Shown one piece after another: positions 1 through 64,000 of a stretch of 64,000 nucleotides of DNA. The notes under the pieces were generated by a model. That model did no database searches and was not told the DNA's origin. It was given only the letters and a program-made list of their open reading frames with translations. How positions within the stretch are numbered: the stretch's first letter is position 1; every line of letters begins with the position of its first letter. Source of the stretch: Martelella radicis (GTDB taxonomy: Bacteria; Pseudomonadota; Alphaproteobacteria; Rhizobiales; Rhizobiaceae); assembly GCF_014196625.1 (NCBI RefSeq), contig NZ_JACIDZ010000003.1:1-64000 (forward strand), read 5' to 3'. The position numbers were made by a program, and so were the translations under genes.

Positions 1-30
1 ATCAGGTGCCAGGGAACGGTCTCTAACGAC

Positions 31-109
31 CAGGATGCCGGACGACCTTCCGCCCGCACACATCATACCACAAGCCGCTATACACAGGATGCCGGCTCAA
101 GGCCGGCAT
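31..109. repeat. Short intergenic repeat with hairpin
   Basis: An 11-bp direct repeat CAGGATGCCGG occurs at 31-41 and 85-95. The second copy opens a perfect 8-bp stem, ATGCCGGC (89-96) with GCCGGCAT (102-109), around a 5-nt loop. Such GC-rich palindromes next to a gene 3' end resemble the dispersed intergenic repeats of alphaproteobacterial genomes. One window cannot show whether it is multicopy. Confidence 0.4.
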
Positions 110-146
110 GACGGAGGAGGGTAAAACGTCGTTGGCAACAAACTGA

Positions 147-166
147 AGGCGCCCCGGAAGGCGCCT
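147..166 (-). terminator. Candidate terminator of the glucose dehydrogenase gene
   Basis: AGGCGCC (147-153) and GGCGCCT (160-166) form a 7-bp GC stem with a 6-nt loop, about 30 bases past the stop codon of the leftward gene. In the minus direction it is followed by a T-rich but interrupted stretch, so it is a weak intrinsic terminator candidate. Confidence 0.45.
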
Positions 167-196
167 CCACTTGTTTCGGCCTAACGTCTGCCAGTA

Positions 197-2527
197 TCAG
201 CTCTCCGGCAGCTTGTAGGCGAGGATATAGTCGCCTGTCTGCGTGCCGACCGAGCCGTGACCGCCGGCCACGATCAGCACATATTGCGTGCCGTCGGAGG
301 TCTCGTAGGTCATGGGCGTGGCCTGGCCGCCGGCGGGAAGGCGGGCTTCCCAAAGCTGCTCGCCGGACGTCAGATCATAGCCGCGGATATAGTTGTCCAT
401 GGCCGCCCCGAGGAAGGCGACGCCGCCGTTGGTGATGATCGGACCGCCAATGCCGGGCACGCCCATCTTGATCTTCAGGCCAAGCGGATTCATGTCCTGG
501 ATCGTGCCGTTCTTGTGCTTCCACACGATCTCGCCGGTCGTCAGGTCAGCGCCTGCGACATAGCCCCATGGCGGGGCCTGGCAGGGCACGCCAAGCGGGC
601 CGAGCAGCGTGGAGAAGGAAACAGCATAGGGCGAACCATTGTTGGAGTTGATCCCTTGCGTCGGTGCGCCCGGTTCGGTCTTCGGCACCAGCGTGGAGGT
701 ATAGGCCATGTAAACCGGCATGGCGAACATCACCTGGCGTTCCGGATCGACCGCGACCGAACCCCAGTTCAGCGTGCCGAAATTGCCGGGATAGACGATC
801 GTGCCGTTGGTTGACGGCGGCGTGTAGCGACCCTCGTAATTATACTGCTTCAGCTTGATCCGGCAGGCGAGCTGGTCGAGCAGCGAGGCGCCCCACATGT
901 CCTTGCCCGTCAGTTTCGGCGGATTGAAGGACAGTGCGGAGACCGGCTGGGTCGGCGACAGGTTCTCGCCTTCAAGACCGCCCTCCTGCGGCGCGGCGAC
1001 TTCCGTTACCGGCAGGATCGGTTCGCCGGTCTCGCGGTTCAGCACGAAAACCTCGCCCTGCTTTGTTGCCTGTACCAGAGCCGGGAGGCTTTCGCCATCG
1101 ACGGTCAGGTCGAGAAGCGCCGGCTGGGCGGGCACATCCATATCCCAGAGGTCGTGATGCACGCCCTGGAAGACCCATACCGGTTCGCCGGTTTCCGCGT
1201 CGAGCGCCGTAACGGAGGAGGAGTATTTTTCTTCCGACGGCGTGCGGTTCAGACCAATCTGGTCGGGAACGCGGTTGCCGAAGGGCACGTAAATGAGACC
1301 TAGATCACTGTCGCCGGACATCACCGACCAGCTGTTCGGCGAGTTCTTGGTATAGGTCTCGTTCGGGCCGATCGGCTCGGTCCGGTCCGGATTGCCGGTG
1401 TCGAAATTCCAGACCAGCTCACCGGTGTCGATGTCATAGGCGCGGATCACGCCGGACGGGCTCTGGGTGGAGTAATTATCGTTGACCGCGCCGCCGACGA
1501 TGATCTTGCCGGCAATGGCAAGGGGCGCGGAGGTTGAGTAGTAATACCCTTGCGTCTTGTAGGGCATGTTGGTTTCAAGATGCAGCGTGCCGTTGTCGGC
1601 GAAATCCTCGCAGACCGTGCCGTCTTCGGCGTTGAGCGCGATCAGGCGGGCATCCGAGGTCGGCAGGTAGACGCGCGTCTTGCAGCGCTCGCCCTCGGCG
1701 ATATCCGGGTCGGCATAATAGGTCACGCCACGGCAGGTCTGGTGCTGGCGGTTGCCGTCCACCGGTACTTCCGGGTCGAACTTCCATTTCTGTTCGCCGG
1801 TCTTTGCGTCAAAGGCCATCGCCCAGCTGTGCGGGGTGCAGACATAGAGCGTGTCGCCGATCATCAGCGGCGTGTTCTCGTATGTCGTCTCTACCACGTC
1901 GTTCGGGCCCTTCATGTCGCCGGTCTGGATCTGCCAGGCAAGCTCCAGGTTTCCGACATTCTCCGGCGTGATCTGGTCTAGCGGCGAATAGCGCTGGCCT
2001 TTCTCGGTGCGGCCATAGGCATGCCATTCATCAGCGGGAACGCCGTCGGTTGCCGATGCTTCGGCGTTGCGCACGCCGGGCAGTTCGCCCCGGATCGCAT
2101 GCGGATCGGTGAAGAGCGAAACCGCCGCCACAATGATCGAGAGCGCCACGGCGCCGGCAAGCGGCCAGGCGCCCGCGCGGGCTGCGGGTTTCTGTTCGGG
2201 AAAGCCGTAGTCATCGCGCAGGATCGGTCGGCGTACCCATGGCAGGAACATCCACAGGCCGAGCAGCACGACAAGACCGCCGCGCGCGCCAAGCTGCCAC
2301 CAGTCGAAACCGACTTCCAGCAGGGCCCAGGCAAGCGTCACCAGTATGGTCGCGCCATAGACCCAGTAGGCGAGGGGATTGCGGGTGAAAATGAGAAAAG
2401 CCGTCGCCAGAAAAGCGACGCCTGCAATGAGATAAAACCAGCTGCCGCCAAGGACGATCAGCCAGATGCCGCCGCCGCCCAGAAACAGGCCGATGGCTGC
2501 AAAGATCAGTGTTGTCAGCACTATCAT
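197..2527 (-). CDS. gcd: Membrane-bound PQQ-dependent glucose dehydrogenase
   Basis: Predicted quinoprotein that oxidises aldoses such as glucose to the lactone in the periplasm and passes electrons to ubiquinone. The 776-residue product is close to the E. coli enzyme (796). Residues 1 to about 140 hold five hydrophobic segments, the usual quinone-binding anchor. The rest is a PQQ beta-propeller with repeated A-x-D-x-x-T-G-E/K-x-x-W blades (for example FDAKTGEQKWKF and LDAETGEPVWVF). The motif HHDLWDMD, with its Asp at about 459, and a Lys in ATKQGEVFVLNRETG near 489 correspond to the catalytic Asp and PQQ-contacting Lys of membrane glucose dehydrogenase. A related quinate or other polyol dehydrogenase is possible. 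No PQQ biosynthesis genes lie in the window. Confidence 0.9.
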   Translation of the reverse strand: MIVLTTLIFAAIGLFLGGGGIWLIVLGGSWFYLIAGVAFLATAFLIFTRNPLAYWVYGATILVTLAWALLEVGFDWWQLGARGGLVVLLGLWMFLPWVRRPILRDDYGFPEQKPAARAGAWPLAGAVALSIIVAAVSLFTDPHAIRGELPGVRNAEASATDGVPADEWHAYGRTEKGQRYSPLDQITPENVGNLELAWQIQTGDMKGPNDVVETTYENTPLMIGDTLYVCTPHSWAMAFDAKTGEQKWKFDPEVPVDGNRQHQTCRGVTYYADPDIAEGERCKTRVYLPTSDARLIALNAEDGTVCEDFADNGTLHLETNMPYKTQGYYYSTSAPLAIAGKIIVGGAVNDNYSTQSPSGVIRAYDIDTGELVWNFDTGNPDRTEPIGPNETYTKNSPNSWSVMSGDSDLGLIYVPFGNRVPDQIGLNRTPSEEKYSSSVTALDAETGEPVWVFQGVHHDLWDMDVPAQPALLDLTVDGESLPALVQATKQGEVFVLNRETGEPILPVTEVAAPQEGGLEGENLSPTQPVSALSFNPPKLTGKDMWGASLLDQLACRIKLKQYNYEGRYTPPSTNGTIVYPGNFGTLNWGSVAVDPERQVMFAMPVYMAYTSTLVPKTEPGAPTQGINSNNGSPYAVSFSTLLGPLGVPCQAPPWGYVAGADLTTGEIVWKHKNGTIQDMNPLGLKIKMGVPGIGGPIITNGGVAFLGAAMDNYIRGYDLTSGEQLWEARLPAGGQATPMTYETSDGTQYVLIVAGGHGSVGTQTGDYILAYKLPES

Positions 2528-2688
2528 GATGAAATTTCTCCCGAAATTGGAGCTCTTTCCGGGGGATCTGGTCGAAATGAATGAATTAAGGTTCGCAAAG
2601 ATACGGGCCCCCGCCGACCTCCCGGCAATTCAGTCGCAGGCACCGGTGATCAGCCGGCGCCGCTCTTGGGGCAAACGGATTGGGCCGC

Positions 2689-3996
2689 CTATTGTTCCGG
2701 GTTGTTTTTGCGGAAGCTGACCGGCGAAGCTGCGTTGTTGCGACCGGCCGCACGCTCGATGCGTTCTATATCCGATTGAAAACGCAGAGTTTCCTTGGCG
2801 CGCGCCGCAGTCAATGTCGAGAATTTCTCCGACATTTCGGAAAAGCCGGCAATGTCCGTGTGGCCGAGTGCCCGGCAGGCGTGCAAGAGGTGGATGACCA
2901 CTTCGGCCATGCTCGCGCCGTCGCGCGCCATGGCGGTGAAGGCGGCGTCGAAGAATTCTTCCGCCGAGATCGACGGCATGTGAATGCGCGGATAGCGCGG
3001 TTCGCGGTCCGCATCCGGCTTTTCGCCCGCCTCCATGATGCGAACCAGATGCGTCACCACGTCAATGGCCGTGCCCGGATCGTTGACGGCCGGCGACAGG
3101 GCGCGCAGCGCGATCTGTGACATCACGGTGACGCCGTAGAGCGGATCCTGCGTGTAGGAGCGTTCATGGCCGATGGTGAAGGCTCCGGCGGCCTCCGCGA
3201 TCACGTCCTCGCCCGCAACTTTGGCGTCTTGCGGCATCCGGATGCCGGCAATATGCCGTCCGGGAGCCACGAATGCACCGGGGCGTTCCAGCACATAGAT
3301 ATCGGCATCAAGCTTGCGCGAGACCGCGTCGAGGGCCGCCATGTCGACAAAGCGCAGATAGCCCGTCTTCGGCGGGTCGATCATCTGCATTCCGCCCGGC
3401 ATGTGCCCGTCAAACTCCCTGCCGCCCAGAAAGGGTTCGGCGCGATAGTTGCGCATCGCGGTGACCGCCTGGTCCTCGACCTGCTCGATGGTGCGGCTGA
3501 CCTTGCCGAGGCGGCCGAGATAGTTGATCCAGCGCAGCAATATGCCGATGATCAGCACGATCACAGCAAGGGTTGCGACAAAGAGCACCAGCCGTCCACC
3601 GGTGCCGTAGAGACTGGTGTTGAGCGCGATCAGGCCGACAAGGCTGAAGATGAAGGAGCCGAGAAAGGTCGAGAGCGCGGCCTGGGCCGTGCGGTCTTCC
3701 AGAAGCGTGCCGACGGCGCGCGGCGTGGCGCTGCTGGCAGCCGCCGATGATGCCTGGACCACGGTGTTGAGCGAAAAGATCAGCACCGTCAGCATGCTGG
3801 AGGCGATGATCGACAGCAGCGATCCGACGGAATCAGCCCCGATCGTCTCGCCGAGACCTTCCGGAATGAAAGGGTCCAGGAGTATGCCGATCAGCGCCGT
3901 GGCGATGCCGGCGACGCAGTAGATCGCGGCAACGAACCACAATTGCCGCATCACCTGGGAGATGACCCATAACCGCCGGGACAGCTGAAGTTTCAT
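2689..3996 (-). CDS. DUF2254 family membrane protein
   Basis: Product of 435 residues with the layout of DUF2254 proteins. There are four hydrophobic segments in the first 160 residues (around 15-40, 60-85, 108-130 and 135-155), then a soluble C-terminal region containing the conserved stretch ALSPAVNDPGTAIDV. That motif and the Gly-Arg-rich region before it are typical of the family. Function is not established; some relatives have been considered ion-channel-like. It stands alone between the glucose dehydrogenase and a YqeY-like gene on the same strand. The start is ATG. Confidence 0.8.
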   Translation of the reverse strand: MKLQLSRRLWVISQVMRQLWFVAAIYCVAGIATALIGILLDPFIPEGLGETIGADSVGSLLSIIASSMLTVLIFSLNTVVQASSAAASSATPRAVGTLLEDRTAQAALSTFLGSFIFSLVGLIALNTSLYGTGGRLVLFVATLAVIVLIIGILLRWINYLGRLGKVSRTIEQVEDQAVTAMRNYRAEPFLGGREFDGHMPGGMQMIDPPKTGYLRFVDMAALDAVSRKLDADIYVLERPGAFVAPGRHIAGIRMPQDAKVAGEDVIAEAAGAFTIGHERSYTQDPLYGVTVMSQIALRALSPAVNDPGTAIDVVTHLVRIMEAGEKPDADREPRYPRIHMPSISAEEFFDAAFTAMARDGASMAEVVIHLLHACRALGHTDIAGFSEMSEKFSTLTAARAKETLRFQSDIERIERAAGRNNAASPVSFRKNNPEQ

Positions 3997-4055
3997 GGCT
4001 CTCTTTCTGTCGGGACGGCTTTGGCCAACTCACCTGGAAGGGATTAGCGGTGCAA

Positions 4056-4439
4056 TCATGCCTGCCGGTATTGGTCAACGACGTCGGCTTCCTTGCGCAG
4101 CGTTTCGGCTCTTTCGTCCTGTCCGTGTGCGGCAAGTTCGTCGGCTGCCTTCCGGCGGTCGGTGGCTTCCCTTTCCAGGAGGATGCGCAATCCTTCTGCC
4201 GTCAACTCGTTACGTGCCGTTTCGGTTCCGCCAGCGCCGAAAGCGCGCTCGACATAGGGCCCTCCGTCATTCTCCAACCTGACGGCTTGTGCATTGTCGA
4301 CCGCGGCGATCAGGGATCGCGTCACGCCGACGGTCATTCTGTCACGCGTCCGCATGGCGGTCTTGAGATCGTCGCGCAGCCTTGCGCGAAAGCTCTCCGC
4401 AATGTCTGTGCTGTGATCCGTCATCCTGTCGTCCGCCAT
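4056..4439 (-). CDS. GatB/YqeY-domain protein
   Basis: Product of 127 residues related to the YqeY family, an alpha-helical module shared with the tail of GatB (amidotransferase). The early segment LRDDLKTAMRTRDRMTVGVTR matches the family pattern of a helix with K-A-M-R, followed by a VTRSLIAAVDNA helix. The middle carries an extra Gly-rich insertion (around 60-75), and the C-terminal half E-R-E-A-T-D-R-R-K-A-A-D-E is the usual charged helix ending in Y-R-Q-A. The biochemical role is unknown; YqeY may act on tRNA-dependent amidation or be structural. An alternative ATG five codons in is possible. Confidence 0.7.
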   Translation of the reverse strand: MADDRMTDHSTDIAESFRARLRDDLKTAMRTRDRMTVGVTRSLIAAVDNAQAVRLENDGGPYVERAFGAGGTETARNELTAEGLRILLEREATDRRKAADELAAHGQDERAETLRKEADVVDQYRQA

Positions 4440-4480
4440 CGCCCGAGGCCCTTTGTCTCAGGTCCCTACAGTAACGGCGG

Positions 4481-5002
4481 CTAACCGGCAAGCAAAGCGC
4501 CTGCCATCGCCTCAAGCTTGCGCAAGGTGTTGAGGTTGCGGGCCGTGCCCTTCGAAAGCCCGGCAAGCTTCAGCTTCGACCGGCCCATGCCTTCGGGGTA
4601 GTGGACATGGACCTCGCGCCCGATGACGGCGGCTTCCTCGCCGGCCGGCGCGGTCATCGTTGCAAGCGCGGTAGGATCGAACGGTTTTTCGAAGAAGAAG
4701 ACGCTGACCTTGTTGCCCGGTTTGTCGGCAAACGGGCAGGCTGAAAGCAGAGCCGCGAGCTCCACATGCGTGCGCAGAAAAACGCCCGGTGCCTTGCCCA
4801 TATGCGCCGCGAGCGTTTCGTCCAGCAGGTTTGCTGCCTCATTCTCCCCAAGCGTCGTCGAGAACACGACATTGCCGCTCTGGATATAGGTCGAAACATC
4901 TGAGAAGCCGGCCTCAAGACACAGCGCCTTGAGATCGGCCATGGCGAGCTTGCCGGTCCCGCCGACATTGACCGCCCTCAACAGTCCGATGAAGACGGTC
5001 AT
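4481..5002 (-). CDS. DUF1697 domain protein
   Basis: Product of 173 residues that opens with FIGLLRAVNVGGTGKLAM and continues YIQSGNVVFST, the two hallmark motifs of DUF1697 proteins. The C-terminal half contains the conserved RSKLKLAGLSKGTARNLNT stretch with the invariant T-x-R-N. Family members are small cytoplasmic proteins of unknown function. It lies 17 bases downstream of oligopeptidase B on the same strand, so the two are probably co-transcribed. Confidence 0.85.
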   Translation of the reverse strand: MTVFIGLLRAVNVGGTGKLAMADLKALCLEAGFSDVSTYIQSGNVVFSTTLGENEAANLLDETLAAHMGKAPGVFLRTHVELAALLSACPFADKPGNKVSVFFFEKPFDPTALATMTAPAGEEAAVIGREVHVHYPEGMGRSKLKLAGLSKGTARNLNTLRKLEAMAGALLAG

Positions 5003-5019
5003 CGACAGCGTTCTCCCCT

Positions 5020-7134
5020 TCAGCTTTCCGCCTTGCCCGAAACCTTCAGCGCGAAGGCATATTCAAGCGCGATTTCCTCCAGCCGCTGGAACCGCCCGGA
5101 CGCGCCGCCATGGCCGGCATCCATATTGGTTCTGAGCAGGATGGGGGCCTCGCCCGTGGTCTTGTCGCGCAGCCGCGCCACCCATTTCGCCGGCTCCCAA
5201 TAGGTTACCCGTGGGTCGGTGAGGCCTGCAAGCGCCAGGATCGCCGGATAGGGCTTTTCGGCGACATTGTCATAGGGGCTGTAGCTGGCGATGTAGTCGT
5301 AGGAGGCTTCGGAGGCGATCGGGTTGCCCCATTCCGGCCATTCGGGCGGGGTCAGCGGCAGGGTGTCGTCCAGCATGGTAGTCAGCACGTCGACAAAGGG
5401 GACCGCGGCGATGATGCCGGAAAATTTCTCCGGCGCCATGTTTGCGACCGCGCCCATCAGCATGCCGCCGGCCGAGCCGCCCTCGGCGACGATCTTGCCG
5501 TATGACGTGAAGTTTTCCGCCACCAGCGCATCGGCGGCCGCGACGAAATCGGAGAAGGTGTTTTTCTTGGAAAACATCTTGCCGTTTTCATACCAGGCAA
5601 AGCCCTTGTCCTTGCCGCCGCGAATATGGGCGATGGCATAGACAAAACCGCGATCGACCAGCGACAGGCAATTGGTGGAGAAGGACGCCGGGATGGAAAT
5701 GCCGTAGGCGCCATAGCCGTAAAGCAGGCAGGGCGCGGAACCGTCGAGCGGCGTATCCTTGCGGTAGACGAGGCTGACGGGCACCAGTTCGCCGTCTTCC
5801 GCCTTCGCCTGGATGCGGCGGGTCACATAGTCGTCCGGGTTGTGGCCGGAGGGCACTTCCTGGGTCTTCAAGAGCGTGCGTTCGCGCGTCGCCATATTGT
5901 AGTCGAAGAGCTGGCTCGGTGTCGTCATCGAGGAATAGGAGAAGCGGATCGTGTCCGTGTCATATTCCTGCGCGCCCTGAAGGCCGAGCGCATAGGCTTC
6001 CTCGTCAAAGGCGATTGCGTGTTCCTCGCCGCTCTTGCGATCGCGGATGACGATGCGCGGCAGTCCGCCGAGGCGTTCCAGCCGCACCAGATGGTCCTTG
6101 AAGGCCATATGCGAGAGGATCAGTCGGCCTTCCTGATGCGGCACGACTTCCTTCCAGTTTGCCTTGCCGGGTGCTGCAACCGGAGCCTCGACAATCTTGA
6201 AATCCTTGGCCCCGCCATCATTGGTCAGGATGAAGAACACGTCGCCGCCTTCGGTGACATCATATTCCACCATGGTCTCGCGCTTGGCGACCATCTGCGG
6301 TGCTGCGTCCAGCGTGTCCGTCGGGATGATGTGGACTTCGGAGGTCTGGTGGTCGTGCACGTCGATGAAGATGAAATCATCGAGCAGCGAGCCGCCAATG
6401 CCGACGAAGAAGCCCGGGTCAGCTTCCTCATAGACCAGCCGGTCCTCGCGCTGGGGCGTGCCGAGAATATGATGGTAGACCTTGGACGGGCGATGGTTTT
6501 CATCCACTTCAGTGTAGAAGAAGCTCCTGCCATCCAGCGCCCAGACGCCGCCGCCGCCGGAATTCTCGATCACGTCGTCAAGGTCGTTGCCGCTTGCAAG
6601 ATCGCGCACCTTGATGGTGTAGAATTCCGAACCCTTGTCGTCATAGCTCCACAGCGCGCGGGAATGATCCGTGGTGTGGAAGAAGCCGCCGAGATCAAAA
6701 TAGGCCTTGCCCTCGCCCTCCTTGTCGCCGTCCAGCAGAACGGCGCGCAGGTCGGGGTCATTGAGGTCGCCGTCACGCGGGATGCGGAAGAAATAGGGCT
6801 GCTCGCCGCCTGTGCGGTAGGCGGTGCCATAGGCGTAGGCGCCGTCCTTCATCGGCACGGAACTGTCGTCTTCCTTGATCCGTCCGCGCATTTCGGCAAA
6901 CAGCGCCTTCTGAAACGCCTCGGTGTCGGCCATCGCCGCCTTCATATAGGCGTTTTCGGCCTCCAGATGGGCGCGGATATCGGCCTCGAGAATGGACGGA
7001 TCCTTGAACATCGCCTGCCAGTTCGCAGCGCGCAGCCAGGCATAGTCGTCGGTGCGGGTCTTGCCGTGGCGGGTGTCGGTCACGGGCTTGGCTTTGGCTT
7101 TCGGGGGCGCGGGGAGGTTCTTGAACACAGTCAC
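5020..7134 (-). CDS. ptrB: Oligopeptidase B (prolyl-oligopeptidase family S9A)
   Basis: Cytoplasmic serine peptidase cleaving after Arg/Lys in short peptides. With the start used here the product is 704 residues: an N-terminal seven-bladed propeller (about 75-400) and a C-terminal alpha/beta hydrolase. The nucleophile is Ser554 in GGSAGG; Asp640 (LTDPRV) and His675 (DAGHGGASGR) complete the triad. The acidic PEWPEWGNP region is typical of oligopeptidase B. The GTG start at 7134 gives MTVFKNLPAPPK, the usual N-terminus of rhizobial homologues, and has an AGG upstream; an in-frame ATG at 7185 has no ribosome binding site. Confidence 0.93.
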   Translation of the reverse strand: MTVFKNLPAPPKAKAKPVTDTRHGKTRTDDYAWLRAANWQAMFKDPSILEADIRAHLEAENAYMKAAMADTEAFQKALFAEMRGRIKEDDSSVPMKDGAYAYGTAYRTGGEQPYFFRIPRDGDLNDPDLRAVLLDGDKEGEGKAYFDLGGFFHTTDHSRALWSYDDKGSEFYTIKVRDLASGNDLDDVIENSGGGGVWALDGRSFFYTEVDENHRPSKVYHHILGTPQREDRLVYEEADPGFFVGIGGSLLDDFIFIDVHDHQTSEVHIIPTDTLDAAPQMVAKRETMVEYDVTEGGDVFFILTNDGGAKDFKIVEAPVAAPGKANWKEVVPHQEGRLILSHMAFKDHLVRLERLGGLPRIVIRDRKSGEEHAIAFDEEAYALGLQGAQEYDTDTIRFSYSSMTTPSQLFDYNMATRERTLLKTQEVPSGHNPDDYVTRRIQAKAEDGELVPVSLVYRKDTPLDGSAPCLLYGYGAYGISIPASFSTNCLSLVDRGFVYAIAHIRGGKDKGFAWYENGKMFSKKNTFSDFVAAADALVAENFTSYGKIVAEGGSAGGMLMGAVANMAPEKFSGIIAAVPFVDVLTTMLDDTLPLTPPEWPEWGNPIASEASYDYIASYSPYDNVAEKPYPAILALAGLTDPRVTYWEPAKWVARLRDKTTGEAPILLRTNMDAGHGGASGRFQRLEEIALEYAFALKVSGKAES

Positions 7135-7278
7135 AATGGCGGGCCTTGTTGTTTTCAGGTCGCCGGAAGATAAGGCCGCCGCCATGCGACATCAAGCAGC
7201 GGGCCGAAGACTTGCATCCGGAGGCGGGATTGTGCATATGAAGGGTAATAGTGTTACATCTCAGTCGGGAGAGTAAAT

Positions 7279-7668
7279 GTGTTCAGGACTGTCCTCGTGG
7301 CCGCATGCGTTGTTCTGGCCGGCTCGCAGGCCTTTGCGCTCAACAAGCGCATCGCAGCCGAGCTCGAGCGGCTCGATCCGGAGGAGGAACTGGAGCAGCG
7401 CTGCGATGTCGAGGCGCTTTCGCGCATCGATGCCGCCCGCAGGGACATGACCCCGGACAAGGTGATTGCCTACACATTCGCGCCGCCGGAGGTGAAGGGA
7501 AACACGATCGATGCCGACGGCGCCGTCTTCCGCTCCCGCGGGCACTGGTATCACTTGCGCTACCACTGCGTGACCGATGCGAGCGAACTTGCCGTCACCG
7601 ATTTCAGCTTCAGGATCGGCAAGGAAATTCCGCGCTCCGAATGGGATCGGAACTACCTCTATCCGTGA
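7279..7668 (+). CDS. DUF930 family secreted protein
   Basis: Product of 129 residues with a cleavable signal peptide (VLVAACVVLAGSQAFA). The mature part matches DUF930: R-L-D-P-E-E-E-L-E-Q-R-C-D near the front and the closing IGKEIPRSEWDRNYLYP. Two Cys in the mature region (RCDVE and HCVTD) could form a disulfide. Function is unknown; the family is common in Rhizobiales. It starts with GTG behind a GGGAGAGT sequence and is divergent from oligopeptidase B. Confidence 0.8.
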   Translation: MFRTVLVAACVVLAGSQAFALNKRIAAELERLDPEEELEQRCDVEALSRIDAARRDMTPDKVIAYTFAPPEVKGNTIDADGAVFRSRGHWYHLRYHCVTDASELAVTDFSFRIGKEIPRSEWDRNYLYP

Positions 7669-7712
7669 GCGAACCGGCCGGCGGGCGCACCCCGCGCGGC
7701 CGCATTCAAGGC

Positions 7713-8999
7713 TCAGTCGAAGGTGACGGCCTTCAGCTTGTCGATCTTCAGCGCCTGCAGCGCAAGCTTTTCGTAGAAGGGCTCGCTGACGCCGGTTCTC
7801 ACCTTGCGCAGGAAGTACTTCTCGAAGCCGACCTTGGCCGCGTGCACCCAGCGGCCTTCCGAGGCCCAGTTGACATTGCGCGGCGGAATTTGCGGCTGTG
7901 CCACGAAGGCGACGCCTCCATCGCCGAAATCGGCAAGGCAGACGGCGTTCCATGTGGCCTGGACATTGGGTTTCTCGCCGGCCAGCAGCCGGGCGATGTT
8001 GCCGACCGTCGCGGTCGCCATCGATTCGATCATGAAGCCGGTCTTCGGCACGCCGACGGGAACGGCGGTCTTGCCGGTCGGCGCGATCGCGACGCAGACG
8101 CCGATGGCGAAGATATTCTCGAATGTCGGGTTCTGCTGGTGCTTGTCGATGATGACGAAGCCGCGCGGATTGGTCAGCCCCTCGATGCCGCGGATCGCCG
8201 ACACGCCGCGGAAGGCCGGCAGCATCATCTTGAACTTGGCCGGCAGTTCGTGGCGTTCCTTGACCGCGCCGTCCTCGCCGATCTCCTCGGCCACGACGCT
8301 TTCCTCGGTCATGTGGTCGACGCGGGCGTTGGTGATCCACTTGATGTGACGGTCGCGCAGTTCGCTTTCCATCAGCCCCTTGGTGTCGCCGACGCCGTCG
8401 AGGCCGAGATGGCCGATATAGGGTTCGGGCGTGACGAATGTCATCGGCACCCGGTCGCGCACCTTGGCGTCGCGCAGCGCCTTGTCGAGGATGAAGGCGA
8501 ATTCATAGGCCGGGCCGAAGCATGAGGCGCCCTGTACCGCGCCGATGACCACCGGTCCCGGATTTTCGACAAGCGCGTCGAAGGCCGATTTCGCCTGTCC
8601 CGCATGGCCGGTCTCGCAGACAGATTGCGAGAAGCCGGGGCCGGGGCCGAAACCCTCGATTTCGTCAAAGGCAAGTTCCGGGCCTGTGGCGATGACCAGA
8701 TAGTCATAATCGACCATGCTGCCGTCGGTCAGCTCGACCCGGTTTTCGGTTGCATGAAGTTTTGCAGCGCCCTCGGGTCTCAGCGTGATGTTGCGTTTGG
8801 CGAAAACCGGCGCCAGGTCCACCTGGACATCTGCCTCGCTGCGCCAGCCGACTGCAACCCAGGGGTTTGAGGGGACGAATGAATAGACGGACCCCTTGTT
8901 GATGACTGTGACCGTGTGCTCGCGGCCGAGTTTCTCGCGCAATTCATAAGCGACGATGGTGCCGCCAAGGCCTGCGCCCAATACTACGATATTTGCCAT
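7713..8999 (-). CDS. sqr: Sulfide:quinone oxidoreductase
   Basis: FAD flavoprotein predicted to oxidise sulfide to sulfane sulfur at the membrane and reduce quinone. It has 428 residues. The FAD-binding GAGLGG is at 8-13. The three Cys used by type I SQR are present: Cys128 (SVCETGH), Cys160 (GASCFGPAYEF) and Cys354 (NAVCLADFGD); the first two match the numbering of the Acidithiobacillus enzyme. The C-terminal region is amphipathic (FEKYFLRKV), as expected for monotopic attachment. The ribosome binding site AGGGAGGAAG is strong. Some members reduce other acceptors, but the Cys trio favours SQR. It is divergent from a Usp gene. Confidence 0.87.
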   Translation of the reverse strand: MANIVVLGAGLGGTIVAYELREKLGREHTVTVINKGSVYSFVPSNPWVAVGWRSEADVQVDLAPVFAKRNITLRPEGAAKLHATENRVELTDGSMVDYDYLVIATGPELAFDEIEGFGPGPGFSQSVCETGHAGQAKSAFDALVENPGPVVIGAVQGASCFGPAYEFAFILDKALRDAKVRDRVPMTFVTPEPYIGHLGLDGVGDTKGLMESELRDRHIKWITNARVDHMTEESVVAEEIGEDGAVKERHELPAKFKMMLPAFRGVSAIRGIEGLTNPRGFVIIDKHQQNPTFENIFAIGVCVAIAPTGKTAVPVGVPKTGFMIESMATATVGNIARLLAGEKPNVQATWNAVCLADFGDGGVAFVAQPQIPPRNVNWASEGRWVHAAKVGFEKYFLRKVRTGVSEPFYEKLALQALKIDKLKAVTFD

Positions 9000-9116
9000 G
9001 TCTTCCTCCCTTTAGGATCAGGCCCGGCGAAGCGACAGGAGCGCAATGCCAGACCCCCCAGGCGCTGCCGCTCCAAGGCCGCGCCAATTAATCTATAGAT
9101 ATGTATTTCTTTGAAG

Positions 9117-9132
9117 ATACGCAATAGCGTAT
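9117..9132. promoter_or_regulatory. 16-bp palindrome, candidate operator
   Basis: ATACGC-AATA-GCGTAT is a perfect inverted repeat, 118 bases upstream of the sqr start. Short AT-rich palindromes of this kind are typical of ArsR/SorC-size dimeric regulators, and sqr genes are often controlled by sulfide-sensing ArsR proteins (BigR/SqrR). No such regulator is in the window, so the binding factor is unknown. Confidence 0.4.
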
Positions 9133-9203
9133 ATTAAGCGCGCCGTCCGACTATCGGCTCATTCCGTTTGTCGCGACGAAATTAACAATCATCAAATCTG
9201 AAA

Positions 9204-9217
9204 TTGACCTTGATCAA
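9204..9217. promoter_or_regulatory. FNR/FixK-type box
   Basis: TTGAC-CTTG-ATCAA differs from the consensus TTGAT-N4-ATCAA at one position. The palindrome could activate rightward (uspA, start 9342) or leftward (sqr, start 8999). Control by an FnrN or FixK protein under low oxygen is the natural reading. Confidence 0.65.
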
Positions 9218-9341
9218 TGCGCAAGGGTGGCAGCGGCGCGACTGTCGGGTCAACAAGCCAGTAGACCCGGGTCGCCAGACATGCTCTTAAAAGGCGAGTG
9301 CCCCTTCAATCATGAGGCGGCAACCGGGAAAGGAGGAAGCA

Positions 9342-9752
9342 ATGTTCAAGAAAATTATCGTACCGGTCGACATTTCCGTGCTCGACAAGGGGCTCGACAT
9401 TCTGACCAAGGCCAGCGAATTGCTGGATCCGGCAGGCGAGATCGTGCTGTTGCACGTTGTCGAGGAAATTCCGTCCTATCTGGCGATCGATGTGCCGGTG
9501 GACCTGATGGACAGCGCAGTCAACGACGCGCGCGACAAGCTGCAGGAGTTGCGGTCCCGCGCCAAGGTGGACGCCGAGATCGAACTGCGCACCGGCCCGC
9601 CGGCGCGTGAAATCCTCGCCTCCGCCAAGGCCCACAAGGCCGATCTCATCCTCGTGGCCTCGCACCGGCCGGATCTTTCGAACTATCTGATCGGCTCGAC
9701 CGCCGATCGCGTGGTTCGCCACGCCGCCTGCTCCGTGCTCGTTCGCCGCTGA
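9342..9752 (+). CDS. Universal stress protein (UspA family)
   Basis: Product of 136 residues with the single-domain Usp fold: MFKKIIVPVDIS at the start, VLLHVVEE around 40-47, and RTGPPAREILASAKAHKADLILVASHRP. The ATP-binding signature G-2x-G-9x-G-S/T is degenerate: only the last part, IGSTADRV, remains, while the first glycines are replaced by SHRPDL. It may therefore bind nucleotide weakly or not at all. The start at 9342 follows AAAGGAGG with ideal spacing; an upstream in-frame ATG at 9312 lacks this. A likely operon with the DksA-like gene (37-base gap) sits under an FNR/FixK box. Confidence 0.85.
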   Translation: MFKKIIVPVDISVLDKGLDILTKASELLDPAGEIVLLHVVEEIPSYLAIDVPVDLMDSAVNDARDKLQELRSRAKVDAEIELRTGPPAREILASAKAHKADLILVASHRPDLSNYLIGSTADRVVRHAACSVLVRR

Positions 9753-9789
9753 CGAACAAGCACGCCTGAAGGCAACAAGGGAGGAAAAC

Positions 9790-10113
9790 ATGGACACGAT
9801 GCGCTACAAGGCCCTTTTGGAGGGGCGCAAGGCCGAGATACTGACCCGGCTTCAGAAGATCGATACCGACCTCGGACGCACCCGCAACCCGGACAGTCAG
9901 GACCGGGCGATGGAGGCTGAAAACGACGAGGTGCTTGAGGAGTTCGGCCATGTCGGCTCGGACGAGATCAAGGCGATCGATGCTGCATTGCAGCGCGTCG
10001 CGGACGGCACATTCGGCGTCTGCGTGAAATGCGGCGACGACATTGCCGAGGAAAGGCTCGAGGCCGTGCCTTACACGCCTTTCTGCAAGACCTGCGCGGC
10101 AGACCTGCACTGA
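9790..10113 (+). CDS. TraR/DksA family C4 zinc-finger protein
   Basis: Product of 107 residues. The C-terminal zinc finger is CVKC-x17-CKTC, and the preceding helix has A-L-Q-R-V-A-D-G-T-F-G-V as in DksA/TraR proteins. It is shorter than E. coli DksA (151), so the coiled coil reaching into the RNA polymerase secondary channel is short; the N-terminal helices (about 3-70) include NPDSQDRAMEAENDEV. It probably modulates RNA polymerase. Pairing with a Usp gene under an FNR-type box suggests a role in low-oxygen or stress adaptation. The ribosome binding site GGGAGG is good. Confidence 0.85.
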   Translation: MDTMRYKALLEGRKAEILTRLQKIDTDLGRTRNPDSQDRAMEAENDEVLEEFGHVGSDEIKAIDAALQRVADGTFGVCVKCGDDIAEERLEAVPYTPFCKTCAADLH

Positions 10114-10137
10114 CGTCTGTCGCCGCACCGGATGATG

Positions 10138-10185
10138 ACCGGCGGAAGGTTGCATTGCAATGCGGCCTTTCGCCGGTCGCATTTT
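10138..10185 (+). terminator. Intrinsic terminator after the DksA-like gene
   Basis: ACCGGCGGAAGG (10138-10149) pairs with CCTTTCGCCGGT (10166-10177) at 11 of 12 positions. The loop contains a further self-complementary GCATTGCAATGC. CGCATTTT follows. It lies 25 bases past the stop codon. Confidence 0.65.
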
Positions 10186-10273
10186 GGCGTTAGGCTTGAC
10201 GTGTGTCGGGTTCGTCCGGACCTGACGATCGCCCTTGTCTTTCCACGTCGGAATGCCGGAGCCTTGCCCCCGA

Positions 10274-10939
10274 ATGAAGCAGTTCGCGCGCCGCGGCAGC
10301 CCTTATGACCTCTCCGAATTGATCGCCGACGGCATCGTCCACGGTGTCGGCGTCGTGATGGCGCTTGTCGGCGCGACGGTGCTGGTCTTCTACGCCGCGG
10401 TATGGACGAGCGCCGCACAGATCGCCGCCGCCGCCATCTATTCCGCCGGATTGGTGCTGACGCTTTCGATCTCGTTTTCCTACAATCTCTGGCCGCCCAG
10501 GGCCGGGCGCAGCAAGGCAATCTGGAAACGGCTCGACCACAGCTCGATCTTCATTCTGATCGCCGCGACCTATACGCCCTTTCTTCAGCGCGGCATGGGC
10601 GATCCGCTGATCATGGCGCTGTTCGTCGGCGTCTGGGTCATTGCCGCGCTCGGCATCGCGCTGAAGGTGTTCTTCCCGGGCCGCTATGACCGGCTGTCGA
10701 TCCTGCTCTACCTTGCCATGGGCTGGAGCGGGGTCCTCGTCGCGCGGCCGCTTTTCCCGCTGCTGCCGCTTGCCACCAGCATCCTGATCGTCATCGGCGG
10801 CGTGATCTATTCCGCCGGCGTGCTGTTTCATGTGTGGGAAAAGCTGAGGTTCCAGAACGCGATCTGGCATGGGTTTGTCGTGGCCGCCGCTGCCGTGCAT
10901 TATGCGGCGGTGCTGACCTGTTTCAGCCTTGCGGGCTGA
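10274..10939 (+). CDS. Hemolysin III family (PAQR) membrane protein
   Basis: Seven-transmembrane protein of the hemolysin III/YqfA family (221 residues from the start used). Family marks are the early ELIADGIVHGVGVV with His, the SxxFH-like motif seen here as KRLDHSSIFILIAATYTPF, and the C-terminal Y-S-A-G-V-L-F-H-V-W-E plus A-I-W-H-G-F-V-V-A-A-A-A-V-H-Y. These His/Asp residues form the metal site of PAQR proteins. The role in bacteria is uncertain (membrane lipid homeostasis or hydrolase). The start is uncertain: ATG at 10274 has GGAG 12 bases upstream; ATG 10253 and TTG 10235 are in frame. Confidence 0.85.
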   Translation: MKQFARRGSPYDLSELIADGIVHGVGVVMALVGATVLVFYAAVWTSAAQIAAAAIYSAGLVLTLSISFSYNLWPPRAGRSKAIWKRLDHSSIFILIAATYTPFLQRGMGDPLIMALFVGVWVIAALGIALKVFFPGRYDRLSILLYLAMGWSGVLVARPLFPLLPLATSILIVIGGVIYSAGVLFHVWEKLRFQNAIWHGFVVAAAAVHYAAVLTCFSLAG

Positions 10940-11017
10940 GGCCGGCCGCCAGCGGAACACAAGCCGCCACTCGCGGCTTTGGCTATGAGACAAGAAAAAA
11001 GCATCAGGGAGAGAGAC

Positions 11018-11527
11018 ATGCATATGGTGAAGACTTTGGCGGCGGCGGCCCTTCTGGTCGCGTCACCCGCATTGGCGGATGAGGAACCGGTCTATTCGGA
11101 CGATCTGGTGGCCGAATGCGTGAACCTTGCCGAGACCGAGGCGGACATGCGGGCCTGCGCGGGCGTTTCCGCCGAGGCCTGCCAGAACGCCTCGGACTAT
11201 GGATCAACCACAATCGGCCTGCAGGAATGCGCGGCGCTTGAAACCAAGTTCTGGGATCAGTGGCTGAACCGGACCTATCGCGAATTGCTGGCCCGAGCCA
11301 AGGCGGCCGATGCGGAGGCCGAGAGCGATCCGCGCGCCAATGGCGAACTGGCCGAGAGCCTGCGCGACATGCAGCGGATCTGGATCAACTTCCGCGATGC
11401 GACCTGCGAATACGAGGCCAACCAGTATCAGGGCGGCACCATCGCCGGGCCGGTCTATGCCGGCTGCCTGCTGCGGATGACGGCCGATCAGGCGATCTAT
11501 CTGGACAATTCCTGGCCGACCTATTGA
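11018..11527 (+). CDS. LprI-like (DUF1311) secreted protein, copy 1
   Basis: Product of 169 residues with a signal peptide (MVKTLAAAALLVASPALA). The mature protein shows the lysozyme-inhibitor LprI/DUF1311 layout: ECAALETKFWDQWLNRTYREL followed by R-D-M-Q-R-I-W-I-N-F-R-D-A-T-C-E-Y and T-I-A-G-P-V-Y-A-G-C-L-L-R-M-T. Multiple Cys suggest periplasmic disulfides. A lysozyme-inhibitor role is known for some family members and is only an inference here. The ATG at 11018 after AGGGAGAGAG is preferred to the 13-codon-longer frame because the signal peptide then sits at the N-terminus. A paralogue follows directly. Confidence 0.8.
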   Translation: MHMVKTLAAAALLVASPALADEEPVYSDDLVAECVNLAETEADMRACAGVSAEACQNASDYGSTTIGLQECAALETKFWDQWLNRTYRELLARAKAADAEAESDPRANGELAESLRDMQRIWINFRDATCEYEANQYQGGTIAGPVYAGCLLRMTADQAIYLDNSWPTY

Positions 11528-11555
11528 GCAGGGCTGCAATCTTCGTCGCCCACGC

Positions 11556-11585
11556 GCGGGAGCGCCGGCAATGGCGCTTTCCCGC
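11556..11585 (+). terminator. Stem-loop between the two LprI-like genes
   Basis: GCGGGAGCGCC (11556-11566) pairs with GGCGC-TT-TCCCGC (11573-11585) across a 6-nt loop, with a two-base bulge. There is no clear T-run, so it may be a weak terminator or an mRNA-stabilising element between the tandem paralogues. Confidence 0.4.
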
Positions 11586-11669
11586 CCATGGGTCCGCAGG
11601 TTTTGCCGATCAACGTATAATTGTCGTATGATCCTGATGAAATCGGAAAAGACGGATCAGGAGGATTTC

Positions 11670-12161
11670 ATGCGCTTGCCGACCTTGCTTGCCTTTTCTG
11701 TGCTGCTTATTGCGCCCGGCGCCCATGCGGACGACATCGTCTATTCCGATGCGGCGACCGCACAATGCCTCGCCAAGGCCAGTCCGGTTGATGCGGGAGA
11801 AAAATGCATCGGTCTTTCGACGGGAAAATGCATCAACGCCAATGATTTCGGCCAGACCTCCGCCGGCATGGTGAGCTGCACGGCGAGCGAAACGGCCTTC
11901 TGGGACAAGCAGTTGAACGCGATCTACGAGAACGTCATGAAACAGGCGAAAAAGCTCGACGAAGGGGGTTCCGGTTCGCCGATCGCCGATGCGCTGCTCG
12001 CCATGGAACGCGACTGGATAAAATACCGCGATGCGCGATGCGCCTTCGTCGAGAGCCAGACCCAGGGCGGGACGATGGGCAAGACGCTTGCCGCCGGCTG
12101 CAAACAGCAGACCACCGCCGATCAGGCGCTCTTCCTCAAATATGCGATGATCGCCGAATAG
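11670..12161 (+). CDS. LprI-like (DUF1311) secreted protein, copy 2
   Basis: Product of 163 residues, clearly paralogous to the gene just upstream. It shares VYSD after the signal peptide, the C-x-x-N-A-x-D-x-G segment, ETAFWDKQLNAIYENV, the W-I-K-Y-R-D-A-R-C helix and TTADQALFL near the end. The signal peptide is MRLPTLLAFSVLLIAPGAHA. The start at 11670 is set by AGGAGG seven bases upstream. Predicted periplasmic. Tandem duplication followed by divergence is apparent; the family includes lysozyme inhibitors but no activity can be assigned. Confidence 0.8.
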   Translation: MRLPTLLAFSVLLIAPGAHADDIVYSDAATAQCLAKASPVDAGEKCIGLSTGKCINANDFGQTSAGMVSCTASETAFWDKQLNAIYENVMKQAKKLDEGGSGSPIADALLAMERDWIKYRDARCAFVESQTQGGTMGKTLAAGCKQQTTADQALFLKYAMIAE

Positions 12162-12235
12162 CGCTTCCGGGCCGCAGGGGTCTCTGATATCGGTGTTTCA
12201 ATCGGAAAACGCCTCGTCCCGGGACCCTCTGAACC

Positions 12236-12730
12236 ATGCTGATACGCGACGCGCGGGAGGCCGATCTGCCGGCCATCCTCGAAATCTACAATGACGCCGT
12301 CCTCAATTCCACGGCGATCTGGAACGAGATCCTCGTCGATCTTGAAAACCGGAAGGGCTGGCTTGCCGCCCGGCGCGCGCGCGGCTTTCCGGTGCTGGTC
12401 GCAGAACGGGACGGCGCGGTCATCGGCTATGCAAGTTATGGCGACTGGCGACCATTTGACGGCTATCGTCATACGGTCGAGCATTCGGTCTATGTGCACA
12501 GGGATCGCCGCGGCGGCGGGGCAGGGCGCAAGCTCATGGAAGCGCTGCTCGACCATGCGCGCGAAAATGGCGTACATGCCATGATCGCCGCGATCGAGGG
12601 CGAGAACATCACCTCGATCGCGCTGCATGAACGCCTCGGCTTTTTCCACGTCGGACGCTATCCGGAAGTCGGCACGAAATTCGGTCGCTGGCTCGATCTG
12701 GTGACGATGCAGTACAGTTTCGACACCTGA
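12236..12730 (+). CDS. GNAT acetyltransferase, phosphinothricin-acetyltransferase-like
   Basis: Product of 164 residues with the GNAT fold. It opens IRDAREADLPAILEIYNDAVLNSTAIWNE, the characteristic front end of the Pat/Bar and MddA group. The acetyl-CoA loop is RDRRGGGAGRKLMEALL, and the C-terminal part has ENITSIALHERLGFFHVG. Substrates in this group include phosphinothricin and methionine sulfone or sulfoximine; the precise one is unknown. Its stop codon directly abuts the stop codon of the convergent glpK with no spacer. Confidence 0.85.
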   Translation: MLIRDAREADLPAILEIYNDAVLNSTAIWNEILVDLENRKGWLAARRARGFPVLVAERDGAVIGYASYGDWRPFDGYRHTVEHSVYVHRDRRGGGAGRKLMEALLDHARENGVHAMIAAIEGENITSIALHERLGFFHVGRYPEVGTKFGRWLDLVTMQYSFDT

Positions 12731-14221
12731 TCAGATCGGTCCAAGGGTCCGCTGCACCGCGTTCTTCCAGCCCTTGTAGAGTTTTTCGCGGGTTTCCTCT
12801 TCCATGGCCGGCTTGAACTGGCGGTCGACGGCCCAGGCTGAAGCGAATTCCTCGAGGCCGGGATAGAGCCCGGCGCGGCTACCCGCAAGCCAGGCGGCGC
12901 CCAGCGCCGTGGTTTCGACGACCTGCGGCCGGTCGACCGGCACGCCCAGAATGTCGGCGAGGAACTGCATCGTCCAGTCATTGGCACTCATGCCGCCATC
13001 GACCCTGAGGATATTCGCCGAATCATGACTGCCCCAGTCGCCATGCATGGCCTCCAGCAGGTCACGGGTCTGGTAGCCGACGCTTTGCAGCGCGGCGCGG
13101 GCAAATTCGGCCGGGCCGGAATTGCGGGTGAGGCCGTAGATCGCGCCGCGGCATTCGGCATCCCAGTAGGGCGCGCCGAGGCCGGTAAAGGCTGGCACCA
13201 TGTAAAGCGTCTGTTCGCGGTCGGCGCTGTTTGCCAGCGCGTCGGTCTCGCGGGCGTGGCGGATCACCTTCAGCCCGTCGCGCAGCCATTGCACCACGGC
13301 GCCGGCAATGAAGATCGAGCCCTCAAGAGCATAGGTCGGCTTGCCGTCCATCTGGTAGGCGATGGTGGAGAGCATCCGGCTTTCGCTTTTTACGAACTTG
13401 TCGCCGGTGTTGAGAAGCGCGAAACAGCCCGTGCCATAGGTCGACTTGATCATGCCCGGCTCGAAACAGGCCTGGCCGACGGTTGCCGCCTGCTGGTCGC
13501 CGGCAACGCCGAAAATCGGGATCTCGCGGCCGAACAGATCGTGGCGGGTCATGCCGAAATCGGCGGCGCAATCCTTTACTTCCGGCAGGAGCGACATTGG
13601 GATATCGAGCAGCGCGCAGATATCCTCGTCCCATTTGCCCTCGCGGATGTTGTAGAGCATGGTGCGCGCCGCATTGGTGGCGTCGGTGACATGGGATTTG
13701 CCGTCGGTCAGCCGCCAGATGAGATAGGTGTCGACCGTGCCGAATGCGAGCCGGCCTTTTTCCGCCAGCGCCCGCGCGCCTTCCACATTGTCGAGCATCC
13801 AGGCGATCTTCGTCGCCGAGAAATAGGGGTCGAGGATGAGCCCGGTTGCGGAGGTGATGAAGCCCTCGTGGCCCTCGTCGCGCAATCTGGCGCAGGTGTC
13901 TGCCGTGCGTCGGTCCTGCCAGACGATGGCCTTGTGGATCGCCCGGCCGGTCTTGCGGTCCCAGATCAGCGTCGTCTCGCGCTGGTTGGCGATGCCGATG
14001 GCGGCGATGTCGGCGGCATGGATATCCGCGCGCTCGATCGCCTCGCGGCAGGTCGCGGCAACCGTCGACCAGATGTCGGCGGGCGCGTGTTCGACAAGGC
14101 CCGAGGCCGGATAATACTGGCGGAATTCCTCCTGCGCGGAGGCCACCAGTTTCATGTTGCCGTCGAAAATGATCGCGCGGCTCGACGTGGTGCCCTGGTC
14201 GATGGCCAGAATGTGGTTCAT
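12731..14221 (-). CDS. glpK: Glycerol kinase
   Basis: Phosphorylates glycerol with ATP to glycerol-3-phosphate in the cytoplasm. The 496-residue length is that of the family. FGGY kinase marks: [15 protein letters not shown] at the N-terminus, [16 protein letters not shown] with the substrate-binding Arg-Glu, [26 protein letters not shown] in the second domain, and [22 protein letters not shown] near the C-terminus. It lies 23 bases downstream of glpD on the same strand, with GAGGAGAAA as ribosome binding site, and forms a glpD-glpK operon. Confidence 0.96.
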
Positions 14222-14244
14222 GCGTTTCTCCTCCCCGGTGAAGA

Positions 14245-15774
14245 CTATACCGCCAGATGCGCGACCAGCCAGTCATCAAGCGCGGCGATTTCCCCGCCGC
14301 TCATGCGCAAACCGAATTTCGTGCGCCTGAAGACAATATCCTCGGCGCTGCGTGCAAATTCCTTTTCCACAAGCCAGCGCACCTCGGCTTCGTAAAGCCC
14401 TGCGCCGAAAGCCTGTCCCAGGTCTTCCGAACCTGTCGCATTGCCGAGGATCTTCCAGCAATCGGTGCCATAGGTGCGGATCAGGCGCAATGCCTGCGCC
14501 TCGCTCAGGAACGGATAGTCCTCTCGAAGGCGCGCGGGAAGGTCGGCGGCGTCTGCCACCGGAAAGTCCCCGCCGGGAAGCGTTGCGCCTGCGGTCCAGT
14601 CGCCACCGGCTTGTGGAAAGAATGGGGACAACTTGTGGAGTGCGGCCTCGGCGAGCTTGCGATGCGTGGTGATCTTGCCGCCGAAGACGCTGAGAAGCGG
14701 CGCGCCTTCCTTGCGCAGGGAAAGTACGTAGTCGCGGGTGGCGGCCGTCGCCGAGGAAGCGCCGTCGTCATAGAGCGGGCGCACACCGGAATAGGTCCAG
14801 ACGATGTCTTCGCGGGTGACCGGCTTATCGAAATAGTCGGAGGCGAAGCGGCAGAGATAATCGGCTTCCTCATCAGTGCATTTTGCCGATGATGCCGGGC
14901 CCTGATGGTCCTTGTCGGTGGTGCCGATCAGGGTGAAATCCTGCTCGTAGGGGATGGCGAAGATGATGCGGCCGTCGCTGCCCTGGAAGAAATAGCAGCG
15001 GTCGTGGTCATAGAGCTTCTTCGTCACGATATGGCTGCCGCGCACCAGACGGACCTTTTCCGACGTGTTGTTGCCGAGCGCGCCGGTGATGATGTCGGCA
15101 ACCCAGGGTCCGCCGGCATTGACCAGCGCACGGGCATGAACCGGCGGCAGCGGGCCGTTCTCGTCCTCAAGCTCGATTTTCCACAGCCGACCTTCACCGG
15201 AGGGGGCATCCACCTGCTCGGCGCGGGTGACTTTGGTGCGGACCATGACATTGACGCCGCGTTCCGCCGCATCGCGCGCCATCAGGCTGACGAGGCGTGC
15301 GTCCTGCACCCAGCAATCCGAATATTCGAATGCGCGTCGATATTCGCTTTTGAGCGCTTTGCCGGCGGGATCGCGCGCAAGATCGACGCCCTTCGTCGCC
15401 GGCAGGATCTTGCGTCCGCCGAGATGGTCATAGAGGAACAGGCCGAGCCGGATCAGCCACCAGGGGCGCAGGCCCTTGTGATGCGGCAGCACGAAACGCA
15501 TCGGCCAGGAGATGTGCGGCATCGCCTTCAGCAGCACCTCGCGCTCGATCAGCGCCTCGCGCACAAGCCGGAATTCGTAATATTCGAGATAACGCAGCCC
15601 GCCGTGAAACAGCTTGGTCGAGGCGGAAGAGGTAGCCGAGGCGAGATCGTGCATCTCCGCCAGCGCCACGGAAAGGCCGCGCCCCGCCGCATCGCGGGCT
15701 ATGCCGACGCCGTTGACGCCGCCGCCGATGACGAAGATGTCGACCGGCTCGGCTGTATTCTCGGCGCGTGACAT
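14245..15774 (-). CDS. glpD: Glycerol-3-phosphate dehydrogenase, aerobic (FAD)
   Basis: Membrane-associated flavoenzyme oxidising glycerol-3-phosphate to dihydroxyacetone phosphate with electrons to quinone. It has 509 residues from the start chosen. The FAD motif [18 protein letters not shown] is at the N-terminus; [31 protein letters not shown] is the GlpD signature, and [11 protein letters not shown] and [14 protein letters not shown] are typical of the substrate-domain region. The ATG at 15774 follows CGGGAG; a longer frame runs upstream but would read through the promoter and operator, so it is rejected. Confidence 0.95.
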
Positions 15775-15813
15775 CGCGATTGCTCCCGTGATTTCTTGAT
15801 GATCGGCAATCGG

Positions 15814-15842
15814 AAGATGCGTGAAAATCTTCGAAATGTCAA
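15814..15842 (-). promoter_or_regulatory. Candidate sigma-70 promoter of glpD-glpK
   Basis: On the minus strand TTGACA (15842-15837) is followed after 17 bases by CATCTT (15819-15814). The -35 is perfect and the -10 weak. The spacing and the adjacent GlpR-type half-sites support it. Confidence 0.5.
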
Positions 15843-15845
15843 ATT

Positions 15846-15865
15846 TTATGATCGTTAATGTTCGT
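15846..15865 (-). promoter_or_regulatory. Tandem GlpR-type half-sites upstream of glpD
   Basis: Read on the minus strand, ACGAACATTA and ACGATCATAA lie head-to-tail with a 10-bp period directly upstream of the -35 element. Each fits the half-site of the DeoR-family glycerol repressor GlpR (W-C-G-A-W-C-A-T-W). Glycerol-3-phosphate-responsive repression of glpD-glpK is expected. A DeoR/GlpR-type gene exists at about 51.7 kb. Confidence 0.55.
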
Positions 15866-15877
15866 TTCGGCGCGATG

Positions 15878-17269
15878 TCACTCGGCCGCCTGCGGGGCCT
15901 TGTGGCCGGAGACCGCCGCGCCCGCATCGCGTCTCAGGCGCAGGAGCGGGAAGACGGATACCAGCGAGAGAAGGGCGACGACGGCGAAGGCGATGTGGAA
16001 GTGGGCGACCGTCAGCTCGCCGCCGGTGAAATGTCCGGCAAGTTCCAGAATGACGGCGGCGAAAGCGACGCCGAGCGCGAAACTCGCCTGTTGGAACATC
16101 GAGCTCATCGCTGTCGCCTGGCTTGCCTGGCTGTTTTCGATATCGGCATAGGCGAGCGCGTTGACGCCGGTGAAGAAGAAGGAGCGGAACAGGCCCGAGG
16201 TAAACAGGATCGCCAGAATGACGATATGCGGCGTGGTCGCCTCGAAGAAGGCGAAAGTGACGGTGAGGATCGCTGCGCCCAGCGACGCCGTGATCAGCAC
16301 GGTGCGGAAGCCGAAAGCGGAAAACACCTTCGGTGCAACGAATTTGGTCAGAAGTGCGCCGGCCGCGCCGACAAAGGTGATCATGCCGGATTCGAACGGG
16401 TTGAGACCGAAACCGAGCTGCAGCATCAGCGGCATCAGGAAGGGGAAGGCGCCGGTCGCCATGCGGAAGAACGTCGCCGCAGACGTGGCAACGGCGAAGC
16501 TCGCATTGGAAAACAGCGACAGGTTGAGAAGCGGCCGCTCGACCCGGCGCGCATGGCGGATATACCAGATGCCCGACAGAAAGCCGATCGCGGTGGTGAT
16601 GAAGCCGGTCGCCGGCGGCAGTGCCGGCAGGCTAATCACCGACAGGCCGAAGACGATGCCGGAGGCGGCGAGCGCCACCAGGAAGAAGCCCTTCCAGTCG
16701 AGGTTCGACGGCGGTTCATCCTCGATCAGCGGCAGGAAGATGCCGGCCATGATCAGGCCGACGATCCCGATCGGCACATTGATCAGAAATATCCAGTGCC
16801 ATGAGAAATAGGTCGTCAGAAACCCGCCAAGCGGCGGTCCCGCCATCGGGCCGATCAGCGCCGGAATGGTCAGCAGCGCCATGGCGCGCACCAGTTCGGA
16901 GCGGTTTGTGGTCCTCAAGATCACCAGCCGTCCGACCGGCGTCATCATTGCCCCGCCCATGCCCTGCAGGAAGCGCGAGGCGACGAATTCGATGAGGTTG
17001 CTTGAAACCGCGCAGAACACCGAGCCGATGAGAAACACGACGATCGCGGCGCGAAACACGCGCTTGGCCCCGAAACGGTCGGCCGTCCAGCCGGAGACTG
17101 GAATGAAGATCGCCAGCGCCACCATATAGGTGGTCAGCGCCAGTTTCAGCGTGATCGGCCCGACATTGAGATCGGCGGCGATGGCCGGAAGCGCGGTCGA
17201 GATGACGGTCGAATCCATCTGCTCCATGAAGAGCGCAACGGCCATGATCAGCGGAACGATCGGGTTCAT
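15878..17269 (-). CDS. MFS transporter, DHA2 (EmrB/QacA-like) drug exporter
   Basis: Integral membrane proton-driven exporter of 463 residues with about 14 hydrophobic segments. DHA2 marks: MDSTVISTALPAIAADL in the first helix region, GWTADRFGAKRVF (motif A), SRFLQGMGGAMMTPVGR, and GPPLGGFLTTYFSWHWIFLINVPIG (motif C). Substrate unknown; multidrug efflux is typical. The ATG at 17269 begins directly before the first membrane helix (MNPIVPLIMAVALFMEQM); the 31-codon longer frame has a basic, non-membrane extension and is not favoured. It is read in the same direction as glpD but is separated from it by the glpD promoter region. Confidence 0.88.
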   Translation of the reverse strand: MNPIVPLIMAVALFMEQMDSTVISTALPAIAADLNVGPITLKLALTTYMVALAIFIPVSGWTADRFGAKRVFRAAIVVFLIGSVFCAVSSNLIEFVASRFLQGMGGAMMTPVGRLVILRTTNRSELVRAMALLTIPALIGPMAGPPLGGFLTTYFSWHWIFLINVPIGIVGLIMAGIFLPLIEDEPPSNLDWKGFFLVALAASGIVFGLSVISLPALPPATGFITTAIGFLSGIWYIRHARRVERPLLNLSLFSNASFAVATSAATFFRMATGAFPFLMPLMLQLGFGLNPFESGMITFVGAAGALLTKFVAPKVFSAFGFRTVLITASLGAAILTVTFAFFEATTPHIVILAILFTSGLFRSFFFTGVNALAYADIENSQASQATAMSSMFQQASFALGVAFAAVILELAGHFTGGELTVAHFHIAFAVVALLSLVSVFPLLRLRRDAGAAVSGHKAPQAAE

Positions 17270-17463
17270 CTCTCGGCAACTCGGAAAATGTGACAAGAGC
17301 AGATGTCTTAGCGGGCGTTTTGGCAAAAGCCAATGGCGGGCGACGTTTTCCCACTCACGCAAATGTGACGCTTCAGCCAGGGCAAATACACGCGTCCGAC
17401 TTGAAACCGGCGCATCCTCCCCAAGGTCAGAGGTGTTGAATTTTTATTCCAGGAGGACGATTG

Positions 17464-18459
17464 ATGACTGACAATACTGGTATCAACCGCCGTCGTCTCA
17501 TGGCCGGCGCGGGACTGGCCGCCATCGCCACGCCCTTCGTGACCGGTGCGGCAAGCGCCCAGGCGCAGAGCACGGAAGGCGACAGCATGAAGATGGCCGA
17601 TGCGCCGGCAAGCGACAGTTTTGATCTCGGCGAGTTCAAGCTGCTCGTCGTCGAGGACGGCACAAGGCTGATGGAAAATCCCGGCGAGACCTTCGGCACG
17701 GGGCAGGATCCGGAAACGGTCGCCGCGCTGCTTGAAGAAAACTTCCTGCCGCCGGACAAGCTGATCAATGGTTTTGCGCCCGTACTTGTCGATACCGGCA
17801 ACGAGACCGTGCTGTTCGATACCGGCATGGGCCCGGCAGGCCGTTCCTGGGGCGCCGGTCGTCTGCGTGAAGGGCTGATCGCCAATGGCTACCAGCCGGA
17901 GGATATCGACATCGTCGTCATCACCCACATGCATGGCGACCACATCAACGGTCTGATGGAAGAGGACGGTCCGGCCTTTCCGAATGCGCGCTATGTCTTC
18001 GGCGAGAAGGAATACGCCTTCTGGAGTGATGATGCCCGCATGGGGACGCCCGCCGAAGGCGGCCATCAGAGCGTGAAGAAGCTTGTCACGCCGCTTGTCG
18101 ATCAGGCGACCTTCATCGGCGGCGGCGACGAGGTGGTGCCCGGCATCACCGCCATGGAAGCCTTCGGCCACACGCCCGGCCATCTGATCTTCATGCTCAA
18201 TTCGGGCGACGAGAGGCTGCTGCTGACGGCGGACACCGCGAATCAGTACGTGCTCTCGTTGCAGCGCCCCGACTGGCACGTCCGTTTCGACATGGACAAG
18301 GAGATGGCTGCCGCGACGCGCAGGCAGGTCTTCGACATGGTGGCCGCCGAGCGGATTCCCTTCCTCGGCTACCACATGCCGTTTCCCGCTGTCGGCTATG
18401 TGGAAAAGGTCGGAGACGGCTACAAATTCATGCCGAAAACCTACCAGTTCAAGGTCTGA
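17464..18459 (+). CDS. Tat-exported metallo-beta-lactamase-fold hydrolase
   Basis: Product of 331 residues. The N-terminus has a twin-arginine signal (NRRRLMAGAGLAAIATPFV), predicting export in folded form with bound metal. The dinuclear zinc motif HMHGDH is at 155-160, followed by the downstream GHTPGH segment and an Asp-containing T-A-D-T. The pattern resembles the lactonase/glyoxalase-II-like branch (as in AttM or methyl-parathion-hydrolase-type proteins), not true beta-lactamases. Substrate unknown. The start follows AGGAGGACGATTG. It is divergent from the MFS gene. Confidence 0.82.
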   Translation: MTDNTGINRRRLMAGAGLAAIATPFVTGAASAQAQSTEGDSMKMADAPASDSFDLGEFKLLVVEDGTRLMENPGETFGTGQDPETVAALLEENFLPPDKLINGFAPVLVDTGNETVLFDTGMGPAGRSWGAGRLREGLIANGYQPEDIDIVVITHMHGDHINGLMEEDGPAFPNARYVFGEKEYAFWSDDARMGTPAEGGHQSVKKLVTPLVDQATFIGGGDEVVPGITAMEAFGHTPGHLIFMLNSGDERLLLTADTANQYVLSLQRPDWHVRFDMDKEMAAATRRQVFDMVAAERIPFLGYHMPFPAVGYVEKVGDGYKFMPKTYQFKV

Positions 18460-18495
18460 GAAGCGGTGGCGCCGGCGCGCCGCCTTCACAATCCA

Positions 18496-18524
18496 CCCAA
18501 TCCGAAACGTCATTTCGGATTGGG
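18496..18524 (+). terminator. Perfect 12-bp hairpin between the MBL-fold gene and guaB
   Basis: CCCAATCCGAAA (18496-18507) and TTTCGGATTGGG (18513-18524) form a perfect 12-bp stem with a 5-nt loop, 36 bases after the MBL-fold stop codon. It is followed by TATTTCC rather than a clean T-run. It is a terminator candidate; it might also sit in a guaB leader. Confidence 0.55.
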
Positions 18525-18625
18525 TATTTCCAACACGTCATCTTCGTGTTACGAGCACTCGCCAACTTCCAGACTTATCTGCAAGGGACCGGACGGAACG
18601 CACCGCCCGGCCATTTCGTATTTGA

Positions 18626-21195
<2,570 letters not shown>

Positions 21196-21196
21196 C

Positions 21197-21238
21197 AAAA
21201 CCGCCGCGTGGCTGAGCCATCGCGGCGGTTCTTTTTTC
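21197..21238 (+). terminator. Intrinsic terminator, probably bidirectional
   Basis: AACCGCCGCG (21199-21208) pairs perfectly with CGCGGCGGTT (21221-21230), followed by CTTTTTT. It ends the guaB-oxidoreductase operon. On the other strand the stem is followed by TTTTGC, so it can also serve the convergent transglutaminase operon, whose last stop codon is at 21248. Confidence 0.85.
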
Positions 21239-21247
21239 TCTGGCTGC

Positions 21248-22066
21248 TCAGCTCTGGCTTTGCGACTGGCTCTGGCTGGCAACGGAGAGCTTGACGGCAA
21301 GGCTTTCCTTGCCGCCGCCGATGGTCATGCCGGAAACGGGCGCGGCATCCTTGTAGTCGAGACCGCATGCCACGCGCACATAGCGCTCGTCCGGGCAGAC
21401 CTTGTTGGCGGCGTCGAAGCCGACCCAGCCGAGGCCTTCCAGATAGCATTCCGCCCAGGCATGGCTTGCCGTCTGGTTCTCCAGATCGGGCATATAGAGA
21501 TAGCCGGAGACATAACGCGCCGGCACCTTCATCTTGCGGGCGCAGGCAATCACGATATGGGCATAGTCCTGGCAGACGCCGGATTTCGCCTCCAGAGCCT
21601 CGCCGGCCGTGGTTGCGACGCTGGTCGTGCCCGGCTTGAAGGTCATGGTCTTGTGCAGCCGCTCCATCAGGTTGTGGAGCTTGGCCAGGTTCGAATCGCC
21701 CTCGAGCTTTTCGACCAGTTTTTCGATTGCCTTGTCGGCGACCGTCAGCGGAGTCTGGCGCAGGAACAGCCAGAGCGGGATGTCTGGCGAGGCCGGGCCG
21801 AAAATGCCGTCCGTGTCGCGGGTTTCCACCGTGCCCGAGGCGATCAGGCGAACGCTCGGATGTTCCCCTTCGACGGAGACGAGCCGCACGTGGTTCTCGT
21901 ACTGGTCGGTATAGGCGACCTCGCTCTTGGCGCCCTCGATGGTCACGGCCCAGTCCCGCACCGTCTGGCCGGCCGAATCGAGCGGCGTCAGCCTCAGCCG
22001 TTGCAGCGAGAACTGAACCGGCGTCTCGTAACTGTATTCAGTCACATGGTTGATGTTCAAAAGCAT
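21248..22066 (-). CDS. Transglutaminase-like cysteine peptidase family protein
   Basis: Product of 272 residues. The N-terminal beta domain (LLNINHVTEYSYETPVQFSLQRLRLTP) is the bacterial transglutaminase-like N-domain. The catalytic core has Cys in SGVCQDYAH, His in TASHAWAECYL and Asp in VGFDAANKV, the Cys-His-Asp triad. Relatives are thought to be peptidases or amidases acting with ATP-grasp peptide synthases. The C-terminus ends in a Ser-Gln repeat (four SQ pairs and a final S), an unusual low-complexity tail. The start at 22066 is set by GAAGGGAC upstream. It is the third gene of the ATP-grasp operon. Confidence 0.87.
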   Translation of the reverse strand: MLLNINHVTEYSYETPVQFSLQRLRLTPLDSAGQTVRDWAVTIEGAKSEVAYTDQYENHVRLVSVEGEHPSVRLIASGTVETRDTDGIFGPASPDIPLWLFLRQTPLTVADKAIEKLVEKLEGDSNLAKLHNLMERLHKTMTFKPGTTSVATTAGEALEAKSGVCQDYAHIVIACARKMKVPARYVSGYLYMPDLENQTASHAWAECYLEGLGWVGFDAANKVCPDERYVRVACGLDYKDAAPVSGMTIGGGKESLAVKLSVASQSQSQSQS

Positions 22067-22097
22067 CGCGTTTGTCCCTTCACGCCTCACACGCGCG

Positions 22098-23039
22098 TCA
22101 CGCGTAGAAGCGATACCCCTCGCTGATTTGCTGACTGAGCTTGTTGTTCCGGCTGACGAAGTCCTCGAGGAACTGGTGCAGGCCGTTATCCATGATCGTT
22201 TTGATCTTCTGGCTGCGAAGCGTGCTGCGAATGGCATGCGCCGTCTCGTGCGCCTCCAGCCGCTCGCCGTAATCGGCGGCCAGATAATCGAGATTGAGCA
22301 CGATCTTCTCGTAGGAATAGGCGAGCGAGCGCGGCAACTGCACATCGAGGATCAGGAAATCGGCGATCTGGCTCGGCCGGTACTCGCCATTATGCACCCA
22401 GCCATAGGCCCGGTGGGCGGAGACCGAACGCAGGATCGATTCCCACTGAAGATTGTCGAGCGAGGTGCCGACATGGTGCACGGAGGGCAGCAGCACGTAA
22501 TATTTCACGTCGAGAATGCGGCTGGTGTTGTCCGCGCGCTCGATGAACGTGCCGATATGGGCGAAATTGTAGATCTCGTTGCGGAGCATCGATCCGTGGA
22601 ACGTGCCACGGATCAGCGCCGTCTTGTGCTTGATCAGGTCGATCGCCTTGGGCAGGTCGGCCGGCCTCAGCTTTGCCGAAAGCAGGCTGCGGCTCTCGAT
22701 CCAGCATTCATTGGTTGCCTCCCACGTCTCGCGTGTCAGCGCGGTGCGCACAAGGCGGGCATTGTTGCGGCCCGCGTCGATGCAGGAGACGACGCTGGAA
22801 GGATTGCGGCGGTCGCGCAGCAGGAAGTCGATGGCGTTGTCGGCCGTCAGCTTGCTGTGCACTTCGAAGTAGGCTTCCTGCACGCCTGCGCTCTGCAGGA
22901 TGCCATCCCAGTCGTCAGCGCCGTTGGAACGCGTCAGGGCCACGCGCTGGCCGGCATCAATCAGGCGGGCGATGTTCTCGGCGCGCTCGAAATAGCGGAA
23001 CATCCAGAACAGGCCGTTTGCGGTTTTTCCAAGCATCAT
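22098..23039 (-). CDS. Alpha-E domain protein (DUF403)
   Basis: Product of 313 residues, nearly all helical, starting LGKTANGLFWMFRYFERAENIARL, the invariant opening of alpha-E proteins. The characteristic SARTVRE-like segment appears as SCIDAGRNNARLVRTALTRETWEATNE. The family is always linked to circularly permuted ATP-grasp and transglutaminase-like genes and is proposed to assist peptide formation or modification. Its ATG overlaps the upstream gene's TGA (TGATG), so translation is coupled. An alternative ATG is one codon in. Confidence 0.9.
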   Translation of the reverse strand: MMLGKTANGLFWMFRYFERAENIARLIDAGQRVALTRSNGADDWDGILQSAGVQEAYFEVHSKLTADNAIDFLLRDRRNPSSVVSCIDAGRNNARLVRTALTRETWEATNECWIESRSLLSAKLRPADLPKAIDLIKHKTALIRGTFHGSMLRNEIYNFAHIGTFIERADNTSRILDVKYYVLLPSVHHVGTSLDNLQWESILRSVSAHRAYGWVHNGEYRPSQIADFLILDVQLPRSLAYSYEKIVLNLDYLAADYGERLEAHETAHAIRSTLRSQKIKTIMDNGLHQFLEDFVSRNNKLSQQISEGYRFYA

Positions 23040-24460
23040 CAGTCCTCCAGCACCCATGTATCCTTGGTTCCGCCGCCCTGGCTGGAATTGACCACCAGGG
23101 AGCCTTCCTTCAATGCAACACGTGTCAGCCCGCCGGGCATGATCCGCACGCGGTCCGACACCAGCACATAGGGCCTCAAGTCGACATGGCGCGGGGCGAT
23201 GCCCTTCTTGACGAGGATCGGGACGGTGGAGAGCGAAAGCGTTGGCTGGGCGATGTAGTTCGCCGGGCGGGCGCGAAGCTTGGCGGTGAAGTCCTCGAGC
23301 TCCTTCTTGCTGGCCGTCGGGCCGACGAGCATGCCGTAGCCGCCGGAGCCGTGCACTTCCTTGACCACGAGATCGGCAATGTTGTCGAGCACATAGGCGA
23401 GGCTCTCCGGCTCGGAACAGCGCCAGGTCGGCACGTTTTCGAGAAGCGGCTTCTGGCCCGTATAGAACTCGACGATTTCCGGCATGTAGGAATAGATCGC
23501 CTTGTCATCGGCAATGCCGGTGCCCGGCGCGTTGGCGATGGTCACGTGACCGGCGCGGTAGACATCCATGATGCCGGGCACGCCCAGCGCTGAATCCGGA
23601 CGGAAGGTCAGCGGATCGAGGAAGTCGTCGTCCACGCGGCGATAGATGACGTCGATCGCCTCGTAGCCGCGCGTGGTGCGCATCTTCACCTTGCCGTCGA
23701 TGACGCGCAGGTCCTGGCCCTCGACCAGTTCCACGCCCATCATGTCGGCGAGGAAGGAATGCTCGTAATAGGCGGAATTGTAGATGCCGGGCGTCAGAAC
23801 GCCGACGCGCGGACGGGTGCCGGAGAAACCGGGAGGCGCAAGCGTCGCAAGGCTCTGGCGCAGAAGCTGGGGATAGTCCTCAACGCGGCGCACCCGGTTC
23901 TTGTAGAACAGTTCGGGAAACATCTGCATCATCGTTTCCCGGTTTTCCAGCATGTAGGAAACGCCAGACGGCGTGCGGGCATTGTCCTCCAGCACGTAGA
24001 ACTGGTCCTCGCCCGTGCGCACGATGTCGGTGCCGACAATGTGGGTATAGACGCCGCCGGGCGGCTCGAAGCCGATCATCTGCGGCAGGAAGGCGTCATT
24101 CTCCTCGATCAGCCGGCGCGGCAGGCGGCCCGCCTTGATGATCTCCTGCTTGTGGTAGATGTCCTTGAGGAAGGCGTTCAGCGCAATGACGCGCTGTTCG
24201 ATGCCGGCCGCAAGCTTGCGCCATTCCCGACCGGAAATGATGCGCGGCACGATGTCGAAGGGGATCAGCTTCTCCGAGCTGTCTGCATGACCGTATACGG
24301 CGAAGGTGATGCCGGTCTTGCGGAAGATGTTCTCCGCGTCGCGCGATTTCGCGATCAGGGATGCAGGGTTCTGCTGACTGTACCAGTCATAGTAGTCCTT
24401 GTAAGGGTCGCGCGGCTGGTTGTCCGCGATCATCATTTCATCGAATGCCAAAGCGTTCAT
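23039..24460 (-). CDS. Circularly permuted ATP-grasp type 2 protein
   Basis: Product of 473 residues. The segment FDIVPRIISGREWRKLAAGIEQRVIALNAFLKDIYHKQEI is the diagnostic front end of circularly permuted ATP-grasp proteins. NARTPSGVSYMLENRETM and the C-terminal VKEVHGSGGYGMLVGP nucleotide loop complete the active site. Comparative genomics (Iyer and colleagues on ATP-grasp amidoligases) proposes that this enzyme with alpha-E and transglutaminase proteins makes or modifies a peptide; the product is unknown. The start used gives MNALAFDEMMIADNQPRDPYKDYYDW, close to homologues; a longer frame upstream reads through the promoter. Confidence 0.9.
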   Translation of the reverse strand: MNALAFDEMMIADNQPRDPYKDYYDWYSQQNPASLIAKSRDAENIFRKTGITFAVYGHADSSEKLIPFDIVPRIISGREWRKLAAGIEQRVIALNAFLKDIYHKQEIIKAGRLPRRLIEENDAFLPQMIGFEPPGGVYTHIVGTDIVRTGEDQFYVLEDNARTPSGVSYMLENRETMMQMFPELFYKNRVRRVEDYPQLLRQSLATLAPPGFSGTRPRVGVLTPGIYNSAYYEHSFLADMMGVELVEGQDLRVIDGKVKMRTTRGYEAIDVIYRRVDDDFLDPLTFRPDSALGVPGIMDVYRAGHVTIANAPGTGIADDKAIYSYMPEIVEFYTGQKPLLENVPTWRCSEPESLAYVLDNIADLVVKEVHGSGGYGMLVGPTASKKELEDFTAKLRARPANYIAQPTLSLSTVPILVKKGIAPRHVDLRPYVLVSDRVRIMPGGLTRVALKEGSLVVNSSQGGGTKDTWVLED

Positions 24461-24769
24461 CCCCCGATTGTTATTATCGCATATCAATACAACATCAGCA
24501 GTAATGCAAGGACCATGCCTTCCTGCAGATGGCGGCAAATGCATGGCCCAATACAACCAACGCGCTGAAATTCGCGCAGTTCCCCTTAAAATTAGCTGAA
24601 TAAATGGGCAAACGGCTCGTTGCGGTTGCGTATTTTTGACGCTGTCGGGATGACGCCCGTTGACGCGTGAACTGATCTAATTAAAGATTCTATATCTTAT
24701 CCAATAAGTGATTGCATCAATTCGCGAGAATGTTAACCTTCGCTTCCATTCTGGATATGGGAGGAAATA
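24461..24769. other. Divergent intergenic region, ATP-grasp operon / sialidase-like gene
   Basis: A 309-base AT-rich spacer. The only regular structure I see is a short inverted repeat AAGAT-TCTAT-ATCTT (24684-24698) on the sialidase side, too short to assign. No small gene is convincing. Confidence 0.5.
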
Positions 24770-25948
24770 ATGAAATCACGACTTAGCGTCACTCTGGGCC
24801 TTGTTGCCGCCATGCTGGCGTCCGTTTCGGCGCCGGCGCTTGCCGCCGACAAGCCTTTCACCGTCGAACCCGGCCTTGTCGACACGGCTAACGAGGATAC
24901 GCTCGGACTGGAAACGCCGGAGGGCGTGGAAACCGTAACGATCTTCGCGCCGGGCGCCGATGACTGGCAGTTCGTCAACGGCATCGTGCTGATCGAATTC
25001 AAGGGCAAGCTCTATGCCCAGTGGCAGAGTTCGAAACAGGATGAAGACGCGACCGAAACCGTGGTGGTCTACGCTGTCAGCGAGGACGGCAAGAACTGGA
25101 GCAAGCCGGTGGCGCTGACGGCGCCCTGGAACGAGGGCTATCACAGCAATGGCGGTTGGCTGACGGATGGCGAGACGCTGGTCGCCTTTCTCAATACCTG
25201 GCCAGACAGCGTGAGCCCGCGCGGCGGCCATGTGGAATACAAGACCAGCAAGGATGGCGAGACCTGGAGCAAGGCCCGGCCGGTGCTGATGGCGGATGGT
25301 TCGGAACTTATGGGCATTTTCGAGCAGGACCCGCACGCCCATTCCTCGGGCCGGATCATCAATTCGGCCCATATGCAGCCCGGTCTCACAGGGAAGCCGA
25401 TCTATACGGATGATCCGCTCGGGATTTCCGGCTGGCATGTCGGCGAGATGGAGAACCTGCCGCATGAGGGCGACATCACCCGCGAACTGGAGCCGAGCTG
25501 GTATGAACGCGCCGATGGCGCGGCCGTCATGGTATTCCGCGATCAGGGCGGTTCGTTCCTGAAGCTTGCCTCCGAAAGCACGGATGGCGGCGAGACCTGG
25601 TCCAAGCCCGTCGAAACCGAGATGCCGGATGCCCGCACCAAACAGGCCGCCGGCAATCTGCCGGATGGAACGGCCTATATGGCCGGCAGTCCGACGGGCC
25701 ACAAGGGCCGTTTCCCGCTCGCCGTGGTCACGTCAAAGGACGGCGCTCATTTCGATGAGGCGTTTCTGCTGCGCTCCACCGGCGACATGCAGGAACAGCG
25801 AGGCGAGGGGCGGGCGAAGCGTCCGGGCTATCACTACACCAAGAGCCTTGTGTGGAATGACCAGCTTTGCGTCAGCTACGCCACCAACAAGGAAGATGTC
25901 GACGTCACGTGCGTTCCGCTTTCAGCGATCACCCGCAACGGCGAGTAA
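24770..25948 (+). CDS. Secreted sialidase-like protein with Asp-box repeats
   Basis: Product of 392 residues with a signal peptide (LGLVAAMLASVSAPALAA). Four Asp-box or BNR-type motifs are visible: SEDGKNWSKP, SKDGETWSKA, STDGGETWSKP and a weaker SKDGAHF. These mark a six-bladed propeller of the exo-sialidase superfamily. No sialic-acid catabolism genes lie nearby, and the Arg triad of true sialidases cannot be verified by eye, so another glycan or a non-catalytic binding role is possible. The ribosome binding site GGGAGG is good; a strong terminator follows. It looks like a single-gene unit. Confidence 0.78.
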   Translation: MKSRLSVTLGLVAAMLASVSAPALAADKPFTVEPGLVDTANEDTLGLETPEGVETVTIFAPGADDWQFVNGIVLIEFKGKLYAQWQSSKQDEDATETVVVYAVSEDGKNWSKPVALTAPWNEGYHSNGGWLTDGETLVAFLNTWPDSVSPRGGHVEYKTSKDGETWSKARPVLMADGSELMGIFEQDPHAHSSGRIINSAHMQPGLTGKPIYTDDPLGISGWHVGEMENLPHEGDITRELEPSWYERADGAAVMVFRDQGGSFLKLASESTDGGETWSKPVETEMPDARTKQAAGNLPDGTAYMAGSPTGHKGRFPLAVVTSKDGAHFDEAFLLRSTGDMQEQRGEGRAKRPGYHYTKSLVWNDQLCVSYATNKEDVDVTCVPLSAITRNGE

Positions 25949-25969
25949 GCCGGTTTGCTTCACCAGTCG

Positions 25970-26000
25970 AAGCCCCGCCGAACCTTGGCGGGGCTTTTTT
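25970..26000 (+). terminator. Intrinsic terminator of the sialidase-like gene
   Basis: AAGCCCCGCC (25970-25979) and GGCGGGGCTT (25987-25996) form a perfect 10-bp stem with a 7-nt loop, continuing into a T-run to 26000. It touches the stop codon of the convergent SDR gene. In the minus direction only AAGCCCC precedes the loop and no T-run follows. Confidence 0.9.
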
Positions 26001-26710
26001 CATGCCGTCAGATAACCGCCGTCGACCGGCAGCGAGACGCCGGTGACGTAGCGGGCGGCATCACTTGCCAGAAACACGATTGCATCGGCGACCTCTTCGG
26101 CCTCGCCCCAGCGGCCGGCGGGAATGCGGGCCTTGATCGGATCGGAAGCCGCATGGTCGGCAAAGAGGCCGCGGCTGAGCGGCGTGACGATCCAGCCGGG
26201 CGCCACTGCGTTCACGCGGATGCCGGCTGCGGCGTATTCCTGCGCCAGCGACTTGGTCAGCTGCACGATCGCCCCCTTGCTCGCCGCATAGCCCGGCCGG
26301 TCGGCGGCGCCGAATGTGGCGTACATGGAGGCGATATTGACGATGGAGCTTCCGGCCCCAAGCTTAGGGCGGGCCAGCCGGCAGGCGTCCATCACCGAGG
26401 TGAGGTTGATCGCCATCACCTCGTCGAAGCGCGCCTTTTGCCATTCGTCGCGGTCCCGGCTGACGCCGACGCTGTTGACCAGAATGTCGATCGTCTCGAA
26501 ACCGGCGAGGAACTGCGCGAGTGCGCCCGGCTCCAGCACATTGAGTTCAACCGCGCTTACGCCTTCCGGCGCTTCCGAGGCATTGAGGCCGCACACCGTG
26601 ACATTGGCGCCGAGCGCTGCAAACCGGCGCGCGGTCGCAGCGCCAATGCCGGTGGTGCCGCCGGTGACGATGACGGTGCGGCCTGCAAAAAGTCCGGACT
26701 GGTAGGTCAT
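26000..26710 (-). CDS. SDR family NAD(P)-dependent oxidoreductase
   Basis: Classical short-chain dehydrogenase of 236 residues. The cofactor motif is TGGTTGIG; N-S-V-G-V-S replaces the usual NNAG. The catalytic Ser (NIASMYATF) lies 13 residues before Tyr in YAASK, and the C-terminal LPVDGGYLTA is typical of the FabG-like group. It is the last gene behind a Liv-type importer (15-base gap to the LivF gene). A role in oxidising an imported alcohol after or beside the GMC dehydrogenase upstream is inferred. Confidence 0.88.
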   Translation of the reverse strand: MTYQSGLFAGRTVIVTGGTTGIGAATARRFAALGANVTVCGLNASEAPEGVSAVELNVLEPGALAQFLAGFETIDILVNSVGVSRDRDEWQKARFDEVMAINLTSVMDACRLARPKLGAGSSIVNIASMYATFGAADRPGYAASKGAIVQLTKSLAQEYAAAGIRVNAVAPGWIVTPLSRGLFADHAASDPIKARIPAGRWGEAEEVADAIVFLASDAARYVTGVSLPVDGGYLTA

Positions 26711-26724
26711 GTATGCCTCATGCT

Positions 26725-27435
26725 TCAGCTTGAGAGATAGGCGCCGTGAAGGATTTCCGGCGTCGCCCTGAGTTCGGCGGAGGTGCCGGCAAAGACCAGC
26801 TTGCCGCGTTCCAGCACCAGTGCGTGGCCTGCCAGATCGAGCGCCAGATTGGCGAACTGTTCGATCAGCAGCACGCCGATGCCCGACTGCGCGGCGATCT
26901 TCAGCGCCTCGGCAAGCCGCTTGACGACAGTCGGGGCGAGGCCGAGCGACAATTCGTCGACGATCATGAAGCGCGGCTTGGCGATGAAGGCCTGGCCCAT
27001 GGCGACCATCTGCTTCTGCCCGCCCGAAAGGTTGGAAGCCAACTGGCTGCGCCGCTCGGAAAGCTCGGGGAAGATCTCGTAGACGTCCTGCAGGCTCTTG
27101 CGGCGACCGGCGGCGGAAGGATCGAGGGCGGCGACCATCAGGTTGTCCTCGACGCTCAGCTGGCCGAGAACGCGATGGCCTTCGGGCACCAGCGCGACGC
27201 CCTCGCCGCGGATGCGGTCGGGCGCGTGGCCGTTGATCGGCTTGCCGTCGAGCTTCACCGTGCCGGAGGCGATGGGAATGGCGCCCGAGAGCGCCATGAC
27301 GGTCGAGGATTTCCCCGCGCCGTTGGCGCCCAGAAGCGTGGTGATCTCGCCCGATGTGACGGCAAAGGATATCCCGTGAATGACCGGCTTGCCGCCGCGT
27401 TCGACCGTCAGCTTGTCGACTTCGATGGATGACAT
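26725..27435 (-). CDS. Branched-chain amino-acid-type ABC transporter ATPase (LivF-like)
   Basis: Cytoplasmic ATPase subunit of 236 residues. Walker A is GANGAGKSS, the signature LSGGQKQMV and Walker B FMIVDELSLGLAP. The last is characteristic of LivF, as is the LVPEGHRVLGQLSVEDNL segment. The start at 27435 gives MSSIEVDKLTVERGGK; the longer open frame overlaps the neighbouring gene and is rejected. It follows the LivG gene by one base. The importer's substrate need not be an amino acid, given the dehydrogenases in the same unit. Confidence 0.92.
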   Translation of the reverse strand: MSSIEVDKLTVERGGKPVIHGISFAVTSGEITTLLGANGAGKSSTVMALSGAIPIASGTVKLDGKPINGHAPDRIRGEGVALVPEGHRVLGQLSVEDNLMVAALDPSAAGRRKSLQDVYEIFPELSERRSQLASNLSGGQKQMVAMGQAFIAKPRFMIVDELSLGLAPTVVKRLAEALKIAAQSGIGVLLIEQFANLALDLAGHALVLERGKLVFAGTSAELRATPEILHGAYLSS

Positions 27436-27436
27436 G

Positions 27437-28141
27437 TCACAATTCTCCGAGATAGGCACGGCGCACGTCGGGGTCTTCCAGGACCTCTTCCGTGGGCCCC
27501 AGCGCCAGCTTCTTGCCGTAGTCGAGCACCAGGGTTTCGCTGCACATGGCGCGAATGAGATCGACATCGTGGTCGATGACGAGAACCTGTGCGCCGTAGG
27601 CATCGGGGATATTCAGCACGCATTCGCGCAGCCTGGCGCTTTCCTCGTCTGTCAGTCCGGCGGCCGGCTCGTCCAGCAGGATCAGCTTCGGCTTGCCGAC
27701 GACGCATTTGCCGAGCTCGACCATGCGCCGCTGGAAGAGGTTGAGCGCGCTGCCGGAACTCTCCGCCACGCTTGCCAGGCCGGTGAATTCGAGCGCCTTG
27801 TCGACGCTTTCATAACGGTGGCCGACATGCATCACATTGTCGGCGATGGCGATCAGGTTGTCGCGCACCGTCAGGTCTTCCACCACCTGTTCCGTCTGGA
27901 ACGAGCGGCGCAGCCCCGCGCGCACCCGCTGCAGCGGTTTCAGCCGTAGAAGATCGGCGCCGTTCAGCCGCACCTTGCCGTGGGACGGCGTAACAAAGCC
28001 CGACAGGACGTTGAGCAGGGTGGTCTTGCCGGCGCCATTGGGACCGATCAGGCCCGAAATCGGCGCGGTCAATTTTGCCGAAAGGTCGCTGATCGGGCGC
28101 ACGCCGCCGAATTCAACGAGAAGGTCGGAAATCTCGATCAT
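27437..28141 (-). CDS. Liv-type ABC transporter ATPase (LivG-like), degenerate signature
   Basis: ATPase subunit of 234 residues. Walker A is GPNGAGKTT, and Walker B with D-loop is LILLDEPAAGLTDEES, as in LivG. The ABC signature is unusual: where LSGGQ or the LivG form is expected, the sequence reads LNLFQRRMVELGKCV, without the two glycines. Partner LivF has a normal signature, so one of the two ATP sites of the heterodimer may be non-canonical. The start overlaps the LivM stop (ATGA). Confidence 0.9.
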   Translation of the reverse strand: MIEISDLLVEFGGVRPISDLSAKLTAPISGLIGPNGAGKTTLLNVLSGFVTPSHGKVRLNGADLLRLKPLQRVRAGLRRSFQTEQVVEDLTVRDNLIAIADNVMHVGHRYESVDKALEFTGLASVAESSGSALNLFQRRMVELGKCVVGKPKLILLDEPAAGLTDEESARLRECVLNIPDAYGAQVLVIDHDVDLIRAMCSETLVLDYGKKLALGPTEEVLEDPDVRRAYLGEL

Positions 28142-29172
28142 CGCGCCGCTCCCTTCGACATGAGGCCCTGGACGCGGCCGATCAGGGCGGAGATCTGCCC
28201 TGCGATGCCGCTCGGTGCTGTTGCCAGCGCATGGAAAAGCGCGATGCCAAAAATGCCGATGGTGACATAGCCGTCAATGCCGAGATCGGTCAGCAGCGCC
28301 GGAAGCGCCCGCAGCAGCAGGCCGGCAATCAGAGCGCCGTACCAGTTGAACACGCCGCCGACGATGGCAAGAGCAAAGAGATTGAGACTTTCGAAAGCGG
28401 AGAAGGCGCGTCCGTCCAACTGGCCGACATTGCCCGCCAGAAGCCCGCCGGCAATGCCCGCCAGAAAGCCGGAGAGCGCAAAGGCCCAGGCCTTGTAGAG
28501 CAGCACGTTGACGCCGGAGGAAACGGCGACCGTCTGGCCCTTGCGGATCAGCGCCCAGGCGCGGCCCGGCCTGGTGAAGCGGTGGACGCGCGCGATCGCC
28601 AGGCAGATGGCGGCAATCACGCAGACATAGATGAAATAGGCAAGCTGGCCGTCGGCCATGCCGGGACGCGGCAGCATGGCTCGCTCGGAACCGTTGGCGC
28701 GACCGAGGAAGCCTGCGCCGCCATCGGGAAAGCCCCATGCGCTGATCACGGTCTGGAACCCTCCGGCAAGCATCAGCGTGACCAGCGCCAGGTAAAGCCC
28801 GCGCAGTCTTAAGGCGGGAATGCCGAAGACGAGGCCGGCAAGGGCCGCGCCGACGCCGCCCGAAAGCAGGCTGATTTCGAACGGCACATGGAAGGCGTGG
28901 CCGACGCGCAGCGTCACCCAGCCGCCGACGCCGACGAGGGAAAACTGGCAGAGCGTCACCAGACCAAGCTGGCCGTAAAGCACGGAAATCCCGGTGATGG
29001 AAAGCGACAGCGCAACGGCCGAGGTGATCGCCGAGAGCCAGAAGGCATTGGCGGTGACGGCGACGACGGCGGCGAAGACCGCCATCACCACGGGAATGAC
29101 GATGATCTGGCCGTGCGCGTGGGAAACGGCGGTCAGCGAGCGGGGAGATGAATAGGTCTGTTCCATGGCCAT
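28138..29172 (-). CDS. Liv-type ABC transporter permease (LivM-like)
   Basis: Membrane permease of 344 residues with about nine or ten hydrophobic segments. The EAA-like cytoplasmic loop reads GRAWALIRKGQTVAVSSGVNVLLYKAWAFALSGFLAGIAGGLLA, matching LivM. It starts with ATG at 29172, overlapping the stop codon of the LivH gene (TAATG), and overlaps the LivG start by four bases, so the operon is tightly coupled. Confidence 0.92.
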   Translation of the reverse strand: MAMEQTYSSPRSLTAVSHAHGQIIVIPVVMAVFAAVVAVTANAFWLSAITSAVALSLSITGISVLYGQLGLVTLCQFSLVGVGGWVTLRVGHAFHVPFEISLLSGGVGAALAGLVFGIPALRLRGLYLALVTLMLAGGFQTVISAWGFPDGGAGFLGRANGSERAMLPRPGMADGQLAYFIYVCVIAAICLAIARVHRFTRPGRAWALIRKGQTVAVSSGVNVLLYKAWAFALSGFLAGIAGGLLAGNVGQLDGRAFSAFESLNLFALAIVGGVFNWYGALIAGLLLRALPALLTDLGIDGYVTIGIFGIALFHALATAPSGIAGQISALIGRVQGLMSKGAAR

Positions 29173-30038
29173 TAGCGGTCTTTCAGCGCGGATTTGGCCG
29201 TGCTGCCCAGAATGATGACGGCGATGAGGGCGATGACGAAGGGCGCCGCCGCGCGGTAGGGCGAAATCCAGCCCATCGGCGTCAGCACCGCCTCGACGAT
29301 GCCGATGGCGATGCCGGCAAAGGCGGTGACCCAGAGCGAACTCAACTGACCGAGAATGGCGGCCGCGATCGCCGGAATGACGAGGAAGGTCAGGAAGGTC
29401 CCCTGAAGCCGGACGAGATCGGCGAGAAGCAGGCCGGCAAAGCCAGCGAACACACCGGTGATCAGCCAGGCCGCCGTCTCCGTCCTGAGGATCCTAACGC
29501 CCAGGATAGCGGAAAGGTCGCGGTCATTGGCCAGCGCCCGCATGTCGAGGCCAAGGCGGGTGCGGGTCAGTAGCAGGGTGATGGCGGCAACCGTCGCAAG
29601 CGCGGTGACGATGGCGATGATGCGGGTATAGGTCAGTCTGACGCCCGAGATCAGCACATACATGCGGTCCGTCGGAAACTGCACGCGGCGCGGCAGTTCG
29701 CCCCAGATGATGCCCATCAGCGAAATCAGCACAAGGGCAAGCGCCAGCGTGCCGACGGCGCGGACCACGGTATCGCGGTGCGAGAGCTTCGGGGCGAGGA
29801 GGCGGCCATAGGCAAAGCTTGTCAGAGTCGAGACGGCGACGGCGGCAAGGATCGCCACGGCCAGCGGCCAGTCCCATTCCAGTACCTGCCAGGCGACATG
29901 CGCGCCCACCGCGCCGATGGCGCCGAAGGCGAAGTTCAGCACGCCGGTCGCGCGGTAAAGGACGACGAGCCCGACGCCCGACAGCGCGTAGACCGCGCCG
30001 ATGCCGAGACCGGAGATGATGAAAGGGGTGTAGTTCAT
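29172..30038 (-). CDS. Liv-type ABC transporter permease (LivH-like)
   Basis: Membrane permease of 288 residues. N-terminal GLGIGAVYALSGVGLVVLYRATGVLNFAFGAIG is the LivH signature; the coupling loop is TRLGLDMRALANDRDLSAILGV. The first methionine giving this N-terminus is at 30038; the longer open frame (38 more codons, non-membrane) is not supported. A 128-base spacer separates it from the binding-protein gene. Confidence 0.92.
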   Translation of the reverse strand: MNYTPFIISGLGIGAVYALSGVGLVVLYRATGVLNFAFGAIGAVGAHVAWQVLEWDWPLAVAILAAVAVSTLTSFAYGRLLAPKLSHRDTVVRAVGTLALALVLISLMGIIWGELPRRVQFPTDRMYVLISGVRLTYTRIIAIVTALATVAAITLLLTRTRLGLDMRALANDRDLSAILGVRILRTETAAWLITGVFAGFAGLLLADLVRLQGTFLTFLVIPAIAAAILGQLSSLWVTAFAGIAIGIVEAVLTPMGWISPYRAAAPFVIALIAVIILGSTAKSALKDR

Positions 30039-30166
30039 GGCGTTGGGTCCATGGGTTCGCTGTGCTGCGGAGGCCAGCGCGTTGTCGCGCTGGCCGTCAC
30101 TCGAAGTCGGATGAGATGCGGGTTCCCCGCCGCCCTGAAGGCGATGGGGCAAGCCGACCGGCTTGA

Positions 30167-31417
30167 TCAGAGACCGTTCGCCTCTTCATAGGCGCGAATG
30201 TCCTTCAGCTCCGGATCGGGGGAAGCGGCGCAGTCGGAAACGACTTCCCACTTGCCGTCCTTGCTGACGGCCATGCGGGTCGTCGAGTTGGCATTGTGGC
30301 GGGGCTGATCCTTGCCGAAATACCAGGGCGCGCAGAAGATATCGCTCTGAAAGTTCTGCACGTTCTCGACCGCGGCGGTTACCGTTTCGCGGTTGATGTC
30401 GGAGGGGTCGAGCGACATCAGCGCCTTCTCGGCGATGCGGGCCGCCAGATAGCCGGACTGGGCGAAGGTGTCGCGCGGGTCGGAGGGCGAACCATATTCG
30501 TCCATCACCGCCAGCCAGTTGGCATTGTCTGGGGTGTCGGCTTCCAGGTCGTTGAATTCCATGTTGACGTAGAAGCGGTCATCCCAGCCGGGGCCGATGG
30601 TCTCGGGGACCGAAAGGTCGTAAGCCGAGGCGGCGCTGAGGAACACGATCTGTTCGTTGAGGCCCTGTTCTTCCGCCGCAGTCAGCAGCGGCACGGCGAT
30701 GCCCTTCGACATGCCGAGCACGATCGCGTCGGGCCCATAGGCGGCAGCCTGCAGCATGATCGAGGTTGCGTCGGCCGAGGCCGGGTCCATCAGAATGGTG
30801 CGGGCTTCGAAGCCGCGTTCCTTGGCCAGTTCCTCGACGCCGTCGCAGGACCAGGTGCCGACATTCGGAATATTCGGGCCGATGCAGACGACCGACTCAG
30901 TGCCGAGCTCATCGATCGCATAGCCGACGGCGCCGAGCATGGAAACGCGCGGTCCGGCATTGGCAGGGGCGTAGTTTTCGGCAAAGAAGCATTCGCGCGG
31001 AACGCCGGTGCCGGCCAGCACGAGAACGCCGTTTTCCTTGTAGTAGTCGGCATTGGCGCCGCAATCGACATAGCTGGAATTGCCGACGAGAACCACGGCC
31101 TGCTGGTCGTCAACCAGCTTCGCGGCGAGCTGCCGGGCGGTTTCGGGGTTCCACTGGTCGTCCTCGATCAGGTATTCGACAGGACGCCCATGAATGCCAC
31201 CATTGGCATTGAGGCAATCGAAATAGGCCTTGGCGGCCCGCGTCGAGTTGGAAAAGTCGTCCGGACCGGTCTTGCCGGTGATGGCGCCGATGACGATCGG
31301 CTCGCCGGTCGCCTTTTCGCCGGTGTTGTCGCCGCAGGACGGCGCGGCGTGGGCGCTGAGCGCGGAAATCAGCGTCAGGACCGAACCTGCCGCCATGCCT
31401 TTCAGAATGGTCTTCAC
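30167..31417 (-). CDS. Liv-type ABC transporter substrate-binding protein
   Basis: Periplasmic binding protein of 416 residues, type I fold. The signal peptide is LKGMAAGSVLTLISALSAHA. The mature N-terminus has EPIVIGAITGKTGPDDFSNSTRAAKAYFDCLNANGGIHGRPVEYLIEDDQ, the usual LivK-like opening, with extra Cys residues suggesting disulfides. The GTG at 31417 is chosen because GGAGGAG lies six bases upstream; the ATG at 31432 lies within that ribosome binding site region. Ligand unknown. Confidence 0.9.
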   Translation of the reverse strand: MKTILKGMAAGSVLTLISALSAHAAPSCGDNTGEKATGEPIVIGAITGKTGPDDFSNSTRAAKAYFDCLNANGGIHGRPVEYLIEDDQWNPETARQLAAKLVDDQQAVVLVGNSSYVDCGANADYYKENGVLVLAGTGVPRECFFAENYAPANAGPRVSMLGAVGYAIDELGTESVVCIGPNIPNVGTWSCDGVEELAKERGFEARTILMDPASADATSIMLQAAAYGPDAIVLGMSKGIAVPLLTAAEEQGLNEQIVFLSAASAYDLSVPETIGPGWDDRFYVNMEFNDLEADTPDNANWLAVMDEYGSPSDPRDTFAQSGYLAARIAEKALMSLDPSDINRETVTAAVENVQNFQSDIFCAPWYFGKDQPRHNANSTTRMAVSKDGKWEVVSDCAASPDPELKDIRAYEEANGL

Positions 31418-31601
31418 GTGTGTCTCCTCCATTTAGCTATATCCCGGGCCTTGGTTGCAAGGCCTGCCGGATCGTATGCGGGTCCTCTGGCGCCCCATCC
31501 GGAATTTCTTCTCCCGTTGAAAATTCCGGAGCCCGTGCCGGGTTGCGCTGCGCGGTGTCGCTTTGCGGCGCATCGGGCGTGACCCATCGAGGATGAGTAT
31601 G

Positions 31602-31668
31602 AAGGCCCTGTGCATCAGCGTCTTGGGCAGAAGCGCGCGCTTGCTTGGACTGATACGCAGGGCCTTTT
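31602..31668 (-). terminator. Long imperfect stem-loop downstream of the GMC gene
   Basis: AAGGCCCTG (31602-31610) pairs with CAGGGCCTT (31658-31666). Further partial pairing inside (GCATCAG with CTGATACG) makes a long hairpin between the GMC stop codon and the binding-protein gene. The minus direction lacks a T-run, so partial termination or processing is more likely than full termination. Confidence 0.4.
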
Positions 31669-31674
31669 CGTCTC

Positions 31675-33270
31675 TCAGGCAGCCTCGTCCTTGCCGAGAA
31701 TGAAGCGGCTTGCCCGCTCGCCGATCATGATCGTCGGCGCATTGGTATTGCCGGAAACAAGCGTCGGCATGACCGAGGCATCGGCGACCCTGAGGCCTTC
31801 AACGCCGCGCACCTTGAGGTCTTCGCCGACAACCGCCATCCGGTCGTCCTCAGCCCCCATCTTGGCGGTGCCGGAGGGGTGGAACACGGTCTTGGAGATG
31901 GAACGGATATAGTCGCGCAGCTTCTCAGGATCCTTTTCGACGCCGGGGGCGGGCAGGACGCGACGCTTGATCAGCCTGGCAAGCGAGGGCTGCTCGGTAA
32001 TGCTGATCGCCAGTTCCACGCCGCGCACCAGGGTTTCGAGGTCCGCCGGATTGGAGAAGGAATTGGCGTTGAAGAGCGCCGGATCCTTCGGGTCCGCCGA
32101 GCGCAGCTTCACCGTGCCGCGCGATTGCGGGCGTAAGAAGCAGGGGCCGATCGCGATCCCGTGCCCCGGCGTCGCCTCGCGATCGGCGAAGCCGACGAAA
32201 GACGGCAGGACATGGAACTGGATATCGGGCTGGCCAGTGCCTGCGGTATCGGCGAAGCCACCCGATTCGACCACCGTGCTGGTCAGGACGCCGGTCTTGG
32301 TCAGCATGTATTGCAGCATGTGACGGGCGGCTTTCAGGCCCTTGTCTTCGCCGAACAGCGAGATCGGATCCTTGACCTCGGCCTGAACGGTCGCCTCCAG
32401 ATGGTCCTGGTAATTCTCGCCGACGCCGGGAAGGTCGGAGATGACCTCGATGCCGTGCTGCTTCAGATGGGCGGCGTCGCCGATGCCGGAGAGCTGCAGC
32501 AGCTTCGGCGTGGCGATGGCGCCGGCCGACAGCACGATCTCGCGGGCAGCCTTCAGCGTTTCGCCTTTCTCGGTCAGGACGCCGACCGCGCGCTTGCCTT
32601 CGAATATCACCCTGGCCACGCGCGTCTCGGTCATGATGGTCAGGTTGGAGCGGTTTTCCGCGTCCCGAAGGAAGGCTTGCGCGGAGCTCCAGCGCCGGCC
32701 GGTGGAGGTGGTGGTCTGGTAGAAGCCGACGCCATCCTGGAGGTTGCCGTTGAAATCCTCGTTATAGGGGAGGCCGGCTTCCTGTGCGGCTCGAATGAAG
32801 GCCCAGGACAAGGGGTGGCCGAAACGACGATCGGTAACCTTCAGCGCTCCTTCCGTGCCGTGGAACTCGCCGGAAAGGCGCTGGTTGTTCTCGATATCGC
32901 GGAACACCGGCAGCACCCTGTCATAGGACCAATTGCGCAGGCCCATCTGGGCCCAGCTGTCATAGTCATTGCGGTTGCCGCGGATGTAGATCATCGCGTT
33001 GATCGAGGAGCCGCCGCCGATGACATTGCCCTGGGGCACGATATTGGGCTTGCCCTTGAGGCCCGGATCGGGCTCGGACGTGTAGAAATGGACGTCGGTG
33101 CCTTTTTCGATCACCTTGAAGAAGGTGGCCGGAATGTGGATGTAGGGATCCTTGTCGCGCCGGCCGCTTTCAATCAGCAGGACCTTGTTGGCGCTGTCCT
33201 CCGAAAGGCGGGCGGCCAGAACGCAGCCCGCCGAACCGCCGCCGATGACGATGAAATCGAATTCACGCAT
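31675..33270 (-). CDS. GMC family alcohol dehydrogenase (choline-dehydrogenase-like)
   Basis: FAD-dependent alcohol oxidoreductase of 531 residues. GGGSAGCVLAARLSED is the FAD motif, GNVIGGGSSINAMIYIRGNRNDYD the first GMC signature and GAIATPKLLQLSGIG the second. The C-terminal active-site region has FHPSGTAKMG with the catalytic His and GNTNAPTIMIGERA. The length and motifs resemble BetA or alkanol/polyethylene-glycol dehydrogenases. No betaine-aldehyde dehydrogenase is adjacent, so choline is not the obvious substrate. Same strand as the Liv importer and SDR, divergent from an AraC regulator; the ribosome binding site is GGGAGGAAAG. Confidence 0.9.
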   Translation of the reverse strand: MREFDFIVIGGGSAGCVLAARLSEDSANKVLLIESGRRDKDPYIHIPATFFKVIEKGTDVHFYTSEPDPGLKGKPNIVPQGNVIGGGSSINAMIYIRGNRNDYDSWAQMGLRNWSYDRVLPVFRDIENNQRLSGEFHGTEGALKVTDRRFGHPLSWAFIRAAQEAGLPYNEDFNGNLQDGVGFYQTTTSTGRRWSSAQAFLRDAENRSNLTIMTETRVARVIFEGKRAVGVLTEKGETLKAAREIVLSAGAIATPKLLQLSGIGDAAHLKQHGIEVISDLPGVGENYQDHLEATVQAEVKDPISLFGEDKGLKAARHMLQYMLTKTGVLTSTVVESGGFADTAGTGQPDIQFHVLPSFVGFADREATPGHGIAIGPCFLRPQSRGTVKLRSADPKDPALFNANSFSNPADLETLVRGVELAISITEQPSLARLIKRRVLPAPGVEKDPEKLRDYIRSISKTVFHPSGTAKMGAEDDRMAVVGEDLKVRGVEGLRVADASVMPTLVSGNTNAPTIMIGERASRFILGKDEAA

Positions 33271-33299
33271 TTTGGCTTTCCTCCCTTGAGCCTATTTGA

Positions 33300-33311
33300 T
33301 TAACACGTTAA
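33300..33311. promoter_or_regulatory. Palindrome TTAAC-AC-GTTAA between GMC and araC-type genes
   Basis: A perfect 5-2-5 inverted repeat 30 bases upstream of the GMC start codon, inside a divergent regulator/operon spacer. It could be an operator or part of the GMC promoter. AraC proteins usually bind direct repeats, so the link is uncertain. Confidence 0.35.
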
Positions 33312-33500
33312 ATAGTTTTGCAGAGACCTGTCAATAGGCTTGCGGCGTTCGGCATCCGGACGGCTGCGGACACGTTGGTTAACATGCGAAATTTATTGAC
33401 ATCGGTCAGAATGCTCACCTAACCTGCTGTGATCGTTACCCGCCGGGTCACGATTGCAAAATATTTTGCAGGTTGCCGACGCTGTTTTGGGAGGGCGGAG

Positions 33501-34523
33501 TTGGAACTTTTGCAGAGCAATGCACTGGTGCGCCGGGCGTGGCGCGCAACACCCTACGATGAATGGGCCGAAGGGCTGCGCGGTTTGTGCGGCAACTTCA
33601 ATCCGCACACCTGCGACAAGGGTCAGGACGTGCTCGGCGCGGTCAAGCATATCGAGGTCTGCGGCATGGATTTCGCCCATGTCTGCAACGATCTCGACTA
33701 TGTGCGCCGCGACGAGAGCGACATCAGGCGCGATACGCGCGAAAACCTGTTTCTCATCCTTCAGCTCGAAGGCCATTGCGGCGTCGACCATCTCGGACAG
33801 CAGAACAGGCTGGATGTCGGCGAATGCATGCTGCTCGACTCGACGCGGCCGACAACCTTCTTCTTCGGCGGCAATTTCAGCAATCATCTGTCCCTGCACC
33901 TGCCGCGCCAGACCATGTATGCCGGCAGCAAGGTCGATTTCGATATCGCCCGCAAGCTCGGCGCGCATGATCCGATGGCGGTGATGCTGCGGGCGCTGGT
34001 TGCCAAGCTGATGGAGACGCCGGACACGGATGCCGGCGCTGCCAATCTGCGCGATCTGGTGCTCGACGCCACGCGCCAGGCCTTCATCTCCAGCGGCGGG
34101 CGTCAGGAAGCGAATCCGCCGCTCAATGATACAGCGGCGCGGCGCATGCATATGGTCGACATGCTGATCGACCGGCATCTGACCGAGAGCCATCTCAGCG
34201 CGAAGTGGCTGGCGACCCGGCTCGGCATCTCGATCCGCACGCTGCAGCAGGATTTCCAAGGCATGGGCGTCACCTGCACCACGGTCATCCGCGACAAACG
34301 CCTGCGCTTCGCACGGGAGAAGATCGAGCAGATCAAGGCGCAGAAAAGCGGGGAGACGATTGCCGACGTCGCCTATTCCGCCGGCTTCAACGACATTTCC
34401 TATTTCAACCGCAGTTTCAAGGAACTGTTCGATTGCGCTCCAAGCGAGGTGCGCGGCCGGCCCGGTTCCCGCGAAATACTGCCCGCGCTGAGCGCAAACG
34501 AACCGGTCGCGCTCGACAGCTGA
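33501..34523 (+). CDS. AraC family transcriptional regulator
   Basis: Product of 340 residues. The C-terminal HTH pair is clear: HLSAKWLATRLGISIRTLQQDFQ for the first helix-turn-helix and TIADVAYSAGFNDISYFNRSFKELFDCAPSEVR for the second. The N-terminal part resembles the effector-binding domain of FeaR-like activators (RDTRENLFLILQLEGHCGVDH). The TTG start at 33501 is preferred because GGGAGG lies six bases upstream; the reading frame is open back to a GTG at 33429, giving an atypical basic N-terminus. Likely activator of the divergent GMC-Liv-SDR operon. Confidence 0.85.
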   Translation: MELLQSNALVRRAWRATPYDEWAEGLRGLCGNFNPHTCDKGQDVLGAVKHIEVCGMDFAHVCNDLDYVRRDESDIRRDTRENLFLILQLEGHCGVDHLGQQNRLDVGECMLLDSTRPTTFFFGGNFSNHLSLHLPRQTMYAGSKVDFDIARKLGAHDPMAVMLRALVAKLMETPDTDAGAANLRDLVLDATRQAFISSGGRQEANPPLNDTAARRMHMVDMLIDRHLTESHLSAKWLATRLGISIRTLQQDFQGMGVTCTTVIRDKRLRFAREKIEQIKAQKSGETIADVAYSAGFNDISYFNRSFKELFDCAPSEVRGRPGSREILPALSANEPVALDS

Positions 34524-34680
34524 AGTATCGGTTCGCGACAACGCCGCTCCGGCGCCTCCCATCACAATCATCCCGCCTGTGCGTTACCGCGCGAAAATGC
34601 GGCGCGCGTTGATGTCAACTTTGACCGAAAGAGATCGCGCGCTCCGCTTGACAGCCGCGTGAGTCTGTGAAAACTTAATT

Positions 34681-34718
34681 GCGCAAACGATAAACCAAAG
34701 AAGAGCAAACGATTGCTC
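34681..34718. promoter_or_regulatory. LacI-type operators in the lacI promoter
   Basis: GAGCAA-ACGA-TTGCTC (34703-34718) is a perfect 6-4-6 inverted repeat 30 bases before the lacI start. A second partial copy, GCGCAAACGAT (34681-34691), lies 22 bases upstream. A near-identical element stands before the binding-protein gene at 35869-35884, which supports autoregulation and operon control by this LacI protein. Confidence 0.7.
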
Positions 34719-34747
34719 ATGAAATTTGGAGCGTTTGTGCCGGGAGG

Positions 34748-35800
34748 ATGAATTTGGCGGACCGTAACGCAAAGCTGCAGTCGGCGAGCGCTTATCAGCG
34801 CAGCACGATCCGTGATGTCGCGACGAAGGCCGGCGTCAGCGTGACGACCGCTTCGCGGGCGCTGAACGGCACGGGGCGGATGTCGGAGGAGACCCGGGAG
34901 CGCGTGCGCGCCGTTGCAGCCGAACTCGATTACCGGCCGAACTCGATCGCGCGCGGGCTGGTCCAGCAGCGCTCCTTCACGCTTGGCCTTCTGACAAACG
35001 ACACCTATGGCCGGTTCACCCTGCCGGTGGCCGCCGGTCTTTCCGCGGCCATGGCCGATCGCGGCGTATCGGTGTTCCTGAGCGCCGGCAAATACGAGCC
35101 GGAGAGCCTGAAGCTCAATCTCGGCGCGATGGAAGAAAAGCGGGTCGACGGTTTGATCATCACCGGCAAGCGGACCGATCGCGGCCTGCCGATCGACCTG
35201 CCGCCACTCGGCATGCCCGTTGTCTATGTCTATGCCGCCGCGCCCGAAGGGGCTGTGAGTTTCGTGCCGGATGACATCAACGCGGCGAAGGACGCCGTTC
35301 GGCATCTGATTGGCCTCGGACGCCGGAAGATCGCTCACATTACCGGTCCGCTGGATTTCAAGGCCGCGCACATGCGCGAGGCCGGTTGGCGTGCCGCCCT
35401 CGCCGAAGCCGGTCTGGAGCCTTTCGGCGAGGCAATCTTCTCGGCCTGGACGGAGGCCCATGGTTACGACACGGCCCATGCGCTGATCGAAGCCGGCGAA
35501 CGCCCGGACGCCATTTTCTGCGGCAACGACCAGATTGCGCGCGGCGTCATCGATGCCTTTGCGCTGATGGGGATCCGCGTGCCGGACGACATTGCCATTG
35601 TCGGTTTCGACAATTGGGAGGTGTTCGCAAAGGCCACGCGTCCGCCCCTGACCACGATTGACATGGGGCTACCAGAGCTTGGCAGAAGTGCAGGCCTTGC
35701 GCTTCTCGACATGATTGATGGCAAGGAAGTCGAGCCGGGCATTCGGGAGACGCCCTGTACCCTCGTCGTCAGACAATCCTGCGGCGCAAGACCCGACTGA
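34748..35800 (+). CDS. LacI family transcriptional regulator of the sugar operon
   Basis: Product of 350 residues. The HTH is TIRDVATKAGVSVTTASRALNG followed by hinge RPNSIARGLVQQRSFTLGLL; the sugar-binding domain ends with IAIVGFDNWEVFAKATRPPLTTIDM, typical of the family. GGGAGG (34742-34747) directly touches the ATG at 34748, which is poor spacing; a TTG two codons later (34754) has the ideal six-base gap and may be the true start. It precedes the binding protein, permease, GH127 and ATPase genes on the same strand, and matching operators flank it. Confidence 0.9.
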   Translation: MNLADRNAKLQSASAYQRSTIRDVATKAGVSVTTASRALNGTGRMSEETRERVRAVAAELDYRPNSIARGLVQQRSFTLGLLTNDTYGRFTLPVAAGLSAAMADRGVSVFLSAGKYEPESLKLNLGAMEEKRVDGLIITGKRTDRGLPIDLPPLGMPVVYVYAAAPEGAVSFVPDDINAAKDAVRHLIGLGRRKIAHITGPLDFKAAHMREAGWRAALAEAGLEPFGEAIFSAWTEAHGYDTAHALIEAGERPDAIFCGNDQIARGVIDAFALMGIRVPDDIAIVGFDNWEVFAKATRPPLTTIDMGLPELGRSAGLALLDMIDGKEVEPGIRETPCTLVVRQSCGARPD

Positions 35801-35864
35801 GGTTTGCGCCGGGACCCCGCCCCGCCAGTGTGAGAAGCCGGTTTGAAGGGGAGGAGATCGCGCA

Positions 35865-35884
35865 GTTTGCGCAAACGTTAGCTC
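35865..35884. promoter_or_regulatory. LacI-type operator before the sugar importer operon
   Basis: GTTTGC-GCAAAC (35865-35876) is a perfect palindrome, and the overlapping GCGCAAACGTTAGCTC (35869-35884) matches the lacI-promoter operator at 13 of 16 positions. It lies 48 bases before the binding-protein start. Confidence 0.7.
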
Positions 35885-35931
35885 AACTTTGAGTGGGCTT
35901 CAGCATGACACCAAAACGGGAGGTAATTGAC

Positions 35932-37185
35932 ATGAAACTCAAGACTTTTCTCAGCGGCGCTGCGATTGCCGCGCTTGCATTGCCCGGCCTTGCCCAGGCC
36001 GAAACATTCTCGCTCTGGGTCCGTTCCGACGGCTCGGAATTTATGCCGAAACTGGTCGACGCGTTCAACGCCAAGGGCGGGGACAAGGCCGAACTGCAGA
36101 TCGTGCCGGTCAATGAACTGGTGCAGAAATACGCAATCGCCGCTGCCGGCGGTTCGGAGCCGGACGCGCTCTCGCTCGACCTGATCTACACGCCGTCCTT
36201 TGCCCAGGCCGGCCAGCTCAAGGATCTGACCGAGTTCGCCAAGTCGCTGCCCTATTACGACAATCTCTCCAAGGCGCATCTGACCGTCGGCACCTATGAC
36301 GGCAAGATCTATGGCATGCCGTTCTCGGCCGATGCCTCCGTCCTGGTCTGGAACAAGAACCTGTTTGAGGAAGCAGGGCTCGATCCCGACAAGGCCCCGA
36401 CGAACTGGGCGGAAATCCGCGACGATGCGGAAGCCGTCGCCGCCCTTGGCGATGACACTTACGGTTTCTACTTCTCCGGCAATTGCGGCGGCTGCAACAT
36501 CTTCACCTTCATGCCGCTTGTCTGGGCATCCGGCGGCGCGCTGTTCGAGGATGAGGGCGCAAAGGCGACCGTCACCACGCCGCAGATGAAGGATGCGATC
36601 GAGTTCTATCGCGGCATGGTCGAGGACGGGCTGGTGCCGGCCGGCTCCCAGACCGATGCCGGATCGAACTTCTTCGCAGCCTTTGCCGGCGGCAATATCG
36701 GCATCACGCCGTCAGGCTCCTTCGCCATCGGCGCGTTGAACAATCAGTATCCGGACCTCGAATATGGCGTGACCTATCTGCCGGGCAAGGACGGCGACTG
36801 GTCGTCATTCGCCGGCGGCGACAACATCGTCGTCTCTGCCAAGACCGAAGATGCCAAGATGCCGGCCATCGAGGCTTTCATCGCGTTCGCCTATTCGCCG
36901 GAAGGGCAGAAGATCCTCGCCCAGAACGGTTCGTTGCCGGTGCGTGACGATGTGGCCGAACAGGCGCTGGAAGGGCTCGATGCCCGCTACATGATCGCGG
37001 CTGAAGCCATGGCCAAGGGCAAGACGCCCTACAGCCCGGTCTTCAACGATCTGATCAACTCGCTGAACGGCCCCTGGGTCACCATGCTCAACCGCGCCTT
37101 CTACGCCGACAGCGGCGAAGAGGTGGATGAGGCCATGGAAGAGGCCCAGGACGAAATGCAGTCGATCATCGACTCGTCCCGCTAA
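35932..37185 (+). CDS. Sugar ABC transporter substrate-binding protein
   Basis: Periplasmic type II binding protein of 417 residues of the MalE-like (carbohydrate uptake 1) family. The signal peptide is FLSGAAIAALALPGLAQA; the mature protein opens ETFSLWVRSDGSEFMPKLVDAFNAKGG. Family motifs YGMPFSADASVLVWNKNLFEEAGLDP and SFAGGDNIVVSAKT are present. The ATG at 35932 follows GGGAGG. Given the downstream GH127 gene, the ligand is predicted to be an L-arabinofuranose-containing disaccharide or oligosaccharide; this is inference from context. Confidence 0.92.
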   Translation: MKLKTFLSGAAIAALALPGLAQAETFSLWVRSDGSEFMPKLVDAFNAKGGDKAELQIVPVNELVQKYAIAAAGGSEPDALSLDLIYTPSFAQAGQLKDLTEFAKSLPYYDNLSKAHLTVGTYDGKIYGMPFSADASVLVWNKNLFEEAGLDPDKAPTNWAEIRDDAEAVAALGDDTYGFYFSGNCGGCNIFTFMPLVWASGGALFEDEGAKATVTTPQMKDAIEFYRGMVEDGLVPAGSQTDAGSNFFAAFAGGNIGITPSGSFAIGALNNQYPDLEYGVTYLPGKDGDWSSFAGGDNIVVSAKTEDAKMPAIEAFIAFAYSPEGQKILAQNGSLPVRDDVAEQALEGLDARYMIAAEAMAKGKTPYSPVFNDLINSLNGPWVTMLNRAFYADSGEEVDEAMEEAQDEMQSIIDSSR

Positions 37186-37206
37186 GCAGCGCCCAGGAAA
37201 GCAGAA

Positions 37207-37233
37207 CCGCCGGCCCCTTGTGGGCCGGTGGCC
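37207..37233 (+). other. Intercistronic GC-rich stem-loop
   Basis: CCGGCCC (37210-37216) pairs with GGGCCGG (37222-37228) around a 5-nt loop, in the 76-base gap between binding-protein and permease genes. No T-run follows. This arrangement commonly stabilises the upstream mRNA so that more binding protein is made than permease. Confidence 0.55.
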
Positions 37234-37261
37234 ATCTCTTTGATGCGAAAGGACTTTCGCT

Positions 37262-38188
37262 ATGTCTGACGGGTTAGTGGCAGGCGCGGACGCGCCCCCG
37301 CCGAAAAAGCGCCGAAGGCGACGGCATTCACAGTGGACAGGCCTGATCTATGTTCTGCCGGCGCTGGCGCTCGTCACTGTGTTCTTCATCGTTCCGCTCT
37401 GCATGACGGTGTGGATGTCGCTGCACAAATGGCCGCTGATGGGCCTGCCGCGCTTCATCGGCCTCGACAATTACGAACGGCTGCTGTTCGACAAGAGTTT
37501 CTGGTCGTCGCTCTGGTTCACCGTCCAGTATACGATCGTCGTCACCATTGCGCTTCTAGGCTTCGCCATGGCGCTGGCGCTGATCGTGCAGGGGCAGGGA
37601 CGTGCGGTTTCCGCCTACCGGACGATCTATTTTCTCCCCGTGGTGACCGGCTTTGCCTCGGCCGCATTGCTGTGGGTCTGGCTTTCCAATGTCGATACCG
37701 GGCTTTTCTCGCCGCTGGCGCAGGACCTCGGCCTGACGGAGGGGCGGGTCAATATCCTCGCCAATTTCACGCCGGCCTTCTGGTCGGTGATCGTCATGGT
37801 CGTCTGGAAAATGGCCGGTTTCTTCATGGTGATCCTGATGAGCGGCCTGCAGTCGATCCCGGCGGATTACCAGGAGGCCGCGCGCATTGACGGCGCCAAA
37901 TGGCTGCAGCGCTTCCGCTACATCACCATGCCGCTGATCCGCAAACCCTTCGCGCTGGCGCTGATCCTCTGCGTTTCGGGCTCGATGCTGGCCTTCGACC
38001 AGTTCTACATCATCCTGAGCGGCGGGCCGCAGAACAAGACGGTCACCGCCGTCTACAAGATCTTCAACGAGAGCTTCGTCTCCTTCCGCCTGGGCTATGG
38101 CGCGGCCTTGTCCATGGTGCTGCTCGTCATCCTGCTCGTCCTCAGCGTGCTGCAGTTGACGCTGCTCAGCGATCGAAAGGACAAATGA
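37262..38188 (+). CDS. Sugar ABC transporter permease (MalF/UgpA type)
   Basis: Inner-membrane permease of 308 residues with six predicted helices after a basic cytoplasmic leader (KKRRRRRHSQ). The EAA loop is YQEAARIDGAKWLQRFRYITMPLIRKPF, the contact site for the ATPase. Its stop codon overlaps the next permease start (ATGA). Unlike the permease at 48.6-49.9 kb, there is no large periplasmic loop. Confidence 0.92.
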   Translation: MSDGLVAGADAPPPKKRRRRRHSQWTGLIYVLPALALVTVFFIVPLCMTVWMSLHKWPLMGLPRFIGLDNYERLLFDKSFWSSLWFTVQYTIVVTIALLGFAMALALIVQGQGRAVSAYRTIYFLPVVTGFASAALLWVWLSNVDTGLFSPLAQDLGLTEGRVNILANFTPAFWSVIVMVVWKMAGFFMVILMSGLQSIPADYQEAARIDGAKWLQRFRYITMPLIRKPFALALILCVSGSMLAFDQFYIILSGGPQNKTVTAVYKIFNESFVSFRLGYGAALSMVLLVILLVLSVLQLTLLSDRKDK

Positions 38189-39081
38189 TGTCGACCGCCG
38201 TTTCATCGTTTCAGCAAACCGCAGCCGCGCCTGCGACCCGTCGCGGTCGGTTCCGCTATCACCGTCTCCTGTTTCATGTGACGGCGACGCTGGTTGCCGC
38301 TCTTTTCCTGGCTCCGCTGGTCTGGGTGGTGCTGGCGAGCTTCCGCACGCCGGCGGAATCGACCCAACCTCCGATACCGCCGTGGCCGATGGAAGGCTTC
38401 AGCATTTCAAGCTATGAGCGGCTTGAGAATTTCGGCCAGTCGGTGCTGCATTATTCGGGCAATTCCCTGTTCGTTGCCGTCGGCACGTCCGCGCTCACCA
38501 TCGTCGTGGCGATCCTCGCCGGCTACGGTTTCTCGAGATACCGCTTTCCGCTGAAGGGCTTTGCCTTCGTGCTGATCCTGTCGACGATGATGGTTCCGTT
38601 CCAGTCGATCCTGACGCCGCTGTTTCTGCTTCTCGCCAAGATGGGGCTTCAGAACACGCTGATCGGCCTCGTCCTCATCTATTCGACGCTGCAGCTTCCC
38701 TTCTCCGTCTTCATGATGCGCAACGCCTTTGATGCCGTGCCGAAGGAGATCGAGGAGGCGGCCCGCATGGATGGTGTGAAGGGCGTGCGCATGCTCGTCC
38801 AGGTGATGGGCCCGCTGGTGCTCCCCGGCGTGGTGACTGTCGGCCTCTTTGCCTTCCTCAATGCCTGGAACGAGTTCCTCGCCGCCCTCGTGCTTCTGAC
38901 AGACCAGTCGAAATTCACGCTCCCCGTCTTGATGACCGCCGTGCGCTATGGCCGCTACGGCTCGGTCGACTGGGGCGCGGTGCAGGCGGGCGTCACGCTG
39001 ATGATGATCCCCTGCATGATCCTCTTTCTCATTCTCCAGCGCTCCTACATTCGCGGCCTGACGGCCGGCGCTGTGAAATAG
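38185..39081 (+). CDS. Sugar ABC transporter permease (MalG/UgpE type)
   Basis: Second permease, 298 residues, six helices. The EAA loop is IEEAARMDGVKGVRMLVQVMGPLVLPG, and the C-terminal region ends LQRSYIRGLTAGAVK, as in MalG-like subunits. The ATG at 38185 overlaps the previous stop; a longer frame into the previous gene is a shadow. It pairs with the preceding permease. Confidence 0.92.
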   Translation: MMSTAVSSFQQTAAAPATRRGRFRYHRLLFHVTATLVAALFLAPLVWVVLASFRTPAESTQPPIPPWPMEGFSISSYERLENFGQSVLHYSGNSLFVAVGTSALTIVVAILAGYGFSRYRFPLKGFAFVLILSTMMVPFQSILTPLFLLLAKMGLQNTLIGLVLIYSTLQLPFSVFMMRNAFDAVPKEIEEAARMDGVKGVRMLVQVMGPLVLPGVVTVGLFAFLNAWNEFLAALVLLTDQSKFTLPVLMTAVRYGRYGSVDWGAVQAGVTLMMIPCMILFLILQRSYIRGLTAGAVK

Positions 39082-39099
39082 CATTTCCGAAAGGACCAC

Positions 39100-41031
39100 A
39101 TGATGAACAAGCCCTTCAACGCCGGCGATGCCCTGCAGCCAAAGTCGAAATTCCGTCCGCTCTCCGTCAATCAGGTCGAGGTCGGCGGTTTTTTCGGCCC
39201 GCGCGTCGATGTCGTCGCGACGACGACGGCCAAGCTTCTGTTCGACCGATGCATCGAAGCGCGCATGCTGGAACAGGTCGACCCGGACCTGCCCAATCCC
39301 GGCATCGTCATCCCCTTCGACCACGGCAACACCGTCACCACGCAGATGTTCTGGGATTCCGATTTCGGCAAGAGCATCGAGACGGCGGCCTATGCGCTGA
39401 ACCGCAAGCGTGACGAAGAGCTGGAAGCCCGCGTCGACGCGGTGATCGATGCCTACGGCCGGCTGCAGGCCGAAGACGGTTATCTCAATTCCTGGTACCA
39501 GCGCATCCAGCCGGGTCAGCGCTGGACCAATCTGCGCGACCGACATGAGCTTTACAATGCCGGTCACCTGATCGAGGGCGCGGTCGCCTATTACCACGCC
39601 ACGGGCAAGCGCAAGTTCCTCGACATCATGTGCCGCTATGCCGACTGCATCGATGCCACCTTCGGTCCCGATGCCGACAGGAAACGCGGCTATCCGGGCC
39701 ACCCCGAACTTGAGCTGGCGCTGGTCAAGCTCGGCCGCGTTACCGGTGAGCAGCGCTATCTCGATCTGGCGAAATTCTTTGTCGACGAACGCGGCAAGGA
39801 TCCGAAATATTTCGATCAGGAAGCCATTGCGCGCGGCGAAAAGCCGGAAGACTTTCACTTCACCACGCTCGAATATTGCCAGGCCCACAAGCCGGTGCGC
39901 GAGCAGCGGGAAGTCGTCGGTCATGCGGTGAGGGCGGCCTATCTCTATGCCGGCATGGCTGACGTCGCCACCGAGTTTTCCGATGACAGCCTCGACCCGG
40001 CACTGGAAGCGCTGTGGTCGCACCTGATCGACCGCAACCTCTATGTCACCGGCGGCTTCGGGCCATCGAAGGACAATGAGGGACTGACATTCGACTATGA
40101 TCTGCCCAATGATACCGCCTATGCCGAGACCTGTGCGGCTGTCGCACTGGTGTTCTGGGCCAGCCGCATGCTGGGCCGCGAGCCCGATGCGCGCTTTGCC
40201 GATGTCATGGAGCGGGCGCTCTATAACGGCGCGCTTTCAGGGCTTTCGCAGGACGGCACCCATTTCTTCTACGACAATCCGCTGGAAAGCCATGGCGGCC
40301 ACCATCGCTGGCGCTGGCACCGCTGCCCCTGCTGCCCGCCGAACATCTCCCGCCTCGTCGCCTCGATCGGCACGTACTTCTACGGCGTTGCCGAGGATGA
40401 GCTGGCGCTGCATCTTTATTGCGAGAATGCAGCCGAAATCGAGATTGCCGGCACAAGGATCGATGTGAAACAGCAAACCGCCTATCCGAAGGATGGCAGG
40501 GTTACCCTTACGCTGACGCCGCTGACGCCCGTCGAATTCACCCTGTCGCTGCGCGTACCGGGCTGGGCCAGAGGCTTTTCGCTCGCGATCAACGGTGAAG
40601 CCTCCGATGCAACGCCGGAGAAGGGCTATCTTCGGATCCGCCGCCAATGGGAGGCTGGCGACACGATCGAACTTGACCTCGGGATGGAGCCGGAAATGCT
40701 CTATGCTCACCCGAAGGTCGCGCCCGACCAGGGCCGTGCTGCCCTCTTGCGCGGGCCGTTCGTCTACTGTGTGGAGGAAACCGACAATAAGGCGCCGCTC
40801 AATGCCTATGTGGTGAAAGACGGCGCTTCCGTGAGCCTTGCGACGGTCGATGGTCTTAGCGATACGGTTGCGCTCAGCATCGAAGCTCTCGTCGAAAGCC
40901 AGCCGACCGAGGCGCTTTACGCCACCACACCGCCGCACCGGACATCCGCCAGTTTGAAAGCCATACCCTATTATCTCTGGGACAATCGCGCGCCGGGCGA
41001 AATGCTGGTCTGGCTGCGCAGGGAGGCATGA
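39100..41031 (+). CDS. GH127 beta-L-arabinofuranosidase
   Basis: Glycoside hydrolase of 643 residues (DUF1680/HypBA1 family) removing beta-linked L-arabinofuranose. The (alpha/alpha)6 barrel has DGYLNSWYQ and [17 protein letters not shown]. The zinc-thiolate catalytic site is visible: Glu343 and Cys345 in YAETCAA and Cys411-Cys412 in [11 protein letters not shown], corresponding to the Glu, Cys, Cys, Cys ligand set of HypBA1 in which the first Cys of the CC pair is the nucleophile. No signal peptide, so it acts after import. It lies between permease and ATPase genes, overlapping the latter start. Confidence 0.92.
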
Positions 41032-42131
41032 CGATGGGCCAGGCAGAGTTGCTCACCCCGGATCGCAACCCGTCGGGCCTGTCGCTCAGGCGGGTCTCCA
41101 AGGCCTTCGGCGCGGTGCAGGTCATTCATGATGTCGACCTGGAGATCGAGGGCGGCGAATTCGTCGTCTTCGTCGGACCGTCGGGCTGCGGAAAATCCAC
41201 CCTTTTGAGGCTGATCGCGGGTCTCGAAGAGGTGACGAGCGGCGACGTGATGATTGCCGGCACGGATGTGACCGACGAGGACCCGTCCGATCGCGGCATC
41301 GCCATGGTGTTCCAGACCTATGCGCTCTATCCGCATATGAGCGTGGAGCAGAACATGGGCTTCGGCCTCAAGGTTGCCGGACGGCCGAAGGCGGAGGTCG
41401 AGGCCAAGGTGCGCCAGGCGGCCGATATCCTGAAGCTGACGGACTATCTCGACCGCCGTCCCGGCCAGCTTTCCGGCGGCCAGCGCCAGCGCGTTGCCAT
41501 CGGCCGGGCGATCGTCCGGGATCCGGAAATCTTCCTGTTCGACGAGCCGCTTTCCAACCTGGACGCCGAACTGAGGGTCGGCATGCGCATCGAGATCGCC
41601 CGGCTGCACCGCGAGCTTGGCAACACGATGATCTACGTCACCCATGACCAGACGGAAGCGATGACGCTTGCCGACAAGATCGTCGTCCTGCGCGGCGGCT
41701 ATATCGAGCAGGTGGGCTCTCCGGCAGCACTTTACGATGATCCCGACAACATGTTCGTCGGCGGCTTCATCGGTTCGCCCAAGATGAATTTTCTCTCGGG
41801 CGTGATACGGGGTGGCGAGGTCGAGATCGCGGGAGCCAGGCTGCCGTTGGCCGAACTTGAGACGAAGCCGAAGGATGGCACGCCCGTCACGGTCGGCATT
41901 CGCCCTGAGCACTGGCGCCCTGCCGGCGAAGGCGAGCCGGGCGTGCCGTTTACGGTCGATTTCTCCGAGTTCCTCGGCGGGTCGAGTTATCTCTACGGCA
42001 CGATCGGCGAAACGGTTGCTACCGTGGAAGTCGAACGCAGCGCCATTGCCAGGCCCGGCACGACGCTTCTTCTCACTGTCGACGCCGACAGGATTTACGT
42101 TTTCGGAGAGGATGAGCGGCGTATTCGCTGA
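41028..42131 (+). CDS. Sugar ABC transporter ATPase (MalK/UgpC type)
   Basis: ATPase of 367 residues. Walker A is [11 protein letters not shown], the signature [16 protein letters not shown] and Walker [18 protein letters not shown], followed by the [13 protein letters not shown] switch His. The last 110 residues form the TOBE-type regulatory domain ([12 protein letters not shown]). The ATG overlaps the GH127 stop (ATGA). It serves the two permeases upstream and closes the operon. Confidence 0.93.
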
Positions 42132-42225
42132 TGTCCGGTCTCCGGGGAGACTGCCGTCCATCTTGCCGCCGCTATTTTCTGCGCTAGAATCCATACCTGA
42201 ACATGCTTCGGATTGGATCAGCGGA

Positions 42226-43365
42226 ATGCATGCGACACGACGCGCATTTTCTCTTCTGGCGGTTGCGGCCGTGTTGTCGGCCTGCTCGAGCAATCTGCTG
42301 GGCGGAAGGCCCTCGGTATCAAGGCCGCCCGGCACGGTGGCCAATGCCGGCTATGATGCCTGGGTTGAAGGCTTCAGGAAGCGGGCCGAGGCCAAGGGCA
42401 TTTCAAGGCAGACGCTCGACGCGGCCTTTGCAAATGCGGGTTATACGCCCGAGGTCATCGTGCAGGACCGCAACCAGACCGAATTCAACCGCACGCTCGA
42501 GGAATATCTCGCCATTGCCGCGTCCGACGAGCGGGTGGCCAAGGGCCGGGCCAATTATGCCCGCTACCGCACGGCGCTCGAACAGATCGAGGCGACCTAT
42601 GGCGTCGACGGCCATGTCGTCGTCGCCGTGTGGGGACTGGAGAGCATGTATGGCGAGCGGGGCGGCGATGTGCCGGTGGTCTCGGCGCTGTCGACGCTCG
42701 CCTATGAGGGACGGCGCGGCAGTTTCTTCGAAAGCCAGTTGGTGGCCGCCCTCAAGATCCTTCAGAACGGCGATATCAGTCCGCAGCAGATGACCGGAAG
42801 CTGGGCCGGCGCCATGGGTCACACCCAGTTCATCCCCACCTCCTATCTCGGCTATGCCGTCGATTTCACCGGCGACGGGCGGCGCGATATCTGGAGCGAT
42901 GATCCGACCGATGCGCTGGCGAGCACGGCCTCATACCTGAAGCGCGCGGGCTGGCGCACGGGCCAAGCCTGGGGCGGGGAGGCGGGATCGCCGGGCGCTT
43001 CCGTCGCGGGCGGCCGCCGCATTCAGCCGCATGCCGGCGGGCCGGTCTTCGTCGTCGGCCCCAATTTCGATGTCATCAGGCGATACAACAATTCCACGAA
43101 CTACGCGATCGGCGTCGGGCATCTGGCCGACCGGATCGCGGGGGCGGGACCCATCAGCGGCACGTTCCCGCCGGATCGCTACGGCTTTACCGCCGACCAG
43201 CGCAAGGCGCTGCAGGCGGGGCTGAAGGAAAGAGGCTTCGATGCGGGCACTGTGGACGGCGTTTTCGGCACGCAGACGCGCGCGGCCATATCCGCCTATC
43301 AGCGGCAGAACGGGCTTGCCGTTACCGGTGAACCGTCGATGGAGCTGCTGATGCGGCTCGGCTGA
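42226..43365 (+). CDS. Lytic murein transglycosylase, MltB family lipoprotein
   Basis: Predicted peptidoglycan lytic transglycosylase of 379 residues. The signal peptide ends in a lipobox (LSAC, Cys20), so it is a lipoprotein. The catalytic Glu139 is in VWGLESMYGE; GAMGHTQFIPTSYLGYAVDFTGDGRRDIW is the MltB core. The C-terminal 60 residues are a peptidoglycan-binding domain 1 (LKERGFDAGTVDGVFGTQTRAAISAYQRQNGL). The frame extends far upstream, but the lipobox fixes the start. It is a separate unit that follows the sugar operon by 94 bases. Confidence 0.93.
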   Translation: MHATRRAFSLLAVAAVLSACSSNLLGGRPSVSRPPGTVANAGYDAWVEGFRKRAEAKGISRQTLDAAFANAGYTPEVIVQDRNQTEFNRTLEEYLAIAASDERVAKGRANYARYRTALEQIEATYGVDGHVVVAVWGLESMYGERGGDVPVVSALSTLAYEGRRGSFFESQLVAALKILQNGDISPQQMTGSWAGAMGHTQFIPTSYLGYAVDFTGDGRRDIWSDDPTDALASTASYLKRAGWRTGQAWGGEAGSPGASVAGGRRIQPHAGGPVFVVGPNFDVIRRYNNSTNYAIGVGHLADRIAGAGPISGTFPPDRYGFTADQRKALQAGLKERGFDAGTVDGVFGTQTRAAISAYQRQNGLAVTGEPSMELLMRLG

Positions 43366-43377
43366 GGACAAAATTCC

Positions 43378-44181
43378 CTATGTTCGGCCCTGCAGGATCT
43401 CCTTCAGCCTTTCTGCAACCTGAGGGGCCGCGGCAAGGCAGGGACGCCGCATCGCGGTCAGATCGCCGGCGAAGGGGTCGATGGCGATGCCGCCAGCCTC
43501 GCGCACCAGTAGCAGGCCGGCCACGCAGTCCCAGGCGCTGAGTTCCGGCTCGTAAAAGCCGAGATAACTGCCCTGCGCCACATGGGCGAGGCTGAGGGCC
43601 GCTGATCCGTTGCGCATGAAGCTGCCGCCGTCTTCCAGGATGTTGGCGATGATCCGGCCGACCGCGCGGGCATGGACCGCGCCGCCCGGACCGATCGCGA
43701 TGACGCCACCGGAAAATGGCGTCGCGGCATCGATGGAGAGTTGCTTGTTATCGCACCAGGCGCCGTGCCCTTCCTCCGCCCAGTAGAGCGCGCCGGTTGC
43801 CGGATGCGCGATGAGGCTCAGCACCGTACGGTCGCCTTCCGCAATGGCAATCACCACCGACCAGCTCTCAAGGCCGTGCAGAAAGGGGCTGGTGCCGTCG
43901 ATCGGGTCGATGATCCAGCAAAATCCGCTCTTGCCGTCGGCCTTGCCGTGCTCCTCGCCCAGTAGCCCGTCCTCGGGAAAGCGTGCGGCGATCTCGGCGC
44001 GGATGAAGCCCTCCACCGAGCGATCGGCGACGGAGACGAGATCCTGGCCGGATGTCTTGGTTTCCACGATCAGGCTCTCACGGCGCCTGAAAAAATCGAG
44101 CGCCAGCGCCCCGGCTTCGCGGATGATGATCTTGGCGGCGGCAAGCCGCGCCGCGCGGGCGGGAGAAGAAGAGGTAGTCAT
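43378..44181 (-). CDS. Inositol monophosphatase family phosphatase
   Basis: Mg2+-dependent phosphatase of 267 residues. The metal-site motifs are GEEHG (about 75-79), IDPIDGTSPFLHG and ELSAWDCVAGLLLVREAGG near the C-terminus. The family covers inositol-1-phosphatase, 3'(2'),5'-bisphosphate nucleotidase and other sugar phosphatases; the substrate is not decidable from motifs. It is the last gene of the importer operon at 43.4-51.3 kb, next to a double glycerophosphodiesterase, which makes inositol phosphate or a related phospho-sugar a sensible guess. Confidence 0.87.
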   Translation of the reverse strand: MTTSSSPARAARLAAAKIIIREAGALALDFFRRRESLIVETKTSGQDLVSVADRSVEGFIRAEIAARFPEDGLLGEEHGKADGKSGFCWIIDPIDGTSPFLHGLESWSVVIAIAEGDRTVLSLIAHPATGALYWAEEGHGAWCDNKQLSIDAATPFSGGVIAIGPGGAVHARAVGRIIANILEDGGSFMRNGSAALSLAHVAQGSYLGFYEPELSAWDCVAGLLLVREAGGIAIDPFAGDLTAMRRPCLAAAPQVAERLKEILQGRT

Positions 44182-44203
44182 GGGAAATGCGATGTCTTTT
44201 CGG

Positions 44204-45283
44204 TTATGAGGGAGGCTGATCAGCCTTCAAGCCCTGGGGTGGAGGGGCTGGCGGGCCGGGCGGCACAAGGGTGGTCGAGCCGCGTTCGACCAGGTGCACG
44301 TCGACGACGACCGGCGGAGCGACGGTGTCCGGTTCGCTGATGCGCGCAAGCAGGCCGTTGACGGCGGCATCGGCCGTGCGCACCGGGTCCTGGCGCACTG
44401 TCGTCAGGTCGTAAGCCAGCCAGCCGGCCTCGGGAATGTCGTCGCAGGCGACGAGCTTCAGATCGCCCGGGATCGAAAGCGGGCTCAAATGGCGGATGGT
44501 ATCGATGAAGCCGAGCGCCAGATAGTCGTTGGCGCAATAGATGCCATCGACGTCGGCGGGGTCGGAAAGGAAAGCGTCGGCGGCTGCGCGCCCGCCCTGA
44601 TAGTTCGGCAGGTCGCCGAAATATTCGCCGGCGATCTCGATGCCGAGCCGCTCGCATGCGCGCCAGAAGGCGGAGCGGCGAAGGCTGATCGAATGCGAGC
44701 TGCGCCGCTGGCTCGCCAGCGCCACGCGCCGGCATCCGGCATCGAAAAGCGCGCGCGCCGCCAGTTCGCCGGCGGCTTCCGTGTCCATCGAAACGTTCAG
44801 CACCGTATCGGAAACGGGCCGCTTGTTGATCAGAACCAGTGGCACGCCGTGATCGGCGCATTGACGGGCGATCTCGGCGGGGGAGGCGTCATCGGTAACG
44901 ATGGCGCCGGCGACATTGTAGTGCAGCATCATGTCGATATGGCGGGCGACCTTGCCGCCGCGCTCTGTCGGCAGCAGAAGCGGACGATAGCCGGAAGCGA
45001 CAAGGCTCGTGCCGAGTTCGGCCAGCAATTGCGCCCGAAACGGGTTGTCGATGTCGGAGACGACAAGTCCGACGAGGTTGGAGCGTTGGTGCGACAGGCT
45101 GCGCGCCAGAAAGTTGACGCGATAGCCAAGCGTGGCCGCGGCCTCAAGCACCTTTTCGCGGGTCTGCGGCGCGACGCTTGCGCCGGGCGTGAAAGTGCGC
45201 GAGACGGCGGAGCGGTGGACGCCGGCAAGCCGAGCGACATCCTCGGCGGTCGGCGCCCGTCCGGGGCGGGTTTCATCGGCCAT
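44204..45283 (-). CDS. LacI family transcriptional regulator of the glycerophosphodiester-type operon
   Basis: Product of 359 residues. The HTH TAEDVARLAGVHRSAVSRTFTPG and hinge RVNFLARSLSHQRSNLVGLVVSDI are typical, and the effector domain has GIYCANDYLALGFIDTIRHL. The ATG at 45283 follows GGCGGA and overlaps the end of the GDPD gene by 11 bases. The regulator sits inside the operon it probably controls; a perfect 18-bp palindrome in the operon leader is its likely operator. Confidence 0.9.
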   Translation of the reverse strand: MADETRPGRAPTAEDVARLAGVHRSAVSRTFTPGASVAPQTREKVLEAAATLGYRVNFLARSLSHQRSNLVGLVVSDIDNPFRAQLLAELGTSLVASGYRPLLLPTERGGKVARHIDMMLHYNVAGAIVTDDASPAEIARQCADHGVPLVLINKRPVSDTVLNVSMDTEAAGELAARALFDAGCRRVALASQRRSSHSISLRRSAFWRACERLGIEIAGEYFGDLPNYQGGRAAADAFLSDPADVDGIYCANDYLALGFIDTIRHLSPLSIPGDLKLVACDDIPEAGWLAYDLTTVRQDPVRTADAAVNGLLARISEPDTVAPPVVVDVHLVERGSTTLVPPGPPAPPPQGLKADQPPS

Positions 45284-46742
45284 CGGCAATCCGCCGTCGA
45301 AGCGCCGCAGCCAGAAGATCGGCCCGATCGAGATTGATCATCGGCGGGGCGATCTCGGCGATCCGGTCGAAGATTGCGGGATCGTCGCCGAAATACTGCA
45401 TCATCGGGGTGATCCCTTTCGCAAGGCATTGGGGGGCAAGGCGCGCATAATCCGGATAATGGATCTCGGCAAGCTGCGGCGCCAGATGGCCTTGCATCTC
45501 CTCCACATCTTGATAGCGTCCGGCGCTGGCCTTGATATTGGCATCGGGCGCGGCCTGGCGCATCGCTTCCTGCAGAGACGGGTTCTCCGACCAGAAGAAG
45601 CAATCGCCAAGAAAATTCCGCGAGCGCACGAAATCGACCAGAACCTTCGCGTCGACGGTCTTGTTCTCGATATAGAGCCGCGCCCCGTATGATCTGGCAA
45701 GCGTGATCATCTCATCAAGCGTCGGTATGATTTCCGCCGCATAAAAGGGCGAAAACCACGCGCCGGCGCTCAGCGTCTTCAGTTCGGCCAGTGTCCGTGC
45801 TCTGACCGCGCCGGTCCCCGTGGTGGTGCGTTCCAGCGTTTCGTCATGAATGACCACGATCTCGCCGTCGGCGCTCATATGCACGTCGATCTCGACGAAA
45901 TGCGCGCCCTGGCCGAAGCTGAGGCGCGCGGCGGCAAGCGTGTTTTCGGGCGCGAAATGATTGGCGCCGCGATGGCAGACAATCTGCGTCGCAACACCGT
46001 CTAAGCGGTCGAAACCGCGCATCAGTTCGGGCTGGTTGGTGCAGATGCCGAGCACCGGCAATGCCATCAACGCTTCGAGCACGGGCTTGCGCTCCTCATG
46101 CCAGAGCACGACGCCGAGGTTTTCGTCCTTCGCCCGCTCAAGAAGCGCCGCGTCGACTTGGCGCTCAGGGCTTTCACCGCCGCCTTTCTCCCAGCAGAGA
46201 TGAATGATGTCGGCCCGGGTCTCGGCTGCGCGCGCGAACGGATCCGCGCCAAGCGGCACCAGGGCGGCCAGCGTAAATGGACAGCCGGCATCGGCAAGCG
46301 CGCGGATTTCATCGACGTTGAAGCTGCCGAGCGCGACGCGGGTAAAGCCTCGCGCAAGCAGATGGCGCCAGACAATGCGACCCGCGCCGGCAGCCTTGAT
46401 CTCGATGTAGAGCGCCTGATCGAGCCTTGCGGCAAGGTCAAGCGTCTCGTCGAGACTCGGGATTTCCGGTGCAAGGTCGCGCAGGGTTGCAAAGTCGAGG
46501 TCGGCGATGGCGCGGTCGATGCCGGCGATGCGCATCAGGCCGGCGTCATGCGTGATCACGGGCACACAGTCGGCCGTCAGATGTACGTCGATTTCCCACA
46601 TCTGCGCGCCCAGTTCGGCAGCGACCCGGAAGGCGGAAAGCGTGTTTTCCGGGGCATGCGCCGATGCGCCGCGATGGGCGATGCATACCGGCTCCCCGGC
46701 CGCAAAGGGCCATGGAATGGTATTTTCCGCGCGTCTTGTCAT
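45273..46742 (-). CDS. Tandem-domain glycerophosphodiester phosphodiesterase
   Basis: Product of 489 residues containing two complete GDPD domains. Domain 1 (about 18-240): HRGA with His23-Arg24, PENT with Glu32, EIDVH (Glu50, Asp52, His54) and TH at His65. Domain 2 (about 252-480): HRGA with His257-Arg258, PENT with Glu266, EIDVH (Glu284, Asp286, His288) and IHDETLERTT with His299. Both keep the catalytic His pair and metal ligands. No signal peptide, so it acts in the cytoplasm and yields glycerol-3-phosphate plus an alcohol. Most family members have one domain. It overlaps the upstream ATPase gene (ATGA). Confidence 0.92.
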   Translation of the reverse strand: MTRRAENTIPWPFAAGEPVCIAHRGASAHAPENTLSAFRVAAELGAQMWEIDVHLTADCVPVITHDAGLMRIAGIDRAIADLDFATLRDLAPEIPSLDETLDLAARLDQALYIEIKAAGAGRIVWRHLLARGFTRVALGSFNVDEIRALADAGCPFTLAALVPLGADPFARAAETRADIIHLCWEKGGGESPERQVDAALLERAKDENLGVVLWHEERKPVLEALMALPVLGICTNQPELMRGFDRLDGVATQIVCHRGANHFAPENTLAAARLSFGQGAHFVEIDVHMSADGEIVVIHDETLERTTTGTGAVRARTLAELKTLSAGAWFSPFYAAEIIPTLDEMITLARSYGARLYIENKTVDAKVLVDFVRSRNFLGDCFFWSENPSLQEAMRQAAPDANIKASAGRYQDVEEMQGHLAPQLAEIHYPDYARLAPQCLAKGITPMMQYFGDDPAIFDRIAEIAPPMINLDRADLLAAALRRRIADGR

Positions 46743-47794
46743 ATCGCCGCTCCAGAGGAGTCGAAGGCGAGCAGCTTCTCGGTCTCAAGCCCCCAGGCAA
46801 CACTATCGCCGATCTGCACATCGCCGCGCACCGGCTGGATCGAGCGCAGCACTGTCTTGTCGCCCAGCTTGATGTCGAACAGCATCTCGCGGCCCTGCGG
46901 TTCGATGAAGCTGACGGTGCCGGTCACGGTGTCGGGGTGGTTGCCGCCGAAATGCTCCGGCCTGATGCCGAGAGCAATCCGCTCGCCTTGCGTGCGGCCC
47001 GCCAGCCTTTTCGGCAGCGGCAGGCGGATCGCGTCGTCTGTCGTCAGAGCGCCATTGTCAATGCGACCCTCGGCGAAGACGATTGGCGGATTGCCGAGAA
47101 AGCCGGCGACGAAACGGTTGGCTGGCGCCTCGTAGAGCGCGGTCGGGCGGTCAAGCTGCAGGATCCTGCCCTTGTCCATGATCGCGACCCGGTCGCACAT
47201 CGACATCGCCTCGACCTGGTCATGGGTGACCAGAATGGCGGTAATTCCGGTCTCGAGCTGGATGCGGCGGATTTCCGAGCGCATTTCAAGGCGCAGCTTG
47301 GCGTCAAGATTGGCGAGCGGCTCATCGAGCAGCAGCACGTTCGGACGGCGGACGATGGCGCGGGCAAGGGCGACGCGTTGCTGCTGGCCGCCGGAGAGCT
47401 GGCCCGGTTTGCGCTCCAGCAGGTTGTCGATATGGGCAAGGCCGGCGATCGCCTCGACCTCGCGCTTGATATCGGCCTTGTTCATGCGCCGCACGCTCAG
47501 GGGAAAGGCGATATTGTCGAATACCGACATATGCGGATAGAGCGCGTAGTTCTGGAAGACGACGCCGACATTGCGCTTCTGGCTCGGAAGCGTCGAGACA
47601 TCCTTGTCGCCGAACAGGATCTTGCCCTTGTTGATGCGGTGAATGCCGCAGACGGCGAAAAGCGTGGTCGACTTGCCGCAACCGGAGGGGCCGAGCAGGG
47701 CCATCATCTCGCCGGAGCGGACGGTCAGGTTCAGGTTCTCGATCACCGGCGTGCCGTCGAAGGATTTGGTGAAATTGGAAAGTGAGACTTGCAT
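46739..47794 (-). CDS. ABC transporter ATPase (UgpC/MalK type)
   Basis: ATPase of 351 residues. Walker A is [12 protein letters not shown], the signature LSGGQQQRVALARAIV and Walker B VLLLDEPLANLDAKLRL. The regulatory domain includes IALGIRPEHFGGNHPDTVTG. The start at 47794 (TGATG with the permease stop) gives the UgpC-like MQVSLSNFTKSFDG. Encoded between permeases and the glycerophosphodiesterase. Confidence 0.92.
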   Translation of the reverse strand: MQVSLSNFTKSFDGTPVIENLNLTVRSGEMMALLGPSGCGKSTTLFAVCGIHRINKGKILFGDKDVSTLPSQKRNVGVVFQNYALYPHMSVFDNIAFPLSVRRMNKADIKREVEAIAGLAHIDNLLERKPGQLSGGQQQRVALARAIVRRPNVLLLDEPLANLDAKLRLEMRSEIRRIQLETGITAILVTHDQVEAMSMCDRVAIMDKGRILQLDRPTALYEAPANRFVAGFLGNPPIVFAEGRIDNGALTTDDAIRLPLPKRLAGRTQGERIALGIRPEHFGGNHPDTVTGTVSFIEPQGREMLFDIKLGDKTVLRSIQPVRGDVQIGDSVAWGLETEKLLAFDSSGAAI

Positions 47795-48618
47795 CAGCCT
47801 TTGGTGCCTCCACTGAAGATGTTCATCAGCGGCTTCTGGAAGAGCACGAAGAGAACGATGACCGGCAGGGTGTAGAAAAGCCCGACCGACTTGAAGAGAT
47901 TGAAATTGTAGGTGATCGAATCCGGGTCGGAGACCGCCTCTAGATAGACCGAGAGCACTTCGATCTGGGCTGCCGGTGCGAGAATGCGCGGCAGCAGATA
48001 TTCGCTCCAGCCGTCGATGAAGACGAAGATGGAAAGCGCCATCAGCCCCGGCTTGACCTGCGGCAGGATCAGCCGCCACCAGACCGTGAACCGGCTGGCG
48101 CCGTCCTGCACGCCGGCCATCTCGATCTCCCAGGGCACGGAATCGTAAAACCCCTTCATGATCCAGATGCCGAGCGGCAGCATCAGGCTGGCCTTCACCA
48201 GAATGACGCCGATGAGCGTGTTGTAGAGGCCGGCATATTGTAGCACCAGGAACACGCCGATGAGCAGTGTCACGGTCGGAAAGGCGTGCATCACCATCAG
48301 CGAGGACAGGAAGAAGCGGCGGAACGGCAGGTTGAGCCGCGAAACCGCATAGCCGGCCGTCGTCGAGACGCCGAGCACGATCGCGACCATGCTGACGGTG
48401 AACAGGAAGGTATTGAGCGTCGGCTCCCAGACATTGCCGGTGACATCCGGGTTCCACAGAAACCGCCAGTGCTGCAGAGTGAACTCATTGGGCAGGAACG
48501 AACCCGGCGCCGAATTGGAAAAGGTATCGACCACGAGAAAAAGATACATGATCGCCAGCGGCGCGCTGAACAGCGCGAGGATGAAGATGACGGGCCAGAG
48601 GGAATGGTTCTTGGTCAT
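47794..48618 (-). CDS. ABC transporter permease (MalG/UgpE type)
   Basis: Membrane permease of 274 residues with six helices. The EAA loop is EIEMAGVQDGASRFTVWWRLILPQVKPGL. The ATG at 48618 directly precedes the first helix (NHSLWPVIFILALFSAPLAIMYLF). It follows the partner permease gene by one base. Confidence 0.91.
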   Translation of the reverse strand: MTKNHSLWPVIFILALFSAPLAIMYLFLVVDTFSNSAPGSFLPNEFTLQHWRFLWNPDVTGNVWEPTLNTFLFTVSMVAIVLGVSTTAGYAVSRLNLPFRRFFLSSLMVMHAFPTVTLLIGVFLVLQYAGLYNTLIGVILVKASLMLPLGIWIMKGFYDSVPWEIEMAGVQDGASRFTVWWRLILPQVKPGLMALSIFVFIDGWSEYLLPRILAPAAQIEVLSVYLEAVSDPDSITYNFNLFKSVGLFYTLPVIVLFVLFQKPLMNIFSGGTKG

Positions 48619-48619
48619 T

Positions 48620-49936
48620 CTAGAACTCGATCTTCGGTTTGCTGACCAGTTCGTTGAACCTGAACAGGCGCAGATAGAGGATGGAGAGGACAAGACCGAC
48701 AATGACGAGAATGAGCGCCATGGCCGCGCCCAGGCCGTACTGCAGGTTGCCGGTATAGTTGTTGAGCGCGGTGTGGAAGGCCTCCAGCGACCAGACGGTG
48801 GTCGTGCTACCCGGTCCGCCATTCGTGGTCAGCCAGATCAGTTCATAGGAAGAAAGCAGCGACAGCGTCTGGTAGGAGGTGACGAACAGGATCGGCCAGC
48901 GCATCTGCGGCAGGATGATCCTTGTCACCTGTTGCCAGCGGTTTGCGCCGTCGACCTCGCTCGACCAGAGCTGCTGTATGGGGATAGCCCTCAGCGCGCC
49001 GGAAAACAGGATCATGCCGAAGGATGCGCCGACAAAACCGTTGACGAGGATCACCGTCGCCCAGGCGGTCGGGACAGAGCCTTTCATGTAGTTGAAGGCG
49101 GGAAGGCCTAGGTCCTTCGCGGCGACATAGAGGAAACCGTTCTCCCAGGTGAACCACTTCCACATGATGGCATAGAGCACGACCGGCGTGATGCGCGGCA
49201 AAAGCCAGAGCACATTGAAGACGCCACCCGTACGGCTTGGAAGATAGAACACCGCGATGGCGAGAAACAGGCCGACGAAGACGTTGAAGGCCAGCGTGGC
49301 GCAGACGTAGAACACGGTATTGGCGACAAGCTTCAACGTGTCGGCGCGGGTGAGAAGGTCGATGAAATTGTCGGTCGTCCAGGTCCAGCCGGTGTAGGAC
49401 GCGGTGGCGATCATGCCAAGATCGGCCTGGGTTGCGTTCGGCAGGAAGGATTGCAGGGCGGCTTCGAACTGGCCGCGATCGGGATAGCGCGTGTTGATGA
49501 CCGAGCCTTCGAAGGGCTCGGTCGCAAGCTTCAAGTCGCGGATGCGCCGCGGTCGCGAGGGCAGGGATTTCAAGTCGTCCTCGAAAGCGGAGGAGGCCGA
49601 ATAGATATTACCGGAAAGGCGGTCCTCGATTTCCGCGAGAAAGCCGGGCTCGATATCGGTCGTCTTCGCGGCGGCAAGCGTCTCGGCGTTGACCGCATAG
49701 CTCTTCTCGCCGAGGGCTTCGCGCAGGCGTGGGTCGAGGTCGGAGGCTTCAAGCTTGCGCAGCACGGTTTCGGTGACGACATAGGCCCCGCCCGAAATAC
49801 CTGTCGAGGTGCTCATATTGGTAAAGGCGAAGATGCCGGTCAGCGTTGCCGGCAGCAGGAAGAAGGCTGCCAGCAGCAACGCTGCCGGGGTCATCAGCAA
49901 AAGGCCCAAACCATTGGCTCTGTTGGTCATGTTCAT
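48620..49936 (-). CDS. ABC transporter permease (MalF type) with a large periplasmic loop
   Basis: Membrane permease of 438 residues, about 130 more than the usual UgpA/MalF-type subunit of this class. The excess is a hydrophilic region between the first helix (about 10-37) and the next (about 205-230), containing TDIEPGFLAEIEDRLSGNIYSA and SFLPNATQADLGMIA. E. coli MalF also has a large periplasmic P2 domain that contacts the binding protein; this one is probably analogous, not necessarily homologous. The EAA loop is SEVDGANRWQQVTRIILPQMRWP. Confidence 0.9.
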   Translation of the reverse strand: MNMTNRANGLGLLLMTPAALLLAAFFLLPATLTGIFAFTNMSTSTGISGGAYVVTETVLRKLEASDLDPRLREALGEKSYAVNAETLAAAKTTDIEPGFLAEIEDRLSGNIYSASSAFEDDLKSLPSRPRRIRDLKLATEPFEGSVINTRYPDRGQFEAALQSFLPNATQADLGMIATASYTGWTWTTDNFIDLLTRADTLKLVANTVFYVCATLAFNVFVGLFLAIAVFYLPSRTGGVFNVLWLLPRITPVVLYAIMWKWFTWENGFLYVAAKDLGLPAFNYMKGSVPTAWATVILVNGFVGASFGMILFSGALRAIPIQQLWSSEVDGANRWQQVTRIILPQMRWPILFVTSYQTLSLLSSYELIWLTTNGGPGSTTTVWSLEAFHTALNNYTGNLQYGLGAAMALILVIVGLVLSILYLRLFRFNELVSKPKIEF

Positions 49937-49991
49937 GGATCCGTCACGGGAGAAGTTCCCGGAGCCGGCGGGCGGCTCCGGGGCGTGTCAA

Positions 49992-51347
49992 TCAGCGTAT
50001 GATGATCGCGTCGCCGAGCTGGCCGGTGACCTCGCTTTCGACATTGTTGACCGCATCCTCGACCGAGGTCGTGCCGGTCCAGGAGGCTTCCAGCCCTGAA
50101 TACATGGCCTTCCAGACGACGCCGAAATCGATGTCGTTCGGAACCGCCGTGGCATGGGGCAGGAGTTCGGTCGTGGCGATGCTGCTCCACCGGTCATTGG
50201 CAAAGACCGGGACTTCCGCTTCGGCCGAGCCGATGGCGACCTTGCCGGACTTGACGGCATGGAGCGCGGCAATGCGCGGTTCGGTGGCGATCGTGATCAG
50301 TTCGGAAGAAATGACGGCATCGTCGTCGGTGCCGGTGGTGGACATGAGATAGACCAGCGGATGGCTGATCGTGTTGGCGCGGCCGCGCTCATTGCCGGCG
50401 GGGATCAGGCTGTACTGGATCTGGCCGAAGAAGTCCTCGAGGCCCCACTTTGCTTCCCATTCGGCCTTGTGCCAGGTGCCGCCGTGCCAGATGCCGGCCT
50501 GATCGCTGGAAACGGCCTGGTGCCAGTCGTCCCATGTCGAACCCAGATGGGTCGAGGAAACGACGCCCATGTCCGCGGCGTCGACGAAGAACTGGTACAT
50601 GTCGGTGAGCGCCTGGCGGTCGAGCACGATCTTGCCGGTTTCCGGATCGACCATTTCACCGCCGAAGCTGACGTAGAACTGCCAGTAGTCGGTGCCATTG
50701 TTGACGCGCGGCATGAAACCGCGGCGCTCGGCGACGACGCCCTTGTCCTGCATCGCCTTGGCATCGTCCAGCATGTCGTAGAGCGTGTATTCGCCGTCCT
50801 GAACGCGCTGCGGCAGGGCGTCGATGTCCTCTTGTGAATAGCCGATTTCGGCAAGATGGGCGCGGGAGAAGAAGAACGGGCGGGCTTCCGCATCCTGCGG
50901 CAGGCCCCAGACAACGCCGTCATAGCTGGCGATGTCGATCAGGTTCGGATAGATCTGGCTGAGCGGCCAGGCGTCGAAATCGACATAGTCTTCGACCGGG
51001 CGCAGCAGGCCCGAACGCGACCAGGGGCCGATGTCCTCATGGCCGGAGACGATGATGTTCGGCGCATTGCCGGCCTCGGCGGCGAGCGTAACGGCCTGCT
51101 TGAAGTCGTCCCAGCCGGTCCATTCCTGGTGTTCAATCGTGATGTTCACATCCTGGCCCGTTACCGCGTATTCGCGCTCCAGAATGTCCGCAGCCATCTG
51201 GATTGCCTCCCAGCGGTAGCTGCCGGTTTCGCCGGTGCCGCCGGACCAGACGGTGATGGTATAGTCTTCGGCCAGGGCGCCGGAAGCGAAGCCCAGTGCC
51301 ACGACGGAGCCCATAAGGGCGGTTTTGGTTGTCTTGAGTATGCTCAC
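49992..51347 (-). CDS. ABC transporter substrate-binding protein (family 1)
   Basis: Periplasmic binding protein of 451 residues. The signal peptide is SILKTTKTALMGSVVALGFASGALA and the mature protein opens EDYTITVWSGGTGETGSYRWEAIQMAADILEREY. Trp-rich segments (WSGGTG, TWDDWHQAV, IWHGGTWHKAEWEAKWG) are typical of sugar-type ligand sites. The GTG at 51347 has AAGGGG six bases upstream and yields a compact signal peptide; ATG at 51362 is an alternative. Operon context points to a glycerophosphodiester or a similar phospho-polyol ligand, not proven. Confidence 0.88.
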   Translation of the reverse strand: MSILKTTKTALMGSVVALGFASGALAEDYTITVWSGGTGETGSYRWEAIQMAADILEREYAVTGQDVNITIEHQEWTGWDDFKQAVTLAAEAGNAPNIIVSGHEDIGPWSRSGLLRPVEDYVDFDAWPLSQIYPNLIDIASYDGVVWGLPQDAEARPFFFSRAHLAEIGYSQEDIDALPQRVQDGEYTLYDMLDDAKAMQDKGVVAERRGFMPRVNNGTDYWQFYVSFGGEMVDPETGKIVLDRQALTDMYQFFVDAADMGVVSSTHLGSTWDDWHQAVSSDQAGIWHGGTWHKAEWEAKWGLEDFFGQIQYSLIPAGNERGRANTISHPLVYLMSTTGTDDDAVISSELITIATEPRIAALHAVKSGKVAIGSAEAEVPVFANDRWSSIATTELLPHATAVPNDIDFGVVWKAMYSGLEASWTGTTSVEDAVNNVESEVTGQLGDAIIIR

Positions 51348-51380
51348 GGGAAGCCCCTTCATCTCGTTGCCGCATGCGAC

Positions 51381-51398
51381 ATTGCACGCGCGTGCAAT
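51381..51398. promoter_or_regulatory. 18-bp perfect palindrome, LacI operator
   Basis: ATTGCACGCGCGTGCAAT is fully self-complementary. It lies 34 bases before the chosen start of the binding-protein gene. Even spacing with a central CG and TGCA-type arms is the classic LacI-family operator form, and the operon encodes a LacI protein. Confidence 0.75.
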
Positions 51399-51567
51399 CT
51401 CTACCGGAGCCATATGTCCGGCGCTTGAAGCTTATGTTACCGTTTTGTGTAGAAGCGGGTTCAGGTCACTGTTCGGTGAAAGCATCTCATTGATTTAATT
51501 TTCATTTCTTCAGCGCAGATGAATTTCTCTGGCACTTGGGACCGTAGCCGGATACGATTTCGTCACA
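51399..51567. other. Divergent spacer between the importer operon and the deoR-type gene
   Basis: The spacer between the two genes spans 311 bases in all. Its left part holds the LacI palindrome and its right part the Pho-box-like array and GlpR-like palindrome listed separately. In this middle section I see a TGTTCGGTGA element (51472-51481) that resembles a GlpR half-site, and nothing coding. Confidence 0.4.
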
Positions 51568-51607
51568 GCTTCATTCAAACGTCATCATAGGTTCAACAGC
51601 CTGTCAC
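51568..51607 (+). promoter_or_regulatory. Candidate tandem Pho-box array
   Basis: Four 7-bp units at exact 11-bp intervals: GCTTCAT (51568), ACGTCAT (51579), GGTTCAA (51590) and CTGTCAC (51601). All carry TCA at positions 4-6, and the last matches the CTGTCAY consensus fully. This is the geometry of two adjacent PhoB boxes. Three units are degenerate, so binding is uncertain. Confidence 0.4.
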
Positions 51608-51618
51608 CTATGGAGCAG

Positions 51619-51634
51619 ATGTCCGTTCGAGCAT
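51619..51634. promoter_or_regulatory. GlpR-like imperfect palindrome
   Basis: ATGTCCG-TT-CGAGCAT matches its own reverse complement at five of seven arm positions and resembles the glycerol-repressor operator. It lies 24 bases before the DeoR-type start, consistent with autoregulation. Confidence 0.45.
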
Positions 51635-51658
51635 AGAAATCGCAATTCAGTGGCGCTA

Positions 51659-52432
51659 ATGAACATCAGTGATCGTCAAACGAAAATTCTGGCCCTGGTC
51701 GAGGCGCATGGCGCGATGACCATCGAGACACTGGCGGAGGAGTTTGGCGTTTCGCCGCAGACGATCCGACGCGACGTGAATATGCTCTGCAGCGCTGACC
51801 AGTTGCGCCGCAGGCATGGCGGCGTGGAGCGGATGAGCGCTGGCGTCAATCTCTCCTATGACAGCCGGCGGCTATCGCATCCCGAGGCCAAGCGACGGAT
51901 CGGTCAGCTTGTCGCAGCGATGATCCCGAGCCGCGCCTCGCTGATGTTTTCGATCGGCACCACGCCGGAGATGGTTGCGGCCGCGATGGTCGATCATGAC
52001 GACCTGACCGTTGTGACCAACAATCTGAACGTTGCCATGGCGCTCAGCCCCAACAACTCAAACCGCATCTTCATTCCGGGCGGCATGATCCGCCTGCCGG
52101 ACCGTGACCTGATCGGCCAGGAAGTGGAGGCTATGTTCAACGGCTACCGCGCCGATTTCGGCATTTATGGCGTGGCCGGCGTCGAGCCCGACGGCGCGCT
52201 CGTCGATTTCGACCAGCAGGAGGCTGCTGCCCGCGAAGCAATCCGCATGAGCTGCCGTACCTCGATCCTGGTTGCCGACCGGTCGAAATTCTCAAGGCCC
52301 GCTCCGGCCAAGCGCGGCCGGTTGGGCGATGCCGACATCCTCGTGCTCGACGGGCCGCCGACGCTCGAAATGGCCGCCCTGATCGAGTCCGAGGGCGTTT
52401 CGCTGCGCTATCCTGAGGAAGAACTAGCCTGA
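51659..52432 (+). CDS. DeoR/GlpR family transcriptional regulator
   Basis: Product of 257 residues. N-terminal winged HTH: DRQTKILALVEAHGAMTIETLAEEFGVSPQTIRRDVNML, with the DeoR signature RRRHGGVER. The effector domain has LMFSIGTTPEMVA, VVTNNLNVA and FGIYGVAGVEPDGAL, the phospho-sugar site of DeoR proteins (usually GxxTx). The ATG at 51659 is used; a GTG three codons earlier is possible, and no clear ribosome binding site separates them. It is divergent from the importer operon with the GDPD gene, so it is a fair candidate for GlpR of this organism. Confidence 0.88.
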   Translation: MNISDRQTKILALVEAHGAMTIETLAEEFGVSPQTIRRDVNMLCSADQLRRRHGGVERMSAGVNLSYDSRRLSHPEAKRRIGQLVAAMIPSRASLMFSIGTTPEMVAAAMVDHDDLTVVTNNLNVAMALSPNNSNRIFIPGGMIRLPDRDLIGQEVEAMFNGYRADFGIYGVAGVEPDGALVDFDQQEAAAREAIRMSCRTSILVADRSKFSRPAPAKRGRLGDADILVLDGPPTLEMAALIESEGVSLRYPEEELA

Positions 52433-52529
52433 GCGGCGATGGTGATGGTCTTTGGCGGCGAGGCGCCGCGCCGCAGCCGATCCGCAGATGACTGTTCGGC
52501 GCGACGCCGGTTCGTTCCGGACCGGGGGC

Positions 52530-53705
52530 CTATCCCCGCTCGACGCAGAGCGCCACGCCCATGCCGCCGCCGATGCAGAGCGTGGCCAGGCCCTTGCGCG
52601 CATCACGTCGCTTCATTTCGTGCAGCAGGGTTACCAGGATACGCGCGCCGGAGGCGCCGATCGGGTGGCCGATGGCAATCGCTCCGCCATTGACGTTGAC
52701 CTTCGCCGGATCGAAGCCGAGCCCGTCATTGACGGCGCAGGCCTGAGCTGCGAACGCTTCATTGGCTTCGACAAGATCGAGGTCGCCGACAGACCAGCCG
52801 GCCTTCTCCAGAGCCTTGCGCGAGGCCGGGATCGGCCCTGTGCCCATGATCGTCGGGTCAACGCCGGCCGTCGCCCAGGAGGCGATGCGGGCAAGCGGCG
52901 TCAGGCCGCGGCGGGCGGCTTCATCCGCATGCATCAGGACGAGGGCGGCCGCGCCGTCATTGAGGCCCGAGGCATTGCCCGCCGTCACCGTGCCGTCCTT
53001 GTCGAAGGCCGGGCGGAGAGCGGCCAGCGTCTCGGCGCTGGCATCGGGGCGGATCTGCTCGTCGGTGTCGACGATGGTTTCGCTTCGGCGCGATTTCACG
53101 GCAAAGGGCACGATCTCCTCGGCAAACCGTCCGGCATCGCGCGCGGCGGTCGCCTTGCGATGGCTGGAAAGCGCGAATTCGTCCTGGCGGGCGCGGTCGA
53201 TGCCGCATTGCCGGGCAATGTTCTCGGCGGTGATGCCCATATGCATGCCGCCGAAGGCATCGGTCAGGCCGTCGCCGACCATGGTGTCGACAAAGCTCGC
53301 CGTGCCCATCTTGTGGCCGCTGCGCAGATGCGCGCAATGGGGTGAGAGCGACATGGATTCCTGTCCGCCGGCCACCACGATGCGGGCATCGCCCATGGCG
53401 ATCTGCTGCATCCCGAGCGCCACGGTGCGCAGGCCCGAACCGCAGACCTGATTGATCAGAAAGGCCGTGGCGCTATCGGGAATGCCGGCGGCAATGGCTG
53501 CCTGGCGCGCCGGGTTCTGCCCGGCGCCGGCCGTCAGTACCTGGCCGAGGATGACTTCGTCCACCTCGTCAGGGCTCACGGTCGCGCGTTCAAGCGCTGC
53601 GGCGATGGCCGTGCTGCCGAGCTGATGGGCGGGCACGGTGGCGAAGGACTTCATGAAGGCGCCGACGGCCGTGCGTGCAGCGGAAACAATGACGACGTCG
53701 CTCAT
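52530..53705 (-). CDS. Acetyl-CoA C-acetyltransferase (thiolase)
   Basis: Biosynthetic or degradative thiolase of 391 residues that joins or cleaves acetoacetyl-CoA. Catalytic residues are Cys88 (NQVCGSGL), His347 ([16 protein letters not shown]) and Cys377 (CIGGGMG). The sequence agrees with the AtoB/PhbA group more than with 3-oxoadipyl-CoA thiolase, but substrate range cannot be fixed by eye. Its start overlaps the ScoB stop by four bases, so the order ScoA, ScoB, thiolase forms an acetoacetate-to-acetyl-CoA pathway. Confidence 0.92.
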
Positions 53706-54361
53706 TTGCCGCCCTCCCGATCCAGTTCGACATCGAAGCGCGCTTCAGTCTTGGCGGTGATCTCGTCGAGCGAGACGCCATCGGCCAGTTCTGTGAGAAC
53801 CATCTTCACCGGTCCCTGCCTTGCGATGGTGAAGACGCCGAGATCGGTGATCACCATGTCTGCGACGCGGGTGCCGGTCAGCGGCAGGGTACATTCGCGC
53901 AGGAGCTTCGGTGAACCCTTCGCCTCGTGCTCCATCACCACGACGACGCGCTTGACGCCGGCGACGAGGTCCATCGCCCCGCCCATGCCCTTGACCATCT
54001 TGCCCGGGATCATCCAGTTGGCGAGATCGCCGTTTTCGGCAACCTGCATGGCGCCAAGGATCGACAGGTCGATATGGCCGCCGCGGATCATGGCGAAGCT
54101 TTCCGATGAGGAGAAGAAGCTTGTCTGGGGCAGGGCCGTCACCGTCTGCTTGCCGGCATTGATCAGGTCGGCATCCTCTTCGCCCTCATAGGGAAAAGGA
54201 CCCATGCCCATCATGCCGTTTTCGCTCTGCAGGCGAACGTCCATGTCGTCGGGAATGTAATTGGCGACAAGCGTCGGAATGCCGATGCCGAGATTGACGT
54301 AGAAGCCGTCCTCAAGTTCGCGGGCGGCACGGGCCGCCATCTGGTCACGTGTCCAGGCCAT
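53702..54361 (-). CDS. scoB: 3-oxoacid CoA-transferase subunit B
   Basis: Beta subunit of succinyl-CoA:3-ketoacid CoA-transferase, 219 residues. The catalytic Glu47 lies in [29 protein letters not shown], and [18 protein letters not shown] precedes it, as in class I CoA transferases. Co-encoded with subunit A one base upstream. Acetoacetate is the most likely substrate given the thiolase; 3-oxoadipate (PcaIJ-type) is the alternative. Confidence 0.92.
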
Positions 54362-54362
54362 G

Positions 54363-55076
54363 TTACGCCTCCTCCGACTTGCGTTCGCGCACGGTCCGCT
54401 TCTCGATGTGCTTCACCGGGTTCGGCACATGCACGATGCGGGAGACGAAGATGCCGGGCGTGTGGATATGATCGGGGTCGATCTCGCCGGGGGCAACCAG
54501 ATGCTCGACTTCGGCCACCGTCATCCGGGCGGCCGTCGCCATGTCCGGATTGAAGTTGCGCGCGGTCTTGCGGTAGACGAGATTACCCTCATGATCGCCC
54601 GTGTGGGCATGGACGAGGGCGATGTCGGCGAAAAGGCCGGTCTCCATCACATAGTCCTCGCCGCCGAAGCTGCGGATTTCCTTGCCCTCGGCAATCATCG
54701 TGCCGACGCCGGTCTTGGTGAAGAAGGCCGGAATGCCGGCGCCGCCGGCGCGGATGCGTTCGGCGAGCGTGCCCTGCGGGTTGAATTCGAGTTCCAACTC
54801 GCCGCCGAGATATTGTTCGGCGAACAGCTTGTTCTCGCCCACATAGGACGAGATCATCTTTTTGATCTGCCGCGTTTCCAGAAGCCGGCCGAGGCCGATC
54901 CCGTCGACGCCGGCATTGTTGGAGATGACCGTCAGGTCGCGGGCGCCCGATTCCAGCACCGCCTCGATCAGCGCCTCGGGAATGCCGCACAGGCCGAAAC
55001 CGCCCGACATGATCACCATGCCGTCACGCAACTGACCGGCGAGCGCCTCGGCCGCCGATTGATAGACTTTCCGCAT
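54363..55076 (-). CDS. scoA: 3-oxoacid CoA-transferase subunit A
   Basis: Alpha subunit, 237 residues. The CoA-binding glycine motif is [16 protein letters not shown], followed by [20 protein letters not shown] and the [24 protein letters not shown] segment, matching ScoA/AtoD. The ATG at 55076 is behind GGGAGGAGG. It is divergent from a PAS-LuxR regulator 82 bases away; the operon order is scoA-scoB-thiolase. Confidence 0.93.
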
Positions 55077-55142
55077 TGCCTCCTCCCAGAGAAATTGCAA
55101 TTTGTCAGATGCAGAATAAGGCTTGCGGCGGCGACAGGCCGA

Positions 55143-55158
55143 GTCGTATTTATACGAC
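55143..55158. promoter_or_regulatory. Perfect 7-2-7 palindrome touching the PAS-LuxR start codon
   Basis: GTCGTAT-TT-ATACGAC is a perfect inverted repeat whose last base immediately precedes the ATG at 55159. It lies in the divergent promoter region with scoA (start 55076). It is the obvious operator for the LuxR-type regulator, autoregulating its own start and controlling the scoAB-thiolase operon. Confidence 0.65.
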
Positions 55159-55740
55159 ATGAACACTGCCCAAGCCGCTTTCACCCTGTCCGAGCTACCG
55201 GTGCCGCTGGTCTTTGCCACGCATCGGGTGATCCGCGACTGCAATGGCGAATTCGCGGCGTTGTTCGGCTATGAGCGCGATGCCCTGATCAACAAGAGCT
55301 TTGCGCGGCTTTACCCGGCGATCGATGACTTCGTGCGCACCGGCGAGATGTGGCGGGACAACCTGCCGGGCGGCGCGGTCTATTATGACGAACGGATCAT
55401 GGCCGCGACCGACGGACGCCGCTTCTGGTGCCGGGTGCGGGGTCGTTCGCACAATACGGGCGATCCCTTCGCCGCTGCCGTTTATTGTTTTGAACCGATC
55501 GCGCGGCCGGTTTCGGCGGCCAATACGGGGCTGACCGGAAGGCAGCGGCAGATCCTCACGCTTGTGGCCCAGGGCAAGACCAATGCCGCGATCGCCGAGG
55601 AGCTTGGACTTTCGCGCCGGACCATCGAGATGCACCGGCTGCGTATGACGCGGGCGCTTGGTCTTGCCAACACCGCCGAGTTGATCGCCTGGTTCCTCAA
55701 CACCCCGCCTGAAGAGGGGCAGCACCGAATCGACAATTGA
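55159..55740 (+). CDS. PAS-domain LuxR-type transcriptional regulator
   Basis: Product of 193 residues. N-terminal half is a PAS fold (VIRDCNGEFAALFGYERDALINKSFARLYPAIDDF, then GRRFWCRVRGRS). The C-terminal HTH is LTGRQRQILTLVAQGKTNAAIAEELGLSRRTIEMHRLRMTRAL, the LuxR signature. There is no histidine-kinase or receiver domain, so it may sense a metabolite directly. Located divergently from scoA. The ATG at 55159 abuts a perfect palindrome with no clear ribosome binding site; an in-frame upstream start (55123) would add the palindrome to the coding sequence. Confidence 0.87.
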   Translation: MNTAQAAFTLSELPVPLVFATHRVIRDCNGEFAALFGYERDALINKSFARLYPAIDDFVRTGEMWRDNLPGGAVYYDERIMAATDGRRFWCRVRGRSHNTGDPFAAAVYCFEPIARPVSAANTGLTGRQRQILTLVAQGKTNAAIAEELGLSRRTIEMHRLRMTRALGLANTAELIAWFLNTPPEEGQHRIDN

Positions 55741-55800
55741 CGAAAGTCGAATTACCTTGCCGATTGTTGCGGATTTCGCAATTTTTTGGGGGGGTATTTG

Positions 55801-56730
55801 ATGAACCTGCGCGGTCTAAGGCTTTTGCACCTGATCGTTCTCACCGGCTCGCTCTCGGAAGCCGCGGCGCGGCTCAATCTGTCCCCATCGGCCGCCAGCA
55901 GGCTGTTGTCGCAGCTCGAGGACCAGCTTTCGCTGACGCTGTTTTCGCGCTCGCGCCGCAATCTCGAACTGACGGAGGATGGCGCCGAGTTCTACCAGCA
56001 GATCGCCAACACGCTGACGGGCATTGACGAGATCGCCACCGTTGCCCGCGACATCAAGACCCGCAAGCGCAACTGGCTGTCGGTGGTCACCGCGCCGCCG
56101 CTTGCCAATGCGCTGGTGGTGCCGGCCATTGCCGCCATGCGCGAGGCGGGCCATGAGTTTCAGTGCACGGTTCATGTCGAAAGCCGCTTTGCCATCGAGA
56201 GCAAGGTCGCCGCGCGCGGCTACAATCTCGGCGTCATTTCTCTGCCGGTCGAAAACGCAATCATCCCGCTCGACATCATGCCGATCCTGAAGGCGAGGCT
56301 CTGCGTTCTCATGCCGGAGAACCACGCGCTCGCCCGCCATCGGGAAATCACGCCGACCATGCTGGAGAACGCACCCTTCGTCACGCTGGCGCCCGGCCAG
56401 CGCTGGCGCAGCCGGCTCGACGAGGTGATGGGCGGCTCTGGTCTTCGGGTCGACACGGCGGTCGAGACCGGCTCGACCATCGTGACGGTGGAAATGGTGC
56501 GGATGGGTCTCGGCGTGACGCTGATCGACCCCGTCTGCGCCCCGGCGCTGACCACGAAGGGCCTGGTTCTGCGCCCGCTTGCCGGCGATCACTGGATCAC
56601 CTATGCGAGCCTGCACGCCAAGGGGCCGCGCTCGCAATTGTCGGAGGTCTTTCTCGATGCGCTGAGCCAGCATGTCGAGGTGCAGCGCGCCGAACGTCCG
56701 GAGATCGCCGATCTGTTCTACCTGATCTGA
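55801..56730 (+). CDS. LysR family transcriptional regulator
   Basis: Product of 309 residues. HTH: LRGLRLLHLIVLTGSLSEAAARLNLSPSAASRLLSQLEDQL; effector domain about 90-290, with LGVISLPVENA and MGLGVTLIDPVCAPAL. The ATG at 55801 follows GGGGGGG. It lies 60 bases after the PAS-LuxR gene and is convergent with the lyase at 56741, so its target is not obvious. LysR proteins often control neighbouring catabolic genes; the lyase-importer operon is a candidate. Confidence 0.9.
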   Translation: MNLRGLRLLHLIVLTGSLSEAAARLNLSPSAASRLLSQLEDQLSLTLFSRSRRNLELTEDGAEFYQQIANTLTGIDEIATVARDIKTRKRNWLSVVTAPPLANALVVPAIAAMREAGHEFQCTVHVESRFAIESKVAARGYNLGVISLPVENAIIPLDIMPILKARLCVLMPENHALARHREITPTMLENAPFVTLAPGQRWRSRLDEVMGGSGLRVDTAVETGSTIVTVEMVRMGLGVTLIDPVCAPALTTKGLVLRPLAGDHWITYASLHAKGPRSQLSEVFLDALSQHVEVQRAERPEIADLFYLI

Positions 56731-56740
56731 CGGCCGCCGC

Positions 56741-58087
56741 TCAATTCGTCTCCCCGTCCAGTTTTCCCGCCAGATCGCGGGCCATGACGGCGGCCTTCAG
56801 CGCGATGTCGCGGCTGTCGCCGCAATAGGCCGCCGGCATCAGCGCTGCGCGGATTTCCTCGGCGGGGAGGTATTTCGAGATCGTGTCGTTCTTCAGCAGT
56901 TCCTCCGCCCGCGTAGCGCCGCCTGCCGAGGCTTCGGCGAGAACATGATGGACGAGATCATGGGCGGATGCCCGTCCGGTCTTCGGCGCCAGCCGCATCA
57001 TCAGGTTCTCCGTCGCGATCACGCCGCCGGAGAGTTCGGCATTGCGCATCATCGCGTCCGGGTCGACGCGGATGCGGTGGAGCGTATCGGCAAAGCCGCG
57101 CGTCATCCGCCAGGAGAGCGGCACGGCGCGGTCGAGCACGGATGAGAGCAACTGGTTGGTCGCGGCATCCCCCTCATGGCTGGAACGCCCGGTTTCCATC
57201 GCGCTTGCCGCAAGGCCGCGCAGCTCCGCAGCCTCCGCCAGAACCCTGACGACGAATTTCGGATTGACCTTGTGCGGCATGGTGGATGAGCCGACCGTGC
57301 CGGCGTCGAGCGTTTCGGAAAGCTCGCCGATCTCCTCGGTCATCAGCAGATAGGCCTCCGCCATGATGCGCTCCACCGTCATCGCCATCAGGCAGTGCTG
57401 CACGATATAGTCGGCGAAGATGTCGTTGATGGTTCGCCCCGGCACCAGCAGTTCGCGAAGGTCGAGCTTCGCGGCAAGCCGCCGGTTCAGTTCCCGCCCG
57501 TCCGGACCGAAGGCGTGCATGGCGCCGACAGCGCCGCCGAAGGGCAGGGAGAACAGCCGCTTGCCGCCGTCATCCAGCCGTTCCACCGCCCGGCCCATCT
57601 CTTCGATCCATCCGGCGACCTTGAAGCCGAAGGTGATCGGCAGGGCGTGCTGGCGGTTGGTGCGCCCCGCCATGACCGTGCCGGCATGATCTTCGGCAAG
57701 CGATGCAAGCCTTCTCATCGCGCGTGCGATCTCCCCGCGAATGGCCCGATCCGCCTCGCGGATCAGGAGGATGCGGCCGGTCTGCATCACGTTCTGGGTC
57801 GTCGCCCCCCAATGCACATAATCGCCCGCCTTGCCCGCGGCCTTGCCGAGAAGCCGCGTCAGCGACATGACCGGCGCCAGCGTTTTGCGTATATCCGCCT
57901 CCAACGCCGCGGCTCCGATTGTCTCGAGCTTCGCCGCAGCCCGGATATCGCGCGCCGCCCATTGCGGAATGGTGCCCATGTCGGCCTGCACTTCCGCGAG
58001 CGCCGCCTCGACATCAAGCCAGGATTGCCAGAGCGTTTCGCGGGCAAACAGCGTTTCCGGCGTCAGTGCCGTCCCGGTCTTGGTCAT
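56741..58087 (-). CDS. Fumarase/aspartase superfamily lyase (PcaB/adenylosuccinate-lyase-like)
   Basis: Homotetrameric lyase of 448 residues. The superfamily signature GSSTMPHKVNPK lies near residue 260, and GDYVHWGATTQNVMQTG and GRTNRQHALPITFGFKVAGWIEEM are the other two active-site regions. By length and motif spacing it is close to the PcaB cycloisomerase/EDDS-lyase branch. No other protocatechuate-pathway genes are near. The ATG overlaps the stop of a dipeptide-type ABC ATPase (ATGA), so it is the last gene of that import operon and probably cleaves the imported compound. Confidence 0.88.
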   Translation of the reverse strand: MTKTGTALTPETLFARETLWQSWLDVEAALAEVQADMGTIPQWAARDIRAAAKLETIGAAALEADIRKTLAPVMSLTRLLGKAAGKAGDYVHWGATTQNVMQTGRILLIREADRAIRGEIARAMRRLASLAEDHAGTVMAGRTNRQHALPITFGFKVAGWIEEMGRAVERLDDGGKRLFSLPFGGAVGAMHAFGPDGRELNRRLAAKLDLRELLVPGRTINDIFADYIVQHCLMAMTVERIMAEAYLLMTEEIGELSETLDAGTVGSSTMPHKVNPKFVVRVLAEAAELRGLAASAMETGRSSHEGDAATNQLLSSVLDRAVPLSWRMTRGFADTLHRIRVDPDAMMRNAELSGGVIATENLMMRLAPKTGRASAHDLVHHVLAEASAGGATRAEELLKNDTISKYLPAEEIRAALMPAAYCGDSRDIALKAAVMARDLAGKLDGETN

Positions 58088-59913
58088 CGGGCCATCTCCG
58101 CTTCGGGGTCTGCGTCATGAAATTGCGGCGCGGCGGAAAGAAGCCGCGCCGTATAGTCGTTCTTCGGCGCGTGCAGCACGTCGGCGGCCCGGCCTTCCTC
58201 GACGATTTTACCGTCGAGCATCACCGCGACCCGATCGGCCACCTGATGCACGACCGCCATGTCGTGGGTGATCAGAAGCGTCGTCAGGTTCATCTCGGCG
58301 CGCAGGTCGTCGAGCAGATTGAGAATCTGCGCCTGGACCGAAACATCGAGCGCCGAGGTCGGCTCGTCGCAGATCAGCGCCTCGGGTCGTGTCACCAGCG
58401 CGCGGGCAATGGCGACCCGCTGTCGCTGGCCGCCGGAAAGCTGCGAGGGATAGGCGTGCAGGAGACGCTTCGGCAGGCGCACGAGATCCATCACCGCGCG
58501 CACGGCGGCAAGGCGGGAGGCCGCATGGCCGTTGCCGGAAAGCTCCAGAGGCCGGGCGATGATCTCCGACAGGCGGCGGCGGGGATTGAGCGAGGAATAG
58601 GGGTCCTGAAAGATCGGCTGGACGAAGGAGGCCCGTTCGATATGGGACAGTTCGGAGATGGCGCGGCCGAGCATGGTCACGCTGCCGGCTGTCGGCTCGT
58701 TGAGGCCGAGCAGAATGCGTGCCAGCGTCGACTTGCCCGACCCGCTTTCGCCGATCAGCGCCAGCGTTTCGCCGCGCCGGACCGTCAGCGACACATTGTC
58801 GAGCGCTTTCAGCTCGCGTTTGGGACCGAACAGCCCCCGGCGCGAAGTGTAGATCTGGGTGATGTCGCGCGCCTCGATGACAATATCGGTCTCGGCCTGT
58901 GGCACTTTGGCGAGATGGGCGGGAAGCGCCTCGATGCGCGGCGCCGGCGGCGTTTCCAGAATGCAGCGATAGCGGTGATCCGCCATCGTGCTCTTTTCCG
59001 GCGGTCTCTTCTCGACGCAGGCCTCGCGCCGGTGGGCGCAGCGCGGCGCGAAGATGCAGGCCTCCGGCCGTTCCATGATCGAGGGGACAATGCCGGGGAT
59101 GGCGCCGAGCCGGCGCGGCGGCTGGTCAAGCCGCGGGATCGCCAGCAGCAGCGACTGCGTATAGGGGTGGGCGGGCGTTCTCAGCACATCCGCCGCCTTG
59201 CCCTGTTCGATCACCTCGCCGCCATACATGACGGCGACCTTGTCAGTGCGCTCGGCGACCACGGCGAGATCGTGAGAAATCAGGATCAGGCCCATGTTGA
59301 ATTCGCGCCTGAGATCGTCGAGCAGGTCGAGGATCTGCGCCTGGACCGTGACGTCGAGCGCCGTTGTCGGCTCATCGGCGATCAAGAGTTCCGGCTCCAG
59401 CATCAGCGCCATGGCGATCATCACCCGCTGACGCTGGCCGCCGGAAAGCTGGTGCGGGAACTGGCTCATGCGGCTCACGGGATCGGGAATGCCGACGCGC
59501 TCGAGAAGCGCGATGGCGCGTTCGCGGGCCTTGCGTGCGGACAGCGCGCCACGCATGACGGCTGCCTCGGTCATCTGCCGGCCGATCGTGTAGACCGGGT
59601 TCAGCGAGGTCATCGGCTCCTGGAAGATCATCGCGATGCGGGTGCCGAGAATATCGGCGGCGAAGGCCGCATCGCTCAGCTCGCGAAGCTCCCGCCCGTC
59701 GAAACCCATGCGGTCCGCCGTGGCATTGGCGACGCGCGGCAGAAGCCGCATGAGGGCAAGCGCGGTCATCGATTTGCCGGAGCCGCTTTCGCCGACAATG
59801 CCGAGCGACTGGCCGCGCTCGAGCGTGAGTGACACGTCGCGCACGGCAAAGAGAGTGCCGCCGGGAACGCCGAGGGTGATTTCGAGATTCTGGATATCGA
59901 GAAGCGCGGTCAT
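58084..59913 (-). CDS. Fused dipeptide-type ABC transporter ATPase (DppD-DppF)
   Basis: Double ATPase of 609 residues. First half: Walker [15 protein letters not shown] and signature [15 protein letters not shown]. Second half: [14 protein letters not shown] and [16 protein letters not shown]. Between them, at about 300-335, is the OppD/DppD C-terminal motif with four Cys ([14 protein letters not shown] and a later RYRC), the pattern that binds an iron-sulfur cluster in some OppD proteins. Start ATG 59913 overlaps the permease stop. Confidence 0.93.
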
Positions 59914-60827
59914 CAGTTGCGGCCCTCCGGCGATGTGATGTCGCGCATGCCGTCGCCCATCAGATTGGCGCCGATCACCAGCAGGAACAGGCATATACCC
60001 GGAAGCACCACCAGCCAGGGCCGGTAGAAGATCGCCTGCTTGCCCTCGGCGATCATCAGCCCCCAGGAGGGCGTGGGCGGCTGGATGCCGACGCCGAGGA
60101 AGGAGAGGCTTGATTCCGCCAGGATGGCAATGCCGAGTTCGAAGGTGAAGATGACGATGATCTGCGAGACGAGATTGGGCAGGATTTCGTGCCAGATGAT
60201 CTGCCGGGGACTGGCGCCGGCGGATGCGGCTGCGGCGACGAAGTCGAGGTTCTTGATCCGCTGTGTCGCCGCGCGCGTGACCACCAGATAATAGGTCCAG
60301 TGCAGCACGCCGATAATGCCGATCACCACCCAGATCGACGGGCCGATGATGAAAACCAGCGCCATGGCGAGAAGCAGCGACGGCAGCGCGAGCTGGGCGG
60401 TCAGCACGAAGCTGATGGCGTGATCGACCCATCCGCCGAAATAGCCGGCGAGCACGCCAAGCGTGACGCCGATGAGGAGGCCGATGCTGGCCGCGCCGAT
60501 GCCGATCGTGATCGAGATCCGCGTGCCGTAGATGAGGCGGCTCAGATAGTCGCGGCCGTTCTGGTCTGTGCCGAAGATGTGGTCCCAGGTCCCGCCTTCG
60601 TTCCAGACCGGCGGCAGCATGCGCTGGCTGAGCGATTGGACGTAAGGATCGTGCGGGGCGATCAGCGGCGCGGTGATGGCGATCAGCGCGAGCACCACGA
60701 TCAGGCCTGCGCCGATCAGGAAGCCGGTGTGGCCGAAGGCGCGCTGGCGCATGATCTGGCCGGGCGTCAGGCCTTCCGTTTCGGGGCCGGTTTCCGCGGC
60801 CGAATAGGCGATATCCGTGTCACTCAT
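59913..60827 (-). CDS. Dipeptide-type ABC transporter permease (DppC)
   Basis: Permease of 304 residues with the OppC/DppC N-terminal segment (FGHTGFLIGAGLIVVLALIAITAPLIAPHDPY) and FGTDQNGRDYLSRLIYGTRISITIG. The EAA loop is AAAASAGASPRQIIWHEILPNLVSQIIV. Its ATG overlaps the DppB stop by four bases. Confidence 0.92.
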   Translation of the reverse strand: MSDTDIAYSAAETGPETEGLTPGQIMRQRAFGHTGFLIGAGLIVVLALIAITAPLIAPHDPYVQSLSQRMLPPVWNEGGTWDHIFGTDQNGRDYLSRLIYGTRISITIGIGAASIGLLIGVTLGVLAGYFGGWVDHAISFVLTAQLALPSLLLAMALVFIIGPSIWVVIGIIGVLHWTYYLVVTRAATQRIKNLDFVAAAASAGASPRQIIWHEILPNLVSQIIVIFTFELGIAILAESSLSFLGVGIQPPTPSWGLMIAEGKQAIFYRPWLVVLPGICLFLLVIGANLMGDGMRDITSPEGRN

Positions 60828-61741
60828 CCGATTCTGATCCTCGGGTCGAGCGCCGCATTGAGAATGTCGGCGAGAAGGTTCATGGCAACGAAGACGATGG
60901 CGAAGATGAAGATCAGCATCTGCACCGTCGGAATGTCGGCTCCGAGGATTGATTCCAGCGCGAGGCGGCCGAGGCCGTTGATGGCAAAGATGCTTTCGGT
61001 GATCACCGAGCCGCCGAACTTCTGGCCGAGCTGGACGGCGAGAACCGAGATCACCGGCAGAAGCGCGTTGCGCAGCGCATGGCGGTAGAGCAGGCTCCAG
61101 CCGCGATAGCCCTTGGAGCGGGCGGTGCGGATATAGTCCGCGCTCATGACGTCGAGAAGTCCGGTGCGCGTCAGCCGCATGACCGCCGGTACGGACGATG
61201 CGCCGAGGACGATGGCGGGCAGGACGAAATGCCGCCAGCTGTCATCACCGGAGACCGGGAAGAGCGGGATCGTCACCGCGAAGATGATGATCATGATCAG
61301 CCCCAGCCAAAAATTCGGCACGGCCTGCGCGGAAACGGCGACGCCGAGCGCGAACCGGTCGATCCAGCTGTTGGGATTGAGCGCTGCCAGCGCGCCGAGC
61401 GGGATGGCGATGGCGATTGTGACGGCAAGGGCCGAGAAGGCGAGCGTCAGCGTCACGCCGGCGCGGCTTGCGACCAGTTCGGCAACCGGCTTGTGCCAGT
61501 AATAGCTCTCGCCGAAATCACCGCGCAGCACGCCGCCGAGCCATTCGAAATAGCGGACCGGCAAGGGCTGGTCGAGGCCGTAGCGGGCGCGGATCGCCTC
61601 GACGACCTCCTGCGTGGCGTCCTCGCCGGCAATCGCATGCGCTGGATCGGTGGCGATGTTGAGCAGGAAAAAGGCGGCGAGCGATACGGCAAAGGCGACT
61701 GCCAGGGCCATGACGGCCCTCAGCCCGATATAACGCAGCAT
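60824..61741 (-). CDS. Dipeptide-type ABC transporter permease (DppB)
   Basis: Permease of 305 residues with six helices. It opens LRYIGLRAVMALAVAFAVSLAAFFLL and has the family DFGESYYWHKPVAELVASR segment and the EAA loop YIRTARSKGYRGWSLLYRHALRNALLPVISV. First of the two permeases, 54 bases after the binding-protein gene. Confidence 0.92.
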   Translation of the reverse strand: MLRYIGLRAVMALAVAFAVSLAAFFLLNIATDPAHAIAGEDATQEVVEAIRARYGLDQPLPVRYFEWLGGVLRGDFGESYYWHKPVAELVASRAGVTLTLAFSALAVTIAIAIPLGALAALNPNSWIDRFALGVAVSAQAVPNFWLGLIMIIIFAVTIPLFPVSGDDSWRHFVLPAIVLGASSVPAVMRLTRTGLLDVMSADYIRTARSKGYRGWSLLYRHALRNALLPVISVLAVQLGQKFGGSVITESIFAINGLGRLALESILGADIPTVQMLIFIFAIVFVAMNLLADILNAALDPRIRIG

Positions 61742-61795
61742 GTTGAAGATCCTCCATCCCCAGCGGCCGCTTTCTGCGCCCGCCGGGAGAAATTA

Positions 61796-63325
61796 TCACT
61801 TCCAGCTTGAATTCTGGAGGCGCGGCAGGCCGTCCGGATCGAGCGGGAATTCAAGATCCGGCGAAACGAGGTAGTTGGCCGAATAGGTGAAAAGCGGCGC
61901 CCAGTAGGCCTCGTCGGCGATCTTGCCCAGCGCCTCGCTGTAGAGTTCCTTGCGCTTTTCCTGGTCCACCGTCTGCTCGGCGGCCAGAACCGTCTCGGCC
62001 AGCGCTTCGTCGCCGGAGAGGTTGCGGTCGGTGTCCATGGAGAAATGGATGCGGGCGATGGCGGCCGTATCTGCCGTGCCGCCGGAGCCCCATGTGCCGA
62101 AATAGGCGGGGATATCCTGGTCGGCGCGCGCCTGGTTGAGGCTTGCAAGCTTCACATAGCGCAGGTCGACGTCGATGCCGATGGCTTCAAGGTCGGCTGC
62201 GATCGCTTCGGCCGCGGGCTTGTCGCGATAGGCCCAGATCTCGAGCGGAAAACCGTCCGGATAGCCGGCCTCGGCCAGAAGCGCCTTGGCCTGTTCCGGG
62301 TCGTAGGGATAGTCCGTCACGGTCTGGTCGCAGCCGAATTGCGCCGGATGGCAGGCGGTGTGGATCGCCTCAGCCGAGCCGCCGATCAGATATTCGGCCA
62401 TGTCGCCCTTGTTCAGCGCATGGTTGATGGCCTGGCGCACCTTCAGCTTGGTCAGCGGTCCGTCGGGATCGGTGAGGCCGCCGGCGTCAAGCACCAGGAA
62501 GCCGATCCGCAGATCCGGCCCGCTCAGATGCTCCGCCATCGGCGTGGAGCCGAGGTTTTCGGCGAGCTCGAGCGGCACCTTGAACATCCAGTCGACGCCG
62601 CCGGACATCAGTTCGGCCTGCTGCGTGCCCATGTCCGGCAGACTGCGCACCACGATCTTCTCGATTGCGGGCTTCTCGCCGAAATAGTCCTCGAAGCGTT
62701 CCAGCACGAGTTCCTGGCCCGGCTCGAAGGAAACGACCTTGTAGGGGCCGGTGCCGATCAGGTCGCTTGCCATGGCATCGCGGTCGATAACGCCGCCCTC
62801 GTCATAGGTGCCGGCCTTGCGCAGCATGATCCGCTGTGCCATGTCGCGCAGGACGAGCGGATAGACCGATTTCAGGTGAAAGCGCACCGTATTCGGCCCC
62901 GTCACCTCGGCATTGTCGAGCCAGCGCCCGATCGTGCCGCTGGCATTGGATTCGCTCTCGGGATTGATGATCCAGTTATAGGTGTAGGCAACGTCTTCCG
63001 CCGTCAGGGTCGAACCGTCGTGGAATTTGACGTCATCGCGCAGGGTGATGTCCACAGTCTTGTCATCGAGAAATTCATAGCCGGTCGCGACCGCCGGCTT
63101 GAACTCCTGGGTCGCCGGATCGAGATCGAACAGCGTCGTGTCGGTCAATTGCGCGAGGATGATGTATTCGCGCTTGGTCGTGTAGTTATAGTCGAGATTG
63201 AGAATTTCCTCGGCCATGGCGACGTTCAGCGTATCGTCGGCCTTGCCGGCAAAAGCGGGCGCGGTGAAGGCGACGCTGGCCATCAGCCCCGCCGCAAGAA
63301 ACGCGCTTTTCTTGAAATATGTCAT
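61796..63325 (-). CDS. Dipeptide-type ABC transporter substrate-binding protein
   Basis: Periplasmic binding protein, SBP family 5, 509 residues. Signal peptide MTYFKKSAFLAAGLMASVAFTAPAFA; mature start KADDTLNVAMAEEILNLDYNYTTKREY. Family marks include FHDGSTLTAEDVAYTYNWI and VKFHLKSVYPLVLRD-like segments. The ATG at 63325 follows AAAGGGAGGAAC. It heads the import-lyase operon. Ligands of the family include peptides, opines and other amino compounds. Confidence 0.92.
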   Translation of the reverse strand: MTYFKKSAFLAAGLMASVAFTAPAFAGKADDTLNVAMAEEILNLDYNYTTKREYIILAQLTDTTLFDLDPATQEFKPAVATGYEFLDDKTVDITLRDDVKFHDGSTLTAEDVAYTYNWIINPESESNASGTIGRWLDNAEVTGPNTVRFHLKSVYPLVLRDMAQRIMLRKAGTYDEGGVIDRDAMASDLIGTGPYKVVSFEPGQELVLERFEDYFGEKPAIEKIVVRSLPDMGTQQAELMSGGVDWMFKVPLELAENLGSTPMAEHLSGPDLRIGFLVLDAGGLTDPDGPLTKLKVRQAINHALNKGDMAEYLIGGSAEAIHTACHPAQFGCDQTVTDYPYDPEQAKALLAEAGYPDGFPLEIWAYRDKPAAEAIAADLEAIGIDVDLRYVKLASLNQARADQDIPAYFGTWGSGGTADTAAIARIHFSMDTDRNLSGDEALAETVLAAEQTVDQEKRKELYSEALGKIADEAYWAPLFTYSANYLVSPDLEFPLDPDGLPRLQNSSWK

Positions 63326-63742
63326 CTGTTCCTCCCTTTCGGCACCTCTCCTCAGTACCGCGGGGATGATAGAACAGGATAACGGGTGAGGATAATGCAA
63401 ATAATGGTATTACTGTTGCGTCTTGTGCAAGCGTTTGGACGAGTAGGCAGGCGTGCGACGGAGGCCATTCGCGCACACAATCCCCTTGTTCGTCTGGCCC
63501 ACGGCATTCACGACATTTTCGAAACCTACCAGGACATTCAGCGTGAAGCTCGCCGCCGCTACCGCGACAGCTTCCGCTGAGGAAGAGTGAGATGCGGCAT
63601 TCCCAGCAACCAGGGCGCGCAGGCCGTCCGCAAAAATGATTTCGATCAAGGAAAGGTCTTCGGCGACATTCTATTCGGGTCCATGAGCGGCGCATCTTCC
63701 CGGTTCCTGGCCGCGCCGGCGGTTTGAGGGAGAGGAAAGCGG
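63326..63742. other. Divergent spacer between the importer operon and the sulfatase-maturase gene
   Basis: Contains the leftward importer promoter, a doubtful 61-residue ORF (63395-63580), and about 160 further bases before the maturase gene with no other convincing gene. The sequence around 63395-63420 (ATAATGCAAATAATGGTATTACTG) is locally AT-rich. Confidence 0.5.
63395..63580 (+). CDS. Small hypothetical protein, uncertain
   Basis: An open frame of 61 residues starting MQIMVLLLRLVQAFGRVGRRATEAI, then an Arg-rich amphipathic helix ending REARRRYRDSFR. A GAGG close to the ATG (three bases) and a following translation unit are the only support. An antisense ORF of 79 residues overlaps it (63410-63649). 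No family recognised; it could be a leader ORF or chance. Confidence 0.3.
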   Translation: MQIMVLLLRLVQAFGRVGRRATEAIRAHNPLVRLAHGIHDIFETYQDIQREARRRYRDSFR

Positions 63743-64000
63743 ATGACCGAACATTTGCCGTTTCAGGTCATGGGCAAGCCGATCGGTCCGCGCTGCAATC
63801 TGGACTGCACCTATTGCTATTATCTGGAGAAGGAAAATCTCTATCCGGATACCAAGCGCTTCAATATGTCCGATGCGGTGCTTGAGACCTATATCCGCGA
63901 CTACCTCGCCTCGCAGGCCGGCTTTCCCGCCCGGGAAATCCGCTTCAACTGGCAGGGCGGCGAGCCGACCATGCTCGGCCTCGACTATTTCCGCCGCATC
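63743..64000 (+). CDS. Anaerobic sulfatase maturase, partial (radical SAM)
   Basis: The first 86 codons run off the right edge. The start MTEHLPFQVMGKPIGPRCNLDC is followed by the radical SAM cluster CNLDCTYCYY and LEKENLYPDTKRFNMSD, the typical beginning of anaerobic sulfatase-maturating enzymes that oxidise Cys or Ser to formylglycine. RFNWQGGEPTMLGLDYFRRI near the end fits the same family. ATG 63743 follows GAGAGGAAAG. Substrate sulfatase not in this window; AslB/ChuR-type activity is the expectation. Confidence 0.9.
   Translation, partial: MTEHLPFQVMGKPIGPRCNLDCTYCYYLEKENLYPDTKRFNMSDAVLETYIRDYLASQAGFPAREIRFNWQGGEPTMLGLDYFRRI

Follow-up and report, generated by a model that had tools for sequence, protein, structure and literature searches.

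Analysis of a 64,000-nucleotide stretch of Martelella radicis DNA (the window) revealed a conserved operon of seven genes whose products may, at about even odds (probability roughly 0.5), import a sugar or polyol phosphodiester, cleave it in the cytosol by a GDPD-family phosphodiesterase and dephosphorylate the product by an inositol-monophosphatase-family (IMPase) enzyme, under the control of a LacI-family regulator. We infer the reaction steps and their sequence, the binding of LacI and the kind of ligand as follows. The system would be a self-contained device for scavenging carbon and phosphate from a small phosphodiester bearing a sugar or polyol. The solute-binding protein (SBP) and the MalFGK-type ABC transporter would carry the intact diester into the cytosol, where GDPD domain 1, the core enzyme, aided by domain 2, would split it into an alcohol and a sugar or polyol phosphate, and the IMPase-family phosphatase would convert the latter to inorganic phosphate and free sugar or polyol. 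The LacI protein would keep the operon repressed at a palindromic operator upstream of the SBP gene as long as neither ligand nor product is available. Organic phosphodiesters are a source of phosphorus in soil and sea, and to our knowledge few of their importers have a known ligand. An importer conserved together with a cleaving enzyme, a phosphatase and a local regulator offers a direct handle on the nutrient, which could be identified as the compound bound by the SBP and able to release LacI; if it proved to be a sugar phosphodiester, agrocinopine-like nutrients would occur well beyond Agrobacterium tumours. A literature search, judged by its results alone, found no paper on this operon. 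Its features are as follows.

51382-51397, no strand assigned: predicted LacI operator TTGCACGCGCGTGCAA, palindromic, centred 42 bases upstream of the SBP start
49992-51347, minus strand: solute-binding protein, SBP_bac_1, 451 aa, GTG start at 51347, signal peptide by eye
48620-49936, minus strand: MalF-type permease, 438 aa, Pfam permease match
47794-48618, minus strand: MalG-type permease, 274 aa, Pfam/NCBIfam profiles
46739-47794, minus strand: UgpC/MalK-type ATPase, 351 aa, PRK11650 and MalK profiles
46008-46742, minus strand: GDPD domain 1, residues 1-245, conserved core enzyme with WEID, HD, YIEIK and WHEE motifs
45273-46007, minus strand: GDPD domain 2, residues 246-489, HD..LERTT type, matching 1ZCC
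44204-45283, minus strand: LacI-family regulator, ATG at 45283, TTG at 45289 also possible
43378-44181, minus strand: IMPase-family phosphatase, 267 aa, GEE, DPIDGT and WD motifs intact

The original prediction of seven genes in this order on a single strand (51347-43378) was confirmed by the reading frames and by Pfam and NCBIfam profiles, which assigned SBP_bac_1, two BPD_transp_1, a UgpC/MalK-type ATPase, two GDPD, a LacI and an Inositol_P domain. The genes of the core overlap or nearly abut, as had also been predicted, with spacings of 1 to -11 (or -17) from MalF through LacI. The MalF- and MalG-type genes are 1 base apart, MalG and UgpC overlap by 1, UgpC and GDPD by 4, and GDPD and LacI by 11 with the ATG at 45283 or by 17 with the TTG at 45289; the gaps at the two ends of the operon are 55 (SBP-MalF) and 22 (LacI-IMPase). 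The palindrome at 51382-51397 is the probable LacI operator; a CG-centred palindrome with at least 7 of 8 pairs was found upstream of the SBP gene in 45 of 79 loci, whereas single-base shuffles averaged 3.85. A genome scan for a wider LacI regulon, allowing up to 2 mismatches, found the predicted operator once, and a backward control pattern also gave one match, so that mismatched operator matches would be at noise level and a wider regulon is not supported. A DeoR/GlpR-type gene at 51650-52432 was rejected as a member of the system, as it had no match of at least 150 bits in any of 78 loci, which included the near-identical locus L054 and of which some have short upstream DNA.

The survey covered the best 78 loci of 352 relatives, and 68 of these, in which UgpC was present and at least 3600 bases lay beyond it, were judged. 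The GDPD gene adjoins the transporter in 66 (64 on the same strand, 2 divergent), LacI is encoded on the same strand in 62, an IMPase gene lies behind in 55, and all three share one strand in 53, whereas GDPD was not found in two of the 68 (L095 and L100). This gene order, for which a search in other genomes had been proposed, is thus conserved among the judged loci, indicating that the arrangement is not due to chance; homologous operons without both GDPD and IMPase, which would speak against the predicted function, were confined to two of the 68. The operon is spread over many genera and also occurs in metagenome bins that carry the label Oceanospirillaceae or those of other groups. Recurring neighbour genes, viewed at three example positions per cluster, gave no clue to the ligand. 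In one relative, L031, a patatin-like phospholipase gene adjoins the operon, which hints at lipid-derived diesters; no similar gene turned up among the other 103 sequences, so that the link consists of one locus.

The AlphaFold model of the SBP (pLDDT 91.1) has a MalE-like fold, and about half of the 50 best-matching solved chains listed are sugar binders, as would be expected if an ordinary sugar were the ligand and the two enzymes, GDPD and IMPase, served otherwise, for example in recycling the cell's own phosphodiesters. We regard this as very unlikely, given the GDPD gene beside the transporter in nearly all judged loci and the lack of any sugar kinase or glycosidase gene within the operon by gene content and Pfam/NCBIfam profiles. 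Moreover, a single dinucleotide-binding protein, in various forms, accounts for 25 of the same 50 chains, indicating that this fold serves phosphodiesters too. The operon enzymes probably act on an imported phosphodiester.

In combining an SBP, two permeases, a UgpC-type ATPase and a GDPD in one operon, the system resembles UgpBAEC-UgpQ of E. coli. Its ligand might be a lipid-derived glycerophosphodiester, which GDPD would split into glycerol 3-phosphate and a head group, with IMPase acting on the phosphorylated head group, chiefly inositol phosphate. We hold this alternative to be possible but less likely than not. The family assignments of GDPD and IMPase are consistent with it, as are the closeness of domain 2 to 1ZCC, its nearest PDB entry (38% identical), which is named a glycerophosphodiesterase, the patatin-like gene of L031, and three KduI/IolB-family matches in the genome, by which inositol use is possible. 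However, the UgpB model, like that of UgpA, found no match among the window proteins at E 0.001, and the UgpE model reached 42.6 bits with the MalG-type protein, far below its cut-off of 297; by these models the operon holds no orthologue of UgpB, UgpA or UgpE. The ATPase likewise scored below cut-off, with 360 bits for PRK11650 (cut-off 432) and 317 bits for MalK. The Pfam match of the MalF-type permease covers only residues 219-424, behind a long preceding segment; in most of the 78 loci this permease measures 433-487 aa, taken by open frame with starts unchecked. The best match of the UgpB model in the genome was an SBP on contig C9 (362 bits, cut-off 411), a contig with no GDPD match, and an SBP on C11 came second (102 bits). 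For that reason the C11 operon (L051) was rejected as the Ugp system of this genome, excluded from the tally of Ugp operons and classed as another ABC operon with GDPD and without IMPase. IMPase and LacI are both absent from all four annotated Ugp systems (L053, L146, L152, L155), three of which encode a HAD-IIB hydrolase, possibly a phosphatase. Also against a glycerophosphodiester, the RT(S/T) motif shared by domain 2 and E. coli UgpQ is missing from domain 1, and the IMPase would presumably be idle for most ligands of this kind.

The intact catalytic His and metal-ligand motifs originally read in the tandem GDPD were present in both domains of our alignment (H-R...E...E-x-D...H-D...E-x-K). 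Both have the TIM barrel of the GDPD family (PF03009), whose catalytic and metal residues are HR, ExD, HD and ExK, and the AlphaFold model of the full-length enzyme is confident for the two together (pLDDT 94.4, pTM 0.92). In counts that some genomes enter twice, all nine checked positions of domain 2 were kept in 53 of 53 sequences, and domain 1 kept the HRG histidine, the ExD glutamate, HD and the ExK lysine in 96 of 96 and the ExD aspartate in 95. No signal peptide was apparent by eye on GDPD or IMPase, which therefore probably act in the cytosol. By phylogeny the two domains are separate old clades, each its own clade across lineages, which rules out a recent internal duplication; a union of both domains in one clade, as expected of an ancient duplication, was not rejected (p-AU 0.219). 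Domain 2, which had 4 matches in a search of 151 family genomes, is missing in 31 of 69 operons, some with SBPs 70-74% identical to that of the window, and its loss probably happened on three or more occasions. Hence the two linked bonds originally proposed as targets of the two domains are not required. That the ligand is nevertheless a bis-diester or cyclic dimer, each of whose two phosphodiester bonds is handled by its own domain, is unlikely in our view. Consistent with it are the intact motifs of both domains, the two accF genes found in two acc operons, and, near 19 of 31 single-domain operons versus none of 38 tandem ones, a second gene with a GDPD fold but of a different type. However, this association comprises only three independent pairs and is unable to reach significance, the second gene has HEG in place of HRG and may be inactive, and no second gene was found in the examined stretch of the other 12 single-domain loci; the probable losses of domain 2 also argue against it.

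The sugar or polyol phosphodiester reading draws on a likeness to the acc operon of Agrobacterium (importer AccABCDE, AccF, AccG and AccR) for agrocinopine, a sugar of plant tumours. The likeness comprises ABC import of an intact diester, a cytosolic GDPD-family phosphodiesterase, an IMPase-family phosphatase behind it and a dedicated repressor. The IMPase of the window has the family's (PF00459) metal-site motifs GEE, DPIDGT and WD, and in a tree with six other IMPases (SuhB plus five paralogues from the same genome) the IMPases of 28 operons, together with four AccGs and the phosphatase of L144, formed one group with support 96/93, although the long branch of AccG and the few outsiders make its grouping a weak test. 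Against this reading, 12 of the 38 tandem-type operons yielded no IMPase; none of the 31 single-domain operons lacked it (sign test median p 1, three pairs). According to PMC4526662, imported agrocinopine A has AccF as its phosphodiesterase and AccG as its putative phosphatase. The IMPase gene comes immediately after GDPD in six of the seven agrocinopine/opine-type ABC operons examined (L034, L144, L145, L147, L148, L156) versus none of the four Ugp operons, a contrast that is small and not clean given the acc-like gdpD operon of L033, which has no IMPase, and the HAD-IIB genes of the Ugp operons. The import-plus-catabolism operon with its own internal LacI stands as originally predicted. Given this contrast and the failure of the UgpB model to match the SBP, the glycerophosphodiester proposed as its ligand, though possible, falls behind a sugar or polyol phosphodiester in support. 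Glycerophosphoinositol fits both, and the inositol phosphate released from it would also suit the IMPase.

The window operon differs from acc in its importer (SBP_bac_1 with MalF/MalG/UgpC-type proteins versus an oligopeptide-type AccA with AccBCDE, by annotation), in its repressor (LacI lying between the two enzymes versus DeoR-type, by annotation), in its tandem GDPD and in its spread over many genera. AccF forms a clade apart from both domains, and its union with domain 2 (p-AU 0.231) or with domain 1 and L144/L156 (0.103) was not rejected; the tree ties neither domain to AccF over Ugp-type enzymes. The opine GDPDs of A. vitis and A. larrymoorei group with E. coli UgpQ, a point in favour of glycerophosphodiesters, and the GDPD fold is thus no argument for sugar diesters. 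The plasmid operons of these two species (MalK-type ABC, GDPD, IMPase, Na/Pi cotransporter, epimerase) likewise place GDPD and then IMPase behind an SBP-type ABC importer, but differ in gene order, in a ROK regulator and in their single GDPD. Behind the GDPD-IMPase pair of A. vitis F2/5 lie genes for a Na/Pi cotransporter, aldose epimerase, sucrose phosphorylase and alpha-galactosidase. A bolder proposal, which we consider somewhat doubtful, is that agrocinopine-type sugar-phosphodiester nutrition extends beyond crown galls in a widespread alphaproteobacterial operon, with two GDPD domains for possibly two diester bonds. As described in PMC12807533, Xanthomonas likewise takes up and hydrolyses a sugar phosphodiester, xanthosan, as a nutrient, by a TonB-dependent transporter and a 2H-phosphoesterase (XanT/XanP) in contrast to the ABC importer and GDPD of the window.

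The operon is conserved and most likely a phosphodiester import-and-use system, and its seven genes lie on the minus strand of the window as originally described:

51347-49992, minus strand, binding protein (SBP)
49936-48620, minus strand, MalF-type permease
48618-47794, minus strand, MalG-type permease
47794-46739, minus strand, UgpC-type ATPase
46742-45273, minus strand, tandem GDPD (domains 1 and 2)
45283 (or 45289) to 44204, minus strand, LacI
44181-43378, minus strand, IMPase

Pfam and NCBIfam agreed on the identities of all seven proteins; the top NCBIfam model of the ATPase is UgpC, yet the match lies below the model cut-off, and among the matches listed (for the ATPase the best 25 of 188) none of the seven reached an NCBIfam cut-off. 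No description of the operon was found in the open-licence PMC papers searched.

An alignment of 21 SBPs, run against a genome collection, brought up 352 relatives, and the best 80 of these gave 78 loci, the closest being that of Martelella lutilitoris (SBP 98%). We judged the 68 loci in which UgpC is present with 3600 bases or more past it. The predicted gene order recurs: GDPD adjoins the transporter in 66 of the 68 (as a same-strand tandem in 33, as domain 1 alone in 31 and as a divergent tandem in 2), LacI was found in 62 and IMPase in 55, and all three lie on one strand in 53. No GDPD was found near the SBP-MalF-MalG-UgpC genes of the other two judged loci, L095 and L100. Gene calls rested on BLAST scores to the proteins of the window, an approach that could overlook a LacI or IMPase that has diverged; downstream frames were checked in 16 loci through their first 70 residues. 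A GDPD search of 297 genomes from the order matched 18 at E 1e-60. Annotations of named plasmids show this gene order in Rhizobium, Marinovum and Antarctobacter too, as well as in Neorhizobium, where the GDPD part is unannotated.

Comparison of 96 domain-1 and 53 domain-2 sequences, in which at least two genomes are counted twice (L035/L055 and L036/L065, stretches from relatives), revealed that both domains have intact catalytic motifs, as had been predicted. All nine checked positions, which we take to be catalytic from the GDPD literature, are intact in every domain 2 (53/53). In domain 1 the H of HRG, the E of ExD, HD and the K of ExK are intact in 96/96, and the R of HRG and the D of ExD in 95 each. 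The PENT-motif E is present in 83, while ExK begins with E in 74 and with D in the remaining 22. The whole tandem protein gave a confident model (pLDDT 94.4, pTM 0.92), whose top solved match, 1ZCC (38% identical), aligns by sequence to residues 252-482, that is, to domain 2. In a GDPD tree of 137 rows, from which 20 of the 96 domain-1 rows were omitted, each domain formed one clade (supports 98/98 and 100/98), which argues for an old origin of the two-domain form. Mapped onto a 69-row tree built from the four transport proteins, the tandem and single-domain states require three changes, each of them imposed by branches with good support. Since domain 2 is a single clade and tandem forms stand on both sides of the transport tree, the simplest reading, with the direction of change assumed, would be that domain 2 was lost at least three times.

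In L059-L064, transporters near those of the window (SBP 70-74%) sit with a single-domain GDPD, and GDPD, LacI and IMPase are of the Rhizobium-like form, which suggests that the GDPD-LacI-IMPase part was swapped between operons as a block. L066 and L070 likewise hold window-like transporter genes and Rhizobium-type GDPD-LacI-IMPase genes. What appears to be an enzyme-repressor fusion, with GDPD domain 1 and LacI in a single open frame of 579-643 aa, occurs in L056, L059-L064, L026:8965-10704 and L047:7610-9349, from Rhizobium wenxiniae, Pseudorhizobium, Neorhizobium and other Rhizobiales. A GDPD-fold gene of another type, with HEG in place of HRG (Pfam GDPD 28 bits, cut-off 23.6), was found close to the operon in 25 of 104 sequences searched (one is L030:11550-12407), every one with a single-domain operon. 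Judged from coordinates, 23 of these genes converge on the operon and those of L070 and L129 share its strand, the L129 match being a fragment at the stretch end. The gene accompanies single-domain operons in 19 of 31 cases and tandem operons in 0 of 38; because these represent only three independent pairs, its apparent association with single-domain operons is a lead and not a result.

Three lines bear on the ligand: gene company, phosphatase kinship and SBP type. IMPase directly follows GDPD in six of seven acc (Agrobacterium agrocinopine) or opine-plasmid ABC operons (L034, L144, L145, L147, L148, L156); near gdpD of the seventh, L033, neither BLAST nor annotation revealed an IMPase. IMPase was found in none of four operons annotated as Ugp, the glycerol 3-phosphate/glycerophosphodiester importer (L053, L146, L152, L155), three of which end with a HAD-IIB hydrolase. 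Further GDPD loci without IMPase are L051 (an ABC operon of the M. radicis genome, not its best Ugp candidate), L153 (ugpBAE on the opposite strand), L154 and L157. These were drawn non-randomly from one match list. The IMPase tree placed the L144 enzyme and four AccGs in a single group with 28 operon IMPases, apart from SuhB and five paralogues (96/93); the AccG branch is long, and in a run with a single AccG this sequence clustered within the operon IMPases (93/89). The roles of AccF (phosphodiesterase) and AccG (putative phosphatase) are those described in PMC4526662. The operon SBP is MalE-type, and its fold says little on the ligand: of the top 50 solved chains listed, 25 are variants of a single dinucleotide-binding protein, most of the others bind sugars, and identity is 13-19% throughout. 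We rank a sugar or polyol phosphodiester first, by a modest margin, even though the GDPD tree, in which several alternative placements stay unrejected, links neither domain to AccF. The genes of the original prediction are right, and import and use of a phosphodiester by a conserved operon is probable; its glycerophosphodiester ligand is the second-placed of two live options. A patatin gene adjoining the operon in one relative (L031) speaks for phospholipids and against the sugar ligand. Glycerophosphoinositol would fit both.

On two plasmids, paired accF genes stand ahead of accG (L034:3110-4800 and L147:7974-9664), and L033:7467-13527 (pAtK84b) is an acc-like ABC operon in which a gdpD gene is embedded. 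A MalK-type ABC transporter, GDPD, IMPase, a Na/Pi cotransporter and an epimerase stand together close to traR in L144 and L156 (A. vitis F2/5 plasmid), L156 additionally having sucrose phosphorylase and alpha-galactosidase; this looks like another agrocinopine-type opine operon.

Upstream of the SBP gene in the window lies a perfect palindrome containing TTGCACGCGCGTGCAA. CG-centred palindromes with at least 7 of 8 pairs occur in 45 of 79 upstream regions (the window and 78 others), where 20 single-base shuffles gave 3.85 on average, and were absent from the Rhizobium-labelled loci from L096 on. Most of the 45 share the half-site TTGCAC or ATGTAC; a few (e.g. L082, L095) lack it. The window palindrome is the sole site in the genome within two mismatches, and a backward control pattern also had one match. 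We infer that LacI would bind this palindrome; the operon is probably locally regulated. A DeoR/GlpR-type regulator gene (51650-52432) is divergent from the operon, and no counterpart was found adjoining the operon in relatives. On the other side, 37262-42131 holds a second sugar-type ABC cluster with its own UgpC-type ATPase and a 643-aa protein that by eye resembles, we presume, a DUF1680/GH127 beta-L-arabinofuranosidase.
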